From NCBI GenBank assembly GCA_013177825.1, contig JABLXX010000008.1:124001-188000 (forward strand): a stretch of DNA of 64,000 nucleotides, given 5' to 3'. Numbering within the stretch: position 1 is the stretch's first letter; every line of letters starts with the position of its first letter. The notes under the pieces are model-generated. The model saw only the letters and a program-made list of their open reading frames with translations. It had not been told where the DNA came from and did no database searches. Of the stretch, positions 1 through 64,000 are shown piece by piece. The position numbers and the translations under genes are program-made. The stretch is from Syntrophaceae bacterium (GTDB taxonomy: Bacteria; Desulfobacterota; Syntrophia; Syntrophales; PHBD01).

Positions 1-1457
1 ATCCCCTTTTCTCTAAGATAGCCGGGGCTGATGACTTTCACCTCCTTGCCCTCTACGATTCCTTCAGCCCCTCTTCCGGGAATGGCTTTGAAACCTTCAA
101 CAGAAAAGGTTGCCTTTGAGGAGGAGACAATCCCCTGCGCTATCGGATGCTCCGACCGCGACTCAACGGAAGCGGCATACTTCAGGAGTTCCTCGTCTTT
201 GATGTCGTGAGAAAAGAGGATCGTGCCAGTGACGCCGAATTTCCCCTGCGTCAGCGTGCCCGTCTTGTCAAATATGATGGCCTGGATGTTCCTGCCCCTT
301 TCAAATGCCGCCCTGTTTCGTATCAGAAGACCGCTAGCGGCGGCTTGGGCGGTAGAAACGGCAATGACTAGAGGGACGGCGAGGCCTAACGCATGGGGAC
401 ATGTGATCACCATGACGGTTACCATTCGTTCGAGAGCGAAGGCAAAATCCTGGTGCATAACGGCCAACCATAGGCCGATCGTCACACCTCCTCCCGTCAG
501 GGCAATGATGGTCAACCAAAGTGCGGCCCGGTTTGCCAAGTCCTGAGTCCTGGACTTGCTCTCCTGGGCTTGCCTGACAAGTTCGATCACCTGGGAAAGG
601 AAGGAATCCCTGCCTGTTTTCCTGACCTCCACCGTAACGGAGCCTTCACCGTTGATGGAACCCCCTATGACTATTCCTCCCGGTTGTTTGGGTATGGGTT
701 TTGATTCCCCGGTCAGCATGGCCTCGTTTACCGACGTTGTCCCCTCTATCACCTCGCCGTCTACGGGGACCTTCTCCCCCGGTTTGATCATGACCCGGTC
801 CCCTGCCTTGAGCTCACCCAGGGAGACATCCCAAGTACTGCCATCGGGCATGACTTTATGTGCATTGGAAGGCATGAGCCTTGCCAGTTCCTCCAGGGCC
901 ATGGATGCCCCCATGACGGATTTCATCTCGATCCAGTGCCCCAGAAGCATGATGTCGATGAGGGTGGCGAGTTCCCAAAAGAACACTTTTCCTCTCAGAC
1001 CGAATACGACGATGCTGCTGTACACATAGGCCGTCGTGATCGCTACGGCAATCAGGGTCATCATGGCAGGCTGCTTCTTCGCCAATTCCCCAACGAAGCC
1101 TTTCAGAAAAGGGCCGCCGCCGTAAAAGAAAACGAAGGAGGAGAGAAGAAAGAGCACGTACCCGTCCCCTATGAAGGCCAGAACGTGCCTCAACTCGAGA
1201 ACTTGCTGGATTAACGGTGAAAGGGCAAGAATTGGGATGGTGACTGCAAGGGATATCCAGAATCGCATCCGGAAGTCGGCAATCATGTGGGCATGGCCTC
1301 CCTCGTGCTTGTTGCCTGCCCTATGTCCTTGTTCATGGGCACTTTCCACGTGCCCATCGTGCCGATCGTGCTTTTCTTGGCTTCCACCATGCAGTTCTTG
1401 AGACTTTTCTTCGGAATGATGGTGGTCCACATCAGCCTCCTTGTTGGCGGACTTCAT
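1..1457 (-). CDS. copB: Copper-type P1B ATPase (CopB-like), C-terminus outside window
   Basis: Heavy-metal exporting P-type ATPase of the inner membrane; about 485 residues are visible and the C-terminal part runs off the window. The N-terminus is His-rich (many H between residues 12 and 60) instead of carrying CxxC metal domains. The transmembrane metal site reads TCPHALG (near residue 352), the CPH variant typical of the CopB (P1B-3) subgroup, and the phosphorylation motif DKTGTLT follows near residue 396. The actuator motif (LTGES) is also present. The ATG at 1457 is preceded by a G-rich stretch (GTCGGGGG). A c-type cytochrome gene lies upstream on the same strand. Copper or silver specificity is inferred from the CPH motif; the family is certain. 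Confidence 0.93.
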   Translation of the reverse strand, partial: MKSANKEADVDHHHSEEKSQELHGGSQEKHDRHDGHVESAHEQGHRAGNKHEGGHAHMIADFRMRFWISLAVTIPILALSPLIQQVLELRHVLAFIGDGYVLFLLSSFVFFYGGGPFLKGFVGELAKKQPAMMTLIAVAITTAYVYSSIVVFGLRGKVFFWELATLIDIMLLGHWIEMKSVMGASMALEELARLMPSNAHKVMPDGSTWDVSLGELKAGDRVMIKPGEKVPVDGEVIEGTTSVNEAMLTGESKPIPKQPGGIVIGGSINGEGSVTVEVRKTGRDSFLSQVIELVRQAQESKSRTQDLANRAALWLTIIALTGGGVTIGLWLAVMHQDFAFALERMVTVMVITCPHALGLAVPLVIAVSTAQAAASGLLIRNRAAFERGRNIQAIIFDKTGTLTQGKFGVTGTILFSHDIKDEELLKYAASVESRSEHPIAQGIVSSSKATFSVEGFKAIPGRGAEGIVEGKEVKVISPGYLREKG

Positions 1458-1677
1458 ACCCCCGACGACAGGTCGATAGATGCTGAAAAATCATGCCGGA
1501 GCAAGCCATGGCGCCTTTTCACCCGAGGCGATGTTCGCTGCACTGGAGAAATATTCCGTGATGCTTATGCCCAAGAAGCAGTCGTCATGACTTCCTACGG
1601 ATTTCTGTTTGTCAAACCCAAAGATACACAGACTTTCATGATCATTGATGGCTTTGGTTAAGGAATATCCGCCTATC

Positions 1678-2172
1678 CTATGGCAGCTTTTTGAGGAAAG
1701 CTATCAAATCAGCCAGATCCTCATTGCTGATGTTCCAGCGAGGCATGTCCGGCTTTAGTTGCGTGCCATCGGGATCCTGCCCCTTGACAACTGCCAACTG
1801 GAATTTTTTAGCGTCAAATTCTTTTTTCAGGACTGACCAGCGAATGTCCTTTGCATCCATAACCTGCATCATGCCCATCCGGTGTATGCCGCCCCGTCCG
1901 TCTGGACCGTGGCATGAAACACAGGCCAATCTCCCTCTCATCATCATCCATCCGCCATAAGAGGGGCCGCCGGTGTAGGCTATTTCCGTGCCCCGGTTGC
2001 TTGTGGAAGTATAATAGATTCGTTCGCCGTTTGAGCGAAAGGCGCCCACTCCCCAGCCGGTGCCGCTGCCTGGCCCCATCACATCGCTGCCCATCTGGGC
2101 GCTTCCGTTCAATGTGAAGAAGGCGGCGGACATCACAACCACCGAAATGAAGACGAACGCAATTTTTCTCAT
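1678..2172 (-). CDS. Small periplasmic c-type cytochrome
   Basis: Secreted monoheme cytochrome of 164 residues. Residues 1-26 form a signal peptide with a long hydrophobic core. A single heme-binding motif CVSCH sits at residues 84-88, and the Met in PDMPRW (about 143) is a plausible distal ligand, as in class I cytochromes c. The end (DLADLIAFLKKLP) is the usual C-terminal helix. A strong Shine-Dalgarno AAGGAGG precedes the ATG. It would carry electrons in the periplasm; the partner is unknown. It precedes the copper ATPase on the same strand, with a 220-base gap. Confidence 0.85.
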   Translation of the reverse strand: MRKIAFVFISVVVMSAAFFTLNGSAQMGSDVMGPGSGTGWGVGAFRSNGERIYYTSTSNRGTEIAYTGGPSYGGWMMMRGRLACVSCHGPDGRGGIHRMGMMQVMDAKDIRWSVLKKEFDAKKFQLAVVKGQDPDGTQLKPDMPRWNISNEDLADLIAFLKKLP

Positions 2173-2459
2173 TGGATCCTCCTTTCAAATTTTCTTGCAA
2201 GAAATCCTGAAAATGTAAACAACGCCAACTTATCTATAATCTGATTATTACAACGAATAATGATTACTACAGGTAGTATACCCGTCATAATCATCGGATT
2301 CTGTCTTTCAGGAAGGAATCTTCGATTACCAACTTTGCAGATACTTACAACGAAACCCCGATCTACGGCAATTAAGCGTCCCGCGTGACGGCATCGATCA
2401 ATCGTCCCCGAAAACGCCCCCGTTCGAATTGACGGGGCTCAGGTCGGCGATTCATCCTT
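2173..2459. other. AT-rich spacer with small palindrome
   Basis: No gene is seen. The part at 2215-2300 is AT-rich and probably holds the promoter of the cytochrome gene, although no good -35/-10 pair was found. A 13-base palindrome, ATAATC-T-GATTAT, lies at 2236-2248, about 65 bases upstream of the cytochrome start, and could be an operator. This is weak evidence. Confidence 0.3.
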
Positions 2460-3347
2460 TCATCGGTCGGTTTGATTTGAATGCCGGGAAATGGCCTCTG
2501 CTATTTCCGCCCAGACCCCTTTCGGCATGTCATGCCCCATTCCATTGACGATCAACAATCTTGCTCCCGGTATCACCCGGGCCGTGTCTTTTCCTCCTTC
2601 GACCGGGATCAGCGGATCATCGGCCCCATGAATGACAAGCGTCGGAACCCTGATGGACGACAGCATGGGCCTTCGATCGCCACCCGCAATAACCGCCGTG
2701 TTCTGGCGTGCCATTCCCTGCGGGCAATAGGAACGGTCATAGCTCTTCTCCAGGAACGTCCGGGCTCTTTCTTCCTCGAAAGGAAACCCGGGGCTCCAGA
2801 TCCTCCGCCAGACATTCACGTTGTGTTCGACATAGGCCTCGCGTTCCTCCGGGGCCGGCGCGACAACGGCGGCGATCTCCTCGGGTTTCCCCTGCGGGAG
2901 GCCTGGATTTCCGGTCGTCGACATGATGGAAGTCAGGCTCAGGACACGGTCGGGATGCCGATAGGTGATCATCTGGGCGATCATGCCGCCCATGGAAGCG
3001 CCGCAAATATGCGCCTTCCCGATGCCCAGGGCATCCAGCAGGCCAACGGAGTCATCCGCCATGTCGTCCAGGGAATACGCCGATTCCACCGTTTTACCTT
3101 GCATGGCCGCCTTGACGGCGGCCATCATGTCGGGAATTCCCGCTTCATCGAATTTCGTCGAAAGACCGGCGTCCCTGTTGTCAAAACGAATGACGAAGAA
3201 TCTTTTTTGGGCCAGGGATTCGCAGAACTCAACCTCCCAGAAGAGCATCTGGGCGCCGCATCCTGCAATCAGCAGCAATGCCGGGAAAGAACGATCGCCA
3301 AACACATCATATTCGATCTGTATTCCATTCGCTGTCACATGAGGCAT
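2460..3347 (-). CDS. Alpha/beta hydrolase (esterase-like)
   Basis: Cytoplasmic serine hydrolase of 295 residues with the complete alpha/beta-hydrolase layout. The nucleophile elbow is GASMGG (Ser118), the acid is in GADDPL (Asp244), and the base is in GMGHDMP (His272). The HGN-like oxyanion region is replaced by AGCGAQ (about 28-33). The start PHVTANGIQIEYDVFG is typical of the RdmC/3-oxoadipate-lactonase-like group, which hydrolyses esters or lactones; the substrate is unknown. The gene lies 68 bases beyond the sigma-54 activator gene on the same strand and may be cotranscribed with it. Confidence 0.85.
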   Translation of the reverse strand: MPHVTANGIQIEYDVFGDRSFPALLLIAGCGAQMLFWEVEFCESLAQKRFFVIRFDNRDAGLSTKFDEAGIPDMMAAVKAAMQGKTVESAYSLDDMADDSVGLLDALGIGKAHICGASMGGMIAQMITYRHPDRVLSLTSIMSTTGNPGLPQGKPEEIAAVVAPAPEEREAYVEHNVNVWRRIWSPGFPFEEERARTFLEKSYDRSYCPQGMARQNTAVIAGGDRRPMLSSIRVPTLVIHGADDPLIPVEGGKDTARVIPGARLLIVNGMGHDMPKGVWAEIAEAISRHSNQTDR

Positions 3348-3415
3348 CGCCTACTCCTTATTCTTCCAATATCATGAATAAAGCTTCGCGAGAGAGGCTG
3401 GAAGCGGAAATGGGG

Positions 3416-5209
3416 TCAGCCCCCTTTTTTCCGCCGGCCGATACCGTACTTCCGGATACGGTACACGGCGGTCGGCCTGGAGATGCCCAGCATCCGGGCG
3501 GCGCGCGACTTGTTCCCCTCGCAGATGTCCAGGGCCTGGATGAGCAGGTTCCGGTTCTGCTCGTCGTTATCCTTGCCCGTTGCGAAAGCGTTCACCGGCA
3601 GCGCTTTTCCTACATAAGCCGGGGGCGGCGCGTCGTGGGCCGTCTTCCGCTCCGGCAGGCCGGGGCCCTGCTCGTAATAAGCGTTCTGCCGGATGAAATG
3701 GCGCAGGGCCTCCATGAAAAGCCTGTCCCGGTACGACGGTTCCGAAGGTTCGTGATTGTCGGCGGCCTCCCCCTGGTAGTTCCGGAAGCGCCCGACGGGG
3801 ACCTCTCCGCTCCAGCCGGAATCATTGTGGCTGTTCACCACGAACGCGAGATGGCGGGGCTCGATGATGCTGCCCTCTTCCATCAGAACGACGCGATCGA
3901 TCGCGTTCTTCAGCTCCCGGATGTTGCCCGTCCAGGGGGCATCCACCAGGATGCGCCGGGCGCCTTCCGATATCTCCTGGAACCTCTTCCCGTATTTCTT
4001 GTTGAATTTGTTCATGAAAAAAAGAGCGATGGGGACGGTGTCCTCTTTTCTCTCCCTCAGGGGCGGAAGCCACAGCTTGACGATGTTGAGGCGGTAGTAC
4101 AGATCCTTCCGGAATTTCCCTTCGCTGATCGCATCTTCCAGCTTCCGGTTTGTGGCCGCGATGATCCGGACGTCCACCTTTTTGGTTTTTGAGCCTCCCA
4201 CGGGATAGAACTCCCGCTCTTCCAGAAACCGCAACAGCTTGACCTGGATGGACGGCAGCAACTCGCTGATTTCGTCCAGGAGCAGGGTCCCGCCGTCGGC
4301 CAGCTCGAAAAGCCCTTTCTTCCCCTCCTGTAGCCCGCCGGTGAAGGTTCCCCGGTCGTAGCCGAAGAACTCGGATTCGACGAGGTCCTTGCTGATGGCG
4401 CCGCAGTTGATGCGGATATAGGGTTTCCCGACCCGGCTGCTGTGGTAGTGCAGCATCCTGGCGATGATTTCCTTGCCGGTCCCGGTTTCCCCTTCGATCA
4501 GGACGGTCGTGTCGTAGCTCCTGGCGATCTTGAGCGCCTGCGCGAGCACTTTCTTCATTTCCCCGCTTTCGCAGACCATGTCCGTCTCGACTTCCTGCCA
4601 CGACAGGAGCTGCTGGATTCGTTTCTTGTTCCTTTCCTGGAGCTTGGCGTTCTCGATGATGATGCTGGCCTGGTTCGCGAAGATGGAGAAAGACTTGATC
4701 TCGCTTTTCGTCAGGTCCATCTTCACGTCGTTCCTGTCCGCCTCGATGAGCCCGATGACATCCTTCTTGATCATGAGGGGCACGGCCAGCGTGGACACCC
4801 TTTTGTGAATCCTGCTGATTTTCAGGTCGATGTCCGTGATCCTGCCGTCGTTCGCGTGGTCCTTGATGAAGATGGTCGTCCCCGTCTTTACGACGGAGGT
4901 TTCGATGCAGTCGTGCCGGTCCAGGCGAAAGGGGCGGGTGAGCGCCCGTTCCCGCTCGGTAGGCTTGAAACCGATCAGGTATTTGCATTCCAGGAGGTTG
5001 CTTTCCTCGTCCTTGAGAAAGATGGCAACCCTTGTGAGTCCGAAGACCCTCGACGTCTCCTTCACGATTTCCGTGAGGATCCGGTCCAGCGTGACCGGCT
5101 TCGTGAGGAGGCTGCTGATCTTGTAAATGGAAGACAGCAGCTTCTCCTTGCCTTCGGCGTCAAGGATGTAGCGGTCGATCCTCTCCCGGGTCACATGTTT
5201 AACCGTCAT
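3416..5209 (-). CDS. GAF-AAA+-Fis sigma-54 dependent activator
   Basis: Enhancer-binding protein of 597 residues that remodels sigma-54 RNA polymerase. A GAF sensor occupies about residues 25-190. The AAA+ domain (about 212-450) has Walker A GETGTGKE (240-247) and Walker B LLLDE (309-313). The sigma-54 contacting loop reads GTFTGG (287-292) rather than GAFTGA; the key Phe and Thr remain. The C-terminal Fis helix-turn-helix (about 555-590) contains NKSRAARMLGISRPT. The ATG at 5209 lies inside the preceding cyclase gene (11-base overlap), so the two are likely translationally coupled. The GAF lacks a clear NKFDE cyclic-nucleotide motif. No target promoter was found next to it. Confidence 0.93.
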   Translation of the reverse strand: MTVKHVTRERIDRYILDAEGKEKLLSSIYKISSLLTKPVTLDRILTEIVKETSRVFGLTRVAIFLKDEESNLLECKYLIGFKPTERERALTRPFRLDRHDCIETSVVKTGTTIFIKDHANDGRITDIDLKISRIHKRVSTLAVPLMIKKDVIGLIEADRNDVKMDLTKSEIKSFSIFANQASIIIENAKLQERNKKRIQQLLSWQEVETDMVCESGEMKKVLAQALKIARSYDTTVLIEGETGTGKEIIARMLHYHSSRVGKPYIRINCGAISKDLVESEFFGYDRGTFTGGLQEGKKGLFELADGGTLLLDEISELLPSIQVKLLRFLEEREFYPVGGSKTKKVDVRIIAATNRKLEDAISEGKFRKDLYYRLNIVKLWLPPLRERKEDTVPIALFFMNKFNKKYGKRFQEISEGARRILVDAPWTGNIRELKNAIDRVVLMEEGSIIEPRHLAFVVNSHNDSGWSGEVPVGRFRNYQGEAADNHEPSEPSYRDRLFMEALRHFIRQNAYYEQGPGLPERKTAHDAPPPAYVGKALPVNAFATGKDNDEQNRNLLIQALDICEGNKSRAARMLGISRPTAVYRIRKYGIGRRKKGG

Positions 5210-7343
5210 GACAGGCCCCCTGCGTCGGCTGGTCCTTAACGGCTTGATGATCTCGGTCTACCATGTCTTCCGGTTCGGCCCCGGCCGTCTGGAGAACATA
5301 CATCGGAAACACGCCGTAATTCTTGGCCAGCGGCATCTGGCCGACATACTCGCAGGCGCAGTTTTTCAGACGCTGCGCCGTGACCAGCGCGGCAACGGCC
5401 TGGCTGACGTAAATCTTCCCCGGCGGCGTGATGGGTTCGATGCGGGCGGCGCTGTTGACATGTGTGCCGTAGCAGGTTCGGCGCCCCGTTACGGGATCCC
5501 GCCCGATATAGACCGGCCCGGCATGCAGGGCCACGCGCAGGTTGATTTCGGCGGGCAGGCCGAGCACGCCCCAGTTCGTCCCGTTGATGCAGTCCAGCAG
5601 GGCGCGGCCGTACCGGATGGCGTCCTCGGCCTTCCGGAATACGAGAAACAGCCCGTCGCCCCACGTGTTTTTCGCGACGGGCTTCAGACCGAGATCCTTC
5701 TCGATTCTGCCGATGGCATCCAGGAAGCCGGCGACGAAGTGGGGCATCTGCCGCTCCTGCATCCTGCTGAAGTGAACCACGTCCGCGAACAGCATGATCA
5801 TGGTCTGCGCGCTCAGGCCGGCCGGGAGCCGGGTCGCGGCCCGGGCACGGTGGGGCTGCCTGCGGACCTCGATGCCGTCCGGTCGGAATTTCCGCAGATC
5901 GATGATCTCCATCGAGTGTCCCAGTTTTTTCCAGTCGCTCATCGTCTGGGCAACACTGCCTGTCGCGGAACTGGGCCTGCCGTCCCAGACCACGAGCGGC
6001 ACCAGCCCGCACCGGAGCTGTCTTGCGCGGAGCATGGCCAGGCCGAGCAGCAGGTGGTTCGCATACCGGAAGACGACGCTCCCTTCGTCGAGCCGCTGAG
6101 GACTGGTGACGATGACGCGCCTGGCTTTCTCCAGGACCCGTTCAAACCTGTCTTTCCAGTCCATATCCTCCCGGATCGCCACGCTGTCCGCAAAGAACTC
6201 CTCTCGGCCGTACGGCAGCACCACGTGCGTTTCGCCGCCTGCCGCCAGTACCACCTCGTGGAACAGGATCGGTGCACCGCAGGCGGCGGAAGCGAAGCCG
6301 GCCGCCACGTTGAGGTTTGAAATGCGTTCCCGGATTTCCCCCGCCACGGTTTCGACGAGGGATGGAGGGAAGCGCGGCTCCTTCCGATCTGCAAAGTCAA
6401 CCATGTGTCCCGCGAAAACGACCACTTTCGGTGAAGGCAGCACGCACTCCAGGGGAGTGGGGTCTTCCCCGAGCAGTACCAGGATGCTCTGGACGATGTG
6501 TCTCACTTCCGCCATGTCGCCGCTGCGGCCCTGGCTGAGTTCCGATAATGCCTGAAACGATTCGAATCCCTCGCTGAATCGTCCTTGAAGGACCGCCGTG
6601 ATGCCGAAGATCATCCGGTGCCAGAATGTGTCCGTTCCTTTATCCGCGGTGTCCTGAAGCATTTCCCGGACGCCGGCCTCGATCAGGGCCGCCAGTTCGG
6701 CGGCCTTGTCCTTCCGGCCGAGTTCCAGGGCCAGCCAGGCGGCATGGATGCCGCTCCACATGCCCCGATTGGATCGGTAGGCCTCCTCGTACAGTTCGAA
6801 GGAGCGTTTCAGACATCGCAGGCGGGCTTCCGGCTCCGTGGCGCGTTCTCCGAGATCGCGCAAAGCGCGGGCCAGCGGCGCCAGCGTTCCCTGGTCCCGA
6901 TGTCCTTCCTTCAGGAGTTGCCGGAGGATGCCCAGGGCCTCCGCGGGACCACCGGTTCGAATCAGGGCCAGGGCCTGGAGCTGACGGAGATACACATCGG
7001 CCGGATAATCCTTCAGGGCATGCCGGACACTGTCGTACGCAAGAATGGGCTCCCCCTGCTTGAGAAGAGCCTCCACCCGGAACCGTTCCTCCTGAAGGTT
7101 CGATTCCGGCGTATGGGGAGTTTCGATCTTGATTCCGGCTTTGAGAAGCTCGTCCAGGTTTTCTCTGGCTGCATCGCGGACCAGCACCTTCTGATCCTCA
7201 TTGAGCGAGCCGTAGGGAAGCTCGTCGTAGCGGATCTTCCATAACTCATCCGGGTACTTGCGCACGAGGTCCCGGTGGACCTGTCCGGCCAGTACCTCCA
7301 GGAGTTCCTGGTATCGCGAGGGATTCATGAAGTCGATGGGCAT
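5199..7343 (-). CDS. TPR-SLOG-like-class III nucleotide cyclase
   Basis: Protein of 714 residues. Residues 1-290 are helical and TPR-like. Residues about 303-480 contain a Rossmann-like segment (VVVFAGHMVD, then GFASAACGAPILF) resembling SLOG-type nucleotide-sensing domains; that part is inference. Residues about 510-700 are a class III adenylate/guanylate cyclase domain: metal-binding Asp521 (LFADVV) and Asp563 (WGDG), and the transition-state pair Asn630/Arg634 in HVNSAAR. The usual purine-selecting Lys just before GD is not in place (Asn559), so nucleotide specificity is uncertain. The start at 7343 has a GGAGGAG site; an ATG 36 bases upstream is not preferred because it overlaps a TATAAT box. 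The stop overlaps the next gene by 11 bases. Confidence 0.88.
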   Translation of the reverse strand: MPIDFMNPSRYQELLEVLAGQVHRDLVRKYPDELWKIRYDELPYGSLNEDQKVLVRDAARENLDELLKAGIKIETPHTPESNLQEERFRVEALLKQGEPILAYDSVRHALKDYPADVYLRQLQALALIRTGGPAEALGILRQLLKEGHRDQGTLAPLARALRDLGERATEPEARLRCLKRSFELYEEAYRSNRGMWSGIHAAWLALELGRKDKAAELAALIEAGVREMLQDTADKGTDTFWHRMIFGITAVLQGRFSEGFESFQALSELSQGRSGDMAEVRHIVQSILVLLGEDPTPLECVLPSPKVVVFAGHMVDFADRKEPRFPPSLVETVAGEIRERISNLNVAAGFASAACGAPILFHEVVLAAGGETHVVLPYGREEFFADSVAIREDMDWKDRFERVLEKARRVIVTSPQRLDEGSVVFRYANHLLLGLAMLRARQLRCGLVPLVVWDGRPSSATGSVAQTMSDWKKLGHSMEIIDLRKFRPDGIEVRRQPHRARAATRLPAGLSAQTMIMLFADVVHFSRMQERQMPHFVAGFLDAIGRIEKDLGLKPVAKNTWGDGLFLVFRKAEDAIRYGRALLDCINGTNWGVLGLPAEINLRVALHAGPVYIGRDPVTGRRTCYGTHVNSAARIEPITPPGKIYVSQAVAALVTAQRLKNCACEYVGQMPLAKNYGVFPMYVLQTAGAEPEDMVDRDHQAVKDQPTQGACHDG

Positions 7344-7377
7344 CGTACACGCTCCTCCGGGGATTGTGAGGGTCTGC

Positions 7378-7383
7378 ATTATA
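7378..7383 (-). promoter_or_regulatory. Candidate -10 box of the cyclase gene
   Basis: On the minus strand the sequence TATAAT lies 35 bases upstream of the chosen cyclase start. No convincing -35 element is seen at 16-18 bases, so the call rests on the -10 box alone. Confidence 0.35.
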
Positions 7384-8247
7384 CGAATGGACGGCTCTCA
7401 CCACGGCCACACTACCATTTCCCCTCGGTAACGACAACGCCCCGATCATAAAACAGGGGGCGGATTTCAAATCTGCCTCCTGTCCCGGGTTGCTATACAG
7501 CCCGGCAGGACGGCTGCGGATTGCCGGTCCTGGTCATGACCATCTGCCATAACGGAATGCTTCTCGACCGGAAGGCCCCTGCGCAATCCGTCCATGCAGG
7601 CCTCGCCGAGTCCCAGATTTTTCTCTCGAAGAATTTGACGATCATTATGTACGGCTTTTCGGACATATCGGCATAGCAGTAATGCGCACGAAGGTTCCGG
7701 AGATAATCCCACGGGAGACCTTATATGCGGATCGCCCTTTTTTATTTACATGAGAATCATATTGTTTTATTCTGAATCATCTGATGTTGCTTTTTTTAAT
7801 GTTCACCCCCGAAAACAAGCTGCGACGTGATCATCTGCCGTGCATCGATTCCCTTTAATCCTCTGACAATACATTGCTCGCATAGAACAGTTCTTACCGA
7901 CGGCCCTTGATGGGGCCGGCAACCATCACCGGCCCGTGAATATCCGCGAACGGGAAAACGCACGGGAGGGCATTGTGAACCTTAACGATCATCAAATCAT
8001 GATCGGCTCAAACGCCCGCCGTAGTCATTTGGCTGTTATGATGGAGTGGAGGTTCCGGCCTGCGGACGATGCCGTATCGAAGGCTGATGCAATCATATGA
8101 ATTAACGGTAATTTCCTTCATCTTCCATTGTTTCTCCTGTTCGGACGTCCCGGCCGTCCACCACGATTGATGTACCGGCAAGTCCCGTTATTTGAAATTC
8201 CACTCATAATTACCGCATGAATCCGAAGAACCAGGAGGCTGGCGGCC
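7384..8247. other. Gene-poor region with two overlapping hairpins
   Basis: I see no supported gene here; the open frames look unlike proteins. Two inverted repeats overlap. One is at 7453-7483 (ACAGG..GGATTT / AAATC..CCTGT, with wobble pairs). The other is at 7479-7509 (CCTGTCCCGGGTTG / CAGCCCGGCAGG). They share five bases, so they cannot form fully together in one RNA. Read on the minus strand the second is followed by a short T run and may act as a weak terminator ahead of the cyclase promoter. The segment 7735-7800 is AT-rich. Confidence 0.4.
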
Positions 8248-8551
8248 ATGCAGTCGTTAATTGAATATTTACGGATATCTCCCGACCTGCTGGAGAAGCT
8301 GATCCTGTCCATTGTCATTCTCTTTTTCCTGCTGGCCGTCCGATTCACGCTGAATTTCATTCTGTGGATGCCGACCGGAACACAGGCAGAATCATCCATG
8401 TGCCGAACAGCAGATACGGGAAGCCGTGCTCGATACCCTTGCCGGAGAGGACGACATCGATCTCGCCTACCCGACGACCCGTTTCTACAGCAGGGAAAAA
8501 CCGGCGGTAACGACCGGCGGACACCTCCAGCCGGACACGTCCGATACCTGA
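8248..8551 (+). pseudogene. Remnant of a MscS-family channel gene
   Basis: Starts with a good Shine-Dalgarno (CCAGGAGG) and ATG, and encodes about 38 residues with one membrane helix (LILSIVILFFLLAVRFTLNFIL). Directly after it, in the next frame, comes a piece like the MscS beta domain (DADRNTGRIIHVPNS). Then, in the third frame from 8408 to the stop at 8549-8551, comes a piece like the MscS C-terminal domain (REAVLDTLAGEDDIDLAYPTT). The three parts are in the correct family order with the intervening sequence missing. It therefore looks like a channel gene that lost internal segments; an intact family member lies at 10235. Assembly error is the alternative. Confidence 0.65.
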
Positions 8552-8648
8552 ACTCATTCCTGTTGTCGGACCGGCAGTCTCAAACCACAAGAAATCCGGA
8601 AACCATCCGGTAACCATAAATAAGCAGAAAGAAAGGAGGACACACACC

Positions 8649-9794
8649 ATGAGAAGAATCCTTTGGTTTTTTGTGATGGTTGTATCGTGCATCCTGTTCT
8701 CGGGCTGCGCGGCGAAGATGGCCTATACGCCGGTCGATCTCAATCCGAAAATAAAGTCAGGGCAACTCGTTCAAAAAACGGATAATTTCTCTGTTCTCTA
8801 TGACACGTCCTCGTCGATGGCGGAGCGTCTCGGCCGCGGCAATCGCCTGGAATTCGCGGAGGACGTGACACGGAGGCTGGCTGCGACGATTCCCGATATC
8901 AAGCTGACTGCCGGGCTGAGGGACTTCGGAGGATCAAAGGGAGAGGAAAAGACCGAACTGGTGTATGGGATGTCTCCGTTCAACAGGGACGACTTCGTGA
9001 AGCCCTTGGACAAGCTCGGACTGCCTCTTGGACGTACGCCGCTGGGGAGGACGATCGCGGCGTCCGGCGAAGACCTCAAGGGATTGCCGGGTAATTCGGC
9101 AATCATCATTGTCAGCGACTTCGAGGAGATCACGGGCGTTGACGACATCAGGCCCGGGAGCGTCATCGAAAACGCGGCGGCGGTCAAGTCGCAATACGGC
9201 GACCGGCTCTGCATTTACGCGATTCAGATCGGGAAAGCACCGCCTCCCGGCGGTGAAACGCTCGCCCGGGAGGTTGTCCGGGAGGGCAAATGCGGGATGG
9301 CCGTGAATGCCGACGATCTCGGGACACCGCAGGCCATGGCCGATTTCGTCGAGAAAGTTTTCCTCGGCCTGCCCGTAGCCATGCCTGAGAAACCGGCGCC
9401 CCCAGCCGAGGAGATGAAAAAAGAAGAAGCCGCTCCCTCGGTGGTTGAAGAGGCGGTGGCATTCGAAAACATCCACTTCGACTTTGACAAATACAACCTG
9501 AAGCCCGAGGCGCGGGAGATACTGGACAAGCTGGGCGAGTACCTGAAAAACAACCGGGAAGCGACGGTCCTGATCGAAGGCCACTGTGACGAGCGGGGCA
9601 CGAGGGAATACAACCTTGCACTGGGTGAAAGAAGAGCCGCCGGCGCCCAGCAATACCTGATGGATCTCGGGATCGACAAGGCTCGCATCACGACGATCAG
9701 CTACGGCGAAGAACGTCCGTTGGATCCGGGCCACACGGAGGAAGCCTGGGCGCTGAACAGGAGGGATCACTTCGAGATCACCGTAAAGAAATAA
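8649..9794 (+). CDS. vWA-OmpA outer-membrane lipoprotein
   Basis: Lipoprotein of 381 residues with a lipobox LFSGC (Cys20). A von Willebrand A-like domain follows, with a MIDAS motif DTSSS (Asp52, Ser54, Ser56). A Pro/Glu/Lys-rich linker lies at about 245-270. The C-terminal OmpA/Pal peptidoglycan-binding domain (about 275-381) shows FDFDKYNLKPEA, GHCDERGTREYN and ERRAAGAQQYL. It would sit in the outer membrane and tether it to the cell wall, with the vWA part available for a partner protein. A strong Shine-Dalgarno (AAAGGAGG) precedes the ATG, and an intrinsic terminator follows at once, so it is likely monocistronic. Confidence 0.92.
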   Translation: MRRILWFFVMVVSCILFSGCAAKMAYTPVDLNPKIKSGQLVQKTDNFSVLYDTSSSMAERLGRGNRLEFAEDVTRRLAATIPDIKLTAGLRDFGGSKGEEKTELVYGMSPFNRDDFVKPLDKLGLPLGRTPLGRTIAASGEDLKGLPGNSAIIIVSDFEEITGVDDIRPGSVIENAAAVKSQYGDRLCIYAIQIGKAPPPGGETLAREVVREGKCGMAVNADDLGTPQAMADFVEKVFLGLPVAMPEKPAPPAEEMKKEEAAPSVVEEAVAFENIHFDFDKYNLKPEAREILDKLGEYLKNNREATVLIEGHCDERGTREYNLALGERRAAGAQQYLMDLGIDKARITTISYGEERPLDPGHTEEAWALNRRDHFEITVKK

Positions 9795-9817
9795 CGCGGA
9801 AGTTATAAAGGCATGGG

Positions 9818-9860
9818 AAAAGACCCGACTTGGATCTATTCCTTGTCGGGTCTTTTTTTT
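9818..9860 (+). terminator. Intrinsic terminator of the vWA-OmpA gene
   Basis: A 12-base perfect stem, AAAAGACCCGAC / GTCGGGTCTTTT, with a 15-base loop, ending in eight T. It lies 24 bases after the stop codon. Confidence 0.93.
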
Positions 9861-9939
9861 AATGATAATATTAACCATACCACTAACCAACAATTATAAC
9901 TCATGTAAACATTACAGCAGTTGTGTAAGCAGATACTTG

Positions 9940-9945
9940 TATAAT
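9940..9945 (+). promoter_or_regulatory. Candidate -10 box for the lapA-mscS genes
   Basis: TATAAT preceded by TTG, in an AT-rich spacer 42 bases upstream of the LapA-domain gene. No clear -35 at standard spacing. Confidence 0.35.
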
Positions 9946-9986
9946 TCAAGATTCTCCATGCTGAGTAAAGAAGAAGGGAGGATGAT

Positions 9987-10211
9987 ATGAATTACAAATT
10001 CATACTGATTCTTATCGCGGTAAGTCTCTCCGCCATCTTTGTTATACAAAATGTAGAAGCAGTTGATGTCACTTTTCTGTTCTGGAGTATATCTATGTCG
10101 CGAGCTCTATTGATAGTATTTGCGATCATTATTGGAGTGATCCTCGGGTGGTTTGCCCATAGTTATTTTTCATATCGACGACTAAAGGACTATTCTTCTA
10201 ACGGTTTATAA
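9987..10211 (+). CDS. LapA-domain (DUF1049) small membrane protein
   Basis: Protein of 74 residues with two membrane helices (residues 5-22 and 38-62) separated by FVIQNVEAVDVTFLFWSISMS. The IQN..V...FLFW..S...LL pattern is characteristic of the LapA domain, known from lipopolysaccharide assembly protein A. Its role here is probably in envelope homeostasis. A Shine-Dalgarno GGGAGG stands before the ATG. It is followed after 23 bases by a MscS channel gene, probably in the same transcript. Confidence 0.85.
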   Translation: MNYKFILILIAVSLSAIFVIQNVEAVDVTFLFWSISMSRALLIVFAIIIGVILGWFAHSYFSYRRLKDYSSNGL

Positions 10212-10234
10212 GCCTTAGGAGGTAGGCTGTAATT

Positions 10235-11152
10235 ATGAGTGAAACGCTATGGAAATCGGTTGAAACGATTTTTTTTGACCCTCTGGTGGGAAAAATTGTT
10301 GCAGTTATTGCTGGCATACTTGTGATCTCTATCATAACCCGTGCATTTCACCGGTTTCTGCTGGGGCGCATTGAAGGTACGGATACCCGTTACCGTCTCA
10401 AGAAACTTGTCAATGCAGCCGGCACACTTGTTGCCGTCATTTTTATTACAGTTATCTTCAGCGATAAATTTGGAAATTTGACGGTCGCCTTTGGCGTGGC
10501 CGGTGCCGGCATTGCTTTCGCCTTGCAGGAGGTAATCGCAAGTATCGCCGGATGGGTGGCCGTTTCTTTCGGCAACTTCTATTCCGTCGGCCACAGGGTT
10601 CAATTGGGGGGCATTGTTGGCGACGTGATCGATATCGGCGTCTTACGGACCACGATCATGGAAACGGGGCAGTGGGTAAGGGCTGACCTGTATAACGGCC
10701 GCATTGTCAGGGTCGCCAACAGTTTCGTTTTCAAGGAACCGGTATTCAATTATTCAGGTGATTTTCCCTTTCTCTGGGACGAAATAACGGTTCCGGTCAA
10801 GTATGGCAGCGACTATAAACTTGCCCGTGAAATACTGCAGAAAATTGCTGATGACGCGTTGGGCACTGTCGTGCCGGAAGTAAAGAAGACCTGGCATGAG
10901 ATGGTGATGAAATACCGGATTGAAGATGCCCGGCTTGAGCCTGCGGTAACGCTCATTGCCAACGACAACTGGATGGAGTTTACTGTCCGCTATATAACGA
11001 ACTACAAGCAACGGCGCAGTACCAAAGACGTCCTTTTCACGAGGATTCTGGATGAGTTTGAGGCAACCCATGGGAAGGTTTCATTGGCTTCGGCAACATT
11101 CCATCTGGTGGACGCTCCGGTTCTTGATGTACGCTTGAAACGTGAAGCTTGA
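10235..11152 (+). CDS. MscS-family mechanosensitive channel
   Basis: Small-conductance mechanosensitive channel of 305 residues that releases solutes on hypo-osmotic shock. Hydrophobic helices lie at about 15-37, 58-80 and 82-118. The last is Gly/Ala-rich (FGVAGAGIAFALQEVIASIAGW), as expected of the pore-lining TM3. The beta domain shows VANSFVFKEPVFNYS and is followed by a soluble alpha/beta domain. A Shine-Dalgarno AGGAGG is 11 bases before the ATG. It sits among other envelope genes and is intact, unlike the remnant at 8248. Confidence 0.92.
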   Translation: MSETLWKSVETIFFDPLVGKIVAVIAGILVISIITRAFHRFLLGRIEGTDTRYRLKKLVNAAGTLVAVIFITVIFSDKFGNLTVAFGVAGAGIAFALQEVIASIAGWVAVSFGNFYSVGHRVQLGGIVGDVIDIGVLRTTIMETGQWVRADLYNGRIVRVANSFVFKEPVFNYSGDFPFLWDEITVPVKYGSDYKLAREILQKIADDALGTVVPEVKKTWHEMVMKYRIEDARLEPAVTLIANDNWMEFTVRYITNYKQRRSTKDVLFTRILDEFEATHGKVSLASATFHLVDAPVLDVRLKREA

Positions 11153-11194
11153 GCTCCCGGCGATCGCTCAGGTTGAAGACCTGACGAAAGGCGC

Positions 11195-11729
11195 ATGAAT
11201 CTATTTGAAATAACGTCCATATTGGTGATACTGACGGCGTTGTTCAGTTACATCAACTACCGCGTGCTCCGCATGCCGATCACCATCGGCGTTATGTTTA
11301 CCGCTCTGGCGACCTCTTTGGGCATTATCTTGCTCAGTGGACTGGGTGTGGACATCGGGCAGGTTCATGTGGCCAGAATCCTGGAGACAATCGACTTCAA
11401 TCAGTCGTTATTGCATGGCATTTTGTCCTTTCCTCTTTTCGCCGGAGCAATGCATATCAAGCTCGAAGACTTGAGCCGTCAGCAATGGGTCATAAGCATG
11501 CTCGCGACGCTGGGTGTTATTGCTTCAACATTCGTTGTGGGCGGACTTACGTGAATTGCGCGGCGGCCTCGCTCTTTCTCTACCACCAGTGCCGGAACGA
11601 GCGACAATCATCACGATCACGTACACGATCGTCGTATTTTCAATCATCGCCCAGAGAATGACCCTTGGCAGACTGTCCACTCGCACCTTTCCCGATGCTA
11701 AAGGTGCATCGGGTGGAAGCGGCAAATGA
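11195..11729 (+). pseudogene. Remnant of a CPA1 Na+/H+ antiporter gene
   Basis: The first frame (11195-11554, 119 residues) is the N-terminus of a cation:proton antiporter: membrane helices, PLFAGAMHIKLEDL, then STFVVGGLT. It stops abruptly. The second frame, read to the stop at 11727-11729, continues as the C-terminus of the same family (ELRGGLALSLPP, then TITYTIVVFSIIAQRMTLGRL). The central two thirds, with the ion-binding residues, is missing, and the join is at about 11545-11556. The gene cannot make a working transporter. A true deletion or a collapsed assembly would both explain it. Confidence 0.75.
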
Positions 11730-11943
11730 AAAGCATGCTGCTTGCAGGCGATGAACCTTCCATGGGCATTGTCTTTTTTGCTGTTGAACAGTCGCAAAAC
11801 ACGCGGGCAAGGATTATGACGGGAATCTTGAGGTGGTCCATGGGGATGATCGTTTTTTCTGATTTTGTACCGTCGTGTGGGAATGCCTGTATTTAATGTT
11901 TCGATCTTCATGTAATTAATTACATTATTGGGCAGAGGAGTCT

Positions 11944-13583
11944 ATGAATTCACCTTTCGCCATCAGAATAAAGTATTTAATCAGACACATGCTTGAGAAA
12001 ATTATGCATCTATCGATCAAAAGTCCGTAATCAAAGACATCTATTCCGAGGTTGATACTACCGCCGGATATTTCCTCATGCTTACCTTGGCCAATCTGAT
12101 AGCACTCAGCGGTCTGCTTATAAACAGTGCCCCCGTCATTATCGGAGCCATGCTTATATCTCCTCTTATGGGGCCGATGCTGAGCTTCGGTTTTTCTTTT
12201 ATTACCGGAGATAAGGTTATATGGAATAAATCTCTTAAGAAGCTTATTATTAGTGTCGTCGTTTCAGTCGTGATCGCCGGCATCGCAACCTATCTTTCTC
12301 CCCTCACCGAAATTACAAATGAAATTCTATCAAGGACTACCCCTAATCTTTACGATCTTCTCATTGCTTTCCTTGCCGGCACAGCGGGTGCAGCCGCCAT
12401 CTGTACCAAGAAGGGTTATCTAACCGTCGTACCGGGGGTTGCCATTGCAACCGCCGTGATTCCTCCTCTCAGTGTTACAGGGTTCGGAATCGGGATCGGA
12501 AATATTTATGTTGCATCGGGAGGATTTTTTCTCTTTTTTACAAATTTTGTTGCAATTGTCATTACCAGCTGTTCCGTTTTCTATTTTTATGGATTCAGGC
12601 CGATTCTTACAAACAATCTCGATAAGGAACAGCTTAAAAAAAGGATTATCTTTCTTGCCCTTGTTCTATTTCTAATATCCATTCCGCTCATCTATACGCT
12701 GGCTCAAACCATTTCAGAGGTCAAATTAAAACAGGATATACAAACAATATTAAAAAAATCATTTGATAGGGATGAGTTCTCAAGACTATCGACTTTCAGT
12801 TATTACAAACAGGAAGATGGCACGCTGGAAATCAATGCCGTTGTTGATACGGTAAATTATTTAAAAGACGCGGATGTCATGCCGGCAGAAAAGATCCTGT
12901 CGGACAGCCTTAAACGGAATGTGAGGTTTAACCTGGATCAGGTTAAAGTCTTGCGTGGGGGACTCAAGAAGGAAATCAGCAAGCCATCCTTACCGAAAAT
13001 CATACCGCCGGTGCCGGCCCAGGACCTGGTAAAGAGATCCAGAGAGGATCTTCTCGCGGCGATCAGGCCATCCATTGCCAAGGTTGAAATGATGTTGTCA
13101 CCCTCACGAGTAATCGACTTTTCGATGGGCTATCATGACAAGGGGCAGCAGGTGACCGTTTTACTGAAAGTCAAGAGAGACGTCTCAATAAGTGCGGAAG
13201 AGACACTTTGGCTCCAGAAAGTATTTAGTTCCGATCTCAAAGCTCCCGTTTCTCTCTCAATAGAAACAGTCCCTTTTATTCAGCCGCAGATTTTTCACGC
13301 GGGGGAAGCGAACATATCGGATTCAATGAAGCAATCCGTCGTGATCCTGAAGGATATCTACGGCCGGAACAATGAAATCAATATTCTTGTTGAGAGCGGC
13401 GCAGAATCTGCATTCCCATATCATAAAAGAATCGCGCTGGCCCGGAAACGCGCCGATATTATGGCTGAGTTTTTAATATCGGACTGTAATATTCCATCAG
13501 CAAAAATTAGAATCAGAATATTACCTGCGGCCGTGAAAAAACCTTTTGTCAAGATTTCTGTTCTTACTACTGCACCTTCATAG
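11944..13583 (+). CDS. DUF389 membrane protein with early frameshift
   Basis: The intact frame from 12078 encodes 501 residues of a DUF389 (TIGR00341-like) protein: membrane helices with SAPVIIGAMLISPLMGPMLS, FLAGTAGAAAICTKKGYLTVVPGVAIATA and PPLSVTGFG. The C-terminal part (about residues 410-490) resembles an OmpA-like fold (IALARKRADIMAEFL). The family motif begins upstream of 12078, in the stretch DIYSEVDTTAGYFLMLTL, which has no start codon and runs back to a stop at 11994. A normal start with GAGGAG exists at 11944 in another frame. Joining both frames near 12005-12020 restores the expected N-terminus, so a frameshift is likely. Confidence 0.7.
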
Positions 13584-13657
13584 GAGCATTACAAATCCGC
13601 TATTAAATTGAAGCTCAATGCTTGATACTTAAAAAGGACATAAGAAAGCATCTTGCA

Positions 13658-14461
13658 ATGTTTCGCTGGCTGGTCGAACGTCAACGACGGAAACTCACCG
13701 AAGCCCCTTTCCCATCCGCATGGGAAGAAATCATCCGGCAGAATGTCGCCCATTACTGCATGCTGGAGGATGCCGAGCGGGCGCATCTGCGCGCACTGGT
13801 TCAAGTGTTCATCGCGGAAAAGAATTGGGCAGGCGCCGGCGGTCTGGACCTGACCGACGAAATCCGTGTGACGATCTCTGCCCAGGCATGCCTGCTCCTT
13901 CTGGGCCTGCCCCACAACTATTACCGCAATGTGGACACCATCGTCGTCTATCCGTCTACCGTCGTTGCACCCCGGCACAGGCCCGGATTCTTTGAAACGG
14001 CGCTCGCACCGGTGGAGCCGGAACAGGCCATTATCGGACAGGCGTTTCGGCAGGGACCCGTTATCATTATCTGGGATGCCGCCCTCCATGGCGGACGCCA
14101 TCCGGAACTGGGCCACAATGTCGTTTATCACGAATTCGCCCACAAACTGGACATGCTGAGCGGCGCGGCCGACGGCACGCCCCCGCTTTGGGACCGGGCA
14201 GAGTACAGGGATTGGGTCCAGACCTGTTCACACGAATATTTACGTCTCCGGAGCGATGTCGAAAAGGGAAGGAAATCGTTCCTCAATTCCTACGGCGCAA
14301 CGAGTGAAGCGGAGTTTTTCGCCGTTGCCACGGAACAATTCTTTGATCAGCCGCGCTTGATGATCGAGCATGCACCGGAGCTCTATCGCGTCCTGCGGGA
14401 ATACTACCGTCAGGATCCCTCGACCCGGACGTCCAGGAATCGGTGCCTTGAAAAGGGTTGA
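13658..14461 (+). CDS. mtfA: MtfA-type zinc peptidase (M90 family)
   Basis: Zinc metallopeptidase of 267 residues, close to the usual size of E. coli MtfA, the protein that titrates the glucose repressor Mlc. The zinc motif HEFAHKLD is clear, and the distal Glu is in EAEFFAVATEQFF. Other family signs are LGLPHNYYRNVDTIVVYPS and the block GPVIIIWDAA. The ATG at 13658 was chosen; a TTG at 13622 in frame would add 12 residues but has no ribosome site. Neighbours are envelope genes, so a link to Mlc is not supported by context. Confidence 0.88.
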   Translation: MFRWLVERQRRKLTEAPFPSAWEEIIRQNVAHYCMLEDAERAHLRALVQVFIAEKNWAGAGGLDLTDEIRVTISAQACLLLLGLPHNYYRNVDTIVVYPSTVVAPRHRPGFFETALAPVEPEQAIIGQAFRQGPVIIIWDAALHGGRHPELGHNVVYHEFAHKLDMLSGAADGTPPLWDRAEYRDWVQTCSHEYLRLRSDVEKGRKSFLNSYGATSEAEFFAVATEQFFDQPRLMIEHAPELYRVLREYYRQDPSTRTSRNRCLEKG

Positions 14462-14493
14462 AAAAATCCGCTCTGCTCACACAGGGGGAAAGG

Positions 14494-14529
14494 TAAAAAA
14501 AGAAGGCCATGGTGTTCGCCATGGCCTTC
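14494..14529 (-). terminator. Intrinsic terminator after the acyl-CoA dehydrogenase gene
   Basis: On the minus strand, an 11-base perfect stem GAAGGCCATGG / CCATGGCCTTC with a six-base loop and a run of seven T. It lies 36 bases beyond the acyl-CoA dehydrogenase stop. Confidence 0.93.
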
Positions 14530-14564
14530 CGTGTCTGTACCGGCCGTGGCCGGGGATTTTGTGA

Positions 14565-15754
14565 TTACAGACCGCTCTTGAAGTCGTCGCGCATCAGCTC
14601 GCGGGCGATGATCATGCGGCGGATTTCCGACGTACCGGCGCCGATCTCCCACAGTTTCTGATCCAGGAAGTGACGGGAAATGGCGTACTCGGTGCAGTAG
14701 CCGTAACCGCCGTGGATCTGGATCGCATCGAGGCCGATCTTGGTGCCCATCTCGCCCGTGTACAGCAGGGACGCCGCGGCCATCCGGTCGAGGTCCGTTC
14801 CCTTGCCGCCGGACTTGTTCTCCAGCGTGTCGCAGTAGGCGGCGGCGCTGTAGGCCAGCCACTTGCCGGCTTTGTAGCCGCAGTACATGTTCGCCAGCTT
14901 CTCCTGGATCGTCTGGAAGGAAGCGATGGGCTTGCCGAACTGCACTCTTTCCTTCGCATACTTCAGGCTGAGCTCCAGGCAGGTCCTCTGGCCGCCCAGG
15001 GTGCAGCCCGACAGCGTGATGCGCTCGGTGCACAGACCGCTCGTGAGGATCGCGACGCCCTTGTTCTCGCCGCCGATCAGGTTCTCCGCGGGAAGTTCCA
15101 TGTCCTCGAAGGTGATCAGAGCGGTGGGGGAGGTCCTCATGCCCCACTTCTTGATCTTCTCGACCTTGCAGCCCTTCACCTTGTCGAACTCGAAGCAGAA
15201 GGCGCTGATGCCCTTGGGGCCGGCGGCGGGATTGGTCTTGGCGTAGAAGGTCATGAACTGGGCGACGGGGCCGTTGGTGATGAAGATCTTGGAGCCGTTG
15301 ATGATGTACTTGTCACCCTTCTTCTCGGCCTTGGTGGCCATGGACATGGCGTCCGAACCGGCGTTGGGCTCGGTGATGCCGAGGCAGCCGATCCACTCGC
15401 CCGTGCAGGCCTTCGGGAGGACGTATTCCCGCTGCGCTTCCGAGGCGTTCCGGCGGAAATTGTCGAAGCAGAGGGTCTGGCTCGCGCCGACCGTCATGGA
15501 GAGGGCGTTGCTGACGCGGGCGATGGTCTCGTAAACGAGCAGGGTTTCCACGTAGCCGAGGGCGGCGCCGCCGTACTTCTCGGGGAAAACGATTCCGTTC
15601 ACGCCGAGATTGCCCAGTTCCTTGAAGATCGGGGGGGCATCTCGTCCACTTCGTACATGTGTTCCATCTGCGGCTCCAGCCAGGTTGTGGCCCAGCGGTA
15701 GACCTGATCCTCGAGCATCCTCTGTTCTTCGGTGAAACTGAAATCCAAAGCCAT
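14565..15754 (-). CDS. Acyl-CoA dehydrogenase, frameshifted at a poly-C run
   Basis: FAD-dependent acyl-CoA dehydrogenase that makes enoyl-CoA. The first 44 codons (from ATG 15754, Shine-Dalgarno AGGGAG) encode a normal N-terminus, MALDFSFTEEQRMLEDQVY. The rest, in another frame from about 15630 down to 14565, is the conserved body (CLGITEPNAGSD, IINGSKIFITNG, RVQFGKPIASFQ). The frames meet at seven C (minus strand) at 15631-15637; eight C would restore a 396-residue protein. The end reads IGAGTSEIRR without the MCAD-type Glu. A Glu in CTERITLSG fits the isovaleryl-CoA-dehydrogenase-type base. A CoA-transferase gene lies upstream on the same strand. Confidence 0.85.
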
Positions 15755-15922
15755 AACGTTTTTCTCCCTTAATTGAATTTAAAAACCCAAACCAGCGGCG
15801 GAACCTTCGGGAAGACCGTCAAATTGCACGAACAACCTGTCTCCCTTCGTTTACGCTGCACGCACGCCGATTCTGTCACGCTCATGAAACGGGGTTTTCC
15901 CCGTCTTCAGAAAAAGACCGGA

Positions 15923-17440
15923 TCATTTTCCGCTCTGGATTCCCTGATCCCACTCGTAACCCCACACGGCGCTGCCCATGGGGATCTTGTAATTCCTGCG
16001 CTCCTCGCATGTTGGGTAACGGCGTCCGCCGCCCTCTGCGGGAAGCATCGACACGGGGAACTTCGGCGGCAGAAGACCATGTTCGCGGGCTTCCCTCTCC
16101 AGCCACTCCCGGTCGTCCGGGTGGGCAATGGAGATCAGCGCCGCCGCCCGCTCGTAGCCGCTGAGGCCGCGGAGGTTCACCATGCCGAACTCGGTGCAGA
16201 CGTAGTTGGCAAACTGGGCCGGCACGTCCACCGTCGAGCCCTCAGGCAAAAACGGAACGATACGGGCCGTGCCGTGCTTGCTCCGGGACGTCATTGCCGC
16301 GACGCCACGGCCGCCCTTCGACTGGGCGCAGAAAATGTGGAACTGGAAGAAGCCGCCCGACGACGAAATGGGTCGCTTCTCGTAGAAGCCCGTGGAGATC
16401 TGGCCCAGGAGGTCGACGGCCACGCAGTTGTTGATGGAGATCATGTTGTCGATCCGGGTCAGGACGTTCAGGTTGTTCGTGTAATCGACGTCGTACGCCG
16501 CGAGGGCCTGGTTGCGGTGAATCGTGTCGTAGTACCACTGCACGTCCACGGGGAACGCAAAGGTGTAGACGCTCTTGTGACGGTCCAGCGTCTTGTAGGC
16601 GTTTGTGACCTGGCCGGATTCGATCATCTTGATGAGGCCGAAGTTCAGCATTTCCGTATGGACGCCGAGATCCTTGAAGCCTGCATCCGCCATGGCGGCG
16701 ACGCAGGCCGATGGCAGGGCGCCGATGCCGAGCTGGATGATGTCGCGATCCCGCATGATCCGCATGACGTTCTTCGCGATCTGCTGCTCCACCGGACTGG
16801 GCTGAATGGCCTGCTCGTTCACCTGGGGCCACCGGTACTTCTCGCAGTCCACCTCGACCCAGTAGTCCACGTCGTCGATGTGGATCGTATTGAAGCGGCC
16901 GCCCTCCGCCCACGGATAGTCGGAGCGGACCTCAAAGACAATCTTTTTGGCGGTCTGCCGGAAGATGTTGCAGTTGTTCGTCCCGTAGGACATGTTGAAA
17001 TAGCCGTGCTCGTCGGGGGCCGTGACGGCGTTGAACCACCAGTCCATCCCGCGCTTTTCCTTCACGGCGTTGGCAAACCGGTAATGGTGGGCCCACATGC
17101 CGTACGCCCATCCCCACTGGGCCCAATCGGTCGCTTTGTTCTTGTCCCGGGCCGCACGGTTCCAGGGGAAAAAGAAGAACTCGTGGACGGTATGGAATTC
17201 CTGATGGGGATCGATCTCCTGCAGTTCTGGATGGGGATAGAACATCGCATGCATCCAGAACTCGATGTCCCTCAACCGGCCGGGACCGTTGCCCAGCCGC
17301 CTGGCTACCGCCTCGGTACAGACCGTGGAGTCGCCGCCGGTGCTGCCGTGGTTGATCCAGTCGCCCGACCTGACCATCTCCGCGATCTGTTCCGGCGTCC
17401 GTTTCTTGTCTCTGATTTTCTGTTGAACCGGTGTCGCCAT
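15923..17440 (-). CDS. Acetyl-CoA hydrolase/transferase family CoA-transferase
   Basis: CoA-transferase of 505 residues, of the family containing 4-hydroxybutyrate, butyrate and succinate CoA-transferases; it moves CoA between acetyl-CoA and another acid. The glycine loop QLGIGALPSA (about 236-244) and GVHTEM, with the probable catalytic Glu263, are present. So are SINNCVAVDLLGQ and YVCTEFGMVNLRG. It is longer than the usual 430-450 residues, mainly in an aromatic-rich insert at residues 60-150. A Shine-Dalgarno TAGGAG stands before the ATG. It precedes an acyl-CoA dehydrogenase, suggesting acid activation followed by dehydrogenation. Confidence 0.88.
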   Translation of the reverse strand: MATPVQQKIRDKKRTPEQIAEMVRSGDWINHGSTGGDSTVCTEAVARRLGNGPGRLRDIEFWMHAMFYPHPELQEIDPHQEFHTVHEFFFFPWNRAARDKNKATDWAQWGWAYGMWAHHYRFANAVKEKRGMDWWFNAVTAPDEHGYFNMSYGTNNCNIFRQTAKKIVFEVRSDYPWAEGGRFNTIHIDDVDYWVEVDCEKYRWPQVNEQAIQPSPVEQQIAKNVMRIMRDRDIIQLGIGALPSACVAAMADAGFKDLGVHTEMLNFGLIKMIESGQVTNAYKTLDRHKSVYTFAFPVDVQWYYDTIHRNQALAAYDVDYTNNLNVLTRIDNMISINNCVAVDLLGQISTGFYEKRPISSSGGFFQFHIFCAQSKGGRGVAAMTSRSKHGTARIVPFLPEGSTVDVPAQFANYVCTEFGMVNLRGLSGYERAAALISIAHPDDREWLEREAREHGLLPPKFPVSMLPAEGGGRRYPTCEERRNYKIPMGSAVWGYEWDQGIQSGK

Positions 17441-18252
17441 TATGCGTCTCCTATTGGTTGTTTATTGAACTGCCATGGCAAAAAGCGCGTTTCCATATTC
17501 CTCCACAATCGTACGGGTGTTGAAGGCACTTGCCGTTCAATCCGGTTTTGAAGGAGGCGTGACGTGTCCCAGAACATGCAGAAGAGTTACGGAGCGGTAT
17601 TCAATGGAGTGAAGAATCGCTGTGGCGACAGGATGATCCGTTGAATAATGAAAAACTGTTTATAATAATTCCCGACACCCTTTGGCGTCTGAAAAAAGCC
17701 TGCAATCGGTAAATTCTGTCGCTGTCAACTCAAATGCCATTCCCGGTGTCTTACGCTATAATAATATCCATACTTCCCGCATATTATCCTGATCGAGCTT
17801 TTGATTTACCCTTTTATACGAATTTGCTTCCTGATCGGAGGCGTATGTTTCCAACTTCTTCCCGTAAACTCGAGGCAGACTTCCCTGCTTTTTGGGGCCA
17901 TAGATTGAGGCCTGTTCTCTTATTTCGCAATGCGATTCCGGCTGAAGCTCCCTGCAGAGGTTGCCGACGGTTTCACCGGTTTTCGGATAAGTGTCGCTAC
18001 AGGATACAAGATTGAGATCCCATCGGCGTTCAACCGATGTGGCCTGCGGGAACCGGGCAGAACGGGACTTCAGCAGAGGACGGCTATGCGGGTCGCGGCG
18101 GTGGACGTGGCATCGGCGAAGGTCTTCCCGTATGGCGCTGCCGAAAGCATTCCGGATTTTCCACCGCCGCTTTTCGACGACAAGGCCGGGCCGGTTGTCC
18201 GGAGTGTCTACCATCTCGACAACCAGGCCCGCATCTACTTTTCCCTAACTTT
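17441..18252. other. Intergenic region without supported gene
   Basis: About 800 bases with no recognisable gene. Two open frames of 115-152 codons exist on opposite strands (17756-18214 minus, 17930-18277 plus). They lack a ribosome site, overlap each other and show no family motif. The part at 17640-17830 is AT-richer than the genes. The promoter of the CoA-transferase gene probably lies at its left end. Confidence 0.4.
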
Positions 18253-19302
18253 TTACAGCCCGTTTTCAAACAGGTAGGCCGTAGCATACACGGCAAGGGG
18301 GATTGCCTTGTCCACCGCCTCTTTCCACTGTCTGCTTCCGATGGTTAAATTCCTGTTATATTTGTCGATCTCACTGTCAACCATGAGGGAATACTTGTTC
18401 GTCCCTGCCGTTTCGGCATGAAGATCCGTCTCGATGAACGGAACGAACGCTTTCGCCCTGTTGTAGATTTCCGTGGCGAATGCTTCGGGCTTTGACAGAT
18501 CCGTATTCAGAGAACCCTTGAAAGTGTCGTATTCGCTTTTTGTCAGGACAAATTGCGGAGAGCCGTAGACATACAGATTTGCATATTTCTCGAAGAAGTA
18601 GTGATCCACATAGGGAACGGCAGGGTAATTGCCGACATGGTGCGGTGCCGTCAGGTCCTGAAGGTAGTGGGCCGCGATGCCCAGAGATCCGGCGTTTCTG
18701 TTCACGGACATGGCCAGATCGTAATTGGTTGCGAAATTTTCCAACGCATGTTCGTGAATGTCTTCATCGAGACCGTTCCTCGCCTTTTTCAGTCCTTCCA
18801 GCACGAGCACCGCCGCAGTAGGAAGGTTCTCGATAAAGTTGCCCCATGCCCCCGTGTTGGTCTCTCCGTAGAAATGACCCTCGAAGATCAGGTCCTGCAT
18901 GTCGCTCTTCGGATCGTCCGGGTATTTGCAGTACTCCAGAAGCAGCGCGGACAAGGCGGGGTTGACATTCACCAGGTTGAGTGCCTGCCTGGTTATCCAG
19001 CAGTGCGTGCTCTCGCCCAGTTCAAGAACCCTTTTGAATTTCTCATAGGACTCATGGGTAAGGCGGATCATTTTGCTGACATCTTCAAAGATTTCGGTAT
19101 TGAAGGCCTTATTGATCTTTTCCCCGAAATAGATGCGAACTTCTTCTTTCCCTTTTTGAGAAATATCCTTTTTGCCGACTTTTAGGCTTTTCTTGCTGAC
19201 CTTGGGCATGGAATTGAGCTTGGCCATGAGACCGGAGTACTCTTTCAATGAGTCCTTCAGTTCGGTGATGGACACATCCTTTTGCAGCACTGCTCCGTTC
19301 AT
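18253..19302 (-). CDS. Zinc phospholipase-C-like protein
   Basis: Protein of 349 residues with the metal-binding pattern of zinc-dependent phospholipase C / P1 nuclease folds. It has ESTHCWITRQAL (His100), an acidic/His segment DLIFEGHFYGETNTG (about 137-150) and AAHYLQDLTAPHHVGNY (His212, Asp216, His221/222). Such enzymes are normally secreted, but no signal peptide is visible. The first 60 residues are charged and Lys-rich, so the location is unclear. A strong Shine-Dalgarno AAAGGAGG fixes the start. It lies 130 bases downstream of a hybrid kinase gene on the same strand. Confidence 0.75.
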   Translation of the reverse strand: MNGAVLQKDVSITELKDSLKEYSGLMAKLNSMPKVSKKSLKVGKKDISQKGKEEVRIYFGEKINKAFNTEIFEDVSKMIRLTHESYEKFKRVLELGESTHCWITRQALNLVNVNPALSALLLEYCKYPDDPKSDMQDLIFEGHFYGETNTGAWGNFIENLPTAAVLVLEGLKKARNGLDEDIHEHALENFATNYDLAMSVNRNAGSLGIAAHYLQDLTAPHHVGNYPAVPYVDHYFFEKYANLYVYGSPQFVLTKSEYDTFKGSLNTDLSKPEAFATEIYNRAKAFVPFIETDLHAETAGTNKYSLMVDSEIDKYNRNLTIGSRQWKEAVDKAIPLAVYATAYLFENGL

Positions 19303-19431
19303 GTCGTCCTCCTTTTCTTGTCCATCTGATTTGAATCGGGATAAAATCCTGCAAGAGATGTTGCCCGCTTAACCGCGCACGTTTCAATTTATCTTGTTCA
19401 CAAGCCATTGGTTCGAACGGACCGGCCTCCC

Positions 19432-22563
<3,132 letters not shown>

Positions 22564-22627
22564 GAGAATCCCTTCATTCACCGGATATGCATCGAATCGG
22601 CAGTCGCCGTCCTCCATACCCCCGAAC

Positions 22628-22663
22628 AAAAAAAACCCCGTTTCTCCTTCGAAAGAATCGGGG
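22628..22663 (-). terminator. Intrinsic terminator in the leader of the PAS kinase gene
   Basis: On the minus strand, a hairpin with CCCCG / CGGGG closing pairs and partly paired ATTCT/AGAAA, followed by eight T. It lies between the kinase promoter (22760-22787) and the kinase start (22563), about 65 bases before the start. It could stop most transcripts early (attenuation). Confidence 0.75.
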
Positions 22664-22759
22664 TCTCGGCGATCGATTCATTGGAATCACCGTCTGTATT
22701 GGAATGGACCGGAATCTGTCTGTTGCGCCCGTCGCTCCGATGTCTGGAAATCTGCCGCC

Positions 22760-22787
22760 AGTATAGCGCCCGAATCGCACAAGTCAA
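22760..22787 (-). promoter_or_regulatory. Sigma-70 type promoter of the PAS kinase gene
   Basis: Minus strand: TTGACT (22787-22782), a 16-base spacer, TATACT (22765-22760). The start of transcription would be near 22752, giving a leader of about 190 bases to the kinase ATG with the terminator inside it. Confidence 0.75.
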
Positions 22788-22859
22788 GTTCTTTGGCTGG
22801 CAACCTATCAATATTATGGTATATTAGCCCATCAGCAACATTGGGAAAGGAGACGGTTC

Positions 22860-23513
22860 TTGCGCATCCTTGTGCGTGGCGGAAGCATCCCGGCGGGCGT
22901 CGGCGTAAAGAAAAGTTACGTGGAGATCCTGAGGCATTGGGGCGCCACCCTTGGGATTGAAGTCCTGAATCGCTCACGCGCCGGCGAGAACTCCTTCGAC
23001 GCCGTCTCCACGTTCCGGGAGGACATCGAGCCCCTCGGGCCCGACATCCTGATCCTTCACTTCGGCGTGGACGACGCCTTCTTTCCGGTCTACCGATCCG
23101 AGTTCAAGGAAAACCTGGTCCGGGTGGTGCACCGGGCCCAGGCGCTCGAACCTCCCCCATCGATCCTCCTCCTGACCTCCCACCTCTGGGACGATCCCTG
23201 CGAGATGCAGGCCCTCGGCATCTATTACCGGACCATCCGGGAAGTGGCCGTGGACCTGAGCTGTACGCTGGTTCCCGTCCACACGTTCTGGGCAGGCTAC
23301 ATCGCAGACCACGGGCTGCTTCAGGCCGATCTGGTCCAGAAGGACGCCAGGCTGCCCAATGAACAGGGCCACAAGGTGTTTGCCGGGGCAGTCGCGGCTA
23401 CGCTGAACTCCCTGTCGGCAGGCCACTGGAAAAAGAACGGATGGAAGTGGACCGCCGGCTTCTCCCATGCTATGAAATGCGTCAGATTCAAAAATAATCA
23501 TAGTGGAGGATAA
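22860..23513 (+). CDS. SGNH-hydrolase-like protein with altered catalytic residues
   Basis: Cytoplasmic-looking protein of 217 residues with the SGNH/GDSL hydrolase fold pattern. The nucleophile block is RGGSIPAGVG (near residues 7-15). The third block reads HFGVDD where GxND is usual. The last block reads DARLPNEQGH where DxxHPN is usual, so the catalytic His position carries Leu. It may be inactive, or use another base. The start is TTG with AAAGGAG seven bases before. It is followed, three bases after its stop, by the DUF4412 gene. Confidence 0.7.
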   Translation: MRILVRGGSIPAGVGVKKSYVEILRHWGATLGIEVLNRSRAGENSFDAVSTFREDIEPLGPDILILHFGVDDAFFPVYRSEFKENLVRVVHRAQALEPPPSILLLTSHLWDDPCEMQALGIYYRTIREVAVDLSCTLVPVHTFWAGYIADHGLLQADLVQKDARLPNEQGHKVFAGAVAATLNSLSAGHWKKNGWKWTAGFSHAMKCVRFKNNHSGG

Positions 23514-23515
23514 TC

Positions 23516-24094
23516 ATGAAAAAACGGCTTTTTGTCCTGGCGGCCATGATGATTGCGCTCATTTTCGCGGGGACGGCGCTGGCCATGGAGTTTTCCGCAG
23601 ACATGGTAAACAAGGGAAAAGGCGGCAAGGGGATGACTTCGAAGGTGTACATGAAGGACAAGAAATTCCGCTGGGAATCGAAGCAGCAGGACACAATCAC
23701 CATCTCCCGGCAGGACCTGATGAAGACCTGGATCGTCATGCCGAAGCAGAAAACCTATATGGAGATGACCTTCGATCCCTCCAAGGCTCAGGAGCCCCAG
23801 GAGAAGATGAAAGGTGAAATCAGCCGGAAACTGGTCGGCTCGGACACGGTCGACGGCCATCCCACGAAAAAGTACGAGATCACTTACAAGGACGGGCAGA
23901 GGCAGATGAAGTCCTACCAGTGGCTGGCGACGGACCTGAACCAATTCCCCGTCAAGTCGGCTGCCGTGGACGGAAGCTGGAGCATGGAGTACCGGAACAT
24001 CCGCATGGGAAGCCAACCGGACAGCCTCTTCGAGCCGCCCGCAGGATTCAAGAAAATGGCCATGCCCGGCATGCCGGCGAGACCGCGCCGATAG
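23516..24094 (+). CDS. Periplasmic DUF4412-like protein
   Basis: Secreted protein of 192 residues. Residues 1-23 are a signal peptide ending in GTALA. The mature part is rich in Lys/Met and beta-strand patterns (SKVYMKDKKFRWES, KTWIVMPKQKTYMEM, DGHPTKKYEITYKDG), matching DUF4412 proteins, which resemble LolA-type lipid carriers. The function is unknown; lipid or lipoprotein binding is a guess. A strong ribosome site (TGGAGG) stands before the ATG, only three bases after the previous stop, so the genes form an operon. Confidence 0.75.
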   Translation: MKKRLFVLAAMMIALIFAGTALAMEFSADMVNKGKGGKGMTSKVYMKDKKFRWESKQQDTITISRQDLMKTWIVMPKQKTYMEMTFDPSKAQEPQEKMKGEISRKLVGSDTVDGHPTKKYEITYKDGQRQMKSYQWLATDLNQFPVKSAAVDGSWSMEYRNIRMGSQPDSLFEPPAGFKKMAMPGMPARPRR

Positions 24095-24119
24095 AATCGG
24101 TATTGAGGGACAGCGCACC

Positions 24120-25001
24120 ATGGAGATCTCATCCCGTCATGTCGGAACCACGCTCAGGACCTATGAGACGGCCGTGACCTGGCGTCAGACGACGAATTAT
24201 GCCGCCGCGCTGGGCGACGGCAACCCCTGGTATCTCGACGATTCACGGCCCGGTGGCATCGTCGCCCCGCCCATGTTCTCCGTCGCCGTCACCTGGCCGG
24301 TAACGGAGCGGATCGCCGAATTCATCGAGTCGGCAAAGTTCCCGAAGGAGATCGTCAACACCCAGGTCCACTACACGGAGCACCTGGCCATCCACCGCCT
24401 CGTCCGGCCGGAGGACAGGCTCTCCTTGAGAGGCCGTATCGCGGCGATTCTCCCCCACAAGGCGGGAACGCTTTTCGTCATTCGCTACGACGTGTCCGAC
24501 GAGGCCGGAAATCCCGTATTCACGGAACACATCGGCGGCATGATGCGGGGCGTCCGGTGCGTCGACGAGGGCCGCGGCGCGGAAACTCTACCCGAGGCAC
24601 CGTCTTTCGAGGCCATCGGACCGCCCATCTGGGAAGCCTCGGTATTCGTGGACCGAACGGCTCCCTTCGTCTACGACGGCTGCACCAATATTTACTTCCC
24701 GATCCACACCTCCGTGGCCTTCGCCCGCGCCGTGGGCCTCCCGGACATTATCCACCAGGGGACGGCAACGCTTGCCCTGGCCGTCCGGGAGGTGACGAAC
24801 CGCGAGGCGGACGGCAATCCTCATCGGGTAAAGTCCATCTCCTGCCGTTTTACCGGCATGGTGATTCCCGGATCGGAGATCCGGATCCGCCTGATCGGAA
24901 GAGCGTCGAAAGGACCCGCCACTCACTGTTTCTTCGAGGTCGAGAACGCCGAGGGAAAACGCGCCATTCGAGACGGGGCCGTCGTCCTCGGCTTGGCCTG
25001 A
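24120..25001 (+). CDS. MaoC-like double hotdog hydratase
   Basis: Protein of 293 residues made of two hotdog halves. The first half has a hydratase-2 like motif (AALGDGNPWYLDD, about residues 29-41). The second has FPIHTSVAFARAVGLPDIIHQGTATL, where the Asp/His pair of the (R)-specific enoyl-CoA hydratase motif would sit. The expected activity is hydration of enoyl-CoA or dehydration of 3-hydroxyacyl-CoA. The ATG follows GAGGGA. An acyl-CoA synthetase gene follows after 91 bases, which supports a fatty-acyl-CoA role. Confidence 0.78.
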   Translation: MEISSRHVGTTLRTYETAVTWRQTTNYAAALGDGNPWYLDDSRPGGIVAPPMFSVAVTWPVTERIAEFIESAKFPKEIVNTQVHYTEHLAIHRLVRPEDRLSLRGRIAAILPHKAGTLFVIRYDVSDEAGNPVFTEHIGGMMRGVRCVDEGRGAETLPEAPSFEAIGPPIWEASVFVDRTAPFVYDGCTNIYFPIHTSVAFARAVGLPDIIHQGTATLALAVREVTNREADGNPHRVKSISCRFTGMVIPGSEIRIRLIGRASKGPATHCFFEVENAEGKRAIRDGAVVLGLA

Positions 25002-25092
25002 TTCTTTCGTTCTGCGGGAACAACATGCCCGGCCGATCCTGCAGCCGGTATCCCTTTCACCCCCTTACCCATCGCCGCCAAAGGAGGGAATC

Positions 25093-26685
25093 ATGGACTG
25101 GCAGAAACTGAATCTTACCTGGCATTACGTGGAAAAATGGGCCGCGGAGAAGCCCGGAGCCGAGGCCCTGGTCTTCGGGGACGAGCGCCTCACCTGGGGG
25201 GACTTCAAGGCCCGCATGGACGGCATCGCCAAGGCCTTCCTGGCCGCGGGCGTACAGCCCGGAGACCGGGTGGCCCTCCTGTCGGCGGCCCGGAATGAGT
25301 TTCTCACGACCTACATGGCAGCGGGAAAGATCGGCGCCATGTGGCTGGGCCTGAACCCGAAGTTCACCCTCGACGAACTGCGCTACCAGGTGGGCGACGC
25401 GAAGCCTGCCGTCCTCATGGCCGTCCGCACGTTTCTCGGCAACGACCTGGCCGGGACCATCGAGGCCCTGAAGAACGAGTTCCCGTTCCTGAAGAAGGTC
25501 TTCGTCATCGGCGAGCCCGTTCCGGGAACGGAAAACTTCGCGGCCTTCACGTCCCTGCCCCGGCCGGAGCTGGACGCCGCCCTGGCGGAGCGTGCCGCCC
25601 GGGTGAAGCAAACCGACGACGCGCTCCTCATGTACACCTCCGGCTCGACGGGCAAGCCCAAGGGCGTCGTCCACACCCACCGGAGCATCGTGGAAAACAT
25701 CAAAGTGGAGGTGCAGAAGTTTTATGTCGGTGAGGACATGAGGGCCTTGCTCCACTTCCCCATCAACCACGTGGCGGCGGACGTGGAGATCGGCTTCGCC
25801 GCCATCCTGGCGGGGGGCTGCACCGTCTTCATGGATTCCTTCGATCCCGTGGGCTCCCTGAAAATGATCGAGAAGGAGAAGATCACCATGTTCGGGCAGC
25901 TCCCGGTCATGTTCCTCCTCCAGATGCGGCAGCCCGAGTTCTTCCAGACCGATTTCAGTGCGCTGAAACTCGTCGCCTGGGCCGGCGCCGCGGCCCCGAA
26001 GGTCATGCTCGACGTCCTCTCCGGGATCTGCGCCCAGACGGGGGCGATGCTGATCACCGGCTACGGCAGCACGGAGGTCTGCGGGTTCGTCACGTTCACC
26101 GAGAAGGGCGATGACATGGAAACCCTCATGAAGACGGCCGGGAAGATCGCACCGCCCTTCGAGCTGAAGATCGTCGACGGCGAGCGCCGGGAGCTTCCCG
26201 ACGGCCAAGTCGGCGAGATCGCCGTCCGGGGACCCTTCATGTTCAAGGAATACCTGAATAATCCGAAGGCCACGGCGGACGTGCTGGACAGGGACGGCTG
26301 GTACTACACGACCGACCTCGCCTGGAAGGACGACCGGGGCTACATCCATATCACCGGCCGCAAGTCGGAGATGTTCAAAACCGGCGGGGAGAACGTCTAC
26401 CCCCGTGAGATCGAGGAGATCCTGGAGGTCCAGGGAAAGGTCCTCTTCTCCGCCGTCATCGGCGTCCCCGACGAGATCTACCAGGAGGTCGGCTGGGCCT
26501 TCGTCATGCCCATGCCGGGCCAGGAAGTCACGGAGGAGGAACTCCGGGAATACTGCAAGGGGAAAATGGCCAACTTCAAGGTCCCGAAAAAGTTCATCAT
26601 CCGGCCCCTCCTGCCGCTTCTGGCCAACGGAAAGGTGAGCAAGCTGGCGCTGAAGGATGAGATCAAAGAGATGACGAAGGGCTGA
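25093..26685 (+). CDS. Acyl-CoA synthetase (AMP-forming)
   Basis: Adenylate-forming ligase of 530 residues that activates a carboxylic acid to acyl-CoA. The P-loop is YTSGSTGKPKG, then GYGSTEVCG, YYTTDLAWKDDRGY, the hinge GRKSEMFKTGGENVYP, and the C-terminal Lys in LANGKVSK. Length and motifs match medium/long-chain acyl-CoA synthetases; the substrate cannot be read from the sequence. AAAGGAGGG stands before the ATG. It is the last gene of the plus-strand run 22860-26685 and is followed by a strong terminator. Confidence 0.93.
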   Translation: MDWQKLNLTWHYVEKWAAEKPGAEALVFGDERLTWGDFKARMDGIAKAFLAAGVQPGDRVALLSAARNEFLTTYMAAGKIGAMWLGLNPKFTLDELRYQVGDAKPAVLMAVRTFLGNDLAGTIEALKNEFPFLKKVFVIGEPVPGTENFAAFTSLPRPELDAALAERAARVKQTDDALLMYTSGSTGKPKGVVHTHRSIVENIKVEVQKFYVGEDMRALLHFPINHVAADVEIGFAAILAGGCTVFMDSFDPVGSLKMIEKEKITMFGQLPVMFLLQMRQPEFFQTDFSALKLVAWAGAAAPKVMLDVLSGICAQTGAMLITGYGSTEVCGFVTFTEKGDDMETLMKTAGKIAPPFELKIVDGERRELPDGQVGEIAVRGPFMFKEYLNNPKATADVLDRDGWYYTTDLAWKDDRGYIHITGRKSEMFKTGGENVYPREIEEILEVQGKVLFSAVIGVPDEIYQEVGWAFVMPMPGQEVTEEELREYCKGKMANFKVPKKFIIRPLLPLLANGKVSKLALKDEIKEMTKG

Positions 26686-26728
26686 CGGCCCGCTATAAAG
26701 CCGGGGCGCGGGGGCTGTCACGGGAAGC

Positions 26729-26760
26729 AAGGGGGACAGGTTCATACCTGTCCCCCTTTT
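26729..26760 (+). terminator. Intrinsic terminator after the acyl-CoA synthetase gene
   Basis: A 12-base perfect stem AAGGGGGACAGG / CCTGTCCCCCTT with a six-base loop (TTCATA), then T-rich sequence. It lies 44 bases after the stop. The stem sequence is symmetrical enough to serve both strands. Confidence 0.9.
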
Positions 26761-26974
26761 ATCTGCTCCTAAACTGGTCCCACCAATTTTGCGACAGGGC
26801 CGATAGCCAGAGGCAGTTTTGTTATACCGCTATCATTTCGGCCAGGTTCTCTTCCCTGAATCATGGAAGACCTTCCAGGAAAGTCGCCATCGGAAGTTCG
26901 TCCCTGGCATCGCTTTCCTGGAGGGTCCTTTCATTGCGGTCGCAGGCACTTTCAATCAGATGCATGCGCTGCCT

Positions 26975-28669
26975 TCATGATGCGGCTTCATAAGCCCAGC
27001 ACGAAAAACCGCCATCCATGAATTTGACGTTTGTAAACCCTGAGCACGAAAGAATTCTTTGCGCCTCATAGCTTCTAATGCCTACCTGACACAGCGTGAT
27101 GATCGTTTTGTCCCTGGGAATTCTCCCGATTTCATTGCGGAGCTGTTCGAGAGGGATATTAACAACATGCGGATCGGTCCATTTCATCGCAGCAAACTCC
27201 ATTGGAGACCGGACATCCAACAGGATGTAATCTTCACTGTTTTGCATCATGTTCCAGACTTGTTCAGGAGGGGCCGACTCTGCTGTGCCATCCAGCTTAT
27301 TCCTGGCAATATTTGCCGCCGTAATGAGGCTGTCCATGGCAGCGGAAAAAGGAGGTGCGTAAGCAAGATCATAGGATGATATTTCCTCGATGGAAGCGCG
27401 GTTTTTCATGGCGGCAACGACTATATCTGCCCTCTTGGCCACGTCTCCCAACCCTACAATCTGGGAGCCGAAGAGACATCCGGTTTTTCTGTCTACAATC
27501 AATTTTATGATGATCTGCTTTGATTCCGGATGAAAATGTGCTCGATCCCGTGACGGGCTTATGACCGTAATGTAATCGTATCCTGCTGCTTTTGCTTCTG
27601 TTTCCGTTAAACCCGACCGAGCCATATTGTAATCTTTGAACCGGAAAATAGCGGTGCCCAAAACACCCTCGAACACAGAACTTTTCCCGCAAATGTTGTC
27701 CGCAATGATACGCCCGTGCTTATTTGCCGTCGAACCCATCGGGGCATAAACGGCCCTGCCTGTGATCATATTTCTATTTTCAACACAATCACCGCCGGCA
27801 TAAATCAATGGATCGGAGGTTTGCATATGGCGGTTCACCCGGATGGCCCCCGTCCGGCCAATATCAAGCCCCGCCTTTACCGCAAGAGACGTGTTGGGTC
27901 TGACACCGACGGATAGAATGACCATATCTGCGGAAATCTCCCGGCCGCTGGAAATGGCCCCTCTTACACATCCGGAATCGTCTCCCAGGAAAGCTGAGAC
28001 TCTGCTGTTCAGCATCAACGTGACACCACCCTTTGTAATTTCTTTCTGTAAATTGAAAACCATTTCCCGATCAAATAGAGTCGGCATAAGGGTGTTCTGC
28101 ATTTCGATGACCGTCACTCGAATGCCCCGTTTTAAAAGGGCATCGGCGACCTCAAGCCCTATCAGTCCCGCTCCCACGATCACAGCACTTTTGATTCCGC
28201 TGCCTCTCATAGCCGCTTTGATCATGCGAACATCATCCATTGTCGATAATAAATAGATATTCTTCAGATTCCTGTTCTCTATGTCGGGCATGACCGGCAT
28301 GCTTCCTGTCGCCAGCACCAAGCGATCGTATGGGATCTCTTTTATTCCGCTCACATAACGGTTTTCCACCAAAACGACTTTACAATCTCGGTCGATATCC
28401 TTCACACGGGTGTTCGTGTTGACCTTGACCGCTTTGAACGAATTGAAATAACTCGCATCCCTCACTACGCCGTTTGAGGTGCTCATGAGTTCGCGTTCGC
28501 TTCTGACCTCACCTGACAGATAAAACGGCATACCGCAGCCAGCATAGGATACCTCCGCGCCCAATTCAAAAACGTTTACGTCCGCATCCGGATTCAATCT
28601 CTTGATGCGTGCGGCCGCCTTTGCACCACAGGCATTTCCGCCTACAATGACGATTTTGTCCCTGCTCAT
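26975..28669 (-). CDS. CoA-disulfide-reductase-like flavoprotein fused to rhodanese
   Basis: Protein of 564 residues. Residues 1-440 are a pyridine-nucleotide disulfide oxidoreductase: an FAD motif (VIVGGNACGAKAA), a single redox Cys in YAGCGMPFY (Cys45) as in CoA-disulfide/persulfide reductases, an NAD motif (VIVGAGLIGLEVA), and YAGGDC. Residues about 465-564 are a rhodanese domain with Cys527 (LCQVGIRS). Known fusions of this kind reduce CoA disulfide, polysulfide or CoA-persulfide. The ATG at 28669 has AGAGGA; an upstream TTG was not chosen. It is the last gene of the cluster 32805-26975. Confidence 0.88.
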   Translation of the reverse strand: MSRDKIVIVGGNACGAKAAARIKRLNPDADVNVFELGAEVSYAGCGMPFYLSGEVRSERELMSTSNGVVRDASYFNSFKAVKVNTNTRVKDIDRDCKVVLVENRYVSGIKEIPYDRLVLATGSMPVMPDIENRNLKNIYLLSTMDDVRMIKAAMRGSGIKSAVIVGAGLIGLEVADALLKRGIRVTVIEMQNTLMPTLFDREMVFNLQKEITKGGVTLMLNSRVSAFLGDDSGCVRGAISSGREISADMVILSVGVRPNTSLAVKAGLDIGRTGAIRVNRHMQTSDPLIYAGGDCVENRNMITGRAVYAPMGSTANKHGRIIADNICGKSSVFEGVLGTAIFRFKDYNMARSGLTETEAKAAGYDYITVISPSRDRAHFHPESKQIIIKLIVDRKTGCLFGSQIVGLGDVAKRADIVVAAMKNRASIEEISSYDLAYAPPFSAAMDSLITAANIARNKLDGTAESAPPEQVWNMMQNSEDYILLDVRSPMEFAAMKWTDPHVVNIPLEQLRNEIGRIPRDKTIITLCQVGIRSYEAQRILSCSGFTNVKFMDGGFSCWAYEAAS

Positions 28670-28727
28670 CTTCCAGTTCCTCTGTTTCCCCAATATTTTT
28701 TAATGAGTCATTGATGAGTTGACCTAT

Positions 28728-29990
28728 TTATACAACTTTAACTGTCTTCAAGATCCTTAGTGATCGCTCCCGGGTCAATAAGACCAATGACAGGCAGCCT
28801 GCTATAAAAACTAATCCTGCAAAAATATAATAAGCATAATCAAAGGACCGGGTATGCTGCAGGATGAAGCCGACCAAGATCGGGGCAATTATCCCGGCCA
28901 GTGAACTCCATGCCAACATGATGCCCGTTACTTTTGGTGCGTCGCCACGATTGAAGATTTCCATGGGAAGCGTATAAATGATGCCGTAGGATCCAAAGCA
29001 GAAGAAGGTTGCAAGAGAAAAACCCCACAAGCAGTTACTTAAGGAAGATGCGATAACCCCATAAATAGTGAAAGGAACGGCCATAAACAGAGTGAGTGCG
29101 AGCCAAAGACTTCGGTCCTTACCGAAACGATCTGACAACCATCCCATAACGAAGAGTCCTGCAGTGGCACTAATCATTGGAATTGCAGCATATAGACCGG
29201 ATGACATGAGATTGGAACCGCGGGCTATGCTGAAATACGTGGGAAGCCAATTGAGATTTCCCCACAAATACATGGCTGCTGCGAAGTATAGGATGTTCAG
29301 AACCCACACCCATGGATTCATCATAAGTTCTTTCATGGTAGAACCGGCTTCATCATCTATGTTGTTGCCATCGTGTAACCGTTGGGCATCTTTGATGCTT
29401 CTCAGCTCTGCCGGTGAGACTTTGGGGTGATCTTCCGGTCGGTCCCGTACAATCTTCCAGGAAAGCACAGCGACGACCAAGCCAAGAACCGCAAATACGA
29501 GAAATACGCTCCGCCAGCCATAGGTGCTGATAACAGCCGCGCTAGCCACGTTTCCCAGCAAAACACCAACGGGAATAGCCGCCAGCCACATGGCCTGTGC
29601 AATCCCCCTCTCCCTGGGGGGCATCCATAGATTGACGAGATTAGCATTGGCAGAAAACATGGGTCCTTCACACATGCCGAACAAGATACGAATGACAAGC
29701 AGGCTCGCAAATGACCAGGCGATGCCGGTCAGGCCGGTCATAACGGACCACAGAACAATTATGCATGTTAACAATGCACGGGAAGAGAACCGCTGTACTA
29801 TGAAGCCGGCCGGAAAACTGAGTATCGTATAGCCAATGGTGAATCCTGCCATCACGATTCCGAGTTGTGTCGGTGTGATGCCAAACTCAGCCATAATCAT
29901 GGGCGCTGCCACTGCGAGATTCACTCGATCGAAAAATGAAACGAGTACGACGATAAACAACCATATGAGCATCAGGAAACGGAATTTCAT
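28728..29990 (-). CDS. MFS transporter, anion:cation symporter type
   Basis: Major facilitator of 420 residues with about 12 membrane helices and a central charged loop near residues 190-220. The first helix SFFDRVNLAVAAPMI and the motif GYTILSFPAGFIVQRF match the ACS group (galactonate, phthalate and tartrate-type organic anion importers). The loop 8-9 motif GWLSDRFGKDRS is present. It probably imports the organic acid degraded by the surrounding gene cluster. AAGGGGA stands ten bases before the ATG. Confidence 0.9.
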   Translation of the reverse strand: MKFRFLMLIWLFIVVLVSFFDRVNLAVAAPMIMAEFGITPTQLGIVMAGFTIGYTILSFPAGFIVQRFSSRALLTCIIVLWSVMTGLTGIAWSFASLLVIRILFGMCEGPMFSANANLVNLWMPPRERGIAQAMWLAAIPVGVLLGNVASAAVISTYGWRSVFLVFAVLGLVVAVLSWKIVRDRPEDHPKVSPAELRSIKDAQRLHDGNNIDDEAGSTMKELMMNPWVWVLNILYFAAAMYLWGNLNWLPTYFSIARGSNLMSSGLYAAIPMISATAGLFVMGWLSDRFGKDRSLWLALTLFMAVPFTIYGVIASSLSNCLWGFSLATFFCFGSYGIIYTLPMEIFNRGDAPKVTGIMLAWSSLAGIIAPILVGFILQHTRSFDYAYYIFAGLVFIAGCLSLVLLTRERSLRILKTVKVV

Positions 29991-30064
29991 TTGTTCATAT
30001 CCCCTTAAGATGTGATCTTTAACTGCCGGTCTAGAGTCATCTGATTCATGCAGTTACCGAAGAG

Positions 30065-31270
30065 TTACATGATCCACCACAATGGCCATCCATTCCCCCT
30101 ATGCCACTTACCATCCTTGTCGATGTAAAACCGGTCGTCCATGTTGGGGTCGTACCGACCGCCCAATTTCTCAAGGATCCACTCGGACGCAAGACTGAAG
30201 AATTCGCTGGCCACGCCTCCCAGCGGATGAAATTCGTTTTCCCAGACCCACAGCTCCTTTGGGCAGGGAGCGGATTCGTACATCATCAGTCCCCTTTCCA
30301 GGGGATCGAGTTCGTCAAACTCTCCAACGGACATGAGATAGGGACATTTGATTTTCGGGATAAGATCGACCAGGCTCATACCGTTCGTAAATTTCTCGTC
30401 AAACTCCGCCTCGCTCTCGATTCCGGACATGAACATGAAGTTGATTTTATAGCTTGGCTGGGCGATGTTGAAGAGAACGTCTTTCGGACCGTAACATCCC
30501 AGACCCGTCGCACACGCCTTCAGGCGGGGCTCATGGGAGGCGATCCGCGATCCCCAGTAGGATCCCATGCTCACACCCATGGCGGCTATCTTTTCGCTGT
30601 CGATTTCCGGACGCTCGACAAGATAATCGACAACGGCGGATGCCGCTTTTTCATAATTGTCGATTGTTACCTTCAGACCGTGGAGAAGGGTTTCACCCTG
30701 CCCCGGTCCGTCAATCGCCATGACGGCCACGCCGCGGGAGACATAGTATCGCTTTGCAATTACGTGCCATTCCTCCTTGACCATATCCATTCCGGGAACG
30801 AGCAGAACACACGGCACCTTTCCCGATTTCGCCGGCAGATGAAGAATCGCGTAGACTTTCTTGCCTTCAAAAGGGATTTCCACTCTTTCGATGGGTGTAG
30901 GGCTGAGCTGCATGACTTTCTGATAGCAGCCGACCCCTTTGGTATGGAGCGCCGTCTTGCGCGGATCGTCCCGGAAATAGGTATATTGGGCTCTCAGATA
31001 AAGATAGGCGGCCCGCTGATAAAGCTCGGAAGCCGATAACTGATACCCTCTCTCCTCGGCGTTCATCGCCCTTGTCTCGTTTTCGCCGGCAACCATCGTC
31101 AAATATTTCGTGCTCATGGCCCCCGTTTTCATCTGCTCGATGATTTTGAGCATATCCGCGTGATTATAGCCGAGCGCTTCTGCAAAGCTCTGCGATCCGG
31201 GATGCTGCACATCAAACCCGACCATTCCCATCAACGTCTGCAAAACCCAGAGTTGTCCCTTCCGGTCCAT
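30065..31270 (-). CDS. FrsA-like alpha/beta hydrolase
   Basis: Serine hydrolase of 401 residues with an N-terminal helical region (1-130) and a catalytic domain. The nucleophile elbow is GVSMGSYWG; the acid is probably in VGEFDELDP and the base in NEFHPLGG. The layout resembles the esterase FrsA/DUF1100 group and the C-C bond hydrolases related to 2,6-dihydroxypseudooxynicotine hydrolase, which have the same helical cap. In this catabolic cluster a C-C or ester hydrolase step is plausible. The ATG at 31270 has GGAAG; a TTG 48 bases upstream was not preferred. Confidence 0.8.
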   Translation of the reverse strand: MDRKGQLWVLQTLMGMVGFDVQHPGSQSFAEALGYNHADMLKIIEQMKTGAMSTKYLTMVAGENETRAMNAEERGYQLSASELYQRAAYLYLRAQYTYFRDDPRKTALHTKGVGCYQKVMQLSPTPIERVEIPFEGKKVYAILHLPAKSGKVPCVLLVPGMDMVKEEWHVIAKRYYVSRGVAVMAIDGPGQGETLLHGLKVTIDNYEKAASAVVDYLVERPEIDSEKIAAMGVSMGSYWGSRIASHEPRLKACATGLGCYGPKDVLFNIAQPSYKINFMFMSGIESEAEFDEKFTNGMSLVDLIPKIKCPYLMSVGEFDELDPLERGLMMYESAPCPKELWVWENEFHPLGGVASEFFSLASEWILEKLGGRYDPNMDDRFYIDKDGKWHRGNGWPLWWIM

Positions 31271-31315
31271 TTCATTCTTCCTTTCTGTTGACTGGCGAAA
31301 CTCTTTTGGATTGCT

Positions 31316-31354
31316 CAACCTGCCGGAGAAGATCTCTCCCTCCCCGGCAGGTTG
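31316..31354. repeat. Perfect inverted repeat between two cluster genes
   Basis: An 11-base inverted repeat, CAACCTGCCGG / CCGGCAGGTTG, with a 17-base loop, between the metallo-hydrolase and FrsA-like genes. There is no T run on either side, so it is more likely an RNA stability or processing hairpin than a terminator. Confidence 0.6.
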
Positions 31355-31465
31355 TTCGGAATTTCATGATCCACAGGCTGTCTAAAAAAGCTTCCATGCC
31401 CTCCATGAATGCCGTCCCCCTCATTGCCGTTCATGTAGGACATGTTCCCAACGGCAATTCTCAGT

Positions 31466-32305
31466 CTATATGCCCGTGAAAATCAGGGACGGTTCGTGTC
31501 CCGGGATGACAAATCCCGGTTCGTAACGCGATGCGATGGCCTTGACCTTGTTGATGCCGGCATAGAAGGAGAACAAATCGTAAATCACGAGGTGCGGAAC
31601 AGCCGGACCGATCGTTTTCGGCGCAGGCGGAATGGGATGCGATTTGCCTTTCATATCTACAAGTTCTGTCGTACCGGGAAAGGCCATGAAGTTCGTCAGG
31701 GCAATATCGCCCAGCAGCGCAACCGTTCCTTTTTTCGTGTTCACCGCAATCACCTGATTGCCGAGAGAATGTCCGCCCGGTACCTTATAGGCGGTGATGC
31801 CGTCTTCGAGCTGAAAATCGCCGTCCAGCATGATCTTGTTCACGTCCGGCTTTTTAAAAAAGTCGATCATGCTCAAGTCATAGTCGCCCCTTGCAAGCTG
31901 TTGTGGAATCGGATGGAGCATATTCCACCATTCATCCTTCTGGAAAATGAAGCGGGCATCGGGAAACAAATGACAATTCCCTGCATGATCGTTGTGGAGA
32001 TGCGTAAGAATGACGGTGTCGATGTCTTTTGGCGTAAGATTCTCCTTTTCCAGCCCTTTTTGAACCAGGACTGCTCCGCCTTCGGCGGGCAGAGCACCCC
32101 ACGCCTTGCCGTCGACAATGAAACCATCGTTAATACCGGTATCTACGAGGATATTCCGCCCCCCGGACTGGAGCAGGAAGCCGAGATAGGGCCCTTCAAG
32201 ATCGATGTCCATGTCCCCCAGTGGAGGCATTCCCGCCGGCCACATCATTGAAAGCCTTGCCTTTATACTTCCAAAATAGAGAACCTTGATCGTCCATGTT
32301 TTCAT
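31466..32305 (-). CDS. Metallo-beta-lactamase fold hydrolase
   Basis: Protein of 279 residues with all metal motifs of the MBL superfamily: THLHNDHAGN, a His in VPGGHSLGN, an Asp in LLGDIAL and a His in VIPGHEP. The layout is that of the N-acyl-homoserine-lactonase/quinolonase-like group, which opens lactones or hydrolyses thioesters. In this cluster it may act on a lactone or CoA ester intermediate. AAGGAGATG stands before the ATG. It follows the cupin gene by 71 bases on the same strand. Confidence 0.88.
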   Translation of the reverse strand: MKTWTIKVLYFGSIKARLSMMWPAGMPPLGDMDIDLEGPYLGFLLQSGGRNILVDTGINDGFIVDGKAWGALPAEGGAVLVQKGLEKENLTPKDIDTVILTHLHNDHAGNCHLFPDARFIFQKDEWWNMLHPIPQQLARGDYDLSMIDFFKKPDVNKIMLDGDFQLEDGITAYKVPGGHSLGNQVIAVNTKKGTVALLGDIALTNFMAFPGTTELVDMKGKSHPIPPAPKTIGPAVPHLVIYDLFSFYAGINKVKAIASRYEPGFVIPGHEPSLIFTGI

Positions 32306-32376
32306 TTTTTCATCTCCTTAAGTCAGCACACGATGCTGAATTCCTTTAATTTCAGATGCAGAGACCGATGCGACTT

Positions 32377-32805
32377 TCAACCACATCCGCCCGTCATGGC
32401 TTTCGGCACTTCGGGAACGCAATCTTCACCACCGCCGGGGCAATCAATGATGCAGTAAAGTTCTACAGGTTTGTCCCCTTTGACCGTTCCCCGATGGGGT
32501 TCATTGGCGTAAAAATAGACCGTATCCCCGGGTCCTGCCTCTACCGTCTCCCCTTCTCCGTTCTGAAAAATCATGGTTCCGGAAATGATGCACGGCGACT
32601 GAATATAGTTGTGGCTGTGGAATGGGATCATCTCGATCGGAATACCTGGCTGCAGCGTGTATTTCCTCAAGGCATATGAATGACGGTACCGTTCGTCGCC
32701 GACCTCATTGCTGATGATCCACTGAATCACCATGAAATTATCCGGCGCACCAAACGGCTTTCCGACATCTATTTTCTCAACATCATTGATCTTTCTCAGG
32801 ATCAT
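32377..32805 (-). CDS. Cupin-domain protein
   Basis: Single-domain cupin of 142 residues. Metal ligands are likely FHSHNYIQS (motif 1) and ANEPHRG (motif 2), with AGPGDTVYFYA between them. Possible roles are an isomerase, a small-molecule dioxygenase or a ligand sensor; the sequence does not decide. The start at 32805 is fixed by AAGGAGGA; the frame upstream is open but has no site. It is the first gene behind the sigma-54 promoter at 32888. Confidence 0.82.
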   Translation of the reverse strand: MILRKINDVEKIDVGKPFGAPDNFMVIQWIISNEVGDERYRHSYALRKYTLQPGIPIEMIPFHSHNYIQSPCIISGTMIFQNGEGETVEAGPGDTVYFYANEPHRGTVKGDKPVELYCIIDCPGGGEDCVPEVPKAMTGGCG

Positions 32806-32887
32806 GGTCTTCCTCCTTCTTTCATGATTAGTAACTTGTTTTTGTTCATGTTTACCCAAGAACTGCGCGCGCAATTGAGAGGCGGTT

Positions 32888-32904
32888 TGCAACGAGTGTG
32901 CCCC
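32888..32904 (-). promoter_or_regulatory. Sigma-54 (-24/-12) promoter of the cupin cluster
   Basis: Minus strand reads GGGCAC-ACTCG-TTGCA, matching the sigma-54 consensus TGGCAC-N5-TTGCW with exactly ten bases between the GG and GC pairs. Transcription would start near 32877, about 70 bases before the cupin gene. A sigma-54 activator gene is divergent from it. Confidence 0.8.
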
Positions 32905-32990
32905 AAGCCGACATGGAATGTAACTATACGAATCTTCAAAGCATGTTCCGAGCACAAAACGTGTTTTCCGGGAATGCACGTACAATCCGC

Positions 32991-33019
32991 TTGCGATACG
33001 TCCTGTTATGTTCTAATGT
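32991..33019 (+). promoter_or_regulatory. Candidate sigma-70 promoter of the PAS activator gene
   Basis: TTGCGA (32991-32996), 17-base spacer, TAATGT (33014-33019). It overlaps the inverted repeat at 33002-33027, which would allow autoregulation. Confidence 0.4.
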
Positions 33020-33027
33020 GTAACAGG
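33002..33027. promoter_or_regulatory. Candidate activator binding site (inverted repeat)
   Basis: CCTGTTA (33002-33008) and TAACAGG (33021-33027) form a perfect inverted repeat with a 12-base spacer. A related half, ACAGGAC, recurs at 33039-33045. The site is about 125-150 bases upstream of the sigma-54 start point, a normal distance for an enhancer. Confidence 0.55.
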
Positions 33028-33068
33028 TCAGGCGATACACAGGACACAATCAGGGGGGACAATGGCTG

Positions 33069-34457
33069 ATGGGAAACATGGAAATGGCACACGATCTTCT
33101 GATCAAAATGCCGGAGATCCTGGATCATATTTCCGATGTCGTTGTAATTTTCGATCCGGAGGCCCATGTTCTGTGGTTGAATAAGGGCATCTGCGAAGCC
33201 ATGAAATTTACGCGAAGTGAGATCATCGGAAAAACGCAGAAACAACTCGTTGAGGAGGGCTATATTCGAGGCAGCGTTGTTTATGCCGCCATCAGGGAAA
33301 GAAAAGAGGTGTCCGGTATCGTCTATGCCAAGGACGGCACGGAGGTCATGACCCGATGCAAACCCATCTTCGATGACAAGGACAATCTCCTTTTTGTTGT
33401 AGGGACATCGACTAATATCCAGGAATTAAATGCGTTACGCGTAAACCTGGAAAAAGAGAGGCGTCAGAACAAAAAATACAAAAGAGAGATCGAGCATCTC
33501 AGAAAAATGCTCCTGCTTGATAAAGATAATATTTTTGACAGCACGGAGATGAAGACGCTTCTGGAAGTTTTGCTCAAAGTGGCACCGTTTGACTACACCG
33601 TGTTAATTACAGGTGAATCGGGCGTGGGCAAGGAGGTGGTCGCCAAGACGATTCACCTCAACAGTTCCCGCCGAAACGAATCCTTCACCCCCGTCTCCAT
33701 TCCCGCGATTCCTGCAAACCTTCTCGAATCCGAACTCTTCGGCTATGAGGGAGGCACGTTTACCGGATCTCTCCGCGAAGGCAAAATGGGGCTGTTTGAA
33801 GTTGCCCATGGTGGTACTCTTTTTCTCGACGAGGTTGGGGACATTCCTCAGGATATTCAGGTGAAAATTCTCCGTGCAATCGAGTCAAATGAAATCCGCA
33901 GGATCGGCAGTACTCAGACGATCAAGCTGGATGTTCGAATAATCGCCGCAACGAATCGCCCGCTCGATCAAATGATTAAAAAAGGACTCTTCCGAGAGGA
34001 CTTGTATTATCGACTCAGTGTCGTGCCGATCCATATAAAGCCTCTCCGCGAAAGGATGGAGGACATTTACCCCTTGTGTCACCATTTTCTTGATGAAATT
34101 AATAAGAAGTATAACCTGAACAAGACCATCTCCAAAGATGCGATGGATATCATGAAACAACATCAATGGCCGGGAAATGTTCGAGAACTGAAGCATGTTG
34201 TGGAAAGATTGTCCGTCCTGTCGAATGGTGACCTGATCATTCCTGAAGACGTCATGAACGTTCTATCCGTAACAAACACGGAACAGAGCGATCATCAACC
34301 GACAAACGCGATCGCTCCTTTAAAGGACTTCGAATCGTTCGAAAAGCTGAAAATACTCGATGCTCTTAAACATGCCGGCGGCAACAAGAAAAAAGCCGCC
34401 GCGATGTTAGGTATGACACGAACAAAATTTTATAGACGTCTGGCAAAATACTCTTGA
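33069..34457 (+). CDS. PAS-AAA+-Fis sigma-54 dependent activator
   Basis: Enhancer-binding protein of 462 residues. A PAS sensor (about 15-120) is followed by a coiled linker. The AAA+ domain has Walker A GESGVGKE (182-189), the sigma-54 loop GTFTGS (229-234) in place of GAFTGA, and Walker B LFLDE (251-255). The C-terminal Fis helix-turn-helix contains NKKKAAAMLGMTRTKFYRR. It is divergent from the cupin-to-rhodanese cluster, which has a -24/-12 promoter, so it is very likely its activator. The PAS domain probably senses the substrate. A terminator follows. Confidence 0.93.
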   Translation: MGNMEMAHDLLIKMPEILDHISDVVVIFDPEAHVLWLNKGICEAMKFTRSEIIGKTQKQLVEEGYIRGSVVYAAIRERKEVSGIVYAKDGTEVMTRCKPIFDDKDNLLFVVGTSTNIQELNALRVNLEKERRQNKKYKREIEHLRKMLLLDKDNIFDSTEMKTLLEVLLKVAPFDYTVLITGESGVGKEVVAKTIHLNSSRRNESFTPVSIPAIPANLLESELFGYEGGTFTGSLREGKMGLFEVAHGGTLFLDEVGDIPQDIQVKILRAIESNEIRRIGSTQTIKLDVRIIAATNRPLDQMIKKGLFREDLYYRLSVVPIHIKPLRERMEDIYPLCHHFLDEINKKYNLNKTISKDAMDIMKQHQWPGNVRELKHVVERLSVLSNGDLIIPEDVMNVLSVTNTEQSDHQPTNAIAPLKDFESFEKLKILDALKHAGGNKKKAAAMLGMTRTKFYRRLAKYS

Positions 34458-34493
34458 ACAGGATCAGATCCATTTGTGCCGGTCCCATTTTGC

Positions 34494-34533
34494 AGCGGGG
34501 GGCGGATTTCATACGGCCCCCGTTGTTATTTAT
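34494..34533 (+). terminator. Terminator after the PAS activator gene
   Basis: Stem CGGGGG / CCCCCG (34496-34501, 34517-34522) with flanking GC pairs, followed by the T-rich TTGTTATTT. It overlaps the stop region of the convergent minus-strand gene. Confidence 0.65.
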
Positions 34534-35182
34534 CCGGTCCCACCCACGGAGCCGCGGGGCCGATGACCAGGAAGGGGGCCGGGTTGATCGAGCCGCCGCC
34601 GAGCGCCATGTACCCCATACCCAGCAGGAGGTTGTCGTTGATCCTTCTCAACTCGTCGTGCATGGAATGAACGGCCCCCGAGTTATACGGGCTGTAGTCG
34701 AGATGGAAGGAATCCTTCCCGTCAATAGGCGATTTCCCGACATACGTGTTCATCTTCCTGGTTCGTGCAATCGCTTCTTTCCCGTCCTTTCCCTTGCCTG
34801 AAAAGAGATTGTAGCCCCATCCCCTCTCTTTTTCAGCGGGGAGGAACGCCTTCCCCACCCATCTCCCGGGGCCGAAGAAGTTGTGCGTGTAGAAGTCGGC
34901 GGATGCGGCCAGGATGCCCACCGGGAGCGTTTTCGCGCCGTATTCGCCCATCACGTCCTCGAATTTCGGTGCCGGGGCGGCGTAAAAAAGCTGGAAGACG
35001 GCCGCCTTGTCGAGCTTCTCGATGTCTTTGTCCGTGGCCTTGGCGGGATCGACCCCGAGGATCTGTTCCATGGTCTGCCCCTTGTAGGGTCCGCCTTTCT
35101 GCCAGATGTTGATTCCGGTCAGGGCAAGCTGGATGACGACCAGGGCGAGAATGAGTACGAGAACCGTTTTCAATGCTTTCAC
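34526..35182 (-). CDS. Membrane-anchored conserved hypothetical protein
   Basis: Protein of 218 residues whose function I do not recognise. Residues 3-25 form one hydrophobic helix (signal anchor). The rest is periplasmic or cytoplasmic, with dense motifs: FFGPGRWVGKAF, RKMNTYVGKSPIDGKD, FHLDYSPYN, HDELRRIN and LLLGMGYMALG. This pattern suggests a small beta-barrel, perhaps lipocalin-like, but that is a guess. The start is GTG with TTGGAGG eight bases before. It follows the MaoC gene by 76 bases in the same orientation. Confidence 0.7.
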   Translation of the reverse strand: MKALKTVLVLILALVVIQLALTGINIWQKGGPYKGQTMEQILGVDPAKATDKDIEKLDKAAVFQLFYAAPAPKFEDVMGEYGAKTLPVGILAASADFYTHNFFGPGRWVGKAFLPAEKERGWGYNLFSGKGKDGKEAIARTRKMNTYVGKSPIDGKDSFHLDYSPYNSGAVHSMHDELRRINDNLLLGMGYMALGGGSINPAPFLVIGPAAPWVGPDK

Positions 35183-35258
35183 GAGATGTCCTCCAACAGG
35201 TTATGGGTCGCAATCACAAGGGAGACGGATCGACATCGGTTCCCCTCGCGATCGCTCG

Positions 35259-35687
35259 TCATTTTCTGATCATCAGGTTGCAGACGATGGTCTGGACGGT
35301 CTCGTCCCGCTGGTTCAGCGTGGCGATCTTCATGCGGACGATGCCGCGGTCCGGGTGGGACCGGTGGGGCCTGGTCTCGATGACCTCCGCCAGCGCCCGC
35401 AGCGTATCGCCGGGACGGACGGGCAGGAGCCACCGGAGCTCGTCGAAGCCCGGCGATCCCAGGTTGTTCTTGAGGACGCCCGTCATGAGGCAGAGCCGGA
35501 ACGTCACCGCGATCGTATGGATGCCGCTGGCGATGAGCCCTCCATAAATCGACTTCTTCGCCGCTTCCGCATCCATGTGAAAGGCCTGGGAATCGAAATG
35601 AAGGGCGAAATCGATGATGGCGCTCTCCGTCATCGTCAATCCGGGCGATTCGAAGCGATCCCCGACATGAAAATCGTCGAACCGCAT
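35259..35687 (-). CDS. MaoC-family hydratase/dehydratase
   Basis: Single hotdog protein of 142 residues. The hydratase-2 motif reads FALHFDSQAFHMDAEAAKKSIYGGLIASGIHTIA, with the Asp and His of the (R)-enoyl-CoA hydratase active site. The later part (LLPVRPGDTLRALAEV) is also typical. Likely activity is reversible hydration of an enoyl-CoA. The ATG overlaps the stop of the preceding kinase gene (TGATG), so translation is probably coupled to the kinase, which is unusual for a metabolic enzyme. Confidence 0.88.
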   Translation of the reverse strand: MRFDDFHVGDRFESPGLTMTESAIIDFALHFDSQAFHMDAEAAKKSIYGGLIASGIHTIAVTFRLCLMTGVLKNNLGSPGFDELRWLLPVRPGDTLRALAEVIETRPHRSHPDRGIVRMKIATLNQRDETVQTIVCNLMIRK

Positions 35688-38326
35688 CAGGAGAGAACCT
35701 CCCGTATCTTTCCGGACAGCATCTGCAGGGAATAGGGCTTGTTGATAAACCCCTTGCACCCCCGGCCGAGAATCTGCCTCGCCTCCCCGTCAATGCTGTA
35801 GCCGCTGGAGAGAATGACCCGGACCCCGGGATCCATGGCCTTGAGCTGGTCGAACGTCTCGCCGCCGCCCATTTTGGGCATGACCATGTCCAGGAGAACG
35901 AGGTCGATTTCATCTTTGCGGCCGGAGAAAACGTCCAGCGCCTCTTTCCCGCTTCTGGCGACAATGACCTGGTAGCCGAGGTGTTCCAGCATCTCCCTGG
36001 CAACCGCAGCAACGACCTCTTCGTCGTCCACGATGAGAATCGTCTCGCTCCCCTTTTTCATCTCTTCCTTCATGACTTCCTCTTCCTCCTTTGACACCTC
36101 GATGTCGGAAGCGGGGAAATAGATGTGAAAACTGGTGCCTTGCCCTTTTTCACTGTACACCTGGATCGCGCCGCCGTGGCCGGCAACGATGCCGTAAACG
36201 GTGGCCAGCCCCAGTCCCGTGCCCCGCCCCATCTCTTTCGTTGTGAAGAAGGGTTCGAAGATCCTCTCTTTTGTCTTGTTGTCCATCCCCAGGCCCGTGT
36301 CGGTTACGCCGATCCGGACGTACCGTCCGGCGGGAAGATCGCTGGCCAGCGCCTCTTCACCGGCGAGGGAGATGTTGTATGTATGCAGATAAAGACTGCC
36401 TCCGCCTGGCATGGCCTGCCAGGCATTGACGTAGAGGTTCATGAGAACCTGCTCGACCTGGCTCCGGTCCACACTGGTCGCCCAGAGGTCTTTCTGCAGG
36501 CGGGTGTGGATGGTGATCTCCTTTTTGGTGCGCCCGAACATGGTGGAGGTTTTGCGGATGACGTCGTTCAGGTCCGTCGGCCGGACGTCGAGCTTCCCGC
36601 CCCTGGCGAATCCGAGAAGCTGCCTTGTCAGATCGGCGCCGCTTCTTACCTGCTCCTCGATCCCCATCACCCGTTCCCGCACCGGATTTCCTTCGTCGAG
36701 TTCTCGCAGAATCAGGGATGCATAACCCTGGATGCCCATGAGCAGGTTGTTGAAGTCATGGGCGATGCCGCCCGCCAGGGTTCCGATGGCCTCCATTTTC
36801 TGCGCGTTGAGCAGCCGGCTCTCCAGCCTCTTCCTTTCCGTGACGTCCCGGAGGAACGACAGGACCGCCGGCCTCCCCTGCCAGTTCATCTTCACGGAAT
36901 TGATCTGGGCGTTCATCTCCTCGCCGCTTTTGTTGATGACCCGGAATTCATACGTATTGGACAGCTCCTCCCCCTTCAGCCTCCGGGCGTAACGCTCAAA
37001 GACCATATTTCGATCGTCGGGGTGGATGAAGTCGGTGAACGGCCGGCTGGCGAGCTCTTCCGCCGTGTATCCCATGTATTCAATGGTTCGTTTATTCACG
37101 AACCGCAAGATCCCGTCCTGGGCGATGAGAATCGCATCGCTGGCGTTTTCCACGAGGAGGCGGTATTCCTCCTCCGATTGTCTCAGCGCCTGCTCGATCT
37201 TTTTCCGTTCCGTCACGTCCGTGACGATCTCCACTCCGCCGACGATGCACCCTTCTTCGTCACGCACGGGATATCCCCGTAGAATCCAGCTTTTCTCATA
37301 GGATGACAGTTCTACGTTTTCATGCGGTTCCCCCGTCTCCATGGCTTTCCGGACCGGACAGAAGGAGCACGGCTCCTGCCGGCCATGCAACGTGTAGCAG
37401 AAGGTTCTCTCAAAATCGCTGGGAGTGAAGCGGAACGCATCGTACATGCCCTTGTTTGCCCAGATCACCCTCATCTCCCTGTCCACGTAGACGACGATTT
37501 CCGTCATCGTGTCCAGGATGATGGCTTTTTCGCGCTCCGAAGACCGGAGTCTCTCCTCTGTCTTCTTCCGTTCCGTGTTGTCCCGGACCATGCTGAGGAG
37601 AACCTTCTGCGACCCGATCTCTGCACCCCGTGAGCTGACTTCCACGGGAAAGTGCGTGCCGTCCTTCCGCCGGTGAACCGTCTCGAAGAGGATCCCCTCC
37701 CGTTCCGCCTGGGTCATCTGGTCCCGGATCATCTCAGGTGGATCTTCCTTGCGCAGATCCATGATGGTCATGGACAGCAGCTCTTCCCGTGCGTAGCCGT
37801 ACGCCGTCTCTGCAGCCCGGTTCGCCTCCAGGATCCTGCCGTCCGTCTGCCGGACGAACATGAGGATATCCCTGGCGTTCTCACTGAGAAGGCCGTAGCG
37901 CTGGAGGATCTCGTCCCTCTCTTTCCTGCCGGTGATGTCCGTGACGACGCCCTCGTAATACAGGACCTTTCCGTCATCATCCCGGATGCATCGCGCGTTG
38001 CATGAGACCCATCTGATCTTCCGGTCCCGCCGGCAGATCCTCGTTTCGAAATTCACGCCCCCGTCGGATTTCTCGGTGGCCTCCAGATATTCCCGTCTTT
38101 GATCGGGGTCGACATAGTGCTGCTCCGCGATATCCGTGACGGTCCGTTTCATTTCCTCCGGAGAGTCGTATCCGAAGATCCCCGCCATGGCGGGATTGAT
38201 GAGCAGGTATCGGCCGTCCTTTGTTGATCGGAAAAAACCCTCCAGGGCGTTTTCAAAAAACTGCCGGTAGGCGCTGTCATTCTCTTGTGATTCTGATGGT
38301 TTTGCTGGAAGATTGTCGTTATCCAT
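35687..38326 (-). CDS. Hybrid histidine kinase with four PAS domains
   Basis: Soluble sensor kinase of 879 residues. Four PAS domains lie at about 15-135, 140-255, 260-375 and 380-500. The third carries a Cys cluster (Cys310, Cys320, Cys323; FCYTLHGRQEPCSFCP), which could bind a metal or an Fe-S centre. HisKA with His523 ([12 protein letters not shown]), the ATPase domain (NLYVNAWQAMP, DTGLGMD, GRGTGLGLATVYG) and a receiver domain (LVLLDMVMPKMGG) follow. The catalytic half is very close in sequence to the kinase at 19432, so they are probably paralogues. The ATG at 38326 follows CGGAG; a GTG 63 bases upstream was not preferred. Confidence 0.92.
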   Translation of the reverse strand: MDNDNLPAKPSESQENDSAYRQFFENALEGFFRSTKDGRYLLINPAMAGIFGYDSPEEMKRTVTDIAEQHYVDPDQRREYLEATEKSDGGVNFETRICRRDRKIRWVSCNARCIRDDDGKVLYYEGVVTDITGRKERDEILQRYGLLSENARDILMFVRQTDGRILEANRAAETAYGYAREELLSMTIMDLRKEDPPEMIRDQMTQAEREGILFETVHRRKDGTHFPVEVSSRGAEIGSQKVLLSMVRDNTERKKTEERLRSSEREKAIILDTMTEIVVYVDREMRVIWANKGMYDAFRFTPSDFERTFCYTLHGRQEPCSFCPVRKAMETGEPHENVELSSYEKSWILRGYPVRDEEGCIVGGVEIVTDVTERKKIEQALRQSEEEYRLLVENASDAILIAQDGILRFVNKRTIEYMGYTAEELASRPFTDFIHPDDRNMVFERYARRLKGEELSNTYEFRVINKSGEEMNAQINSVKMNWQGRPAVLSFLRDVTERKRLESRLLNAQKMEAIGTLAGGIAHDFNNLLMGIQGYASLILRELDEGNPVRERVMGIEEQVRSGADLTRQLLGFARGGKLDVRPTDLNDVIRKTSTMFGRTKKEITIHTRLQKDLWATSVDRSQVEQVLMNLYVNAWQAMPGGGSLYLHTYNISLAGEEALASDLPAGRYVRIGVTDTGLGMDNKTKERIFEPFFTTKEMGRGTGLGLATVYGIVAGHGGAIQVYSEKGQGTSFHIYFPASDIEVSKEEEEVMKEEMKKGSETILIVDDEEVVAAVAREMLEHLGYQVIVARSGKEALDVFSGRKDEIDLVLLDMVMPKMGGGETFDQLKAMDPGVRVILSSGYSIDGEARQILGRGCKGFINKPYSLQMLSGKIREVLS

Positions 38327-38454
38327 TTCTGCTCCGTTGAAATCCTGATCGATTTCTATATCGGAAACATCCCCCGCCGTCAAACGCACCCTGACGGCAT
38401 TCCCAAAGCGTCGGATTCATGGTAAGAATCAAGAAAAAAGAGGAAGGATTGCCC

Positions 38455-38829
38455 ATGAAAAGCGTTTTCACGATGATCCCGGCCGTTCTTTTTGTTCTGC
38501 TCATGGCGGCCCCGCCCTGTCAGGGACTGACGGCCGACCAGGTCTTGAAGCTGAAGAAGGCGGGCGTCAGCGACAGGACGATCCAGCTCATGATCGAGCA
38601 GGAACGGGACGCCAAAGAGAGCCCGTACGATACGATGGGGGTCCGGGAAGTAAAGGACAAAGACGGCAACGTCGTGGTCGTCCATTCGACAGGCCGCTCG
38701 AAGATCGACCCCAACGAGGAGGAACGGAAGAGAGTGGAAAAAGCCTGGGACATCCTCCGGAACATCGTCGTCGACGACCGGAGGAGAGAGCCGGCGGCGC
38801 CATCCTCGACGGGTTCGACTTCCCCGTGA
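38455..38829 (+). CDS. Small secreted protein of unknown function
   Basis: Protein of 124 residues. Residues 1-25 are a signal peptide (MKSVFTMIPAVLFVLLMAA, then PPCQG). The mature part begins LTADQVLKLKKAGVSDRTIQLMIEQE, a short helical module often found in small periplasmic proteins of this group, followed by a charged region. No enzymatic motif is seen. AGGAAGG precedes the ATG. It is the only plus-strand gene between 34.5 kb and the right edge and is divergent from the kinase gene. Confidence 0.7.
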   Translation: MKSVFTMIPAVLFVLLMAAPPCQGLTADQVLKLKKAGVSDRTIQLMIEQERDAKESPYDTMGVREVKDKDGNVVVVHSTGRSKIDPNEEERKRVEKAWDILRNIVVDDRRREPAAPSSTGSTSP

Positions 38830-38860
38830 CGGCCCCCGCCCGCGCCCCGGGCTTCTGAAT

Positions 38861-39769
38861 TCAGCGCCCGACCGAAGAGGCAACGCCCTCCGCTTCGATG
38901 GCGCGCCGGAGGCGGGCAAGATGTCTTTCCGGCGGCACGTTCCCGCGAAAGGGACTCTTTCCGGCGCCGATCCGGAGCCTCTTTTCCCGGCCCCCCGCAT
39001 GATACGGAAGCAGGCTGATCTTCTCGACGCCCAGACGGCGCGCCAGCGTCGCAATTTCCCGGATCTCCTCCACTGTGTCGTTCACGCCCGCCACGAGGGG
39101 GATCCGGAACCAGGTCCGGACGCTCCGTGCGACGAGCTTCGCGTTTTCGAGGATGAGGCTGTTCCCGACGCCGGTGTATTTCCGGTGCCTCTCGTCGTCC
39201 AATGCCTTGATATCATACAGGACCAGATCGGCATACCGAATCGCCGCCAGAAGGATATCGGGATCGGCATACCCGCATGTATCCAGCGCCGTGTGCAGGC
39301 CCCTTTCCTTGCAGCGCTCCAGCAGGCGGACGGCGAATTCGGGCTGCAGGAGGGGCTCCCCGCCGGAAAGGGTCACGCCACCGCCGGATGTTTCATAGAA
39401 GGAGCGATCCCTCTCCACTTCATTCACGATCTCTGCGATCGTCGCCTCCCGGCCGGCAATGGAGAGAGCCCCGGTCTCGCAGGCGGCAACACAGCGGAGG
39501 CATTGCGTACACTTCTTCCAGAAAATGCGGCGGCGCCCGTCCTTCGTCAGCCGGACGGCCCGTTCGGGACAGGCCGGGAGACATCGTCCGCAGGCCGTGC
39601 ATCGGTTGTTCCTCATCATCAACTGGGGCCGAGTGTCCTGCGACTCCGGATTGGCACACCAGGCGCAGCGGAGGGGGCACCCCTTGAAGAACACCGTCGT
39701 CCGGATCCCCGGCCCGTCGTGGACGCTGAACCGCTGGATATCGAAGATCGTCCCCTTTTCGCCCAGCAT
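38861..39769 (-). CDS. Radical-SAM glycyl radical enzyme activase
   Basis: Activating enzyme of 302 residues that installs the glycyl radical on its partner. The radical-SAM cluster is GCPLRCAWC (Cys31, 35, 38). Two further 4Fe-4S clusters, as in dehydratase-type activases, are at Cys57/60/63/67 and Cys87/90/93/97. The SAM-binding motif LSGGEPLLQPEF is present. The partner is the glycyl radical enzyme at 44845 in the same gene cluster; the activase is the last gene. It starts 18 bases after the SCP2 gene stop. Needs anaerobic conditions. Confidence 0.95.
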   Translation of the reverse strand: MLGEKGTIFDIQRFSVHDGPGIRTTVFFKGCPLRCAWCANPESQDTRPQLMMRNNRCTACGRCLPACPERAVRLTKDGRRRIFWKKCTQCLRCVAACETGALSIAGREATIAEIVNEVERDRSFYETSGGGVTLSGGEPLLQPEFAVRLLERCKERGLHTALDTCGYADPDILLAAIRYADLVLYDIKALDDERHRKYTGVGNSLILENAKLVARSVRTWFRIPLVAGVNDTVEEIREIATLARRLGVEKISLLPYHAGGREKRLRIGAGKSPFRGNVPPERHLARLRRAIEAEGVASSVGR

Positions 39770-39787
39770 CCCGCCCCCGACCGCGTC

Positions 39788-40231
39788 TTAGCCCTTCCTG
39801 GCGATGACAAGATTGTCGTACCCCAGTTCCTTCAGGATCACGGGGAACATCTGGAAGGCAGGCTTCACGACGGGCAGGAGCTTCAGCATGGCGGTGATCT
39901 TGCCGCCCTGTTTGACCTTGCCCCTGGTGACCGCGGCGACGGGATTTTCCAGGCCGTGCCAGAAGCTGTGGGAGAAGTCCGCCGCCTGCTTCGACCAGAC
40001 GTCCTCCTGAAGCTCGCAGGGACCGAGGCGGTAGGATCCGTAATAGCCGGGCTTATCCGGCGGATTCTTCAGGTCGATGGTGATCTCCGAATCCGGGTCC
40101 GTGTAAATGAAGCGGATGATGATCCCCGCTTTCGCCATTTTGGAGCCGATTTTCTCGTCCGTCAGGACCCGATCCATGAAATATCCATAGATTTCATAGA
40201 GATGGTCTGCATTGCGATAGTAAATCCCCAT
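39788..40231 (-). CDS. SCP2 sterol-carrier-like protein
   Basis: Protein of 147 residues resembling SCP2 lipid-binding domains: FIYTDPDSEITIDLKNPP, a segment YRLGPCELQEDVWSKQAADFSHSFWHG, then AAVTRGKVKQGGKITAMLKLLPVVKPAF, which fits the SCP2 lysine-rich strand and helix. It would bind a hydrophobic acyl chain or CoA ester. The start at 40231 has a G-rich site (GGGGGGAAAC). The location between acyl-CoA dehydrogenase and activase genes suggests that the pathway substrate or an intermediate is lipophilic. Confidence 0.72.
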   Translation of the reverse strand: MGIYYRNADHLYEIYGYFMDRVLTDEKIGSKMAKAGIIIRFIYTDPDSEITIDLKNPPDKPGYYGSYRLGPCELQEDVWSKQAADFSHSFWHGLENPVAAVTRGKVKQGGKITAMLKLLPVVKPAFQMFPVILKELGYDNLVIARKG

Positions 40232-40256
40232 GTTTCCCCCCTTTCGGTCTTTCCCG

Positions 40257-41423
40257 CTATTTTCCCCGGCGCTGGTCGAAGCGCCGGCCGTACAGCACAC
40301 TGGCCAGGGTGATGCGGAGCATCTGCACGGTGCCTCCGGCCACGCCCCAGGCCCGGGCGTCCCGGAGCATCCGCTCGACTGGGAATTCCTTGCTGTAGCC
40401 ATAACCGCCGAAGACCTGCATGGCCGTGTTCGTCACCTCGATCACCATCTCGTTGGCGAAGCACTTGGCCATGGAGGCATCGTAGATGGAGGGAAGTCCC
40501 TGCCCCGCCCCGGAAGCGGCCCGATAGACCAGGAGCCTCGCCGCCTCCAGCTTCATGGCCATGTCGACGGTCATGAACTGGATCGCCTGGAATTCGCAGA
40601 TGGGCCTCCCGAAGGCCTGGCGGGCCTGGGCGTAGGCGATGGCCTCCCGCAGGGCTCCCCCCGCCGTCCCGAGGCACATGGCCGCGTTTCCGCACCGCTC
40701 GATGTCGAAGGTCCACATGAGCCTGCTGAAGTCGCCTTCCTTGATGACCACGTTCTCCTTCGGGACCCGGACGTCCTCGAAGATCAGCTCGCAGGACGGC
40801 ATGCCCCGGAGGCCGAGGAATTCCTCCTGTTTCCCGAAGGTGAAGCCGGGCGCGCCCTTTTCCACGAGGAGGCCGCCGATGCCCTTGTAGCCCGTCGTCT
40901 CCCCGAAGCGGGTGTAGACCATGTAGTGGCTGGCATGGCCGCCGCCGGTGATGAAGATCTTGCGTCCGTTGAGAATGTACGAGTCCCCGTCCTCCACGGC
41001 CTTCGTCGAGAGGGCCGTCAGGTCCGAGCCCGCCTCCGGCTCGGTCATGCAGACGGAGACGCTCCGCTCCCCCCGGCAGACCCCCGGGATGATCGCCTTC
41101 TTCTGCTCCTCCGTCCCGAACAGGTCGATCACCCGGACGGGTCCCACGTTGGACTCGAAGACGGGCGCCGCGATCATGGGGCTGAACTTGGCCAGTTCCT
41201 CGATGGCCAGGATGGCGTTGATCGCCGGTTGACCACCGCCGCCGAAGGCCGGCGACAGGGTCATCCCCAGCAGTCCCATTTCGGCGTATTTCGCCATCAG
41301 GTCATAGGGAAACTCGCCCGTCCGGTCGATCTCCGCGGCGCGTTCCCGGAACTTCTCCCGCTCCCCCATGGTCCGGAGGGTGTCCAGAAGCATCTTCTGT
41401 TCCTCGTTCAAGGAAAAATCCAT
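40257..41423 (-). CDS. Acyl-CoA dehydrogenase
   Basis: FAD enzyme of 388 residues. FAD/substrate motifs are CMTEPEAGSDL and ILNGRKIFITGG, with ARQAFGRPICEFQ. The C-terminal position of the MCAD-type catalytic Glu reads VAGGTVQM, so that Glu is absent. A Glu in the helix G position (Glu242, TFDIERCGN) fits the isovaleryl-CoA-dehydrogenase arrangement, suggesting a branched or bulky substrate. AAGGAG stands eight bases before ATG 41423. It is part of the glycyl radical gene cluster, between MmgE/PrpD and SCP2 genes. Confidence 0.92.
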   Translation of the reverse strand: MDFSLNEEQKMLLDTLRTMGEREKFRERAAEIDRTGEFPYDLMAKYAEMGLLGMTLSPAFGGGGQPAINAILAIEELAKFSPMIAAPVFESNVGPVRVIDLFGTEEQKKAIIPGVCRGERSVSVCMTEPEAGSDLTALSTKAVEDGDSYILNGRKIFITGGGHASHYMVYTRFGETTGYKGIGGLLVEKGAPGFTFGKQEEFLGLRGMPSCELIFEDVRVPKENVVIKEGDFSRLMWTFDIERCGNAAMCLGTAGGALREAIAYAQARQAFGRPICEFQAIQFMTVDMAMKLEAARLLVYRAASGAGQGLPSIYDASMAKCFANEMVIEVTNTAMQVFGGYGYSKEFPVERMLRDARAWGVAGGTVQMLRITLASVLYGRRFDQRRGK

Positions 41424-41465
41424 TGTTTCCGCTCCTTGCATCCGTTATGCGATGCGCCTTTCCCG

Positions 41466-42833
41466 TCAGATCAGGCCGATCAGCTCCCGGACGTCCGGGA
41501 GGCGCTCCAGGTTGAGGATCATGTCGATGATCCGTTCGATTTTATTCCGGTCCCGGCAGCCCGCAAACCAGCGGACCTTGTCCGCCAGGTCCGCCGCCTC
41601 CATGGGATCCCGCGGATCCCCTTTGGGAATGTCCGTCTGCCGCACCAGCCTTCGGCCGTCCCTGAGGACGATCTCCACGCGGCTGGAGGTCTTCTCCGGG
41701 TAAACCTTGTTCAGTTCCTCGTCCATCCGGACGGTGACCTTTTTCGACAGTTCCAGGAGTGCCGGATCTGCCATCCGCCTTTCCGTGAGCTGCCTGGGCC
41801 CCAGTTCCCCGTCGAGGATGCAGACGGCGACGACGTAGGGGATGGAGAATTGGGCGCTCACGAAGGTATCTCCCGCTGCAATTCCCTTCCCGACGGCGAT
41901 GGCGGCCATCCCGTAGGTGAAGACCTCCACGGTAACGATGTCCGGTAGATCCGGCGACTCCTCCTTCATGAGCGAGAGCACCGCCTGTGCGGCTCCGTGG
42001 GTATGGCGACAGGCCGTGTAGGGCTTGAAGTAGATGTCACTGATCGTGTAGTGCTCCCCGAGCCCTTCCGTCAGCTTCTCGAACTTCGGCTCCGCCCGGG
42101 TGGTGATCTGGGTGAACCCGCCCTTCAGTTCCGACCCCTCCAAGACCTGACGGTCCCCGGTGATTCCCGCGCCGGCCAGCCCCGCCGCCATCAGCCCCGC
42201 CAGAGCGGCCTGGCCTCCCTGGACGATCTTGACGGTGAAGCCGCCCATGAGCTGCTGCGCCATGGAGACGGGCGCCAGGTAACCGGCGCATCCCAGGGCG
42301 TTCAGCATTCCCGCCGCGTCGCACCCCCTCAGCCGGGCGGCCGCCGCAGCCGCCCCGAAGGTCCCGCAGGTCCCGGTAGGCAGGAATCCCCCCAGGGTAT
42401 GCCAGGGGTGCATCGCCGCCGCCGGACGGTCCGCCGCCTCGTACCCGGCGACGACGGCCTCGATGGCCGCCCTTCCTCCCAACCCCATGTCTTCGGCCAC
42501 GGCCATGGCGGCCGGGATCACCGCCGTTCCGGGATGGTTTCCCCCGAAGCGCAGCCCGTCCTGGGCCTCGATGGCCTCCGCCGTCGTCCCGTTCAGAAAG
42601 GCCGCATGGTGAAGATCCGTCCGGAAGCCGCAGCCCAGAACGGTTGCTCGCTCCGGCCCGCCCAGGGAGCGGACGTATTCCACCGCGGCGGCAACGGCGT
42701 CCAGTTCCAGGGAGCCGTAGACGTTGGCGACATAGTCCAGGATGCACAGCTTGGCCTTGTGGACGACCTCCGGGGGCAGCGCGTCGAAGGTAATCCCCGC
42801 CAGGAACGCCGCCAGCTTCTCCGTATGATCCAT
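41466..42833 (-). CDS. MmgE/PrpD family protein
   Basis: Protein of 455 residues of the family that includes 2-methylcitrate dehydratase PrpD and cis-aconitate decarboxylase. Family signs are LDYVANVYGS, NGTTAEAIEAQDGLRFGGNHPGTAVIP, PTGTCGTFGAAAAAARL, KPYTACRHTHGAAQAVL and FSIPYVVAVCILDGEL. The likely chemistry is loss or addition of water, or decarboxylation, on a polycarboxylate-like intermediate. AGGAGGG stands before the ATG. A palindromic repeat separates it from the CoA-transferase genes. Confidence 0.9.
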   Translation of the reverse strand: MDHTEKLAAFLAGITFDALPPEVVHKAKLCILDYVANVYGSLELDAVAAAVEYVRSLGGPERATVLGCGFRTDLHHAAFLNGTTAEAIEAQDGLRFGGNHPGTAVIPAAMAVAEDMGLGGRAAIEAVVAGYEAADRPAAAMHPWHTLGGFLPTGTCGTFGAAAAAARLRGCDAAGMLNALGCAGYLAPVSMAQQLMGGFTVKIVQGGQAALAGLMAAGLAGAGITGDRQVLEGSELKGGFTQITTRAEPKFEKLTEGLGEHYTISDIYFKPYTACRHTHGAAQAVLSLMKEESPDLPDIVTVEVFTYGMAAIAVGKGIAAGDTFVSAQFSIPYVVAVCILDGELGPRQLTERRMADPALLELSKKVTVRMDEELNKVYPEKTSSRVEIVLRDGRRLVRQTDIPKGDPRDPMEAADLADKVRWFAGCRDRNKIERIIDMILNLERLPDVRELIGLI

Positions 42834-42909
42834 AAGCGCCCTCCTCCTCGGGTCCGGTCACGAAAACAGGTCAAATTTTTGATCACCGACCGCCGGCATT
42901 GCGATTTCC

Positions 42910-43030
42910 GGCTGTTCAAAAGGGGTTGGATGCAAGGCTCCCGAAGTCCCCGAGCCGCGAGGCGTACTTTTCCGTACGTCGAGCGGCGAGGGACGAGGGG
43001 AACGCAGCAGACGACCCCTTTTCAACGGCC
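42910..43030. repeat. Long imperfect palindromic interspersed repeat
   Basis: A 121-base element between two operon genes. Outer arms: GGCTGTTCAAAAGGGGTT (from 42910) against GACCCCTTTTCAACGGCC (to 43030). The apex is GCGTAC-TTTTCC-GTACGT near 42962-42980. Further arms (GTCCCCGAGCCGC / GCGGCGAGGGAC-like) pair in between. From memory, similar elements with a GCGTACTTTTCGTACG core are scattered in deltaproteobacterial genomes, so it is probably a REP/MITE-like repeat. No second copy was seen here. Confidence 0.8.
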
Positions 43031-43033
43031 GTC

Positions 43034-43834
43034 CTATACGTAGCCTTTTGATTCATAAATCTTTATCATCCGGTGCGGATCGAGAACCTCCCGGATGACC
43101 TGCAGTTCCTCCGCCCGGGGGGGCTCCGTCTCGTGGACGTCGTCGGCCACCTTCAGGTCCCAGCCTGTCAGGCTCCGGATCTCGTCGATCGTGCACCCCG
43201 GATGGAAGCTTGCCAGGTAGGCCTCCTTCGTTTCCGGGTCGAAGCGGAGGACCGCCTTATTGGTGATGATCACGTGGGGCCCCGTGCCGGCCGGCAGATT
43301 CCACTTCTCCCGGGCCCCGGCGCCGTCGATGTATCCGGGCGTGGTGACGAAATCGACGCGGGCCGGAAGCCGCCGGGGATCGTGCTGGGCGATGATGAGG
43401 ACGCGCCTCGCCATGGCTCCGATGGGATTGGCACCCCCGCTTCCCGGCAACCGGCTTTTGGGCTGATCGTAAGGTCCGATACAGGTCGTGTTGATGTTTC
43501 CGAAGCGGTCCACCTGGGAGCCAGAGAGGAACCCCACGTCGATCCAGCCCCCCTGCAGGAACATCCCCATGATGTCGACGAGCCCGCCGATCATGGCGGC
43601 TCCGGGATTGAGGCAGGCATCGCCGACGGACAGGGCCGGCCGGCGGGGCCGGGCGTCGTAGACCCCCGACTCCTGCATCATGACCGCCCGGGGGGCGTGG
43701 GTATGCTTGGCGATGTTGGCCGACATGGTGGGGAATCCAGTGCCGACGACGACGACGTCGCCGTCCCGGATCTCCCGCGCCCCGCAGCAGGCCATGAGTT
43801 CCGGCTTGATGTAGTCGTTGGGATGGTCTGTCAT
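43034..43834 (-). CDS. CoA-transferase, subunit B (type I)
   Basis: Beta-type subunit of 266 residues of a family I CoA-transferase, similar in layout to glutaconate CoA-transferase B. It has VMMQESGVYDA, with the candidate catalytic Glu; ALSVGDACLNPGAAMIGGLVDIMG; GFLSGSQVDRFGNINTT; and the later MDP-free end FHPGCTIDEIRSLTGWDLKV. With subunit A it would transfer CoA from an acyl donor to the acid made by the cluster. The start at 43834 has GAGGAACGGTG upstream. It lies 40 bases after the subunit A gene. Confidence 0.9.
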   Translation of the reverse strand: MTDHPNDYIKPELMACCGAREIRDGDVVVVGTGFPTMSANIAKHTHAPRAVMMQESGVYDARPRRPALSVGDACLNPGAAMIGGLVDIMGMFLQGGWIDVGFLSGSQVDRFGNINTTCIGPYDQPKSRLPGSGGANPIGAMARRVLIIAQHDPRRLPARVDFVTTPGYIDGAGAREKWNLPAGTGPHVIITNKAVLRFDPETKEAYLASFHPGCTIDEIRSLTGWDLKVADDVHETEPPRAEELQVIREVLDPHRMIKIYESKGYV

Positions 43835-43874
43835 CACCGTTCCTCCTCGCGTCCCCTTTCCGATTTGGCAGACT

Positions 43875-44810
43875 TCAGTACTCGTAGCTGACCGGATAGC
43901 CGAAATCGAACCGGGCCTGCAGGCTCCGGAACCGGGCGTAGCCGAACCGGTCGATGAAGTGCTGGATATAGGCCGCGCGGTCGGGAAGGTCGTACACCCA
44001 TTCCTTGAGAAAGGCCTCGAACCCCTCCACCGTGCCGGAGGCCTCCTTGTAGAGGTAGCCGAAGCCCAGATCGAGGTCGTAGAAGCCCGGCGTGTATCCC
44101 GGGTGCGAGGCGAAGGGCTCCTCCACCACGGCGGCAACCTTGAAATCCGGCACGATGGTCCGGGAGGGGTCCTTCCCTATGGTCTCCCGGCTGACAATCC
44201 GCTCACAGGAGACGATCACCTTCTTCGATGCATTGGCGCCGTACTTACAGTCCCCGCCGATCCCCCACATCTGGGCGTTCCCGCCCTCGTCGGCCTGCTG
44301 GACGTGGATGATCCCGACATCGGGATTCAGGGCCGGGACGAGCAGGACGGGCCTGCCGTCGAAGGGCGATTCGATCCGTTTATACTTGTTCTCTCCCATG
44401 AATCCCCGGATGTTCAGCAAGTCCGTCCCCAGCAGGTCTTTCACGGGGACAAAGGGCATGCCCATCGCGCCGGCCATCAGCATCATCGGAAGCGAGAGGT
44501 TCGTATACTCCTCCACCTCGATCCTGTGCGGGATGCCCTTTTCCAGGGATCGCCGGTAGCAGCGGGCGAGACCGTAGAGGCCGAGAGAGATGAAGGTTGA
44601 GATAAAGCGCTTCACGACGCCGGCGCCGATCATCATGTCGAAATCGTCGGCGGCGTTCCCCCGGGTGATCGTCAGTCCCGATTTCCGCTGCCGGATGATT
44701 TCGTGGACGGCGGAAAACGGCGTCCGGCAGATGTAGCCGCCGATGTAGACGAAATCGCCGTCCTGGACGTGGGCCGCAACGGCCTCCTTCATGGTCATGA
44801 CCTTGCTCAC
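43875..44810 (-). CDS. CoA-transferase, subunit A (type I)
   Basis: Alpha-type subunit of 311 residues, glutaconate CoA-transferase A-like. Signs are MTMKEAVAAHVQDGDFVYIGGY at the start (only part quoted: KEAVAAHVQDGDFVYIGG), RFISTFISLGLYG, PALNPDVGIIHVQQADEGGNAQMWG and KKVIVSCERIVSRE. It is followed directly by subunit B. The gene order GRE, CoA-transferase A, B suggests that the product of the radical reaction, after oxidation to an acid, is loaded with CoA here. Confidence 0.9.
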   Translation of the reverse strand: MSKVMTMKEAVAAHVQDGDFVYIGGYICRTPFSAVHEIIRQRKSGLTITRGNAADDFDMMIGAGVVKRFISTFISLGLYGLARCYRRSLEKGIPHRIEVEEYTNLSLPMMLMAGAMGMPFVPVKDLLGTDLLNIRGFMGENKYKRIESPFDGRPVLLVPALNPDVGIIHVQQADEGGNAQMWGIGGDCKYGANASKKVIVSCERIVSRETIGKDPSRTIVPDFKVAAVVEEPFASHPGYTPGFYDLDLGFGYLYKEASGTVEGFEAFLKEWVYDLPDRAAYIQHFIDRFGYARFRSLQARFDFGYPVSYEY

Positions 44811-44844
44811 GGCATGCCTCCCGGCTTCCTTTCCCGCATCCCCG

Positions 44845-47226
44845 CTATACGGCGTATTCCATCCGCTGGATGATCTCGTTCTGCGCCGTGTCGCTCAGAT
44901 CCACAAACGTCACGGAATAGCCGCTCATCCGGATGACCAGGTCCCGGTACTGCTCGGGATGGGCCTGGGCATCCTTGAGGACATCGGTATCGATCATGTT
45001 GAACTGTACCTGGACACCGCCCTTCCGGAAATACCCCCGGACCAGCGCCGCGAGGATCGCCGGGTCCAGGCGCTTCCCGGAGAAGCGCATGTTCAGGTTG
45101 ACGCCGTTCGTCGCCATCGTGAGGGGCAGCTTCGCCACGGAATTCATGACCGCCGTAGGTCCCCGGAGAGCCCGGCCGTTGGAGGGCGTGATCCCGTTGC
45201 CCAGAATGTCGCCGGCGCTTCGGCCGTCAGGGGTGGCACCCGTAAAGGACCCGAAGGCCAGATGGAATCCCACGGAAAAGACCCCCGGCCAGAAGGCCCC
45301 GCCCCGGAAGTTCCGGTGCGGCTCGAGGCGCTCGCAGAAGTGGGCCATGACCTTCGCGGCCATGGCGTCGGCTTCATCGTCGTCGTTGCCGTACTTTGGC
45401 ATCTTTTCCAGGAAGAACAGCCGTTTGTTCTCCACGTCCTGCCAGTCGTCGGAGAGCCAGCCGGCAAGCTCTCCGATGGTGCAGCGCCGGTCCTCGAAGA
45501 CGGCCTTCTTCACCGCGGTGAAGCTGTCGGCGATGTTGGAGAAGCCCATGAGCTGCACACCCGTGGCGTTGTAGACGGCTCCTCCCCGGGTGAGGTCCAG
45601 ACCCTTCTCCAGGGGGCCGTCGATCATCGCCGAGGCGAAGGGCGAGGGAACCAGCTCCGCGACGGCCTGGTCGAGAACGGCCATGCCCCGCACCACCTGC
45701 CCGATGAAATGCCCGACCTGTCGGTCGTAGGCGTTCCAGACGTCGTCGAAGGAGGCGAAGGATGCGGGATCTCCCGTCTCGAGACCGGAGAGGTAGCCGA
45801 AGATGTTGTCGATGCCGTTGGAGAGGGCGAACTCCAGGCACTTGATGCCGTTGAACTGGACGGCGAAGGTGGAGCAGAAGGACTTTCCCTGGGCGCTGGG
45901 CTCGAGGCACCCCACAACCCCGTAGTCCCGGGCATCCTCCAGCGTATGCCCCGCCCGGACGAGGGCCGGAACGATCGCTTCGTCGTTGAAGAAATGGAGC
46001 GGAACGGCGTCTTTTGCATAGCCGGCGGCCTGCAGGACGAAGGCCTCGGGTGATCCGCTGCAGAGCCGGACGCCGAAGTTGGGCTGCACCGTCCGGATAT
46101 CGGCGAAGGCGTCCAGGCCGATCATGCTGAGGGCGTTCGTCGCGTCCTCTCCCCGGGCGTCCATCCCGCCGACGGTGACGTTCTGGGTCGTCTTGCCCTC
46201 CGTACCCTCGCCCCCGGGAATGAAGGCCTCTTCCAGGACGTTCCAGATCTCGTTGGTCTTGATGAAGAGCAGGGCCAGGAGCTCCCGGGCCTGCTCCGGC
46301 GTGATCCGGCCGGCGGCGACATCCGCCTCGTAATACGGAAACAGGATCTGGTCGATCCGGCCGAGGGAAATGGAGTTCCCCCCCGACTCGATCTGCGAGA
46401 TCAGGTGGATGAAATATACGCCCTGGATGGCCTCGCGGAAGGTCCGGGCCGGATGTTCCGGGACCCGCTCGCAGACGCGGGCGATCTCCAGCAACTCCGC
46501 CCGCCGTACCGGTGTGGCCTCCCGGTCTGCCAGATCGCGGGCCAGAGCAGCATAACGGTTGGCAAAGGCGACCGCTGCCTTCAGGGACAGAATCACGGCT
46601 TCATAAAAGATCCCTTTCTCCCCTTCCCGCTCCGCCTTTGTCAGCGCACCATGACGACGGCCGGCGTCTGCGATTGCTCCCGCCAGCCCCTGCCGTAGGA
46701 TCCGGGGGTGGTTCATGGTGAAATGGCCGATGCCGTAAGTAATCTCCAGCATCATGGTGAAGATGTATTTGTCCATATCGGTAGCCACATCTTCCGGAAG
46801 GAGGGCCTCGAAGCGCTCCTCCGCCGTCCGGCCCTCCCAGAAGGGCAGGATGTCGTCCCGCAGTTCCCGCTTCTCCTCCTCCGTGATGAGGGCTCGCTGG
46901 AGGACGCGCCGGTCGAAGTTTTCCAGGTCTCCGGCGATCCAGCGGCTCTTGTTTTCCGGGAACAGGGGCGCCCCTTTGAGCTTCGATGTCCGGCTGCCCA
47001 CGATGAGTTCGCCCTCGCGGATGACGACGTCGATGTTCTCAAGCACATGCTCAAAAGCGAGGGACATGCGGGTCAGGGGATGCCGGTCCCAATGGCGGGC
47101 CATCGCCTCCGTCAGGTAGCGGGCACGCTGAATGCACACCTCCTGGGGGGCACGGACGATTTTCTCCCGCAGACGGCCGACGCGCGTCTCCGGTACGGCA
47201 TACAATGGAACGGCCTGGGCTTTCAT
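44845..47226 (-). CDS. Glycyl radical enzyme, dehydratase/lyase type
   Basis: Enzyme of 793 residues. The active-site Cys is in VVGCLEP (Cys440) with Glu442, the Cys-x-Glu pair of C-O/C-N/C-S cleaving members (glycerol and propanediol dehydratase, choline lyase type). The radical Gly is in RMSGYS (Gly769). The N-terminus (RVGRLREKIVRAPQEVCIQRARYLTE) and HFFNDEAIVP fit the same branch. It lacks pyruvate-formate-lyase Cys-Cys. Substrate is unknown; the adjacent aldehyde dehydrogenase points to a diol dehydratase. ATG 47226 has GAGGAGGG; the longer open frame upstream is not coding. Its activase is at 38861. Confidence 0.93.
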   Translation of the reverse strand: MKAQAVPLYAVPETRVGRLREKIVRAPQEVCIQRARYLTEAMARHWDRHPLTRMSLAFEHVLENIDVVIREGELIVGSRTSKLKGAPLFPENKSRWIAGDLENFDRRVLQRALITEEEKRELRDDILPFWEGRTAEERFEALLPEDVATDMDKYIFTMMLEITYGIGHFTMNHPRILRQGLAGAIADAGRRHGALTKAEREGEKGIFYEAVILSLKAAVAFANRYAALARDLADREATPVRRAELLEIARVCERVPEHPARTFREAIQGVYFIHLISQIESGGNSISLGRIDQILFPYYEADVAAGRITPEQARELLALLFIKTNEIWNVLEEAFIPGGEGTEGKTTQNVTVGGMDARGEDATNALSMIGLDAFADIRTVQPNFGVRLCSGSPEAFVLQAAGYAKDAVPLHFFNDEAIVPALVRAGHTLEDARDYGVVGCLEPSAQGKSFCSTFAVQFNGIKCLEFALSNGIDNIFGYLSGLETGDPASFASFDDVWNAYDRQVGHFIGQVVRGMAVLDQAVAELVPSPFASAMIDGPLEKGLDLTRGGAVYNATGVQLMGFSNIADSFTAVKKAVFEDRRCTIGELAGWLSDDWQDVENKRLFFLEKMPKYGNDDDEADAMAAKVMAHFCERLEPHRNFRGGAFWPGVFSVGFHLAFGSFTGATPDGRSAGDILGNGITPSNGRALRGPTAVMNSVAKLPLTMATNGVNLNMRFSGKRLDPAILAALVRGYFRKGGVQVQFNMIDTDVLKDAQAHPEQYRDLVIRMSGYSVTFVDLSDTAQNEIIQRMEYAV

Positions 47227-47297
47227 GCGACCCTCCTCGAGGCCCTCGCCTCTAAAATATCCCGGTTCGTCGTCCGATTCAAAGGCTGACGTCCCTT

Positions 47298-48746
47298 TCA
47301 TACGGGGTTGTGACCGATCAAGGCCTTGATTTCCAGATACTCCTCCAAGCCGTACTTGCTTCGCTCCCGGCCGATTCCGGACTGCTTGTAGCCTCCGGCG
47401 GGGGCGTCGATGTCGAAATCGGCGCCGTTGACGAACACCTGGCCGCTCCGTATCTTCTTCGCCGCCTGCCTGGCCCTGTCGAGATCCCCTGACCACACCG
47501 ATCCGGAGAGTCCGTAGAGGCTGTCGTTGGCGATCTCGATGGCCTCCTCTTCACTGCCATAGGGAAGGATGCACAGTACCGGCCCGAAGATCTCCTCCCG
47601 GGCAATGGTCATGTCGGAGCGGACATCGGCGAAGACGGTGGGCCTGACGAAGAATCCCTTCGGCAGATGGTCCGGCTGTTCCGTCCCGCCCGTCACCAGG
47701 GTGGCGCCCTCGCGGATTCCCGCTTCGATGCAGGCGCGAACGGAGTGGAGCTGCTGCGGATCGATCATCGGTCCCAGGTGGACACCATCCGTGAAGGCAT
47801 CGCCCATCACCATCGACTCCGCCGCTTCCCGAGCGAGCGCGGCGACCTCCTCCTGCCTTTCCGCGGGAACGATCATCCGGGAAAGAGCGGTGCAGGTCTG
47901 GCCCGAATTGAGGTAGCACTGGTGTACGCCCTTGCGGACCGCGACGGGGAAATCCGCATCCTTCAGGAGGACATTGGGGGACTTTCCGCCCAGCTCCAGG
48001 GTCACCCGCTTGATCGTCTGCGCCGCCGCCCGGGCCACCAGGATTCCGGACTGGGTGGAGCCGGTGAGGGACACCATGTCGATTTCCGGATGGGAGGCAA
48101 TGGCCTGCCCTACCCGGGAGCCGGCCCCGGAGACGAGGTTGAATACCCCCGGGGGGAGCCCGGCCTCCTCCAGGATCTCGGCGAGAAGGAAGGCATTCAG
48201 TGGAGCGAGCTGGCTGGGCTTGAGGACCATCGTACAGCCGGCGGCAAGGGCGGGGGCGACCTTGCCGATGATCTGGTGCAGGGGGTAATTCCAGGGCGTG
48301 ATGAATCCGCAGACCCCGATGGCCTCCTTCACGATCCGGGTCCGGCCCATGTCGTATTCAAAGGGATAGTTTTCCAGGATGGGAACGAAGCTGTTCAGCG
48401 TGGCAATGGGCAGGCCCGCCTGGATCATCCGTGACCAGGGGGCCGGCATCCCCATTTCCGCGGCGATGGTGTCTCCGATCTCGTTCTGCCGGGCCGCCAT
48501 GGCCTGCGAAATCTTCTTCAACAGCGCCACGCGCATCGGAACAGGCGTCCGGGACCAGGCAGGAAAGGACTCCCGGGCGGCCTGAACGGCCCGATCGATG
48601 TCCTCTTCGTTGCCCATGGCCACCGTCGAGATCGTCTCTTCGCTGCAGGGGTTGATGACGGGGACGGTCTCCGTCCCGGCGGGCGCCATCCACCGCCCGT
48701 TGATATAGAGATTGAGCCGCTCCTTCACGTTCGCTTCGGACTGCAT
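47298..48746 (-). CDS. NAD(P)-dependent aldehyde dehydrogenase
   Basis: Protein of 482 residues that oxidises an aldehyde to a carboxylic acid. Catalytic residues are all present: Asn153 (TPWNYP), Glu251 (LELGGKSP) and Cys285 (NSGQTCTA). The NAD-binding motif SLTGSTQSG is complete. It is a non-acylating type, because it lacks the features of the CoA-dependent group, so the product would be a free acid, the right substrate for the CoA-transferase next door. It lies 71 bases upstream of the glycyl radical enzyme gene. Confidence 0.93.
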   Translation of the reverse strand: MQSEANVKERLNLYINGRWMAPAGTETVPVINPCSEETISTVAMGNEEDIDRAVQAARESFPAWSRTPVPMRVALLKKISQAMAARQNEIGDTIAAEMGMPAPWSRMIQAGLPIATLNSFVPILENYPFEYDMGRTRIVKEAIGVCGFITPWNYPLHQIIGKVAPALAAGCTMVLKPSQLAPLNAFLLAEILEEAGLPPGVFNLVSGAGSRVGQAIASHPEIDMVSLTGSTQSGILVARAAAQTIKRVTLELGGKSPNVLLKDADFPVAVRKGVHQCYLNSGQTCTALSRMIVPAERQEEVAALAREAAESMVMGDAFTDGVHLGPMIDPQQLHSVRACIEAGIREGATLVTGGTEQPDHLPKGFFVRPTVFADVRSDMTIAREEIFGPVLCILPYGSEEEAIEIANDSLYGLSGSVWSGDLDRARQAAKKIRSGQVFVNGADFDIDAPAGGYKQSGIGRERSKYGLEEYLEIKALIGHNPV

Positions 48747-48762
48747 GACAGGCCCCCTTTCC

Positions 48763-49602
48763 TCATTTGATGTCCATGTGGTTCAGCAGGATCGCGTCAC
48801 GCACCCCGACGGGCAGAATCCTGTTCAGGAAGAGGAAAACGGTGCTCATGAAATCCACCTGGTTGTGGAATGCCGGCCTGTCTTCGCGAAGGATGCGGGC
48901 GATCTTTTCGGCTGCCTGGATCGGGGTCGGCGCCGTCTTGATCAGGACGTTGTCGCGGGAAATGAAGCGCCGGGCCCGCTCCCGGTAGGGCGATCCCTCC
49001 GGTGGAAGTTTGTGGATCTTGGCGGCAAACGTCGTCGAGACCTGGGCAGGCTCGATCAGGGCCACCCGGATGCCGAAAGGTTCGACCTCGTAGCGCAGGG
49101 ACATGACCATTCCCTCGATGGCGAACTTGCTGGCGGAATAGATCGACTCGAAGGGAAACGGGATCTGGCCGACCAGGGAGGACATGGCGATCAGCTTGCC
49201 GCCTCCCTGCTTGCGCAGGGCGGGCAGGAAGGCCTGGAAGATGGCTGCAGCGCCGATGACGTTGATCTCCAGGCACTTAAGAGCCGCCTCCAGATCGACC
49301 TCCTCGAAGGGACCGAAGAAGCCGATCCCGACGTTGGAAAGGACGGTATCAACCCGGCCGTATTTTGCCAGCACCTCGTCCCGAAAGCGGTGAATCCCCT
49401 GGCGGTCGGTGATGTTGAGGGGGACGAGGTAATGCGGCCTGGCGGCAGGCCCGGAGATTTCGTCCAGTTCTTTCTGAAGCGTGTCGATGCCCTCCGCGGA
49501 CATGTCAAATCCGGCAACCGTATCTCCGGCCTTCGCCAGGATCCTTGCCACTTCCCGCCCCATCCCGTCCGCCAGCCCGGTAATGACGACCACCTGTCCC
49601 AT
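48763..49602 (-). CDS. Short-chain dehydrogenase/reductase
   Basis: SDR of 279 residues. The cofactor loop is TGLADGMG (residues 9-16), NVGIGFFG is the NNAG-like strand, and the active site has Ser in MSSLVGQ with YSASK. Asp33 (GFDMS) at the end of beta-2 suggests NAD(H). It would interconvert an alcohol and a ketone. The C-terminal extension (STVFLFLNRILP) is hydrophobic, as in membrane-associated SDRs acting on lipids. It starts 16 bases upstream of the aldehyde dehydrogenase gene. Confidence 0.9.
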   Translation of the reverse strand: MGQVVVITGLADGMGREVARILAKAGDTVAGFDMSAEGIDTLQKELDEISGPAARPHYLVPLNITDRQGIHRFRDEVLAKYGRVDTVLSNVGIGFFGPFEEVDLEAALKCLEINVIGAAAIFQAFLPALRKQGGGKLIAMSSLVGQIPFPFESIYSASKFAIEGMVMSLRYEVEPFGIRVALIEPAQVSTTFAAKIHKLPPEGSPYRERARRFISRDNVLIKTAPTPIQAAEKIARILREDRPAFHNQVDFMSTVFLFLNRILPVGVRDAILLNHMDIK

Positions 49603-49680
49603 GTTCCCCCTCCTTTATCCGTTCACGCCTTGTTTCGTTTCGCAAACGTTCCCATGCCGTCCCATGCTACGGGGCGGATA

Positions 49681-50667
49681 TCAGCCACCCGCCGGCATCC
49701 GGCAGGTCTTCATCTGTTCCATGGAGGCTCTGAAATCGGGGTAAATCAGCCGGTAGCCGGTTGATTTGAGCTTGGTGTTGTCCACGATGTAGTCTTCGTA
49801 GAGATACCGGACGGCGTCGTATTCCAGGTCGGGGATACGGCCCCGGCGCGCAGACAGGCGGCCGTCGATGAGGGCCACGATTTTGAGCAGCCCCAGGGGC
49901 AGATGGAGGGAAGGAGGTTTTGTTCCGAACGTTTCCGCGGCCAGGACCAGGGCCTCCTCAACCGTCGGGTTGGTGTCCTCCGCGATGTTGTAGGCCTGGC
50001 CGATCGCCTCGTCCCGTTCAGACAGGTGTTCCACCGCGGCCGCCACGTCCTCGGCCCGGATGTTGGAGAGACGCTGCCGGCCGTGACCGGGAATGGCCGC
50101 GATCGAGGAGGGACGGGAAAAGGCCTTGCCCGCCCCGTCGGTACAGCGGGGACCGTAAACTGTGCACGGCCTCGTGATGACGGCGGGCAGCCCTTCCCCG
50201 ATGCGGCGCCAGACGACGTCCTCTCCGTCTCTCTTGCTCCGGCCGTAATCATCCTGCGGAGCCCGCGGGCCTTCCTCGCGGAAGGGGACGCCCCGGTACG
50301 GTCCGTAGACACTGGTGGAACCCACGTGGATGTAACGTTTCACGCCGGCTTTCAGGGCCAGATCCGTCAGGCGTTCCACGCCGGCAACATTGGTTGGATA
50401 TAGTCTTTCGTAAGGGGTGGAAAAATTGCAGATTGCGCCCAGGTGGAAGACCCGGTCCACGCCGCCGGCGAAGAGCGGTGGCAGGGTTTCCGGCCGGGTC
50501 AGGTCGGCGGGGACGTATTCGACGCCCAGGCGATCGAAAAAGGAGACGTCCTTGCGCGGACGCGCCGACGCACGGACTCGCACCCCCCTGGAAGCGAGGT
50601 GCTCGACAAGATGGCTGCCCATGAATCCGGCGGCCCCGGTAACAAGCGTGATCCCCGTGTACGCCAT
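49681..50667 (-). CDS. NAD-dependent epimerase/reductase (extended SDR)
   Basis: Extended SDR of 328 residues. TGAAGFMGSHL (10-20) binds the cofactor; the catalytic set is Ser in HVGSTSVYG and YGRSK. The family includes dihydroflavonol reductases, 3-beta-hydroxysteroid dehydrogenases and nucleotide-sugar epimerases. Sugar-binding residues cannot be judged. Position at the head of a catabolic cluster favours an alcohol dehydrogenase/ketoreductase role. It follows the PadR gene by 42 bases, so it is likely cotranscribed with it. Confidence 0.85.
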   Translation of the reverse strand: MAYTGITLVTGAAGFMGSHLVEHLASRGVRVRASARPRKDVSFFDRLGVEYVPADLTRPETLPPLFAGGVDRVFHLGAICNFSTPYERLYPTNVAGVERLTDLALKAGVKRYIHVGSTSVYGPYRGVPFREEGPRAPQDDYGRSKRDGEDVVWRRIGEGLPAVITRPCTVYGPRCTDGAGKAFSRPSSIAAIPGHGRQRLSNIRAEDVAAAVEHLSERDEAIGQAYNIAEDTNPTVEEALVLAAETFGTKPPSLHLPLGLLKIVALIDGRLSARRGRIPDLEYDAVRYLYEDYIVDNTKLKSTGYRLIYPDFRASMEQMKTCRMPAGG

Positions 50668-50709
50668 GGTCCCTCCTCCGCTGGCGCGGGAACGACGGTC
50701 TCCTCCCGC

Positions 50710-51243
50710 TTATGCCTCCATGCGCTCCAGGATTTCCTGCCGCGCCCTTCTCAGCCACTTCACATACATGGTGTTGAATTCCTCGCCGAGTTCGGCGACG
50801 AGGCGCACGTACTCTCCCTGCTCCTGCCACCGTTCGAGCAGCTGCCGGCGGCGCTGCAGCTGGTCCTCGTAAATCCGGAGCTGGTTGTCGATGATGGACA
50901 GGGCCCGTTCCCTGTTCCCGAAGCCGAAGAAGATGAACCGCATGAGAAACGGATCGCGGAGAAACATCCGCGAGTCCTCGTCTTTTTCCAGCCACCGGCC
51001 GAATTCGTTGCGCCCCGCGTCCGTGATGGCATAGAGCTTTCGATGGGGACCGCCTTTTTCCGAGGGTGAGATGTCGGCCAGGGTGATCTGGCCTTCCTCA
51101 ACCAGGGACCGGAGATTCGGATAGATCTGGCCGTAGTTGATTGTCCACATGTGGCCGAAATGGCGCTCGATGTGGTGCTTGATCTCGTAGCCGTGCATAT
51201 TGCGGTAGTGAAGAAGTCCCAGGATGGCGTAGCGTACGGACAT
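50710..51243 (-). CDS. PadR-family transcriptional regulator
   Basis: Regulator of 177 residues. The N-terminal winged helix reads ILGLLHYRNMHGYEIKHHIE, then INYGQIYPNLRSLVEEG and GPHRKLYAITDAGRNEF, the PadR pattern. A C-terminal coiled coil (ALSIIDNQLRIYEDQLQRRRQLLERW) gives dimerisation and ligand binding. PadR proteins repress genes for phenolic acid or drug metabolism until ligand binds. It heads the eleven-gene cluster and is likely its local repressor and autorepressor. The start 51243 begins at the conserved MSVRYAILG; its ribosome site is weak. Confidence 0.9.
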   Translation of the reverse strand: MSVRYAILGLLHYRNMHGYEIKHHIERHFGHMWTINYGQIYPNLRSLVEEGQITLADISPSEKGGPHRKLYAITDAGRNEFGRWLEKDEDSRMFLRDPFLMRFIFFGFGNRERALSIIDNQLRIYEDQLQRRRQLLERWQEQGEYVRLVAELGEEFNTMYVKWLRRARQEILERMEA

Positions 51244-51364
51244 GGGCGTTACCGTAAAGGATCGTCCGTTGTGATCGGCCGGAATCGCGACTGCGAACCG
51301 GCATGCCGACGCTGCAGCGGGGAAGGCTGCGAACTGGAATGTTTCGATTTGTATGGCAGGAAGG

Positions 51365-51389
51365 ATATATATTAATTTTATATAGGTCA
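51365..51389 (-). promoter_or_regulatory. AT-rich promoter and palindrome upstream of padR
   Basis: Minus strand TTGACC (51389-51384) is followed by an AT-only stretch with TATATA-N7-TATATA (51383-51378 and 51370-51365). A -10 element can be drawn at 15-17 bases. The symmetric TATATA pair would overlap the polymerase site and may be the operator. Confidence 0.5.
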
Positions 51390-51523
51390 AGGCGAATTTT
51401 TCGCCGGGGAAAGCGCACAACGGGGAAAAACCGAAAATTGCTTGGGAAACAGGATGTCAGGCCGGGCGTCCTCTTCGGCCCCGGCAGCGGCTCATCCGGC
51501 GGCATGCCGCCCCCGTTTTATGC

Positions 51524-54463
51524 TTAACGGCCTGCCTTTCTGGATAACTCTTCCCGGATCGCCAGACCGATGCGCTCCAGTGTATAGGGTTTCCGGACAT
51601 AACCGCCGGCTCCCGATTCCTGGGCTTTCCGAACCCGGTCCGTCTCCGAGAATCCGCTGATGATGACCGCTCTCTGACGCGGATTGATCTTCAGAATGCG
51701 CCGGTAGGTTTCCAGGCCGTCGATTCCCGGGTCCATGATCATGTCCAGGAGCAGCAGGTCGGCCGGGCGTTCCCGGATGTATTCCACCGCCGCTTCTCCG
51801 CTGGAGACGGCCTCGACTCTGTAATTGAGCTGGCTCAGCATGCTGACGGCCAGGTTCCTTTGTCCCTCCACATCGTCCACGACAAGGATCGTCTCTCCCC
51901 GGCCCTGGTATTGATCGAGTTGCGCCTTCATCTGCTTCCCCTTCAACGCTTCCCGGGTTACCGGGAAATACAGCGTGAAGACGCTCCCCTGTCCCTCGGC
52001 GCTCCGGACGTCGATGTAGCCGGCATGATCCTTCACCGTCCCCCAGACAACGGCCAGTCCCAGGCCCGTCCCGCTCCTTCCCATGACCTTTTTCGTATAG
52101 AAGGGTTCGAAGATCTTGCCCAGGTCCGTGGAGGAGATCCCGCGGCCCGTATCGGACACGGACAGGACGGCGTAGTCTCCTTCCTTCATCTCGTCGTACC
52201 CCCGGACCGAACAATCGAGATAGCGGTTCTTCGTCCGGATGGTCACCTCCCCGTCGCCGGAGATGGATTCGACCGCATTGGAAACCAGGTTCATCAATGT
52301 CTTTGTCAGGTGAACCGGAGAACCCTTTACGTTCAGGAGACCGTCCTCGAGCTCCGTCCGGATGGTCACACCTGTGTGATGGTTCTTCAGTTTTTCAAGC
52401 TCCGGGCTCCTCAGATAATCAGCGACAACCCCGTTCAGGTCCAGGACCTCCGAGATGGTTACACCCCTCCTGGCCAGGGTCAGCAGATCCTGAATGATCG
52501 CGGCTCCCCTTTCGCCTGAATTCAGGATGTTCTCCGCATATCGCCTCAGCGGGCTTTCCTCCGGCAATTTTCCCAGCAGCAGTTCCGAATACCCCACCAG
52601 CACGCCCAGCACGTTGTTCAAGTCGTGGGCCACGCCGCCGGCAAGCGTTCCCAGGGCTTCCATCTTTTCGGCCCGGTTGAGCCGCTCTTCCAGCCTTTTT
52701 CGCTCCGTATTGTCCCGGATGCACTCGATGGCGGCAATGACCTCGCCCCGTGAATCGCGGAGAACGGATGCTGTCGCCGACAGGTGTTTGTTCCCGGGCG
52801 GCAGGGCGGGCGTGAAGGATTCGCCGAACAGGATGTCCCCTGCCCTCTGGATTGAAGTGTACTTCCCTTCGATCTCCGAATCGGGACGAAGGGCCAGATC
52901 GATCAGGATGGGCCTCCTGTCGCCGTAAAAGGGAATGGAATATTCATTGCCGCCCTTCCCCAGCATCTCCTCCTTCGGCAGTCCCGTCATGACCTCGATG
53001 GCCCGATTCCAGGCGATGATCTTGCCTTCCCGGTCGATGACCAGCGTGGCATCCGGCAGAAATTCGATGATGTCCGACAGCCTGCGCTGCGATTCCCGCA
53101 ACTCGTTTTCGGCCCTTTTTCGCTCGGTGATGTCGCGCCAGGTCGTAAGAAGAAGCTTCTTGCCCTTCACCGACACGGCCGTCAGCATGACATCCAGGTG
53201 GACCTCCCCGCCGTCGAGCTTCCTTCGGACCCACTCGAAGCGATGGGAACCCTTCCAGTTGGCGAGTTCGATCATTCGCATCGCCTTCTCGGAAGACAGC
53301 GCACCGTCGGGCTGCCGCTCCGGAGAAATTTCGGCAGGCGTCAGCCGCAGGAGAAGAGACTTGTCGGGACACCCGGCGATCCTGAGGGCCGCTTCGTTGC
53401 ACTCGATGTATCGGTCACCCAGCATGAACAGGTTTGCATCGTCCGATTTTTCAAACAGGAGCCGGAAAAGTTCCTCGCTTTCCCTGAGCTTCTGCTCCGC
53501 CAGCAGCCTGGCAATGGCCGACCCGATCTGGCTGGCGATGGCCTCCAGGGCCTTCCTTCCGAATTCCGATATGGTGTCAAATACATGGGATGCAACGTTC
53601 AGATTTCCGATGATCCTGTCCAGGTGGCGGATTGGAAAGATACCGACGGACCGGATCCCTTCGGCAGTCAGGTCGTCTCCGTTGAAAAGGGACAGCAGGT
53701 CGGCGGCATCAAAGTACAAAGTTCTGCCGTCGAGCACAATCCGCGTCCCTGCAGACGATCCGGCGTATTGTCGGACCCTCTCGGCAAACGTGTCCGATAC
53801 TCCCTGTACATGGACCAGATTCAAAGCACGCGAATCGTCATCGAGCAGGTATATGCCCCCGGAATCACATTCCGTAGCCCGGATGCAGGCCCCCAGGCAG
53901 AATTCCGCGGCCTCATGGACGGAGGTTGCCTTCGTGAGGGCAAAGGCCAGTTCGCTCTGGATGTTCAGCAGCCGGTCCGACTGCTTGCGGCCGGTGATGT
54001 CCTGGATCACCGCGACGATATAATCGACGGCGCCGTCTTCTCCCCGGATCGGCATCGCCGAAGCCTGGATGTCCACCTGGGAGCCGTCCTTCCGGATGAA
54101 CTGCATTTCGGTGATTCCTGCCCGGATTGTACGGTCGAGCACGGCACGGGTGCTGAAACGGCCCTCCGGGAGAGAGTCTCCCGGCATGAGGTCCCGCCAG
54201 CTTATATTCTGGAGTTCTTCCCGGCTGTACTGGAGGATGCGGCAGACTTCGTCGCTGATTTCGACCCAGTTGCCGTCAGGACCGACGATCGCCGTGCCGA
54301 GCTGTGGCAGGTTGAAAAAATGCCGGTATCGTTCCCGGCGGGCTTGCGATTCTCTCATCCGGCCCTGATCGCTCATCCCCGTCGCTTCCAGTTCCTCGAT
54401 GCACTTTTCCGCAGCCTCCAGCGCCTCCAGGAGCTGTGTCCTGGTCATGCTTCGCTTATCCAT
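51524..54463 (-). CDS. Hybrid histidine kinase, PAS-GAF-PAS-PAS
   Basis: Soluble sensor kinase of 979 residues. Order: PAS (about 45-160), GAF (165-325), PAS (330-450), PAS (455-590), HisKA with His613 (AGGVAHDLNNVLG), ATPase (NLVSNAVESISG, DTGRGIS, GTGLGLAVVWG), and receiver domain (LLLLDMIMDPG). The phosphate-accepting region differs from the other two kinases (HDLNN rather than HDFNN), so it is a separate lineage. No output domain is present. ATG 54463 follows GGTGGA; a GTG nine bases upstream is also possible. A consensus promoter stands at 54521-54549. Confidence 0.92.
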   Translation of the reverse strand: MDKRSMTRTQLLEALEAAEKCIEELEATGMSDQGRMRESQARRERYRHFFNLPQLGTAIVGPDGNWVEISDEVCRILQYSREELQNISWRDLMPGDSLPEGRFSTRAVLDRTIRAGITEMQFIRKDGSQVDIQASAMPIRGEDGAVDYIVAVIQDITGRKQSDRLLNIQSELAFALTKATSVHEAAEFCLGACIRATECDSGGIYLLDDDSRALNLVHVQGVSDTFAERVRQYAGSSAGTRIVLDGRTLYFDAADLLSLFNGDDLTAEGIRSVGIFPIRHLDRIIGNLNVASHVFDTISEFGRKALEAIASQIGSAIARLLAEQKLRESEELFRLLFEKSDDANLFMLGDRYIECNEAALRIAGCPDKSLLLRLTPAEISPERQPDGALSSEKAMRMIELANWKGSHRFEWVRRKLDGGEVHLDVMLTAVSVKGKKLLLTTWRDITERKRAENELRESQRRLSDIIEFLPDATLVIDREGKIIAWNRAIEVMTGLPKEEMLGKGGNEYSIPFYGDRRPILIDLALRPDSEIEGKYTSIQRAGDILFGESFTPALPPGNKHLSATASVLRDSRGEVIAAIECIRDNTERKRLEERLNRAEKMEALGTLAGGVAHDLNNVLGVLVGYSELLLGKLPEESPLRRYAENILNSGERGAAIIQDLLTLARRGVTISEVLDLNGVVADYLRSPELEKLKNHHTGVTIRTELEDGLLNVKGSPVHLTKTLMNLVSNAVESISGDGEVTIRTKNRYLDCSVRGYDEMKEGDYAVLSVSDTGRGISSTDLGKIFEPFYTKKVMGRSGTGLGLAVVWGTVKDHAGYIDVRSAEGQGSVFTLYFPVTREALKGKQMKAQLDQYQGRGETILVVDDVEGQRNLAVSMLSQLNYRVEAVSSGEAAVEYIRERPADLLLLDMIMDPGIDGLETYRRILKINPRQRAVIISGFSETDRVRKAQESGAGGYVRKPYTLERIGLAIREELSRKAGR

Positions 54464-54520
54464 GTCGTCCACCGGGAAGATTGATCTGGTTACGGACTGT
54501 AACCGGCTTGCTGCCGTGCG

Positions 54521-54549
54521 AGCATATGGAGAAGGGGGATGCCTGTCAA
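54521..54549 (-). promoter_or_regulatory. Consensus sigma-70 promoter of the PAS-GAF kinase gene
   Basis: Minus strand TTGACA (54549-54544), 17-base spacer, TATGCT (54526-54521). The start point would be near 54514, about 50 bases before the kinase ATG. Confidence 0.82.
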
Positions 54550-54673
54550 CATATCTTTACGAATCGGGAAAGTATGGGTGCTTACATGTTTTTTTTATCG
54601 GACAAATGTCTGCGACCCCGGCGATTCGGATACAGCAAGGATTGCCGGCAGGATGGAGAATGTGGATCGGCTG

Positions 54674-54698
54674 AAAAAAGGGGGGCCGGCGGCCCCCC
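54674..54698 (-). terminator. Intrinsic terminator after the thioesterase gene
   Basis: Minus strand GGGGGGCC / GGCCCCCC with a three-base loop and six T after it. It ends the transcript of the TetR-to-thioesterase group. Confidence 0.92.
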
Positions 54699-54729
54699 AT
54701 CATGATTCGACGGAACCTGAATTCTCTTC

Positions 54730-55179
54730 CTATGCCTTTCGGATCTGAAAACTCCCTCGGGCCATGCAACAGACGGTTCCGTTCTCGTCTTTCAATTCGA
54801 ACTCTTTTACGAAATCCGCCTTCCCGACGCTGTCCGCCATCTTCTTCAGCTCCTCGATCTCGCTCTCGGTGAACGTCGCCTCGATGGTCATGTCGCTCAT
54901 GGCAGGACGCCTGTAGACGATCGACGCCTCCTTCAGGATGGGGATATATTTTTTCAGGTCAAAACAGGAACTGAAGAGAACGCCCCCCGTGTAATCCGCC
55001 AGCGAGAAGAGCGATCCGGCATAGACCATGCCGACGTGGTTGATGTTCGGCTCCTTCGGCAGCCGGACTTTCACGGCTCCCGGATCGAACTGCTCGATCT
55101 TCACCCCCATCTTGCCGACAATCTTGATGATGTTCTCCAGGGCGGCTACGGTTTCCTTCTTCGACTCGCTGATGGCCAT
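54730..55179 (-). CDS. Hotdog thioesterase-like protein (DUF4442/PaaI type)
   Basis: Protein of 149 residues with a single hotdog domain. The helix-strand motif NHVGMVYAGSLFSLADYTGGVL matches the YiiD_C/DUF4442 and PaaI-like groups, which hydrolyse acyl-CoA thioesters. The end ENGTVCCMARGSFQIR is the last strand. It may remove stalled CoA esters from the neighbouring ene-reductase pathway. AAAAGGAGG fixes the start. It is the last gene before a strong terminator. Confidence 0.82.
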   Translation of the reverse strand: MAISESKKETVAALENIIKIVGKMGVKIEQFDPGAVKVRLPKEPNINHVGMVYAGSLFSLADYTGGVLFSSCFDLKKYIPILKEASIVYRRPAMSDMTIEATFTESEIEELKKMADSVGKADFVKEFELKDENGTVCCMARGSFQIRKA

Positions 55180-55255
55180 CGGTTCCTCCTTTTCGGGGAT
55201 TTGGACTCCTGCACGTTTTCCTTCTTCCGGCTTTCCGGTCAGCCGGGACTCGGGT

Positions 55256-57187
55256 TCAGGCCTTCAGGCCGGCGGCCAGCCCCTCCTGCATGGCCTCCTT
55301 GATCATGCGAGGCCGGACGCAGTCGCCTACGACGATGACTTCCGGGGCTTTGCCCTGAAATGCCTCAACCGCCTTCGGGTCGACCCGGAGGCCTGCGGCG
55401 AGAACGACCCAGTCCGCCTCGATGAATTCAGGGGTCCCCTGCCGGTTGACCTTCACGCCCCGGTCGGTGATCTCCTCCACGGTCGTCCGGTTCTCCAGGC
55501 GGATGCCCAGCATCTTCAGCATCCCCAGGAAAAACGGCCGATAGCTGGCCGAGACCGTCGGCGCCAGACGGTCCAGCATCTCCAGGACGGTGACGCTCGC
55601 AATGTCCTTGGCTTTCGCCATTAGAAACTCCGCCGTCTCGCATCCCACGAGGCCTCCGCCCAGGACGACAACCTTCCCCCGGACGGTCTTCTTCCCTGTC
55701 AGGACGTCCTCCGCGGAGACCACGCTGTCCGAACGGATGCCCGGGATGTCCGGGACAATGGGCACGGCACCGACCGCCACGACCAGGACATCGGGCTTCT
55801 CGCGCTCGACGGTCGCGACGTCCAGGACGGTCCCCAGGCGGATCTCGACGCCGGCCTTGCGGGCCCGCACGGCCAGGCTCTCTGCCAGGTTCCGGATGTC
55901 CTCCTTGTAGGGCGGCAGGCACCCTACCCGGAGCCAGCCTCCCGGCTCGTTTTCCTTCTCGAAGAGCGTGACCCTGTGCCCCCGTTCGGCGGCGATGAGG
56001 GCCGCCTCCAGCCCCGCGGGACCGCCGCCGGCAACGAAGACTTTCCCGGGCTTGTCCGCCGCCGCGGGAACGAAATCAAGCTCGCGGCCCGCAAAGGGGT
56101 TGACCGTGCAGGAGACCGAGGCGGGACCGTGGGGGTCCTTGTAGATGACCAGGATGTCGGAGAGGCAGTTTCCACAGGCCAGGCAGGGAACGATCTCCCC
56201 GACTCGCCCTTCCCTCGCCTTGTTCGGGAGGTGCGGATCCGCAATGAGGGCCCGGCCCACACCGACGAAGTCCGCCTTCCCCTCCGCCAGGATCCGCTCG
56301 GCCGTGACCGGGTCGTTGATCCGGTTCGCGGCGATGACGGGGATGCCGACGGCGCCCTTGATCGCCCCGGCGAGGTCCGCAAAGCCGCCCTTGGGGACGA
56401 AGGGGGCCACGGTCGGCACCCGCGACTCATGCCAGCCGGTGTACGTGTTGATGAAGCTCACGCCTGCTTCTTCGAGAGCCCGGGCCACGCCCTTCGATAT
56501 CTCGATCGTGTGTCCCCCGGGCATCTGCTCCTCCACATTGAGGCGCACGCCCAGCGGGAAGTCATCCCCCGCCTCCTTCCGGATGGATGCGACGATCTCC
56601 AGGAGGATCCGCATCCGGTTTTCCAGGCTTCCGCCGTACTCGTCCTCCCGCTGGTTCGTGGTGGGCGAGAGGAAGCGGTTCAGGAGGTAGCCGCCGCCCA
56701 CGATGAACTCGACAGCGTCGAATCCCCCCTCGCGGGCCCGGCGGGCCGACGTTCCGTATTCCCTGACGATGTGGTGAATCTCGTCCACTGTGAGAGCCCG
56801 GGGAGTCTGCCGCAGCATCTGGTTCAGCACGGGGGAGGGACCGACCAGCTCGGCCGGCCTGTCCCCGAAGGACACATGATAGGAAACGATGAGCTGGCAG
56901 GCGCTTTTTGCCCCTTCCTTTCGGAGGACATCCGTGAGCCGCCGGATTCCCGGCAGGTACCGGTCGTCGTACACGGCCGGAACAAGAAACGTCCCGACGT
57001 CGAGAGGCGAAAAGGGGATCATGATCAGCCCGGCGCCCCCCTTTGCCCGCTCGCCGAAATAGGCGATGAAGCGGTCGCCGACGGTGCCGTCGGCCTCGGA
57101 ATAACCCATGGTCATGGGCAGCATGACGATCCGATTCCTGGTTTCCAGGTTTCCGATGCGTCCGGGTGCAAACAGATGCGAAAACAT
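55256..57187 (-). CDS. FMN/Fe-S/FAD ene-reductase (2,4-dienoyl-CoA reductase family)
   Basis: Modular flavoenzyme of 643 residues. Residues 1-330 are an old-yellow-enzyme FMN barrel (GYLLNRFLSPTTNQR; His253 in TGWHESRVPT). A Fe-S site follows with Cys335, 338, 341 and 360; the C-x2-C-x2-C spacing is one residue shorter than in E. coli FadH. Residues about 380-640 bind FAD and NAD(P)H (VFVAGGGPAGLEAA, VVLGGGLVGCETAE). Such enzymes reduce dienoyl-CoA, enoates, trimethylamine or aromatic rings. AAGGAG precedes the ATG. It probably belongs to a TetR-controlled group. Confidence 0.9.
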   Translation of the reverse strand: MFSHLFAPGRIGNLETRNRIVMLPMTMGYSEADGTVGDRFIAYFGERAKGGAGLIMIPFSPLDVGTFLVPAVYDDRYLPGIRRLTDVLRKEGAKSACQLIVSYHVSFGDRPAELVGPSPVLNQMLRQTPRALTVDEIHHIVREYGTSARRAREGGFDAVEFIVGGGYLLNRFLSPTTNQREDEYGGSLENRMRILLEIVASIRKEAGDDFPLGVRLNVEEQMPGGHTIEISKGVARALEEAGVSFINTYTGWHESRVPTVAPFVPKGGFADLAGAIKGAVGIPVIAANRINDPVTAERILAEGKADFVGVGRALIADPHLPNKAREGRVGEIVPCLACGNCLSDILVIYKDPHGPASVSCTVNPFAGRELDFVPAAADKPGKVFVAGGGPAGLEAALIAAERGHRVTLFEKENEPGGWLRVGCLPPYKEDIRNLAESLAVRARKAGVEIRLGTVLDVATVEREKPDVLVVAVGAVPIVPDIPGIRSDSVVSAEDVLTGKKTVRGKVVVLGGGLVGCETAEFLMAKAKDIASVTVLEMLDRLAPTVSASYRPFFLGMLKMLGIRLENRTTVEEITDRGVKVNRQGTPEFIEADWVVLAAGLRVDPKAVEAFQGKAPEVIVVGDCVRPRMIKEAMQEGLAAGLKA

Positions 57188-57474
57188 ATCCTGCTCCTTT
57201 CGTGAAAGCCCCCCCTGAGGGACGGTCTCCCGGCCCGTCAGCCGGTCATCAAAAGCGGAATGACCGTTGCGGGGCTTCCTTTGAACTGGTTCTTCCTTCC
57301 CATGCAATGCCCCGCAAATCCGGTGCCAACCGGCTTGCTATCGGTATCGCGTATGATATCGATGGTGTACGGAAAGACGGGGTGTCTGTTCCCCGCTTTT
57401 CATTGGACAGAAGTCAACATACGGACTGCACCCCTGACAGCGACCTCAGGGCGGCTGTTCCCGATCCCGGTCCG

Positions 57475-58143
57475 TTATGACGACCAGACGGTGATGCTGT
57501 CGACAGGCTCACGCGGGCTCTCGAGCCGGTTGGCCGGAAAGTCCGGGTTGGGATAGCCGATGGCGATGGCAATGACGATCCGGTCCGAATCGGGGATCCG
57601 GCCGTGTTTCCGCACCACGTCCGGATACATCACCCCCTGGTCCTCGATGCACGTTCCCAGCCCGTGCTCCAGTGCCGCCAGGCAGATGCTCTGCATGACG
57701 GCCCCGACGTCCAGGATGCATGTGCCTTCAAGCAGCGCCCGGTCCGTCAGGAGGATGATGGCGGCCGGTGCGTCGAAAAAGCGGAATCCCCGTTCGAGCC
57801 AGCGCGCCCTCTCCTCCTTGTCCTCCCTCCGGATGCCCATCCGTTCGAACAGCTGCATGGCCAGCGCCACCTGGCGTTTCCGGTACACACTGTCCGGGGA
57901 CCATCCCACGACCGGGTGCTCTTCTTTGGGTATTTCCCCGGCCCTGAGCTTCTCGACATTCTCCTTCTTGATCCTCTCCAGGGCGTCGCCCGTTACGACC
58001 AGGAACTTCCAGGGCTGCGTGTTCATGGCCGACGGCGCCCGGCCGGCGGTTTCCAGGATCTCCCGCAGGATGTCCCGGGGAACCGGATCGGGTTTGAATT
58101 CGCGGATGCTTTTTCGTTTCCTGATGGCCTCGGAGATGTTCAT
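57475..58143 (-). CDS. Nitroreductase-family flavoprotein
   Basis: FMN protein of 222 residues. The start MNISEAIRKRKSIREFKPDPVP and the core APSAMNTQPWKFLVVTG are the family FMN-binding signature; GTCILDVGAVMQSICLAALEHGLGTC forms the dimer interface. The end IAIGYPNPDFPANR is also typical. It probably reduces nitro, quinone or enone compounds with NAD(P)H. AAGGAGG is nine bases before the ATG. A 287-base gap without a gene separates it from the ene-reductase gene. Confidence 0.9.
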   Translation of the reverse strand: MNISEAIRKRKSIREFKPDPVPRDILREILETAGRAPSAMNTQPWKFLVVTGDALERIKKENVEKLRAGEIPKEEHPVVGWSPDSVYRKRQVALAMQLFERMGIRREDKEERARWLERGFRFFDAPAAIILLTDRALLEGTCILDVGAVMQSICLAALEHGLGTCIEDQGVMYPDVVRKHGRIPDSDRIVIAIAIGYPNPDFPANRLESPREPVDSITVWSS

Positions 58144-58337
58144 CTTGACGGTCCTCCTTGTTCGGGCTGCCGGATGAAGAATGTCCCGATTCCGATTAGC
58201 GTTTCCCCGGTGCGGCACATTCACACCGGACACGGATCGATGCACGGCCCCGGCACGGATCGCAGCACCCCGGAGTCCGCCCGGATCTTCACGCTGCCCG
58301 CCCATCCAATAAGGTATCCTGCCGGGCATGAACTTAA

Positions 58338-58997
58338 TTAGACTATGAACGTGCTCATTGATGCGTTCAATTCGTGCGTGTGCAGGCCATCGATGAAAAT
58401 CCCCAGATAGTCCAGCGTCGCCTTCCGGTAATCCTTTTTCCCTTGTTTCATCCGATTCTCCTGGAAGTGAATCATGCCGATGAAGACGCTCCAGAATATG
58501 ACCGCACCCGCATACGGATTGATGTTCTTGAAAACTCCCTTTTCAACGCCCTCCCGAATGACGATCTCCCCCTGCTCGAGGTTGCACCGCATGATGCACT
58601 TGAAGCGCGCCAGCCTGTCCTCCGGCAGCAGCTTCGGGTACTCATCCTCGTTGTAGCGGATCAGGAAGAAATACTCATCCGTGTCCCTTTCATAGAAATC
58701 GTAGATCGCCCGGCCGAGTCGGCGCATGCGGTTGTCAGGTCCGTCTTCCTTGTCCTGGGCGATCTCAATCAGGCGCTTGGAAAGGGATTCGAGCGCCGGC
58801 TCGACCAGGCAGAAATAGAGATCGGACTTGCTCTTGAAATACAGATAAATGGTTCCCTTGGCAATCTTGGCGCGGGCCGCGATGTCTTCGATGGTCGAAT
58901 CCCGGAACCCCTTCTCCCGAAAGACGGCCGCCGCGCTGTCGAGAATCAGTTTGACTCTGGCGTTTCTCTCCGTCTGTTTTCTTTCAGCAACACCCAT
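58338..58997 (-). CDS. TetR-family transcriptional regulator
   Basis: Repressor of 219 residues. The helix-turn-helix reads ILDSAAAVFREKGFRDSTIEDIAARAKIAKGTIYLYFKSKSDLY (residues 18-60), a textbook TetR N-terminus. The C-terminal ligand domain is similar in kind to fatty-acid-metabolism regulators (FadR/FabR-like TetR), though this is not decisive. A perfect 16-base palindrome lies 46 bases upstream of the start. The gene heads the nitroreductase/ene-reductase/thioesterase group and likely represses it. Confidence 0.93.
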   Translation of the reverse strand: MGVAERKQTERNARVKLILDSAAAVFREKGFRDSTIEDIAARAKIAKGTIYLYFKSKSDLYFCLVEPALESLSKRLIEIAQDKEDGPDNRMRRLGRAIYDFYERDTDEYFFLIRYNEDEYPKLLPEDRLARFKCIMRCNLEQGEIVIREGVEKGVFKNINPYAGAVIFWSVFIGMIHFQENRMKQGKKDYRKATLDYLGIFIDGLHTHELNASMSTFIV

Positions 58998-59042
58998 ATA
59001 ATATCCAATAGTTTTCTTGATTCTGCCGGTGCGTTTCTTTTC

Positions 59043-59058
59043 ACTGAACGCGTTCAGT
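59043..59058. promoter_or_regulatory. Candidate TetR operator
   Basis: ACTGAACGCGTTCAGT, a perfect 16-base palindrome just upstream of the TetR gene. The TGAAC..GTTCA core is like operators of TetR-type lipid metabolism repressors. Confidence 0.75.
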
Positions 59059-59194
59059 CAATTAGGCCACCGTTGTTTCACAGTCAAGCAATTTCTCTTA
59101 ATTTCCTTTAATCACTCATGCTTCCGGACGATTTCGGAAAAGGAATATCCATAGGATACAAAATATCCGGCAACGGATGCCGACATCTCCCCCC

Positions 59195-59231
59195 GAAAAA
59201 AAGGCCGGAACATCGTGGAGGTTCCGGCCTT
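59195..59231 (-). terminator. Intrinsic terminator after the ligase/desaturase-like operon
   Basis: Minus strand stem AAGGCCGGAAC / GTTCCGGCCTT with a nine-base loop, followed by seven T. It lies 43 bases beyond the flavoprotein stop at 59274. Confidence 0.93.
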
Positions 59232-59273
59232 ACAAATAAAAGGCAATGGAATTTCGCGGCTATACGTGCGCGA

Positions 59274-60791
59274 TCAGGAGACGCCGTAGTCCTTCCCGGT
59301 GATCCGGGAGGCACAGATCAGGCCCGCCGCCACCGCGCAGTCCATGGCCACGCCGTACCCCTTTACCGTGTCGCCGGTGAAGTACAGCCCCGCCACGCCG
59401 GGGGCCTCGACGGGGGCCTTCAGGGTGCCCGCCTGGGTCTTGGACTTCGCCACTCCCTCCAGCTTCCAGGCCGTTGGGAAGAGGGCCCAGTCCACGCTCT
59501 TCTTGAACCCGGGGTAGCGGCGCTCCAGGTAGTCGATGATGAGCCGGCAGGCCTTGACCATCAAATCCCTGTCTTTTGCCTCCTTTTCCGTGACCGGGGC
59601 GTAGGCCGTCATCAGGTGCTTTCCTCCGGGGGCGCAGGAGGGATCCGTCTGGGACTGGATGTTCCAGCACATGTAGACGTTGTATTCGAAGCCTTCTTCC
59701 TTCGGGATGACGTAGGTGTCCTTCACCCCGACCTTCCACTCCCGCTCCGGCAGGACGAGCCGGTTCAGCCCGAAGTAGGGCGCGATGGAGCCGTACCCGT
59801 AGAGGCCTTCCATCCGGTCGGCCCACTCCGCGGGAAAGGCGCCCTTGTCGGCCACTTTGAAGATGTCCTGAATCGGGATATTGCTGACCACCTTCCCGGC
59901 GGTGATTTTCCGGATGGCGCCGGATCCGTCTTCAACGGCGACGCCGACGGCCTGCCCGTTTTCGATCAGGATCTCCCGGACGCGGGCATTCAGCTCCAAG
60001 GTGCCGCCCAGCTCCCGGAAGCGGTTGGCCACGGCCTGGCTCCAGCGCATGATGCCGCCGGTGGTGAACCCGGAGGGCCACCTGGCCCGCCCGGCCTTGA
60101 AGCGCGGATTGATCACCTGCCCCATGTAGCGGAAGATGTCGCCGATGGAAATGTCGTCGGGATCGTTGATCGTCGTGATGAGGGTCGAGACGGCGTGGAT
60201 CATGCCGAAGATCGTCTTGTTCTCGTAGAGTCCGTTTTCCCTGCACCACTGGGTAACGGAAACGGATTCCAGGCGGTCGAAGTCCTCGTCCTTGAGCCTG
60301 GCCGCCGCGAGATAGAACTTGACGAAGGGAATCCTGTTGTCCTCCGCGATCTTCTTCAGACGCTCGTCCATCTTCCCGGCATCGAAATCCAGGTACCATT
60401 CATCGCCGATATACGTGCTGTTGATGTTTCCCACCATGGGAACGCCGGTGCCCAGCCGCTCGTCGAGATCCAGGAAATACCCGTCGCCGTTGAGGGCCAC
60501 GCCGTGATAACCCACGTCCAGCGTGTAGCCTTTCAGCATCTGCCGGGCGATGATGTCCTCCAGGACCGGCTCGGCATAGGGGATCCAGGTGTACTGTTTC
60601 GCCAGGAGCGACTTGTACCAGGAGGCTCCGTGCCACAGGATCTCCTCCCCGCGGATCGTCAGGGCCCGTCCCCCGACCCGGTCGCACTGCTCCACCAGGA
60701 GCGTCTTCCGTCCTTCCTTCGCGGCCAGGGAGGCGACGGTCAGCCCGCCGACTCCGGCTCCGACGACGATTACATCATAATTTTCTTCCAT
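59274..60791 (-). CDS. Phytoene-desaturase-like FAD oxidoreductase
   Basis: Flavoprotein of 505 residues. The dinucleotide motif DVIVVGAGVGGLTVASLAAK (residues 6-25) is followed by VEQCDRVGGRA. The C-terminal FAD motif is GVAGLYFTGDTVKGYGVAMDCAVAAGL. The middle carries FTTGGIMRWSQAVANRFRELGG, a family feature. Relatives include phytoene desaturases, retinol saturases and amine oxidases; the substrate is not known. No carotenoid genes (crtB, crtE) are near, so carotenoid synthesis is not supported. It has its own AT-rich upstream region. Confidence 0.85.
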   Translation of the reverse strand: MEENYDVIVVGAGVGGLTVASLAAKEGRKTLLVEQCDRVGGRALTIRGEEILWHGASWYKSLLAKQYTWIPYAEPVLEDIIARQMLKGYTLDVGYHGVALNGDGYFLDLDERLGTGVPMVGNINSTYIGDEWYLDFDAGKMDERLKKIAEDNRIPFVKFYLAAARLKDEDFDRLESVSVTQWCRENGLYENKTIFGMIHAVSTLITTINDPDDISIGDIFRYMGQVINPRFKAGRARWPSGFTTGGIMRWSQAVANRFRELGGTLELNARVREILIENGQAVGVAVEDGSGAIRKITAGKVVSNIPIQDIFKVADKGAFPAEWADRMEGLYGYGSIAPYFGLNRLVLPEREWKVGVKDTYVIPKEEGFEYNVYMCWNIQSQTDPSCAPGGKHLMTAYAPVTEKEAKDRDLMVKACRLIIDYLERRYPGFKKSVDWALFPTAWKLEGVAKSKTQAGTLKAPVEAPGVAGLYFTGDTVKGYGVAMDCAVAAGLICASRITGKDYGVS

Positions 60792-60846
60792 GTCTATTCC
60801 CTCGATTCACCTTGACTACCATGAGGCAGAGCTTTAATACCAATAC

Positions 60847-60874
60847 TTAATAACTTGATATTATTAACATTATA
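60847..60874 (-). promoter_or_regulatory. AT-rich operator/promoter region of the flavoprotein gene
   Basis: TTAATAA-N7-TTATTAA, a perfect inverted repeat at 60847-60867, beside a minus-strand TATAAT at 60874-60869. No clear -35 is seen. Confidence 0.4.
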
Positions 60875-60883
60875 CTAACCATA

Positions 60884-62416
60884 TTATTCTTCATTGATGA
60901 TCTTCCGGATCTCCCGCTTGAGAACCTTGCCCAGTGTTGTTTTCGGCAGCCCATTGAGGAAGAATATTCGCTTCGGTGCCACGAACGCCTTCATGTTTTC
61001 GTTCAGATAGGCAAGAAACTCCTCTTCCGTGGTCTCCATTCCCGGCTTCCGGGTAATCGCGGCGGCCACTTCCTCCCCGAACTTCTCGTCCTTCATGCCG
61101 ACGACGGCGCACTCCATGACGGCGGGATGCTTGTAGAGGATTCCCTCGATGACTCCGGGATCGATGTTCTCGCCTCCCTTGATGATCAGGTCCTTCTTGC
61201 GGCCGGTGATGTAGAGCTCCCCGTCCTCGTCGAGCCGCCCCAGGTCGCCCGTGTGGAACCAGCCGTCTTTCAGGACCTCGGCCGTTTCCTTCGGCTTGTT
61301 CCAGTACCCCTTCATGACGACGGGTCCCTTGCAGATGACCTCCCCCTCCGCTCCGCGGGGAACTTCCCGGCCGTTGTCATCGACGATGAGCAGGCTCATG
61401 GAGGCGATGGGCGCACCTGCGCTTCCCGGCTTGATGGGCCGCTCATGGTGCTGCCGGGTGATGGTGCCGGCCGTCTCGGTGCACCCGTAGGAAACCCGGA
61501 TGTCCGCGCCGAACAGCTTCATCGCCTGCACCTGCGTCTCCACGCTGAGGGGGCCGCCGGCGGAGATGAACATCTTCGACGCCGACAGGTCGTCTTTCTT
61601 GGGGTCGAAGACCATCATCATGTAGACGATCATGGTCGGGACCAGGGGGGTGTATTCGAGCCGGTACTCGCGGATTGCGTCCAGCACTTTCCGCGGATCG
61701 AAGGGCTGCATCATATAGGTGATGGTGCCGACGTAGTTGCCCTCCAGGCAGGTGAGAACCCCCAGGATGTGGTTCATGGGGACGGTGACCAGCACGGTCG
61801 ACATGTACTCGCACCCGGTGTAGACGACGCCGTTGCGCATCTGGGCTTCCATGTTGCGATGGGTGATCATCACCCCCTTGGGAACGCCCGTCGTGCCGGA
61901 CGTGTACATGAGGATGGCCACGTCTTCCGCGTCCACCGTCTCGATGTCCCCCCCGCCGTCGGCTTCCTTCAGGACATCCGTGTAGGATACCGTGTCGTCG
62001 CGGGTCTCACCGCCGATGACGATGATCTTCCCGACCGACGCCACCCCCTTGGCGGCCTCCAGGATCTTCGGGAGCAGCATCGTCTCCGTGATGATCACCC
62101 GGGCACCCGAGTCTTCCAGGATGTAGCGGATCTCCGCCGCCGTGAGCAGGAACACCACGGGAAGGTAAATGGCGCCGCACCGGTTGATGCCGTTGATGAT
62201 CTCGGGGATCTCCGGCACGTTGCTCACGACCGTACAGATGGCGTCTCCCCGTTTTATTCCCGCCTTCTTCAGTCCCGCGGCCAGGGCCTGCGCCCGGCTG
62301 CGGATGTCCGTGTTCCTGATCCGCCGGGGTCCGTCGTTCCCCAGGAAAACGAACTGCTCGTACTCGCCGTAGGTCTCGATGTTGCGATCCAGAAAGCGCG
62401 CGATGTTGCGATTCAT
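60884..62416 (-). CDS. Acyl-CoA synthetase (AMP-forming)
   Basis: Ligase of 510 residues. P-loop MYTSGTTGVPKGVMITH, then SYGCTETAG, GWFHTGDLGRLDEDGELY, the hinge GRKKDLIIKGGENI and the C-terminal Lys in KTTLGKVLK. It activates a fatty or other carboxylic acid to its CoA ester. The ATG 62416 has AAGGGGGGA upstream. It lies between two phytoene-desaturase-like genes, and a third ligase gene begins the run at the right edge of the window. Confidence 0.93.
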   Translation of the reverse strand: MNRNIARFLDRNIETYGEYEQFVFLGNDGPRRIRNTDIRSRAQALAAGLKKAGIKRGDAICTVVSNVPEIPEIINGINRCGAIYLPVVFLLTAAEIRYILEDSGARVIITETMLLPKILEAAKGVASVGKIIVIGGETRDDTVSYTDVLKEADGGGDIETVDAEDVAILMYTSGTTGVPKGVMITHRNMEAQMRNGVVYTGCEYMSTVLVTVPMNHILGVLTCLEGNYVGTITYMMQPFDPRKVLDAIREYRLEYTPLVPTMIVYMMMVFDPKKDDLSASKMFISAGGPLSVETQVQAMKLFGADIRVSYGCTETAGTITRQHHERPIKPGSAGAPIASMSLLIVDDNGREVPRGAEGEVICKGPVVMKGYWNKPKETAEVLKDGWFHTGDLGRLDEDGELYITGRKKDLIIKGGENIDPGVIEGILYKHPAVMECAVVGMKDEKFGEEVAAAITRKPGMETTEEEFLAYLNENMKAFVAPKRIFFLNGLPKTTLGKVLKREIRKIINEE

Positions 62417-62507
62417 GTGCAAAGTCCCCCCTTTGGAATGATCGAATGAAAGGGGCGGAGGGCCCGCAAGGCCCCCTGCCCCCGAATGAACCTGAATTGG
62501 AATGCTG

Positions 62508-63860
62508 CTACTTTCCCTGCCGGGCCAGGATCTCACCGGCGCAGATCATGGCGGAGCTGGCGGCCGTGTTCATCCCGACGCCCCGCCCCGTGTAGCAGTC
62601 GCCGGCAAAATACAGCCCCGGCACCTCGGGAAGGAAAACGGGAAGCCTGTACCGCCCAGTCATTCCGGGTGAACGACTCAGGCCGTCGATCCCGATGGTG
62701 AAGCCGTCCTGCCTCCACACCAGGTCCCGCTCCACGTTAGGAAACATTTTTTTAACGACCTCCCAGAACTGTTCCAGGGTCTTCTTGCGGAACTCCGCGT
62801 TCCCGATCTGCGCCGGCGTGCCGCAGGCCCCGATGAAGGCGATCATGTGCCCCGGGGGCGCGATCGTGTCGTCGAAGTTCGTGTGCCCCAGGATCTGCAG
62901 TGGCAGCCCCACGCCGGGCACGCGCCAGGCGGAGAGGTAGCACTTGTCGGTGAACAGGGGCACCCTGGTTCCGATGGTGAAGCCCGTGGACGCGCTGGTC
63001 TCGAACTCGCATTCCTTCATGCGCTTCGCCCAGGCCGGGGCGAACTGCGCCATCTCGTCCATGGAAAGGAACCGGAGCACGTTCCAGATGGGCGCGGCGA
63101 TGACGACGATCGGCGCGGAATACGCGCCGCCATCCGTCACAACCTCCGTCATTTCCCCCTTGCGGACGTTGACCTTCCGGATCGGCGTCCCCAGGTTGAG
63201 CGTTCCTCCCCTCTCGCGGTAGGCCGCCTCCATGGCCGCCATCATCGTCGCGACGCCGCCCAGGGGCATCCGCACCGCGTTGAAGGGAAGGTCCGGGCTG
63301 ATGGAGACGCGGATCTGGTCCCGGTAGATGTGGATGAACTCGCCCGCGGAGATGATGTCCGACTCCGTCAGGGTCGTCTGGACCATGCCGACGGTCTTGC
63401 AGAACTCGGCGATCCGGGGAGACTTCACCTTCTCTTCGAGGAGCTTCGTCAGCGAGACGTTGTCGTAGTGGTCGATGATCTCGTCCGTGGCGGAACCGAT
63501 CCACTTCTGCAGGTCCAAAAGCTCCTGCTTTTCGCCCGCCGAGAGGTTCAAGTACTCCATCATGGGCTTCCACGTTCCGTCTTCGTCGTAGAACATGAAG
63601 CCCTCCAGGTTGTGGGACCAGGGGATCTCCTTTCCCAGGACCTGGAGCAGCTTGTTGCAGGACGAGTGGATGCCCTGGTCGACACAGTGCGTTCCCATGT
63701 CGATCCGCCAGCCGCCGGGAAGCTCGAATGTTCTCGAACGCCCGCCGACGACCTTGCTCTTCTCGAAAACCGCCGTCTTCAGGCCCTTGTCCTGGAGAAG
63801 ACTGCCAACGCCGAGGCCGGCGATGCCGGCCCCGACAATGATTGCATCGTACTTTCCCAT
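62508..63860 (-). CDS. Phytoene-desaturase-like FAD oxidoreductase
   Basis: Flavoprotein of 450 residues, paralogous in layout to that at 59274. The FAD motif is AIIVGAGIAGLGVGSLL and then EKSKVVGGRSRTF; the C-terminal motif is GLYFAGDCYTGRGVGMNTAASSAMIC. A MPLGGVATMMAAMEAAYRERGG segment is also typical. It likely oxidises or reduces a C-C bond in a hydrophobic compound, or isomerises it. ACGGAGG precedes the ATG. It starts 15 bases after the stop of the partial ligase gene at the window edge. Confidence 0.85.
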   Translation of the reverse strand: MGKYDAIIVGAGIAGLGVGSLLQDKGLKTAVFEKSKVVGGRSRTFELPGGWRIDMGTHCVDQGIHSSCNKLLQVLGKEIPWSHNLEGFMFYDEDGTWKPMMEYLNLSAGEKQELLDLQKWIGSATDEIIDHYDNVSLTKLLEEKVKSPRIAEFCKTVGMVQTTLTESDIISAGEFIHIYRDQIRVSISPDLPFNAVRMPLGGVATMMAAMEAAYRERGGTLNLGTPIRKVNVRKGEMTEVVTDGGAYSAPIVVIAAPIWNVLRFLSMDEMAQFAPAWAKRMKECEFETSASTGFTIGTRVPLFTDKCYLSAWRVPGVGLPLQILGHTNFDDTIAPPGHMIAFIGACGTPAQIGNAEFRKKTLEQFWEVVKKMFPNVERDLVWRQDGFTIGIDGLSRSPGMTGRYRLPVFLPEVPGLYFAGDCYTGRGVGMNTAASSAMICAGEILARQGK

Positions 63861-63874
63861 AACGGCCTCCGTTC

Positions 63875-64000
63875 TTATTTTCTTCCCAGCTCCTTCTTCA
63901 TCTCATGGTAGAGATCGAGCTTCTTGACCTTTCCCAGCGGCGTCAGCGGCAGCATGGGACGGACGATGATATCCTCGGGAAGCTTGAAGTTGGAGAGCTT
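63875..64000 (-). CDS. Acyl-CoA synthetase, C-terminal end only
   Basis: The last 41 codons of a gene entering from outside the window. The sequence reads FKLPEDIIVRPMLPLTPLGKVKKLDL, matching the C-terminal lysine loop (TPLGKVKK) of AMP-forming acyl-CoA ligases. It belongs to the same transcript as the flavoprotein at 62508 (15-base gap). Confidence 0.75.
   Translation of the reverse strand, partial: KLSNFKLPEDIIVRPMLPLTPLGKVKKLDLYHEMKKELGRK

Follow-up and report, generated by a model that had tools for sequence, protein, structure and literature searches.

In the window, i.e. the 64,000-nucleotide stretch of Syntrophaceae bacterium DNA analyzed here, the gene of a five-PAS hybrid histidine kinase is preceded on the minus strand by a short leader ending in an intrinsic terminator, and this leader is a copy of a dispersed, apparently undescribed attenuator family, members of which are located ahead of genes. 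The leader carries a small open reading frame (ORF) that matters through its start codon and ribosome site, placed 18 nt before the terminator stem, a spacing that is conserved in the family. Neither this start codon nor the membership in an order-wide, multi-copy family had been seen in the sequence-only reading, which proposed a premature terminator acting on the kinase leader. We propose that ribosome occupancy of the leader controls the transcription of the kinase, and give this reading a probability of roughly 0.55.

The promoter of the leader consists of a -35 hexamer TTGACT (22782-22787) and a -10 hexamer TATACT (22760-22765) separated by 16 nt, a sigma-70-like arrangement (22787-22760) with 10 of 12 consensus matches. 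The RNA would start about 7 nt past the -10 hexamer, as judged from the sequence, and the short leader RNA predicted from the promoter and the terminator spans 22628-22753. According to our own simple gene calls, the upstream neighbour is a GDSL lipase gene (22860-23513), which is divergent to the kinase, and therefore no minus-strand gene feeds the terminator. The regulated gene (19432-22563, minus strand) encodes a kinase of 1043 aa and starts with the ATG at 22563, preceded by AAGGG; in addition to five PAS regions, the domain analysis detected HisKA, HATPase and receiver domains. The near-consensus promoter, the lack of a minus-strand gene upstream and the five PAS regions had all been claimed from the letters, and all three claims held. 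On the plus strand, a divergent promoter with an extended -10 element (TATGNTATATT) lies at 22797-22831.

The terminator (22664-22628) reads ACCCCG-ATTCTTTCGAAGGAGAA-ACGGGGT followed by eight T, with the stem-loop at 22635-22664 and the T tract at 22628-22635, as the earlier reading had it. In our own terminator scan the stem was scored at -14.6 kcal/mol, and it also formed in the RNAfold prediction of the full leader, whose overall folding energy is ordinary (z about -0.6 to -0.9). One standard terminator scan missed it because the loop is long. In 400 kb of the same genome, counting both strands, hairpins of about this strength or above that had T at 7 or more of 8 positions were found twice within genes versus 10 times between genes, and the chance expectation of such a hairpin is about 0.001 per 300-nt intergenic strand. 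This rarity indicates that the terminator of the window is not a chance hairpin. A second, short hairpin (CGGTG...CGCCG, 22667-22692, minus strand) was predicted by RNA folding directly 5' of the terminator.

We then compared the leader with those of relatives. Among 100 related genomes, an orthologous leader was found in one, the congener Deltaproteobacteria bacterium HGW-Deltaproteobacteria-19 (L133), with 71% identity, and the same congener was the sole match in a strict DNA pattern scan of the genome collection. The first 60 nt of the leader are 47% identical, the block 22694-22630 is 82% identical, the sequence just after this block 55%, and the coding sequence at the start of the kinase 72%. 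Since the identity peaks at 22694-22630 and not in the 5' part, the conserved portion is the end of the leader rather than a 5' aptamer. The block includes the short hairpin, whose stem base is kept, the leader start codon, and the terminator, whose 5' arm and loop share 16 identical nucleotides with the congener; the T tract of the congener is TTTTCTTTT. The congener also has TTGACA at the position of the -35 hexamer and TATTCT as the -10 hexamer, with a spacing of 18 nt, and retains the kinase start with its ribosome site. Its upstream gene is likewise divergent, but it is a different gene: the divergent promoter itself is strongly conserved, whereas the gene behind it encodes a GDSL lipase in the window and a small exported-looking protein in the congener. 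The conservation of promoter and hairpin, the divergent neighbour and the membership in the leader family described below together support the original reading of the leader as one with a premature terminator.

A riboswitch whose metabolite-binding domain occupies the first 60 nt would fit the leader-plus-terminator architecture. However, no Rfam family matched the window leader at its gathering score or even at permissive thresholds, in agreement with the earlier remark that the leader matches no familiar riboswitch class. Together with the unconserved 5' part and downstream genes that share no common pathway, this makes a riboswitch highly improbable, and we rejected it. A search for an alternative antiterminator had also been suggested. 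In the window and the congener alike, pairing between the 5' end of the leader and the terminator 5' arm is possible, and we looked for an antiterminator by forcing the terminator open and comparing the pairing of the 5' leader to the terminator 5' arm with that in shuffled leaders. The gain was no better than with the shuffles, which equalled the capture of the 5' arm in 32% of cases for the window and 9% for the congener, and an antiterminator made of RNA only was thus rejected.

To find further members, we built a first covariance model (R1) from the two leader blocks of the window and the congener, which matched 50 of 80 genomes of the order. Since R1 was built on the window, its matches are biased towards it, although the window has neither the Shine-Dalgarno (SD) sequence of the family form nor a stop at codon 3, and R1 therefore did not select for either. 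A second model (R2) was made from 25 sequences found by R1, leaving out the window and the congener. R2 recovered both leaders, that of the congener with 39.3 bits and that of the window, at 22626-22718 (minus strand), with 45.6 bits (E=5.8e-8 in 82 kb); in a scan of its own genome the window leader was the best of five matches (E=3.0e-6). Reverse-strand matches to the terminator only reached just 12-17 bits, and most of the R2 score therefore comes from 5' of the stem. In a partial census that covers best matches only and in which copies within one taxonomic family are related, R2 had matches in 98 of the 119 order genomes, a single genome carrying as many as 27 copies; it also matched 18 of the other genomes sampled from the phylum, with the same layout. 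The covariance-model search suggested earlier thus did uncover a family, of which the window is a below-average member (45.6 bits versus 60-91 for typical copies), and Rfam 15 contains no family corresponding to it.

The layout shared by the family, as read from the R1 matches, is AACCCT...GAGGGTGCC-ATG-GAC-TGA-TTACTGAAA-CCCCGTTTCTC...GAGAGCGGGG-TTTT. In 66 of 87 distinct copies the distance from the start codon to the stem is exactly 18 nt; this codon is ATG in 77 of the 87 and GTG in six, and an SD-like sequence precedes it in most. None of 29 ordinary intergenic terminators of the same genome had an SD and a start codon so placed. TGA stands at codon 3 in 48 of 83 copies, and in 65 this codon ends in GA, with TAA found once and TAG never. 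Since 34 of the 83 members lack an in-frame stop at codon 3, the TGA does not define the family, and the NGA pattern could mean that a sequence signal rather than a stop is conserved. Selenocysteine recoding of the UGA was considered and dropped, the loop and spacing being unlike those of a SECIS element when judged by eye. Compared with shuffled sequences, the 24 nt leading up to the start codon are more stably folded by 1.54 +/- 0.30 kcal/mol, and the fold usually hides the SD. Furthermore, 24 of 54 copies have TTGAC at a distance of 50-150 nt upstream of the leader start codon, as the window does, compared with 10% of random windows. A second common block, TAGATTTCTNATGNAAATCGTGATAATC, was observed 60-120 nt upstream of the leader start at six loci (L237, L241, L245, L255, L262 and L276); it contains the inverted repeat GATTTC/GAAATC and is perhaps an operator or promoter common to copies with closed ORFs.

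These features bear on two readings in which translation of the leader plays no part. In the first, the hairpin is a fixed partial terminator that holds kinase expression at a low, constant level, and the leader start codon is a harmless relic left by duplication of a promoter-leader unit. The strength of the hairpin and the failure of any antiterminator to exceed chance agree with this, as does the promoter that copies within one family have in common, as would be expected of a dispersed unit. However, the SD-like sequence and the start codon at 18 nt persist phylum-wide while their surroundings diverge, and a relic would decay, so we regard a fixed terminator as unlikely. In the second, the conserved stretch AUGGACUGAUUACUGAA and the terminator arm are bound by a protein or a small molecule, with ribosomes playing no part. 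Conservation does extend past the start codon, to the GA of codon 3, UUA, and GAA before the stem, and the downstream genes suggest a global regulon; on the other hand, the SD ahead of the start codon belongs to the conserved pattern. Moreover, the models of CsrA (PF02599) and Hfq (PF17209) were silent in both genomes (G000 and G001) and positive in control genomes, and control by either protein was rejected. A search for the tandem hexaloop pair of ANTAR targets (A1, G4, with the second loop overlapping the terminator) returned only a spurious hexaloop over the 3' arm, and the search for ANTAR domain proteins was silent, as were its controls. An RNA-binding regulator thus appears to us rather improbable, more so than the fixed terminator.

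The window conforms to the family rule, with exactly 18 nt from the leader start codon ATG (22679-22681) to the first C of the stem at 22663, and its ATG..GA stretch matched the family matrix with p=1e-5 per position (6e-5 in the congener, whose start codon likewise lies 18 nt before the stem). Its SD stretch did not match the GAGGG-type family SD matrix (p=0.15); the variant GGTGAT (22686-22691), complementary to 16S AUCACC, is placed 4 nt 5' of the ATG. The GGTGAT:16S duplex was calculated at -9.5 kcal/mol, within the top 4% of random positions (-9.3 in the congener), and GGTGA recurs as the SD in L087, another family member of the same genome. The window has no hairpin hiding the SD (0 kcal/mol). 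Its codon 3 is CGA and not a stop, and the leader ORF (22574-22681, 35 codons) runs through the terminator to a stop 10 nt before the kinase start, while that of the congener has 40 codons and a stop overlapping the kinase start (ATGA). The small Arg-rich frame noticed earlier across the hairpin is hence a real ORF (22780-22574), of which the useful start is the internal ATG at 22681. A conserved Arg-rich peptide was rejected, as most substitutions in the congener alter the residue and the frame is shifted in the T tract by an inserted nucleotide. Outside the order, in another family, the leader ORF (MEGLRKPRFSTERRGFLF...) at L326, L334 and L321 also runs through the terminator, and its stop overlaps the start (ATGA) of a cyclase-like gene, independently of the congener.

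We thus propose that ribosomes act on the terminator as follows. RNA polymerase, starting from the promoter about 105 nt upstream, would make a leader with a ribosome-binding site and a start codon, and by default would stop at the terminator to release a short RNA of about 125 nt. If a ribosome already occupies the leader start codon on arrival of the polymerase at the T tract, the leading edge of that ribosome would lie at or in the stem, the hairpin would misfold under it, and the kinase would be transcribed. The ORF of most copies stops immediately (AUG-GAC-UGA), and the terminating ribosome would park against the base of the stem; in the window and the congener the ORF crosses the stem and ends by the kinase start, and the same ribosome could pass on to the kinase by translational coupling. 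One mechanism could in this way serve both closed and open ORFs, with ribosome occupancy favouring readthrough and the relative pace of polymerase and ribosome as the presumed signal; readthrough would occur when the polymerase is slow or ribosome loading is fast. When a stop codon occupies the A site, the ribosome covers about 10 nt beyond it (PMC4824070), and past the UGA of AUG-GAC-UGA such a footprint would therefore reach the stem base, which lies 9 nt downstream. An intrinsic terminator that follows a stop codon within a few bases works far less well in E. coli, termination falling from about 90% to below 10%, an effect that fades with distance (PMC4824070). Terminators in the first 100 bp of E. 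coli coding regions work well because ribosomes arrive late (PMC4824070), so that the default is likely to be termination. Since the spacing is only 18 nt, the ribosome would need pausing of the polymerase to arrive in time, which counts against the proposed ribosome control.

Among known systems, the closest is the E. coli pyrBI operon, in which a promoter is followed by a leader ORF that runs through an intrinsic terminator, with the gene close behind. PMC4824070 cites pyrBI as a case in which a ribosome near the polymerase represses termination. The leader ORFs of the window (22681-22574) and the congener similarly span an intrinsic terminator. In contrast to pyrBI, the family start codon is separated from the stem by just 18 nt, the ORF of most relatives is a closed AUG-X-UGA, the module occurs up to 27 times per genome ahead of unrelated genes, and no link to pyrimidines is known, the gene downstream in the window being a sensor kinase. 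We take the window leader to be a ribosome-dependent, pyrBI-like attenuator, with the direction and signal of its control presumed, a likeness that we do not extend to membership of the pyrBI class. With the amino-acid leader-peptide attenuators of the trp, phe and his type the family has in common a leader ORF beside a terminator; unlike them, it has no run of control codons, its codon 2 varies, and neither the window nor the congener has an antiterminator above chance. The start-stop minigenes of lambda bar, also AUG-X-UGA, act through peptidyl-tRNA drop-off. The minimal ORF of most family copies is of the same form, but it has a terminator 18 nt away, whereas bar works without one. No match for start-stop attenuators was found in the open-access literature. 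The uORF candidates from the GIM pipeline (the ilvB motif and others) pair an intrinsic terminator in the leader with a conserved SD and conserved start and stop codons (PMC11109978), as does the family of the window; each of those belongs to one gene family in one genus (PMC11109978), whereas the present family is phylum-wide and lies before many gene families.

The gene downstream is co-directional in 70 of 73 resolved copies, while the orientation of the upstream gene is mixed; in the window the kinase is co-directional and starts 62 nt past the R2 match. This bears on another reading, that the unit from promoter to terminator is a gene for a trans-acting small RNA that merely lies upstream of the kinase. 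The transcription unit in the window, about 125 nt long and with two tandem hairpins and U8, is indeed complete, but an independent small RNA has no need of co-directional neighbours, its seed region would fall in the least conserved 5' part (47%), and no Hfq model match was obtained. We consider a small RNA gene very unlikely, and ribosome control of the terminator remains our preferred reading.

The downstream genes are diverse and belong to no single pathway, with sensor kinases being common. They encode PAS sensor proteins, acyl-CoA dehydrogenase, AMP-binding ligases, aldehyde ferredoxin oxidoreductase, acetamidase, a short-chain fatty-acid transporter, GYD proteins, TPR proteins and restriction-modification proteins; the copy at L087 precedes a second PAS hybrid kinase of the same genome, and that at L219 a GAF sigma-54 activator of the congener. 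More tentatively, and with distinctly lower confidence than in the kinase leader itself, we suggest a global regulatory system at the level of the phylum, built on one standard leader module that might be common to dozens of unrelated genes in each genome. The arrival of a ribosome at a minimal ORF, set exactly one ribosome edge ahead of an intrinsic terminator, would decide between short RNA and full mRNA, so that sensor kinases and catabolic genes would be tuned by transcription-translation coupling and not by a specific metabolite. Hundreds of leader copies with fixed geometry would amount to a widespread element of RNA control that Rfam lacks. A sharp prediction follows from the 18-nt spacing, namely that ribosomes decide termination at a minimal ORF, and closed and open ORFs within one genome offer natural test cases for transcription-translation coupling. 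The system would also bear on how slow-growing anaerobes might link the expression of many genes to their translational capacity with no dedicated ligand.

Finally, several other leaders were noted during the searches. A paralogous PAS kinase gene in each genome (L073, G000:C2; L088, G001:C87) is preceded by TTGACA, about 95 nt and a terminator, the stem of which shows compensatory changes from CCCCGCC/GGCGGGG to CCCTGCCA/TGGCAGGG. It was rejected as a sibling leader, with no R2 membership and a co-directional upstream gene, and its terminator may be an ordinary one. On contig C1 of G000 (about 84480-84880, L178), a LivJ-type binding-protein gene lies behind TTGACA, the short ORF MSTGTIQATFFFGFFSFTREVCL and a strong terminator 65 nt before the gene start; the ORF is Phe-rich, like pheL, and the leader has the look of a phenylalanine attenuator. 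Ahead of a thiM-like gene at L204 lies a TPP riboswitch-like sequence (CTGAGA...ACCTGATCCGGATAATGCCGGCGAAGGGA), which R1 matched through its terminator, and L206 (2516-2578, minus strand) gave a below-threshold match to the Guanidine-III riboswitch (25.2 bits versus a gathering score of 36). At L030 (1171-1264, plus strand), a tRNA-Sec gene lies about 240 nt upstream of a similar-looking leader-terminator.

Follow-up and report, generated by a model that had tools for sequence, protein, structure and literature searches.

Acyl-CoA ligase genes paired with probably non-carotenoid members of the phytoene desaturase superfamily in an acyl-CoA operon of an uncultured Syntrophaceae bacterium

Introduction

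The window, the whole stretch of 64,000 nucleotides of a Syntrophaceae bacterium analysed here, ends in a minus-strand gene cluster that raises a simple question: what do flavoproteins resembling phytoene desaturases (PD) do beside acyl-CoA ligases? To our knowledge, little is known of how branched or unsaturated acids, isoprenoid ones included, are degraded in sediments and groundwater in the absence of oxygen. The ligase–PD pairing hints at an undescribed handling of double bonds during the breakdown of unsaturated or branched acids. Among the papers listed in a literature search, mostly outside subscription journals, none announced such ligase–PD pairs. The recurrent pairing of an acyl-CoA ligase with a probably non-carotenoid PD offers candidate enzymes that can be tested directly.

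Organization of the operon

Coordinates and Pfam matches confirm the gene order first proposed for this segment (end of LIG1, PD1, LIG2, PD2, terminator):

63875–64000 (the last 126 bases of the window), minus strand: 3′ end of LIG1, predicted AMP-forming acyl-CoA ligase; the gene runs to about 65458
62508–63860, minus strand: PD1, 450 aa, FAD flavoprotein of the amine oxidase/CrtI superfamily (Amino_oxidase, PF01593, 77.6 bits; Pfam cut-off 19.8)
60884–62416, minus strand: LIG2, second predicted AMP-forming acyl-CoA ligase (AMP-binding, PF00501, 268.9 bits against a Pfam cut-off of 29.9; C-terminal domain PF13193, 62.2 bits)
59274–60791, minus strand: PD2, 505 aa, second flavoprotein (PF01593, 66.7 bits)
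59196–59229 (stem 59203–59229), minus strand: intrinsic-terminator-like hairpin 3′ of PD2, inverted repeat GGCCGGAAC
58338–58997, minus strand: TetR-family regulator (PF00440, 59.5 bits)

The stop-to-start distances are 14 bases between LIG1 and PD1, 91 between PD1 and LIG2, and 92 between LIG2 and PD2. The likely start of LIG2 is the ATG at 62416, which is preceded by the start context AAAGGGGGGAC; the listed open reading frame opens at a GTG at 62536. LIG1 occupies positions 9876–11459 of the extended locus L009, equivalent to 63875–65458 in window numbering. The hairpin after PD2 has a 9-base loop and a folding energy of −20.0 kcal/mol for a 47-base segment, with a T-run on the minus strand just past it (an A-run at 59196–59202 on the plus strand); a terminator consensus scan, which covers loops of up to 8 bases, did not list it. 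The TetR gene lies 276 bases downstream of PD2, and its product is a possible regulator. Further downstream, at 55256–57307, is a gene for an OYE/BaiCD-like reductase (477.6 bits, NCBIfam cut-off 825).

Reading past base 64000, a check that the original prediction had called for, shows that the operon starts with redox flavoproteins and acyl-CoA genes. The first genes, at short spacing, encode a GltD-like flavoprotein (best model 404.2 bits, cut-off 516), a geranylgeranyl-reductase-type flavoprotein (TIGR02032, 156.4 bits, just under the cut-off of 158.8), a frameshifted thiolase and an acyl-CoA dehydrogenase, and the cluster is therefore an acyl-CoA operon. In our tentative reading, the genes of this segment make up the 3′ half of an acyl-CoA operon with a catabolic role, in an uncultured and probably anaerobic bacterium, presumably of the Desulfobacterota given its named relatives; our confidence in this assignment and in the catabolic direction is slightly below even.

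Family placement of PD1 and PD2

PD1 and PD2 share a superfamily with the CrtI phytoene desaturases and CrtISO, and this membership is what speaks for a role of the PD genes in carotenoid or hopanoid synthesis. Among the best 25 NCBIfam families for each protein, both score far below every cut-off. The best NCBIfam model for PD1, HpnE (TIGR03467, cut-off 283.05), gives 71.7 bits, and 36.8 bits for PD2; the CrtI-type phytoene desaturase model (TIGR02734, cut-off 238.1) gives 55.1 and 61.6 bits, respectively. In a phylogenetic tree, PD1, PD2 and their nearest paralogues form a clade of their own (21 rows, support 100/96), while seven annotated carotenoid enzymes form a separate clade (support 100/99) that contains neither PD1 nor PD2. 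PD2 subclades with the PD2′ proteins of clusters carrying thiolase and DUF35 genes. The tree comprises no CrtISO and leaves out the PD-type gene at C1:979447, and the positions of its long branches (CrtD, an Anabaena protein, PD3, the C6 gene and others) are unsure. The expectation that neither flavoprotein would group with a known activity is thus upheld within the best 25 families and the tree with seven carotenoid enzymes, and PD1 and PD2 are probably not carotenoid enzymes but members of a separate branch of the CrtI/amine-oxidase superfamily.

The genomic context points the same way. No carotenoid genes were seen near the operon, as had been claimed for the window, and the phytoene/squalene synthase profile SQS_PSY has no match in the organism's own genome; the same profile matched 7 of 14 control genomes. 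Given the family cut-offs, the lack of an SQS_PSY match and the tree, a carotenoid or hopanoid function was rejected as highly improbable, and ‘phytoene desaturase’ annotations in such genomes are not to be taken as carotenoid synthesis.

By profile, the nearest solved relative of PD2 is 4dgk (1.3e-13), which we take to be CrtI of Pantoea. AlphaFold2 models from shallow alignments are poor (mean pLDDT 61.0 for PD1 and 46.9 for PD2), so that they allow no active-site argument. The best 50 Foldseek matches of the PD1 model have the amine-oxidase fold with TM scores of 0.32–0.43 and rmsd above 21 Å, and the match is therefore given no functional weight. No PD matches were found in viral_contigs and none for PD1 in plasmids; PD2 matched 87 plasmid records, none at 80% query coverage, the best 40 of the 87 reaching at most 51% coverage and 30.3% identity.

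The ligases and their association with PD genes

Judged by their domains, LIG1 and LIG2 are AMP-forming acyl-CoA ligases of the ANL superfamily; the AMP-binding domain of LIG1, at C8:188307–189416, scores 309.4 bits in Pfam. For both ligases the top-scoring NCBIfam model is a fatty-acid ligase model, which for LIG1 is the long-chain-fatty-acid–CoA ligase PRK06187 (435.4 bits, cut-off 476).

The genome has 61 AMP-binding matches. For five of its ten PD-type genes, an AMP-binding domain on the same strand is found no more than 1.5 kb away, where 3.5% per gene would be expected, an association beyond chance. The binomial P of about 1e-5, which assumes independent genes and leaves contig ends out of account, exaggerates the effect, since PD1 and PD2 belong to one operon and genes of acyl-CoA metabolism tend to lie together. 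Counting PD1 and PD2 once gives 4/9. The neighbours of PD3, a further PD gene of the same genome, are a gene for an enoyl-CoA hydratase and one for a ligase that shares 70% identity with LIG1.

Conservation across genomes

Of 9 PD1 loci, from Desulfobacterota-type and Dehalococcoidia MAGs, 7 have a CoA ligase gene immediately upstream of PD1. LIG2, which was sought in seven whole genomes, is less constant. In G001, whose PD1 is 97% identical, no LIG2 separates PD1 from PD2 and the two genes are 204 bases apart; in G144 only a LIG2 remnant is left beside PD2. LIG1–PD1 is therefore the widely kept pair, and strict alternation of ligase and PD genes is not conserved. The check for co-occurrence across genomes that the original prediction had suggested comes out positive for the ligase–PD1 pair and negative for the exact alternation. 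The idea of two acid-activation and redox pairs is borne out as to content, to which the upstream genes add an acyl-CoA dehydrogenase, a thiolase and two more flavoproteins, and is unsupported as to two matched pairs forming a fixed unit, the LIG2 orthologue being gone in G001 and eroded in G144. The upstream genes vary as well: the thiolase is frameshifted here and missing from the matching place in G001 and L048, and the GltD-like and geranylgeranyl-reductase genes are broken in G001, so that not every part is required.

Could PD1 and PD2 instead be the subunits of one enzyme? They would then form a heterodimer like CtmAB or the delta-24 steroid desaturase (delta-24-SD) and oxidise a terpene or sterol side chain at an allylic position; the resulting acid would go to the ligases. 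Both known systems are reported to consist of two flavoproteins from neighbouring genes acting in oxygen-independent terpene or sterol degradation, CtmAB being of the COG1233 phytoene dehydrogenase type, with subunit identities of 27% for CtmAB (PMC4109377) and 26% for delta-24-SD (PMC11061730). PD1 and PD2, at about 24% identity, are comparably divergent. They lie in one operon, adjacent in G001, and all five Desulfobacterota-type genomes with PD1 (G000, G001, G007, G119 and G308) also have a PD2-type gene, on the same contig in four. PD1 also retains a histidine in the covalent-flavin motif region (GWRIDMGTHC), with its T-H two residues later than in the covalent-FMN consensus GF[LR]x[NS][TL]HA; the consensus itself is absent from all 35 proteins tested, PD1 and PD2 included. 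The two genes, moreover, occur apart: PD1 has no PD2-type match in either of the two Dehalococcoidia genomes or in the Planc_01 MAG, whose contig ends before PD2, and PD2-type genes are found in four (G064, G065, G144 and G145) of eight genomes without a PD1 orthologue. The substrates of CtmAB and delta-24-SD, compared here by published motif and description, are a hydrocarbon and a steroid ketone. Limonene dehydrogenase is described as requiring a positive-potential acceptor, and the reaction may fail in highly reduced systems (PMC12583861). The motif test and the separate occurrence weaken the case for an obligate PD1–PD2 heterodimer, which we consider improbable.

Related clusters and the ring-acid alternative

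Elsewhere, PD1- and PD2-type genes sit with genes for 3-hydroxyacyl-CoA dehydrogenase, enoyl-CoA hydratase, thiolases, SCPx-type proteins and ChsH2/DUF35 proteins; many of these neighbours were assigned by visual inspection of the N-terminal sequence, and at least one protein of each kind was searched against families. CrtC-like proteins of the related clusters score 21.5 and 20.3 bits (cut-off 22.5). The GHP and NEAF motifs, which the classical thiolases next to them possess, are absent from the SCPx-type proteins; an expression for the active-site cysteine matched neither the SCPx-type nor the classical thiolases of these clusters and is uninformative. For one SCPx-type protein, comparison with solved structures ranks other acyltransferases and a benzoylsuccinyl-CoA thiolase subunit above the lipid-transfer protein 6ok1.

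These proteins bear on a further reading, in which the operon degrades alicyclic or aromatic-derived acids, the ligases activating ring acids and the PD enzymes dehydrogenating or reducing the ring. Four SCPx-type proteins of the related clusters score 84–145 bits with the BbsB benzoylsuccinyl-CoA thiolase model (cut-off 750), LIG1 scores 277.6 bits with the cyclohexanecarboxylate–CoA ligase model (cut-off 792.3), and the OYE/BaiCD-like reductase gene lies downstream. The ligase before PD1 in G119 carries a C-terminal AMP-binding_C_2 domain, presumably of the phenylacetate–CoA ligase type. However, no ring-specific family exceeds its cut-off among the best 25 families for each operon protein, and both ligases score best with a fatty-acid model. 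The TetR, nitroreductase and OYE genes also have no counterpart in L072, the matching stretch of G001 (tblastn for TetR; fetched stretches). We regard ring acids as a rather unlikely substrate class. The flavoproteins reported in 2026 for benzene activation were considered and set aside: they are described as GlcDEF-like (PMC13101534) or VAO/PCMH-related (PMC13416013), and so of another superfamily than PD.

Proposed function

We favour a reading in which the operon serves the breakdown of unsaturated or branched, perhaps isoprenoid, acids, with C=C remodelling by the PD enzymes; this chemistry and this substrate class are proposed with a little under even confidence. The long-chain or isoprenoid acids of the original prediction, and its saturation or desaturation, are likewise conjectural. 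LIG1 and LIG2 would, as their family suggests, convert carboxylic acids to CoA thioesters, and PD1 and PD2, as flavin enzymes, would alter the double bonds of the free acid or its CoA ester. This would allow ß-oxidation, led by the upstream acyl-CoA dehydrogenase, to go forward. Net dehydrogenation would be less likely in a reduced anaerobe than isomerisation or saturation; redox-neutral chemistry for PD1 and PD2 is a hypothesis. The geranylgeranyl-reductase-type and GltD-like flavoproteins may supply or accept electrons for this double-bond chemistry. Unsaturated methyl-branched (isoprenoid-type) acids would be the likeliest substrates, a guess based on likeness to weakly matching families (PD, geranylgeranyl reductase and CrtC-like).

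A known enzyme to compare, by published description, is the polyunsaturated fatty acid isomerase (PAI), a flavoprotein of the PD superfamily. This bacterial enzyme converts linoleate to trans-10,cis-12 CLA (PMC13365329); no molecule of that name is among the PDB matches listed.

The opposite, biosynthetic direction of the operon is conceivable. A route to polyunsaturated or modified lipids has been proposed for genes of Kuenenia and Desulfotalea psychrophila, anaerobes in which syntenic fatty-acid clusters combine PD-type flavoproteins with a phenylacetyl-CoA-ligase-like gene (PMC2649909). Those clusters, however, are described as containing FabF paralogues and radical SAM genes (PMC2649909), neither of which was recognised among the eight operon proteins with Pfam and the best 25 NCBIfam families. 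The proteins here are of CoA type, with an acyl-CoA dehydrogenase, a thiolase and CoA ligases, and lipid biosynthesis appears quite improbable.

Within the catabolic reading, a more specific route may be sketched from the related clusters. Their SCPx-type thiolase-fold and ChsH2/DUF35 proteins recall the Ltp2–ChsH2(DUF35) system of steroid side-chain degradation, which performs retro-aldol cleavage of a tertiary hydroxyacyl-CoA (PMC8399759); the window operon itself, in contrast, has no SCPx or DUF35 genes. In a hitherto undescribed anaerobic isoprenoid-acid route, PD proteins of the CrtI superfamily would use CoA-activated chains and shift or remove their C=C bonds next to methyl branches, and an SCPx/ChsH2-DUF35 retro-aldol reaction would cleave the tertiary ß-hydroxyacyl-CoA. 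We regard this full scheme as speculative and rather unlikely; if true, it would occur in Desulfobacterota and Dehalococcoidia and give the phytoene desaturase superfamily a new biochemical function. The SCPx/ChsH2-DUF35 proteins of the proposed route are encoded elsewhere in the genome, outside the window operon.

Gene order and the upstream operon

The genes for LIG1 and LIG2 (AMP-forming acyl-CoA ligases) and for PD1 and PD2 (flavoproteins of the amine oxidase/CrtI superfamily) follow the order first noted, of ligase, flavoprotein, ligase, flavoprotein and terminator, which the coordinates and Pfam matches of all four genes bear out. Stop-to-start distances are 14 (LIG1-PD1), 91 (PD1-LIG2) and 92 bases (LIG2-PD2). 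The genome (4.24 Mb, 25 contigs; window at C8:124001-188000) also holds the sequence past base 64000, in which four further genes lead toward LIG1.

Genes of the operon, in transcription order
Gene 1, past base 64000: GltD-like flavoprotein (best model 404.2 bits, cut-off 516)
Gene 2, past base 64000: geranylgeranyl-reductase-family flavoprotein (156.4 bits, cut-off 158.8)
Stretch L009 13384-14600, C8 beyond 64000: thiolase, C-terminal part in another frame
Directly before LIG1: acyl-CoA dehydrogenase, 611 residues
63875-64000, reverse strand: 3′ end of LIG1, last 126 bases; AMP-binding (Pfam)
62508-63860, reverse strand: PD1 flavoprotein; Amino_oxidase (Pfam)
60884-62416, reverse strand: LIG2, second ligase; AMP-binding (Pfam); ATG start behind a good ribosome site
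59274-60791, reverse strand: PD2 flavoprotein; Amino_oxidase (Pfam)
59203-59229, reverse strand: stem of a terminator-like hairpin, T-run next; -20.0 kcal/mol

The first two genes overlap by 4 bases, and the subsequent distances down to LIG1 are 145, 39 and 88 bases. The frame change in the thiolase reflects either a pseudogene or an assembly error. Given this upstream gene content, the two ligase and two flavoprotein genes belong to an acyl-CoA operon, of which they are the 3′ half.

Conserved and variable parts of the arrangement

The arrangement varies, so the four genes are not a fixed unit. In G001, a genome of the same genus with a 97% identical PD1, PD2 follows PD1 after 204 bases without LIG2 in between. 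Anywhere in that genome, the best match to LIG2 reaches 59% identity, about as distant as the paralogue on contig C21 of the window's own genome (60%); the orthologue is thus gone from G001, while related ligases remain. In genome G144, LIG2 survives as a remnant of roughly its 200 C-terminal residues, split over two frames and immediately ahead of a PD2 with 85% identity; full-length LIG2 was not found there at E ≤ 1e-100. The adjacency of LIG2 and PD2 is thus shared, yet LIG2 is in the process of being lost. The thiolase is absent from the corresponding place in the two closest operon copies, G001 and the contig labelled Phycisphaerales Planc_01, and the GltD/geranylgeranyl reductase genes are broken in G001. 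Across the near-identical copies, the stable core is acyl-CoA dehydrogenase, LIG1 and PD1, with PD2 where the contig reaches.

At 7 of 9 loci (5 of 7 when the three near-identical copies are counted once), the gene immediately upstream of PD1 encodes a CoA ligase. This ligase is of the LIG1 type in the window genome, G001, Planc_01, genome G308 and the Dehalococcoidia loci L052 and L053; the G119 ligase bears AMP-binding_C_2. The exceptions are G007, with a thiolase directly upstream of PD1, and L054, a further PD1 copy from the genome that has L052, where an extra gene separates PD1 from a ligase 31% identical to LIG1. PD3, another PD-type protein of the own genome, is encoded next to a ligase that shares 70% identity with LIG1, and an enoyl-CoA hydratase gene adjoins the pair (L010 6212-10219; C8:46-50 kb). 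In this genome, a same-strand AMP-binding domain lies ≤1.5 kb from 5 of 10 PD-type genes, against 0.35 expected if genes are taken to be independent and contig ends are left aside; PD1 and PD2 share one operon, and counting them once would give 4 of 9.

The same genome has 61 AMP-binding matches in its 4.24 Mb, and its acid-activating enzyme set looks large, judged from this genome alone. LIG2 is 60% and 53% identical to ligases on contigs C21 and C22.

Distribution of PD1 and PD2

PD1 relatives were found at eight loci in named MAGs: Deltaproteobacteria HGW-Deltaproteobacteria-19 (97%), Syntrophaceae UBA2251 (67%), a Lac Pavin Deltaproteobacteria MAG (67%), Deltaproteobacteria AUK176 (55%), uncultured Dehalococcoidia in two bins (53 and 54%; a second, partial copy in one of these bins is at 50%), and Planc_01 (96%). 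These names suggest that the window organism is an anaerobe of the Desulfobacterota. On the Planc_01 contig most operon genes are about 95-97% identical to their counterparts here, with a partial LIG2 (84%) inside which the contig stops; PD2 had no match in that MAG. The contig may be misbinned.

PD1 (E ≤ 1e-75) occurs in 4 of 155 genomes from the class and in 2 of 395 from a phylum sample, both counts taking in the own genome. PD2 (E ≤ 1e-80) occurs in 8 of the 155, with the PD2′ type, at about 50% identity, included. At L037 4444-5265 and G535:C52:6136-6621 lie PD2 fragments that share 86-89% identity with the PD2 of the window. Since the PD2 pieces of G007 (89%) and of the AUK176 genome, G535 (86%), are closer to the window's than their PD1 proteins are (66-67% and 55%), horizontal movement of PD2 is suggested.

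Comparison with carotenoid enzymes and CtmAB

No phytoene/squalene synthase (SQS_PSY) was matched in the own genome, while 7 of 14 control genomes were positive. The best NCBIfam models lie far below their cut-offs: HpnE for PD1 (71.7 bits, cut-off 283.05; among the best 25 of 29 families) and carotenoid isomerase for PD2 (64.1, cut-off 586.9; among the best 25 of 47 families). In a midpoint-rooted tree of 35 proteins, several of them long rows, seven plasmid proteins annotated as carotenoid enzymes form one clade (100/99), and PD1, PD2, PD2′, PD4-like and PD5 proteins form a separate one (21 rows, 100/96). PD3, a pair on contig C3 and a C6 gene of the own genome lie outside both. A carotenoid reading of PD1 and PD2 is disfavoured within this assembly by the missing synthase, the sub-threshold models and the separate clade. 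By profile, the nearest solved relative of PD2 is 4dgk, a phytoene dehydrogenase (1.3e-13); those of PD1 are 3nrn and 3ka7, structural-genomics oxidoreductases without assigned function, and amine oxidases.

The two C3 genes, of PD type and in tandem (L012 7348-10643), are sisters in the tree (100/100) and fall on the side of the carotenoid enzymes (93/87); the genome that carries them has no phytoene synthase match.

The nearest described precedent for two such flavoproteins is CtmAB and the related delta-24-steroid desaturase, encoded by neighbouring genes according to two reports (PMC4109377, PMC11061730). A link is favoured by the presence of a PD2-type protein in all five Desulfobacterota-type genomes with PD1 (on the same contig in four). 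Each protein is also found alone, however: both Dehalococcoidia genomes have PD1 without a PD2-type protein, and 4 of 8 genomes have the PD2 type without PD1. The covalent-FMN consensus of CtmAB and the desaturase is likewise missing from PD1 and PD2, and from all 35 proteins tested. An obligate PD1-PD2 heterodimer therefore seems improbable. A T-H two residues past the consensus position is kept in all 8 PD1 proteins of this set and missing from its 7 PD2/PD2′ proteins.

Related clusters and proposed role

PD2′, PD1 or both are clustered with beta-oxidation genes, SCPx-type thiolase-fold and ChsH2/DUF35 proteins in six places (own contig C11, G007, G119, G064, G144 and L052), a layout drawn partly from family searches, with the remaining genes named by eye. 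Family searches confirmed 3-hydroxyacyl-CoA dehydrogenase (G064, G119), enoyl-CoA hydratase (C11), acyl-CoA dehydrogenase (G064), SCPx-type proteins (C11, G007, G064, G144, L052) and ChsH2/DUF35 domains (C11, G007, G064, G119, L052). One G064 cluster holds PD2′, PD2 and a BKACE enzyme; proteins resembling CrtC, encoded next to PD2′ in both G064 and G001, score 21.5 and 20.3 bits with PF07143, below the 22.5 cut-off. The large SCPx/ChsH2-DUF35/PD2′ clusters at L015 1-11546 (C11) and L070 1338-19620, the latter also with PD2 and a weakly CrtC-like protein, are candidates for a retro-aldol degradation route; a BKACE gene was noted in both and family-searched in L070. In steroid side-chain degradation, as one report describes, DUF35 partners and a thiolase-related aldolase split a tertiary hydroxyacyl-CoA by retro-aldol cleavage (PMC8399759). 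By analogy, a methyl-branched isoprenoid chain would pose the same chemical problem.

Most likely, LIG1 and LIG2 would activate acids, PD1 and PD2 would remodel C=C bonds, and the upstream enzymes would carry out beta-oxidation, while electrons for reducing double bonds would pass through the geranylgeranyl reductase and GltD-like proteins; all of these reactions are putative. Limonene dehydrogenase requires a positive-potential acceptor and may fail in highly reduced environments, according to one report (PMC12583861). Since this argues against dehydrogenation in reduced settings, isomerisation or saturation is favoured over net dehydrogenation for the PD proteins. The broad reading of acid activation joined to C-C redox chemistry is reasonable; the arrangement is not a fixed four-gene unit. 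No described system with this arrangement emerged from the literature search, among the matches listed; this is an acyl-CoA operon that employs a known enzyme superfamily in a role for which no earlier description was found.

Between PD2 and a thioesterase gene (54730-55179), the window encodes a TetR regulator, a nitroreductase and an OYE/BaiCD-like reductase (55256-58997). This block looks like a local insertion, because none of the three has a match in the corresponding G001 stretch, where the thioesterase is matched at 90.6%.
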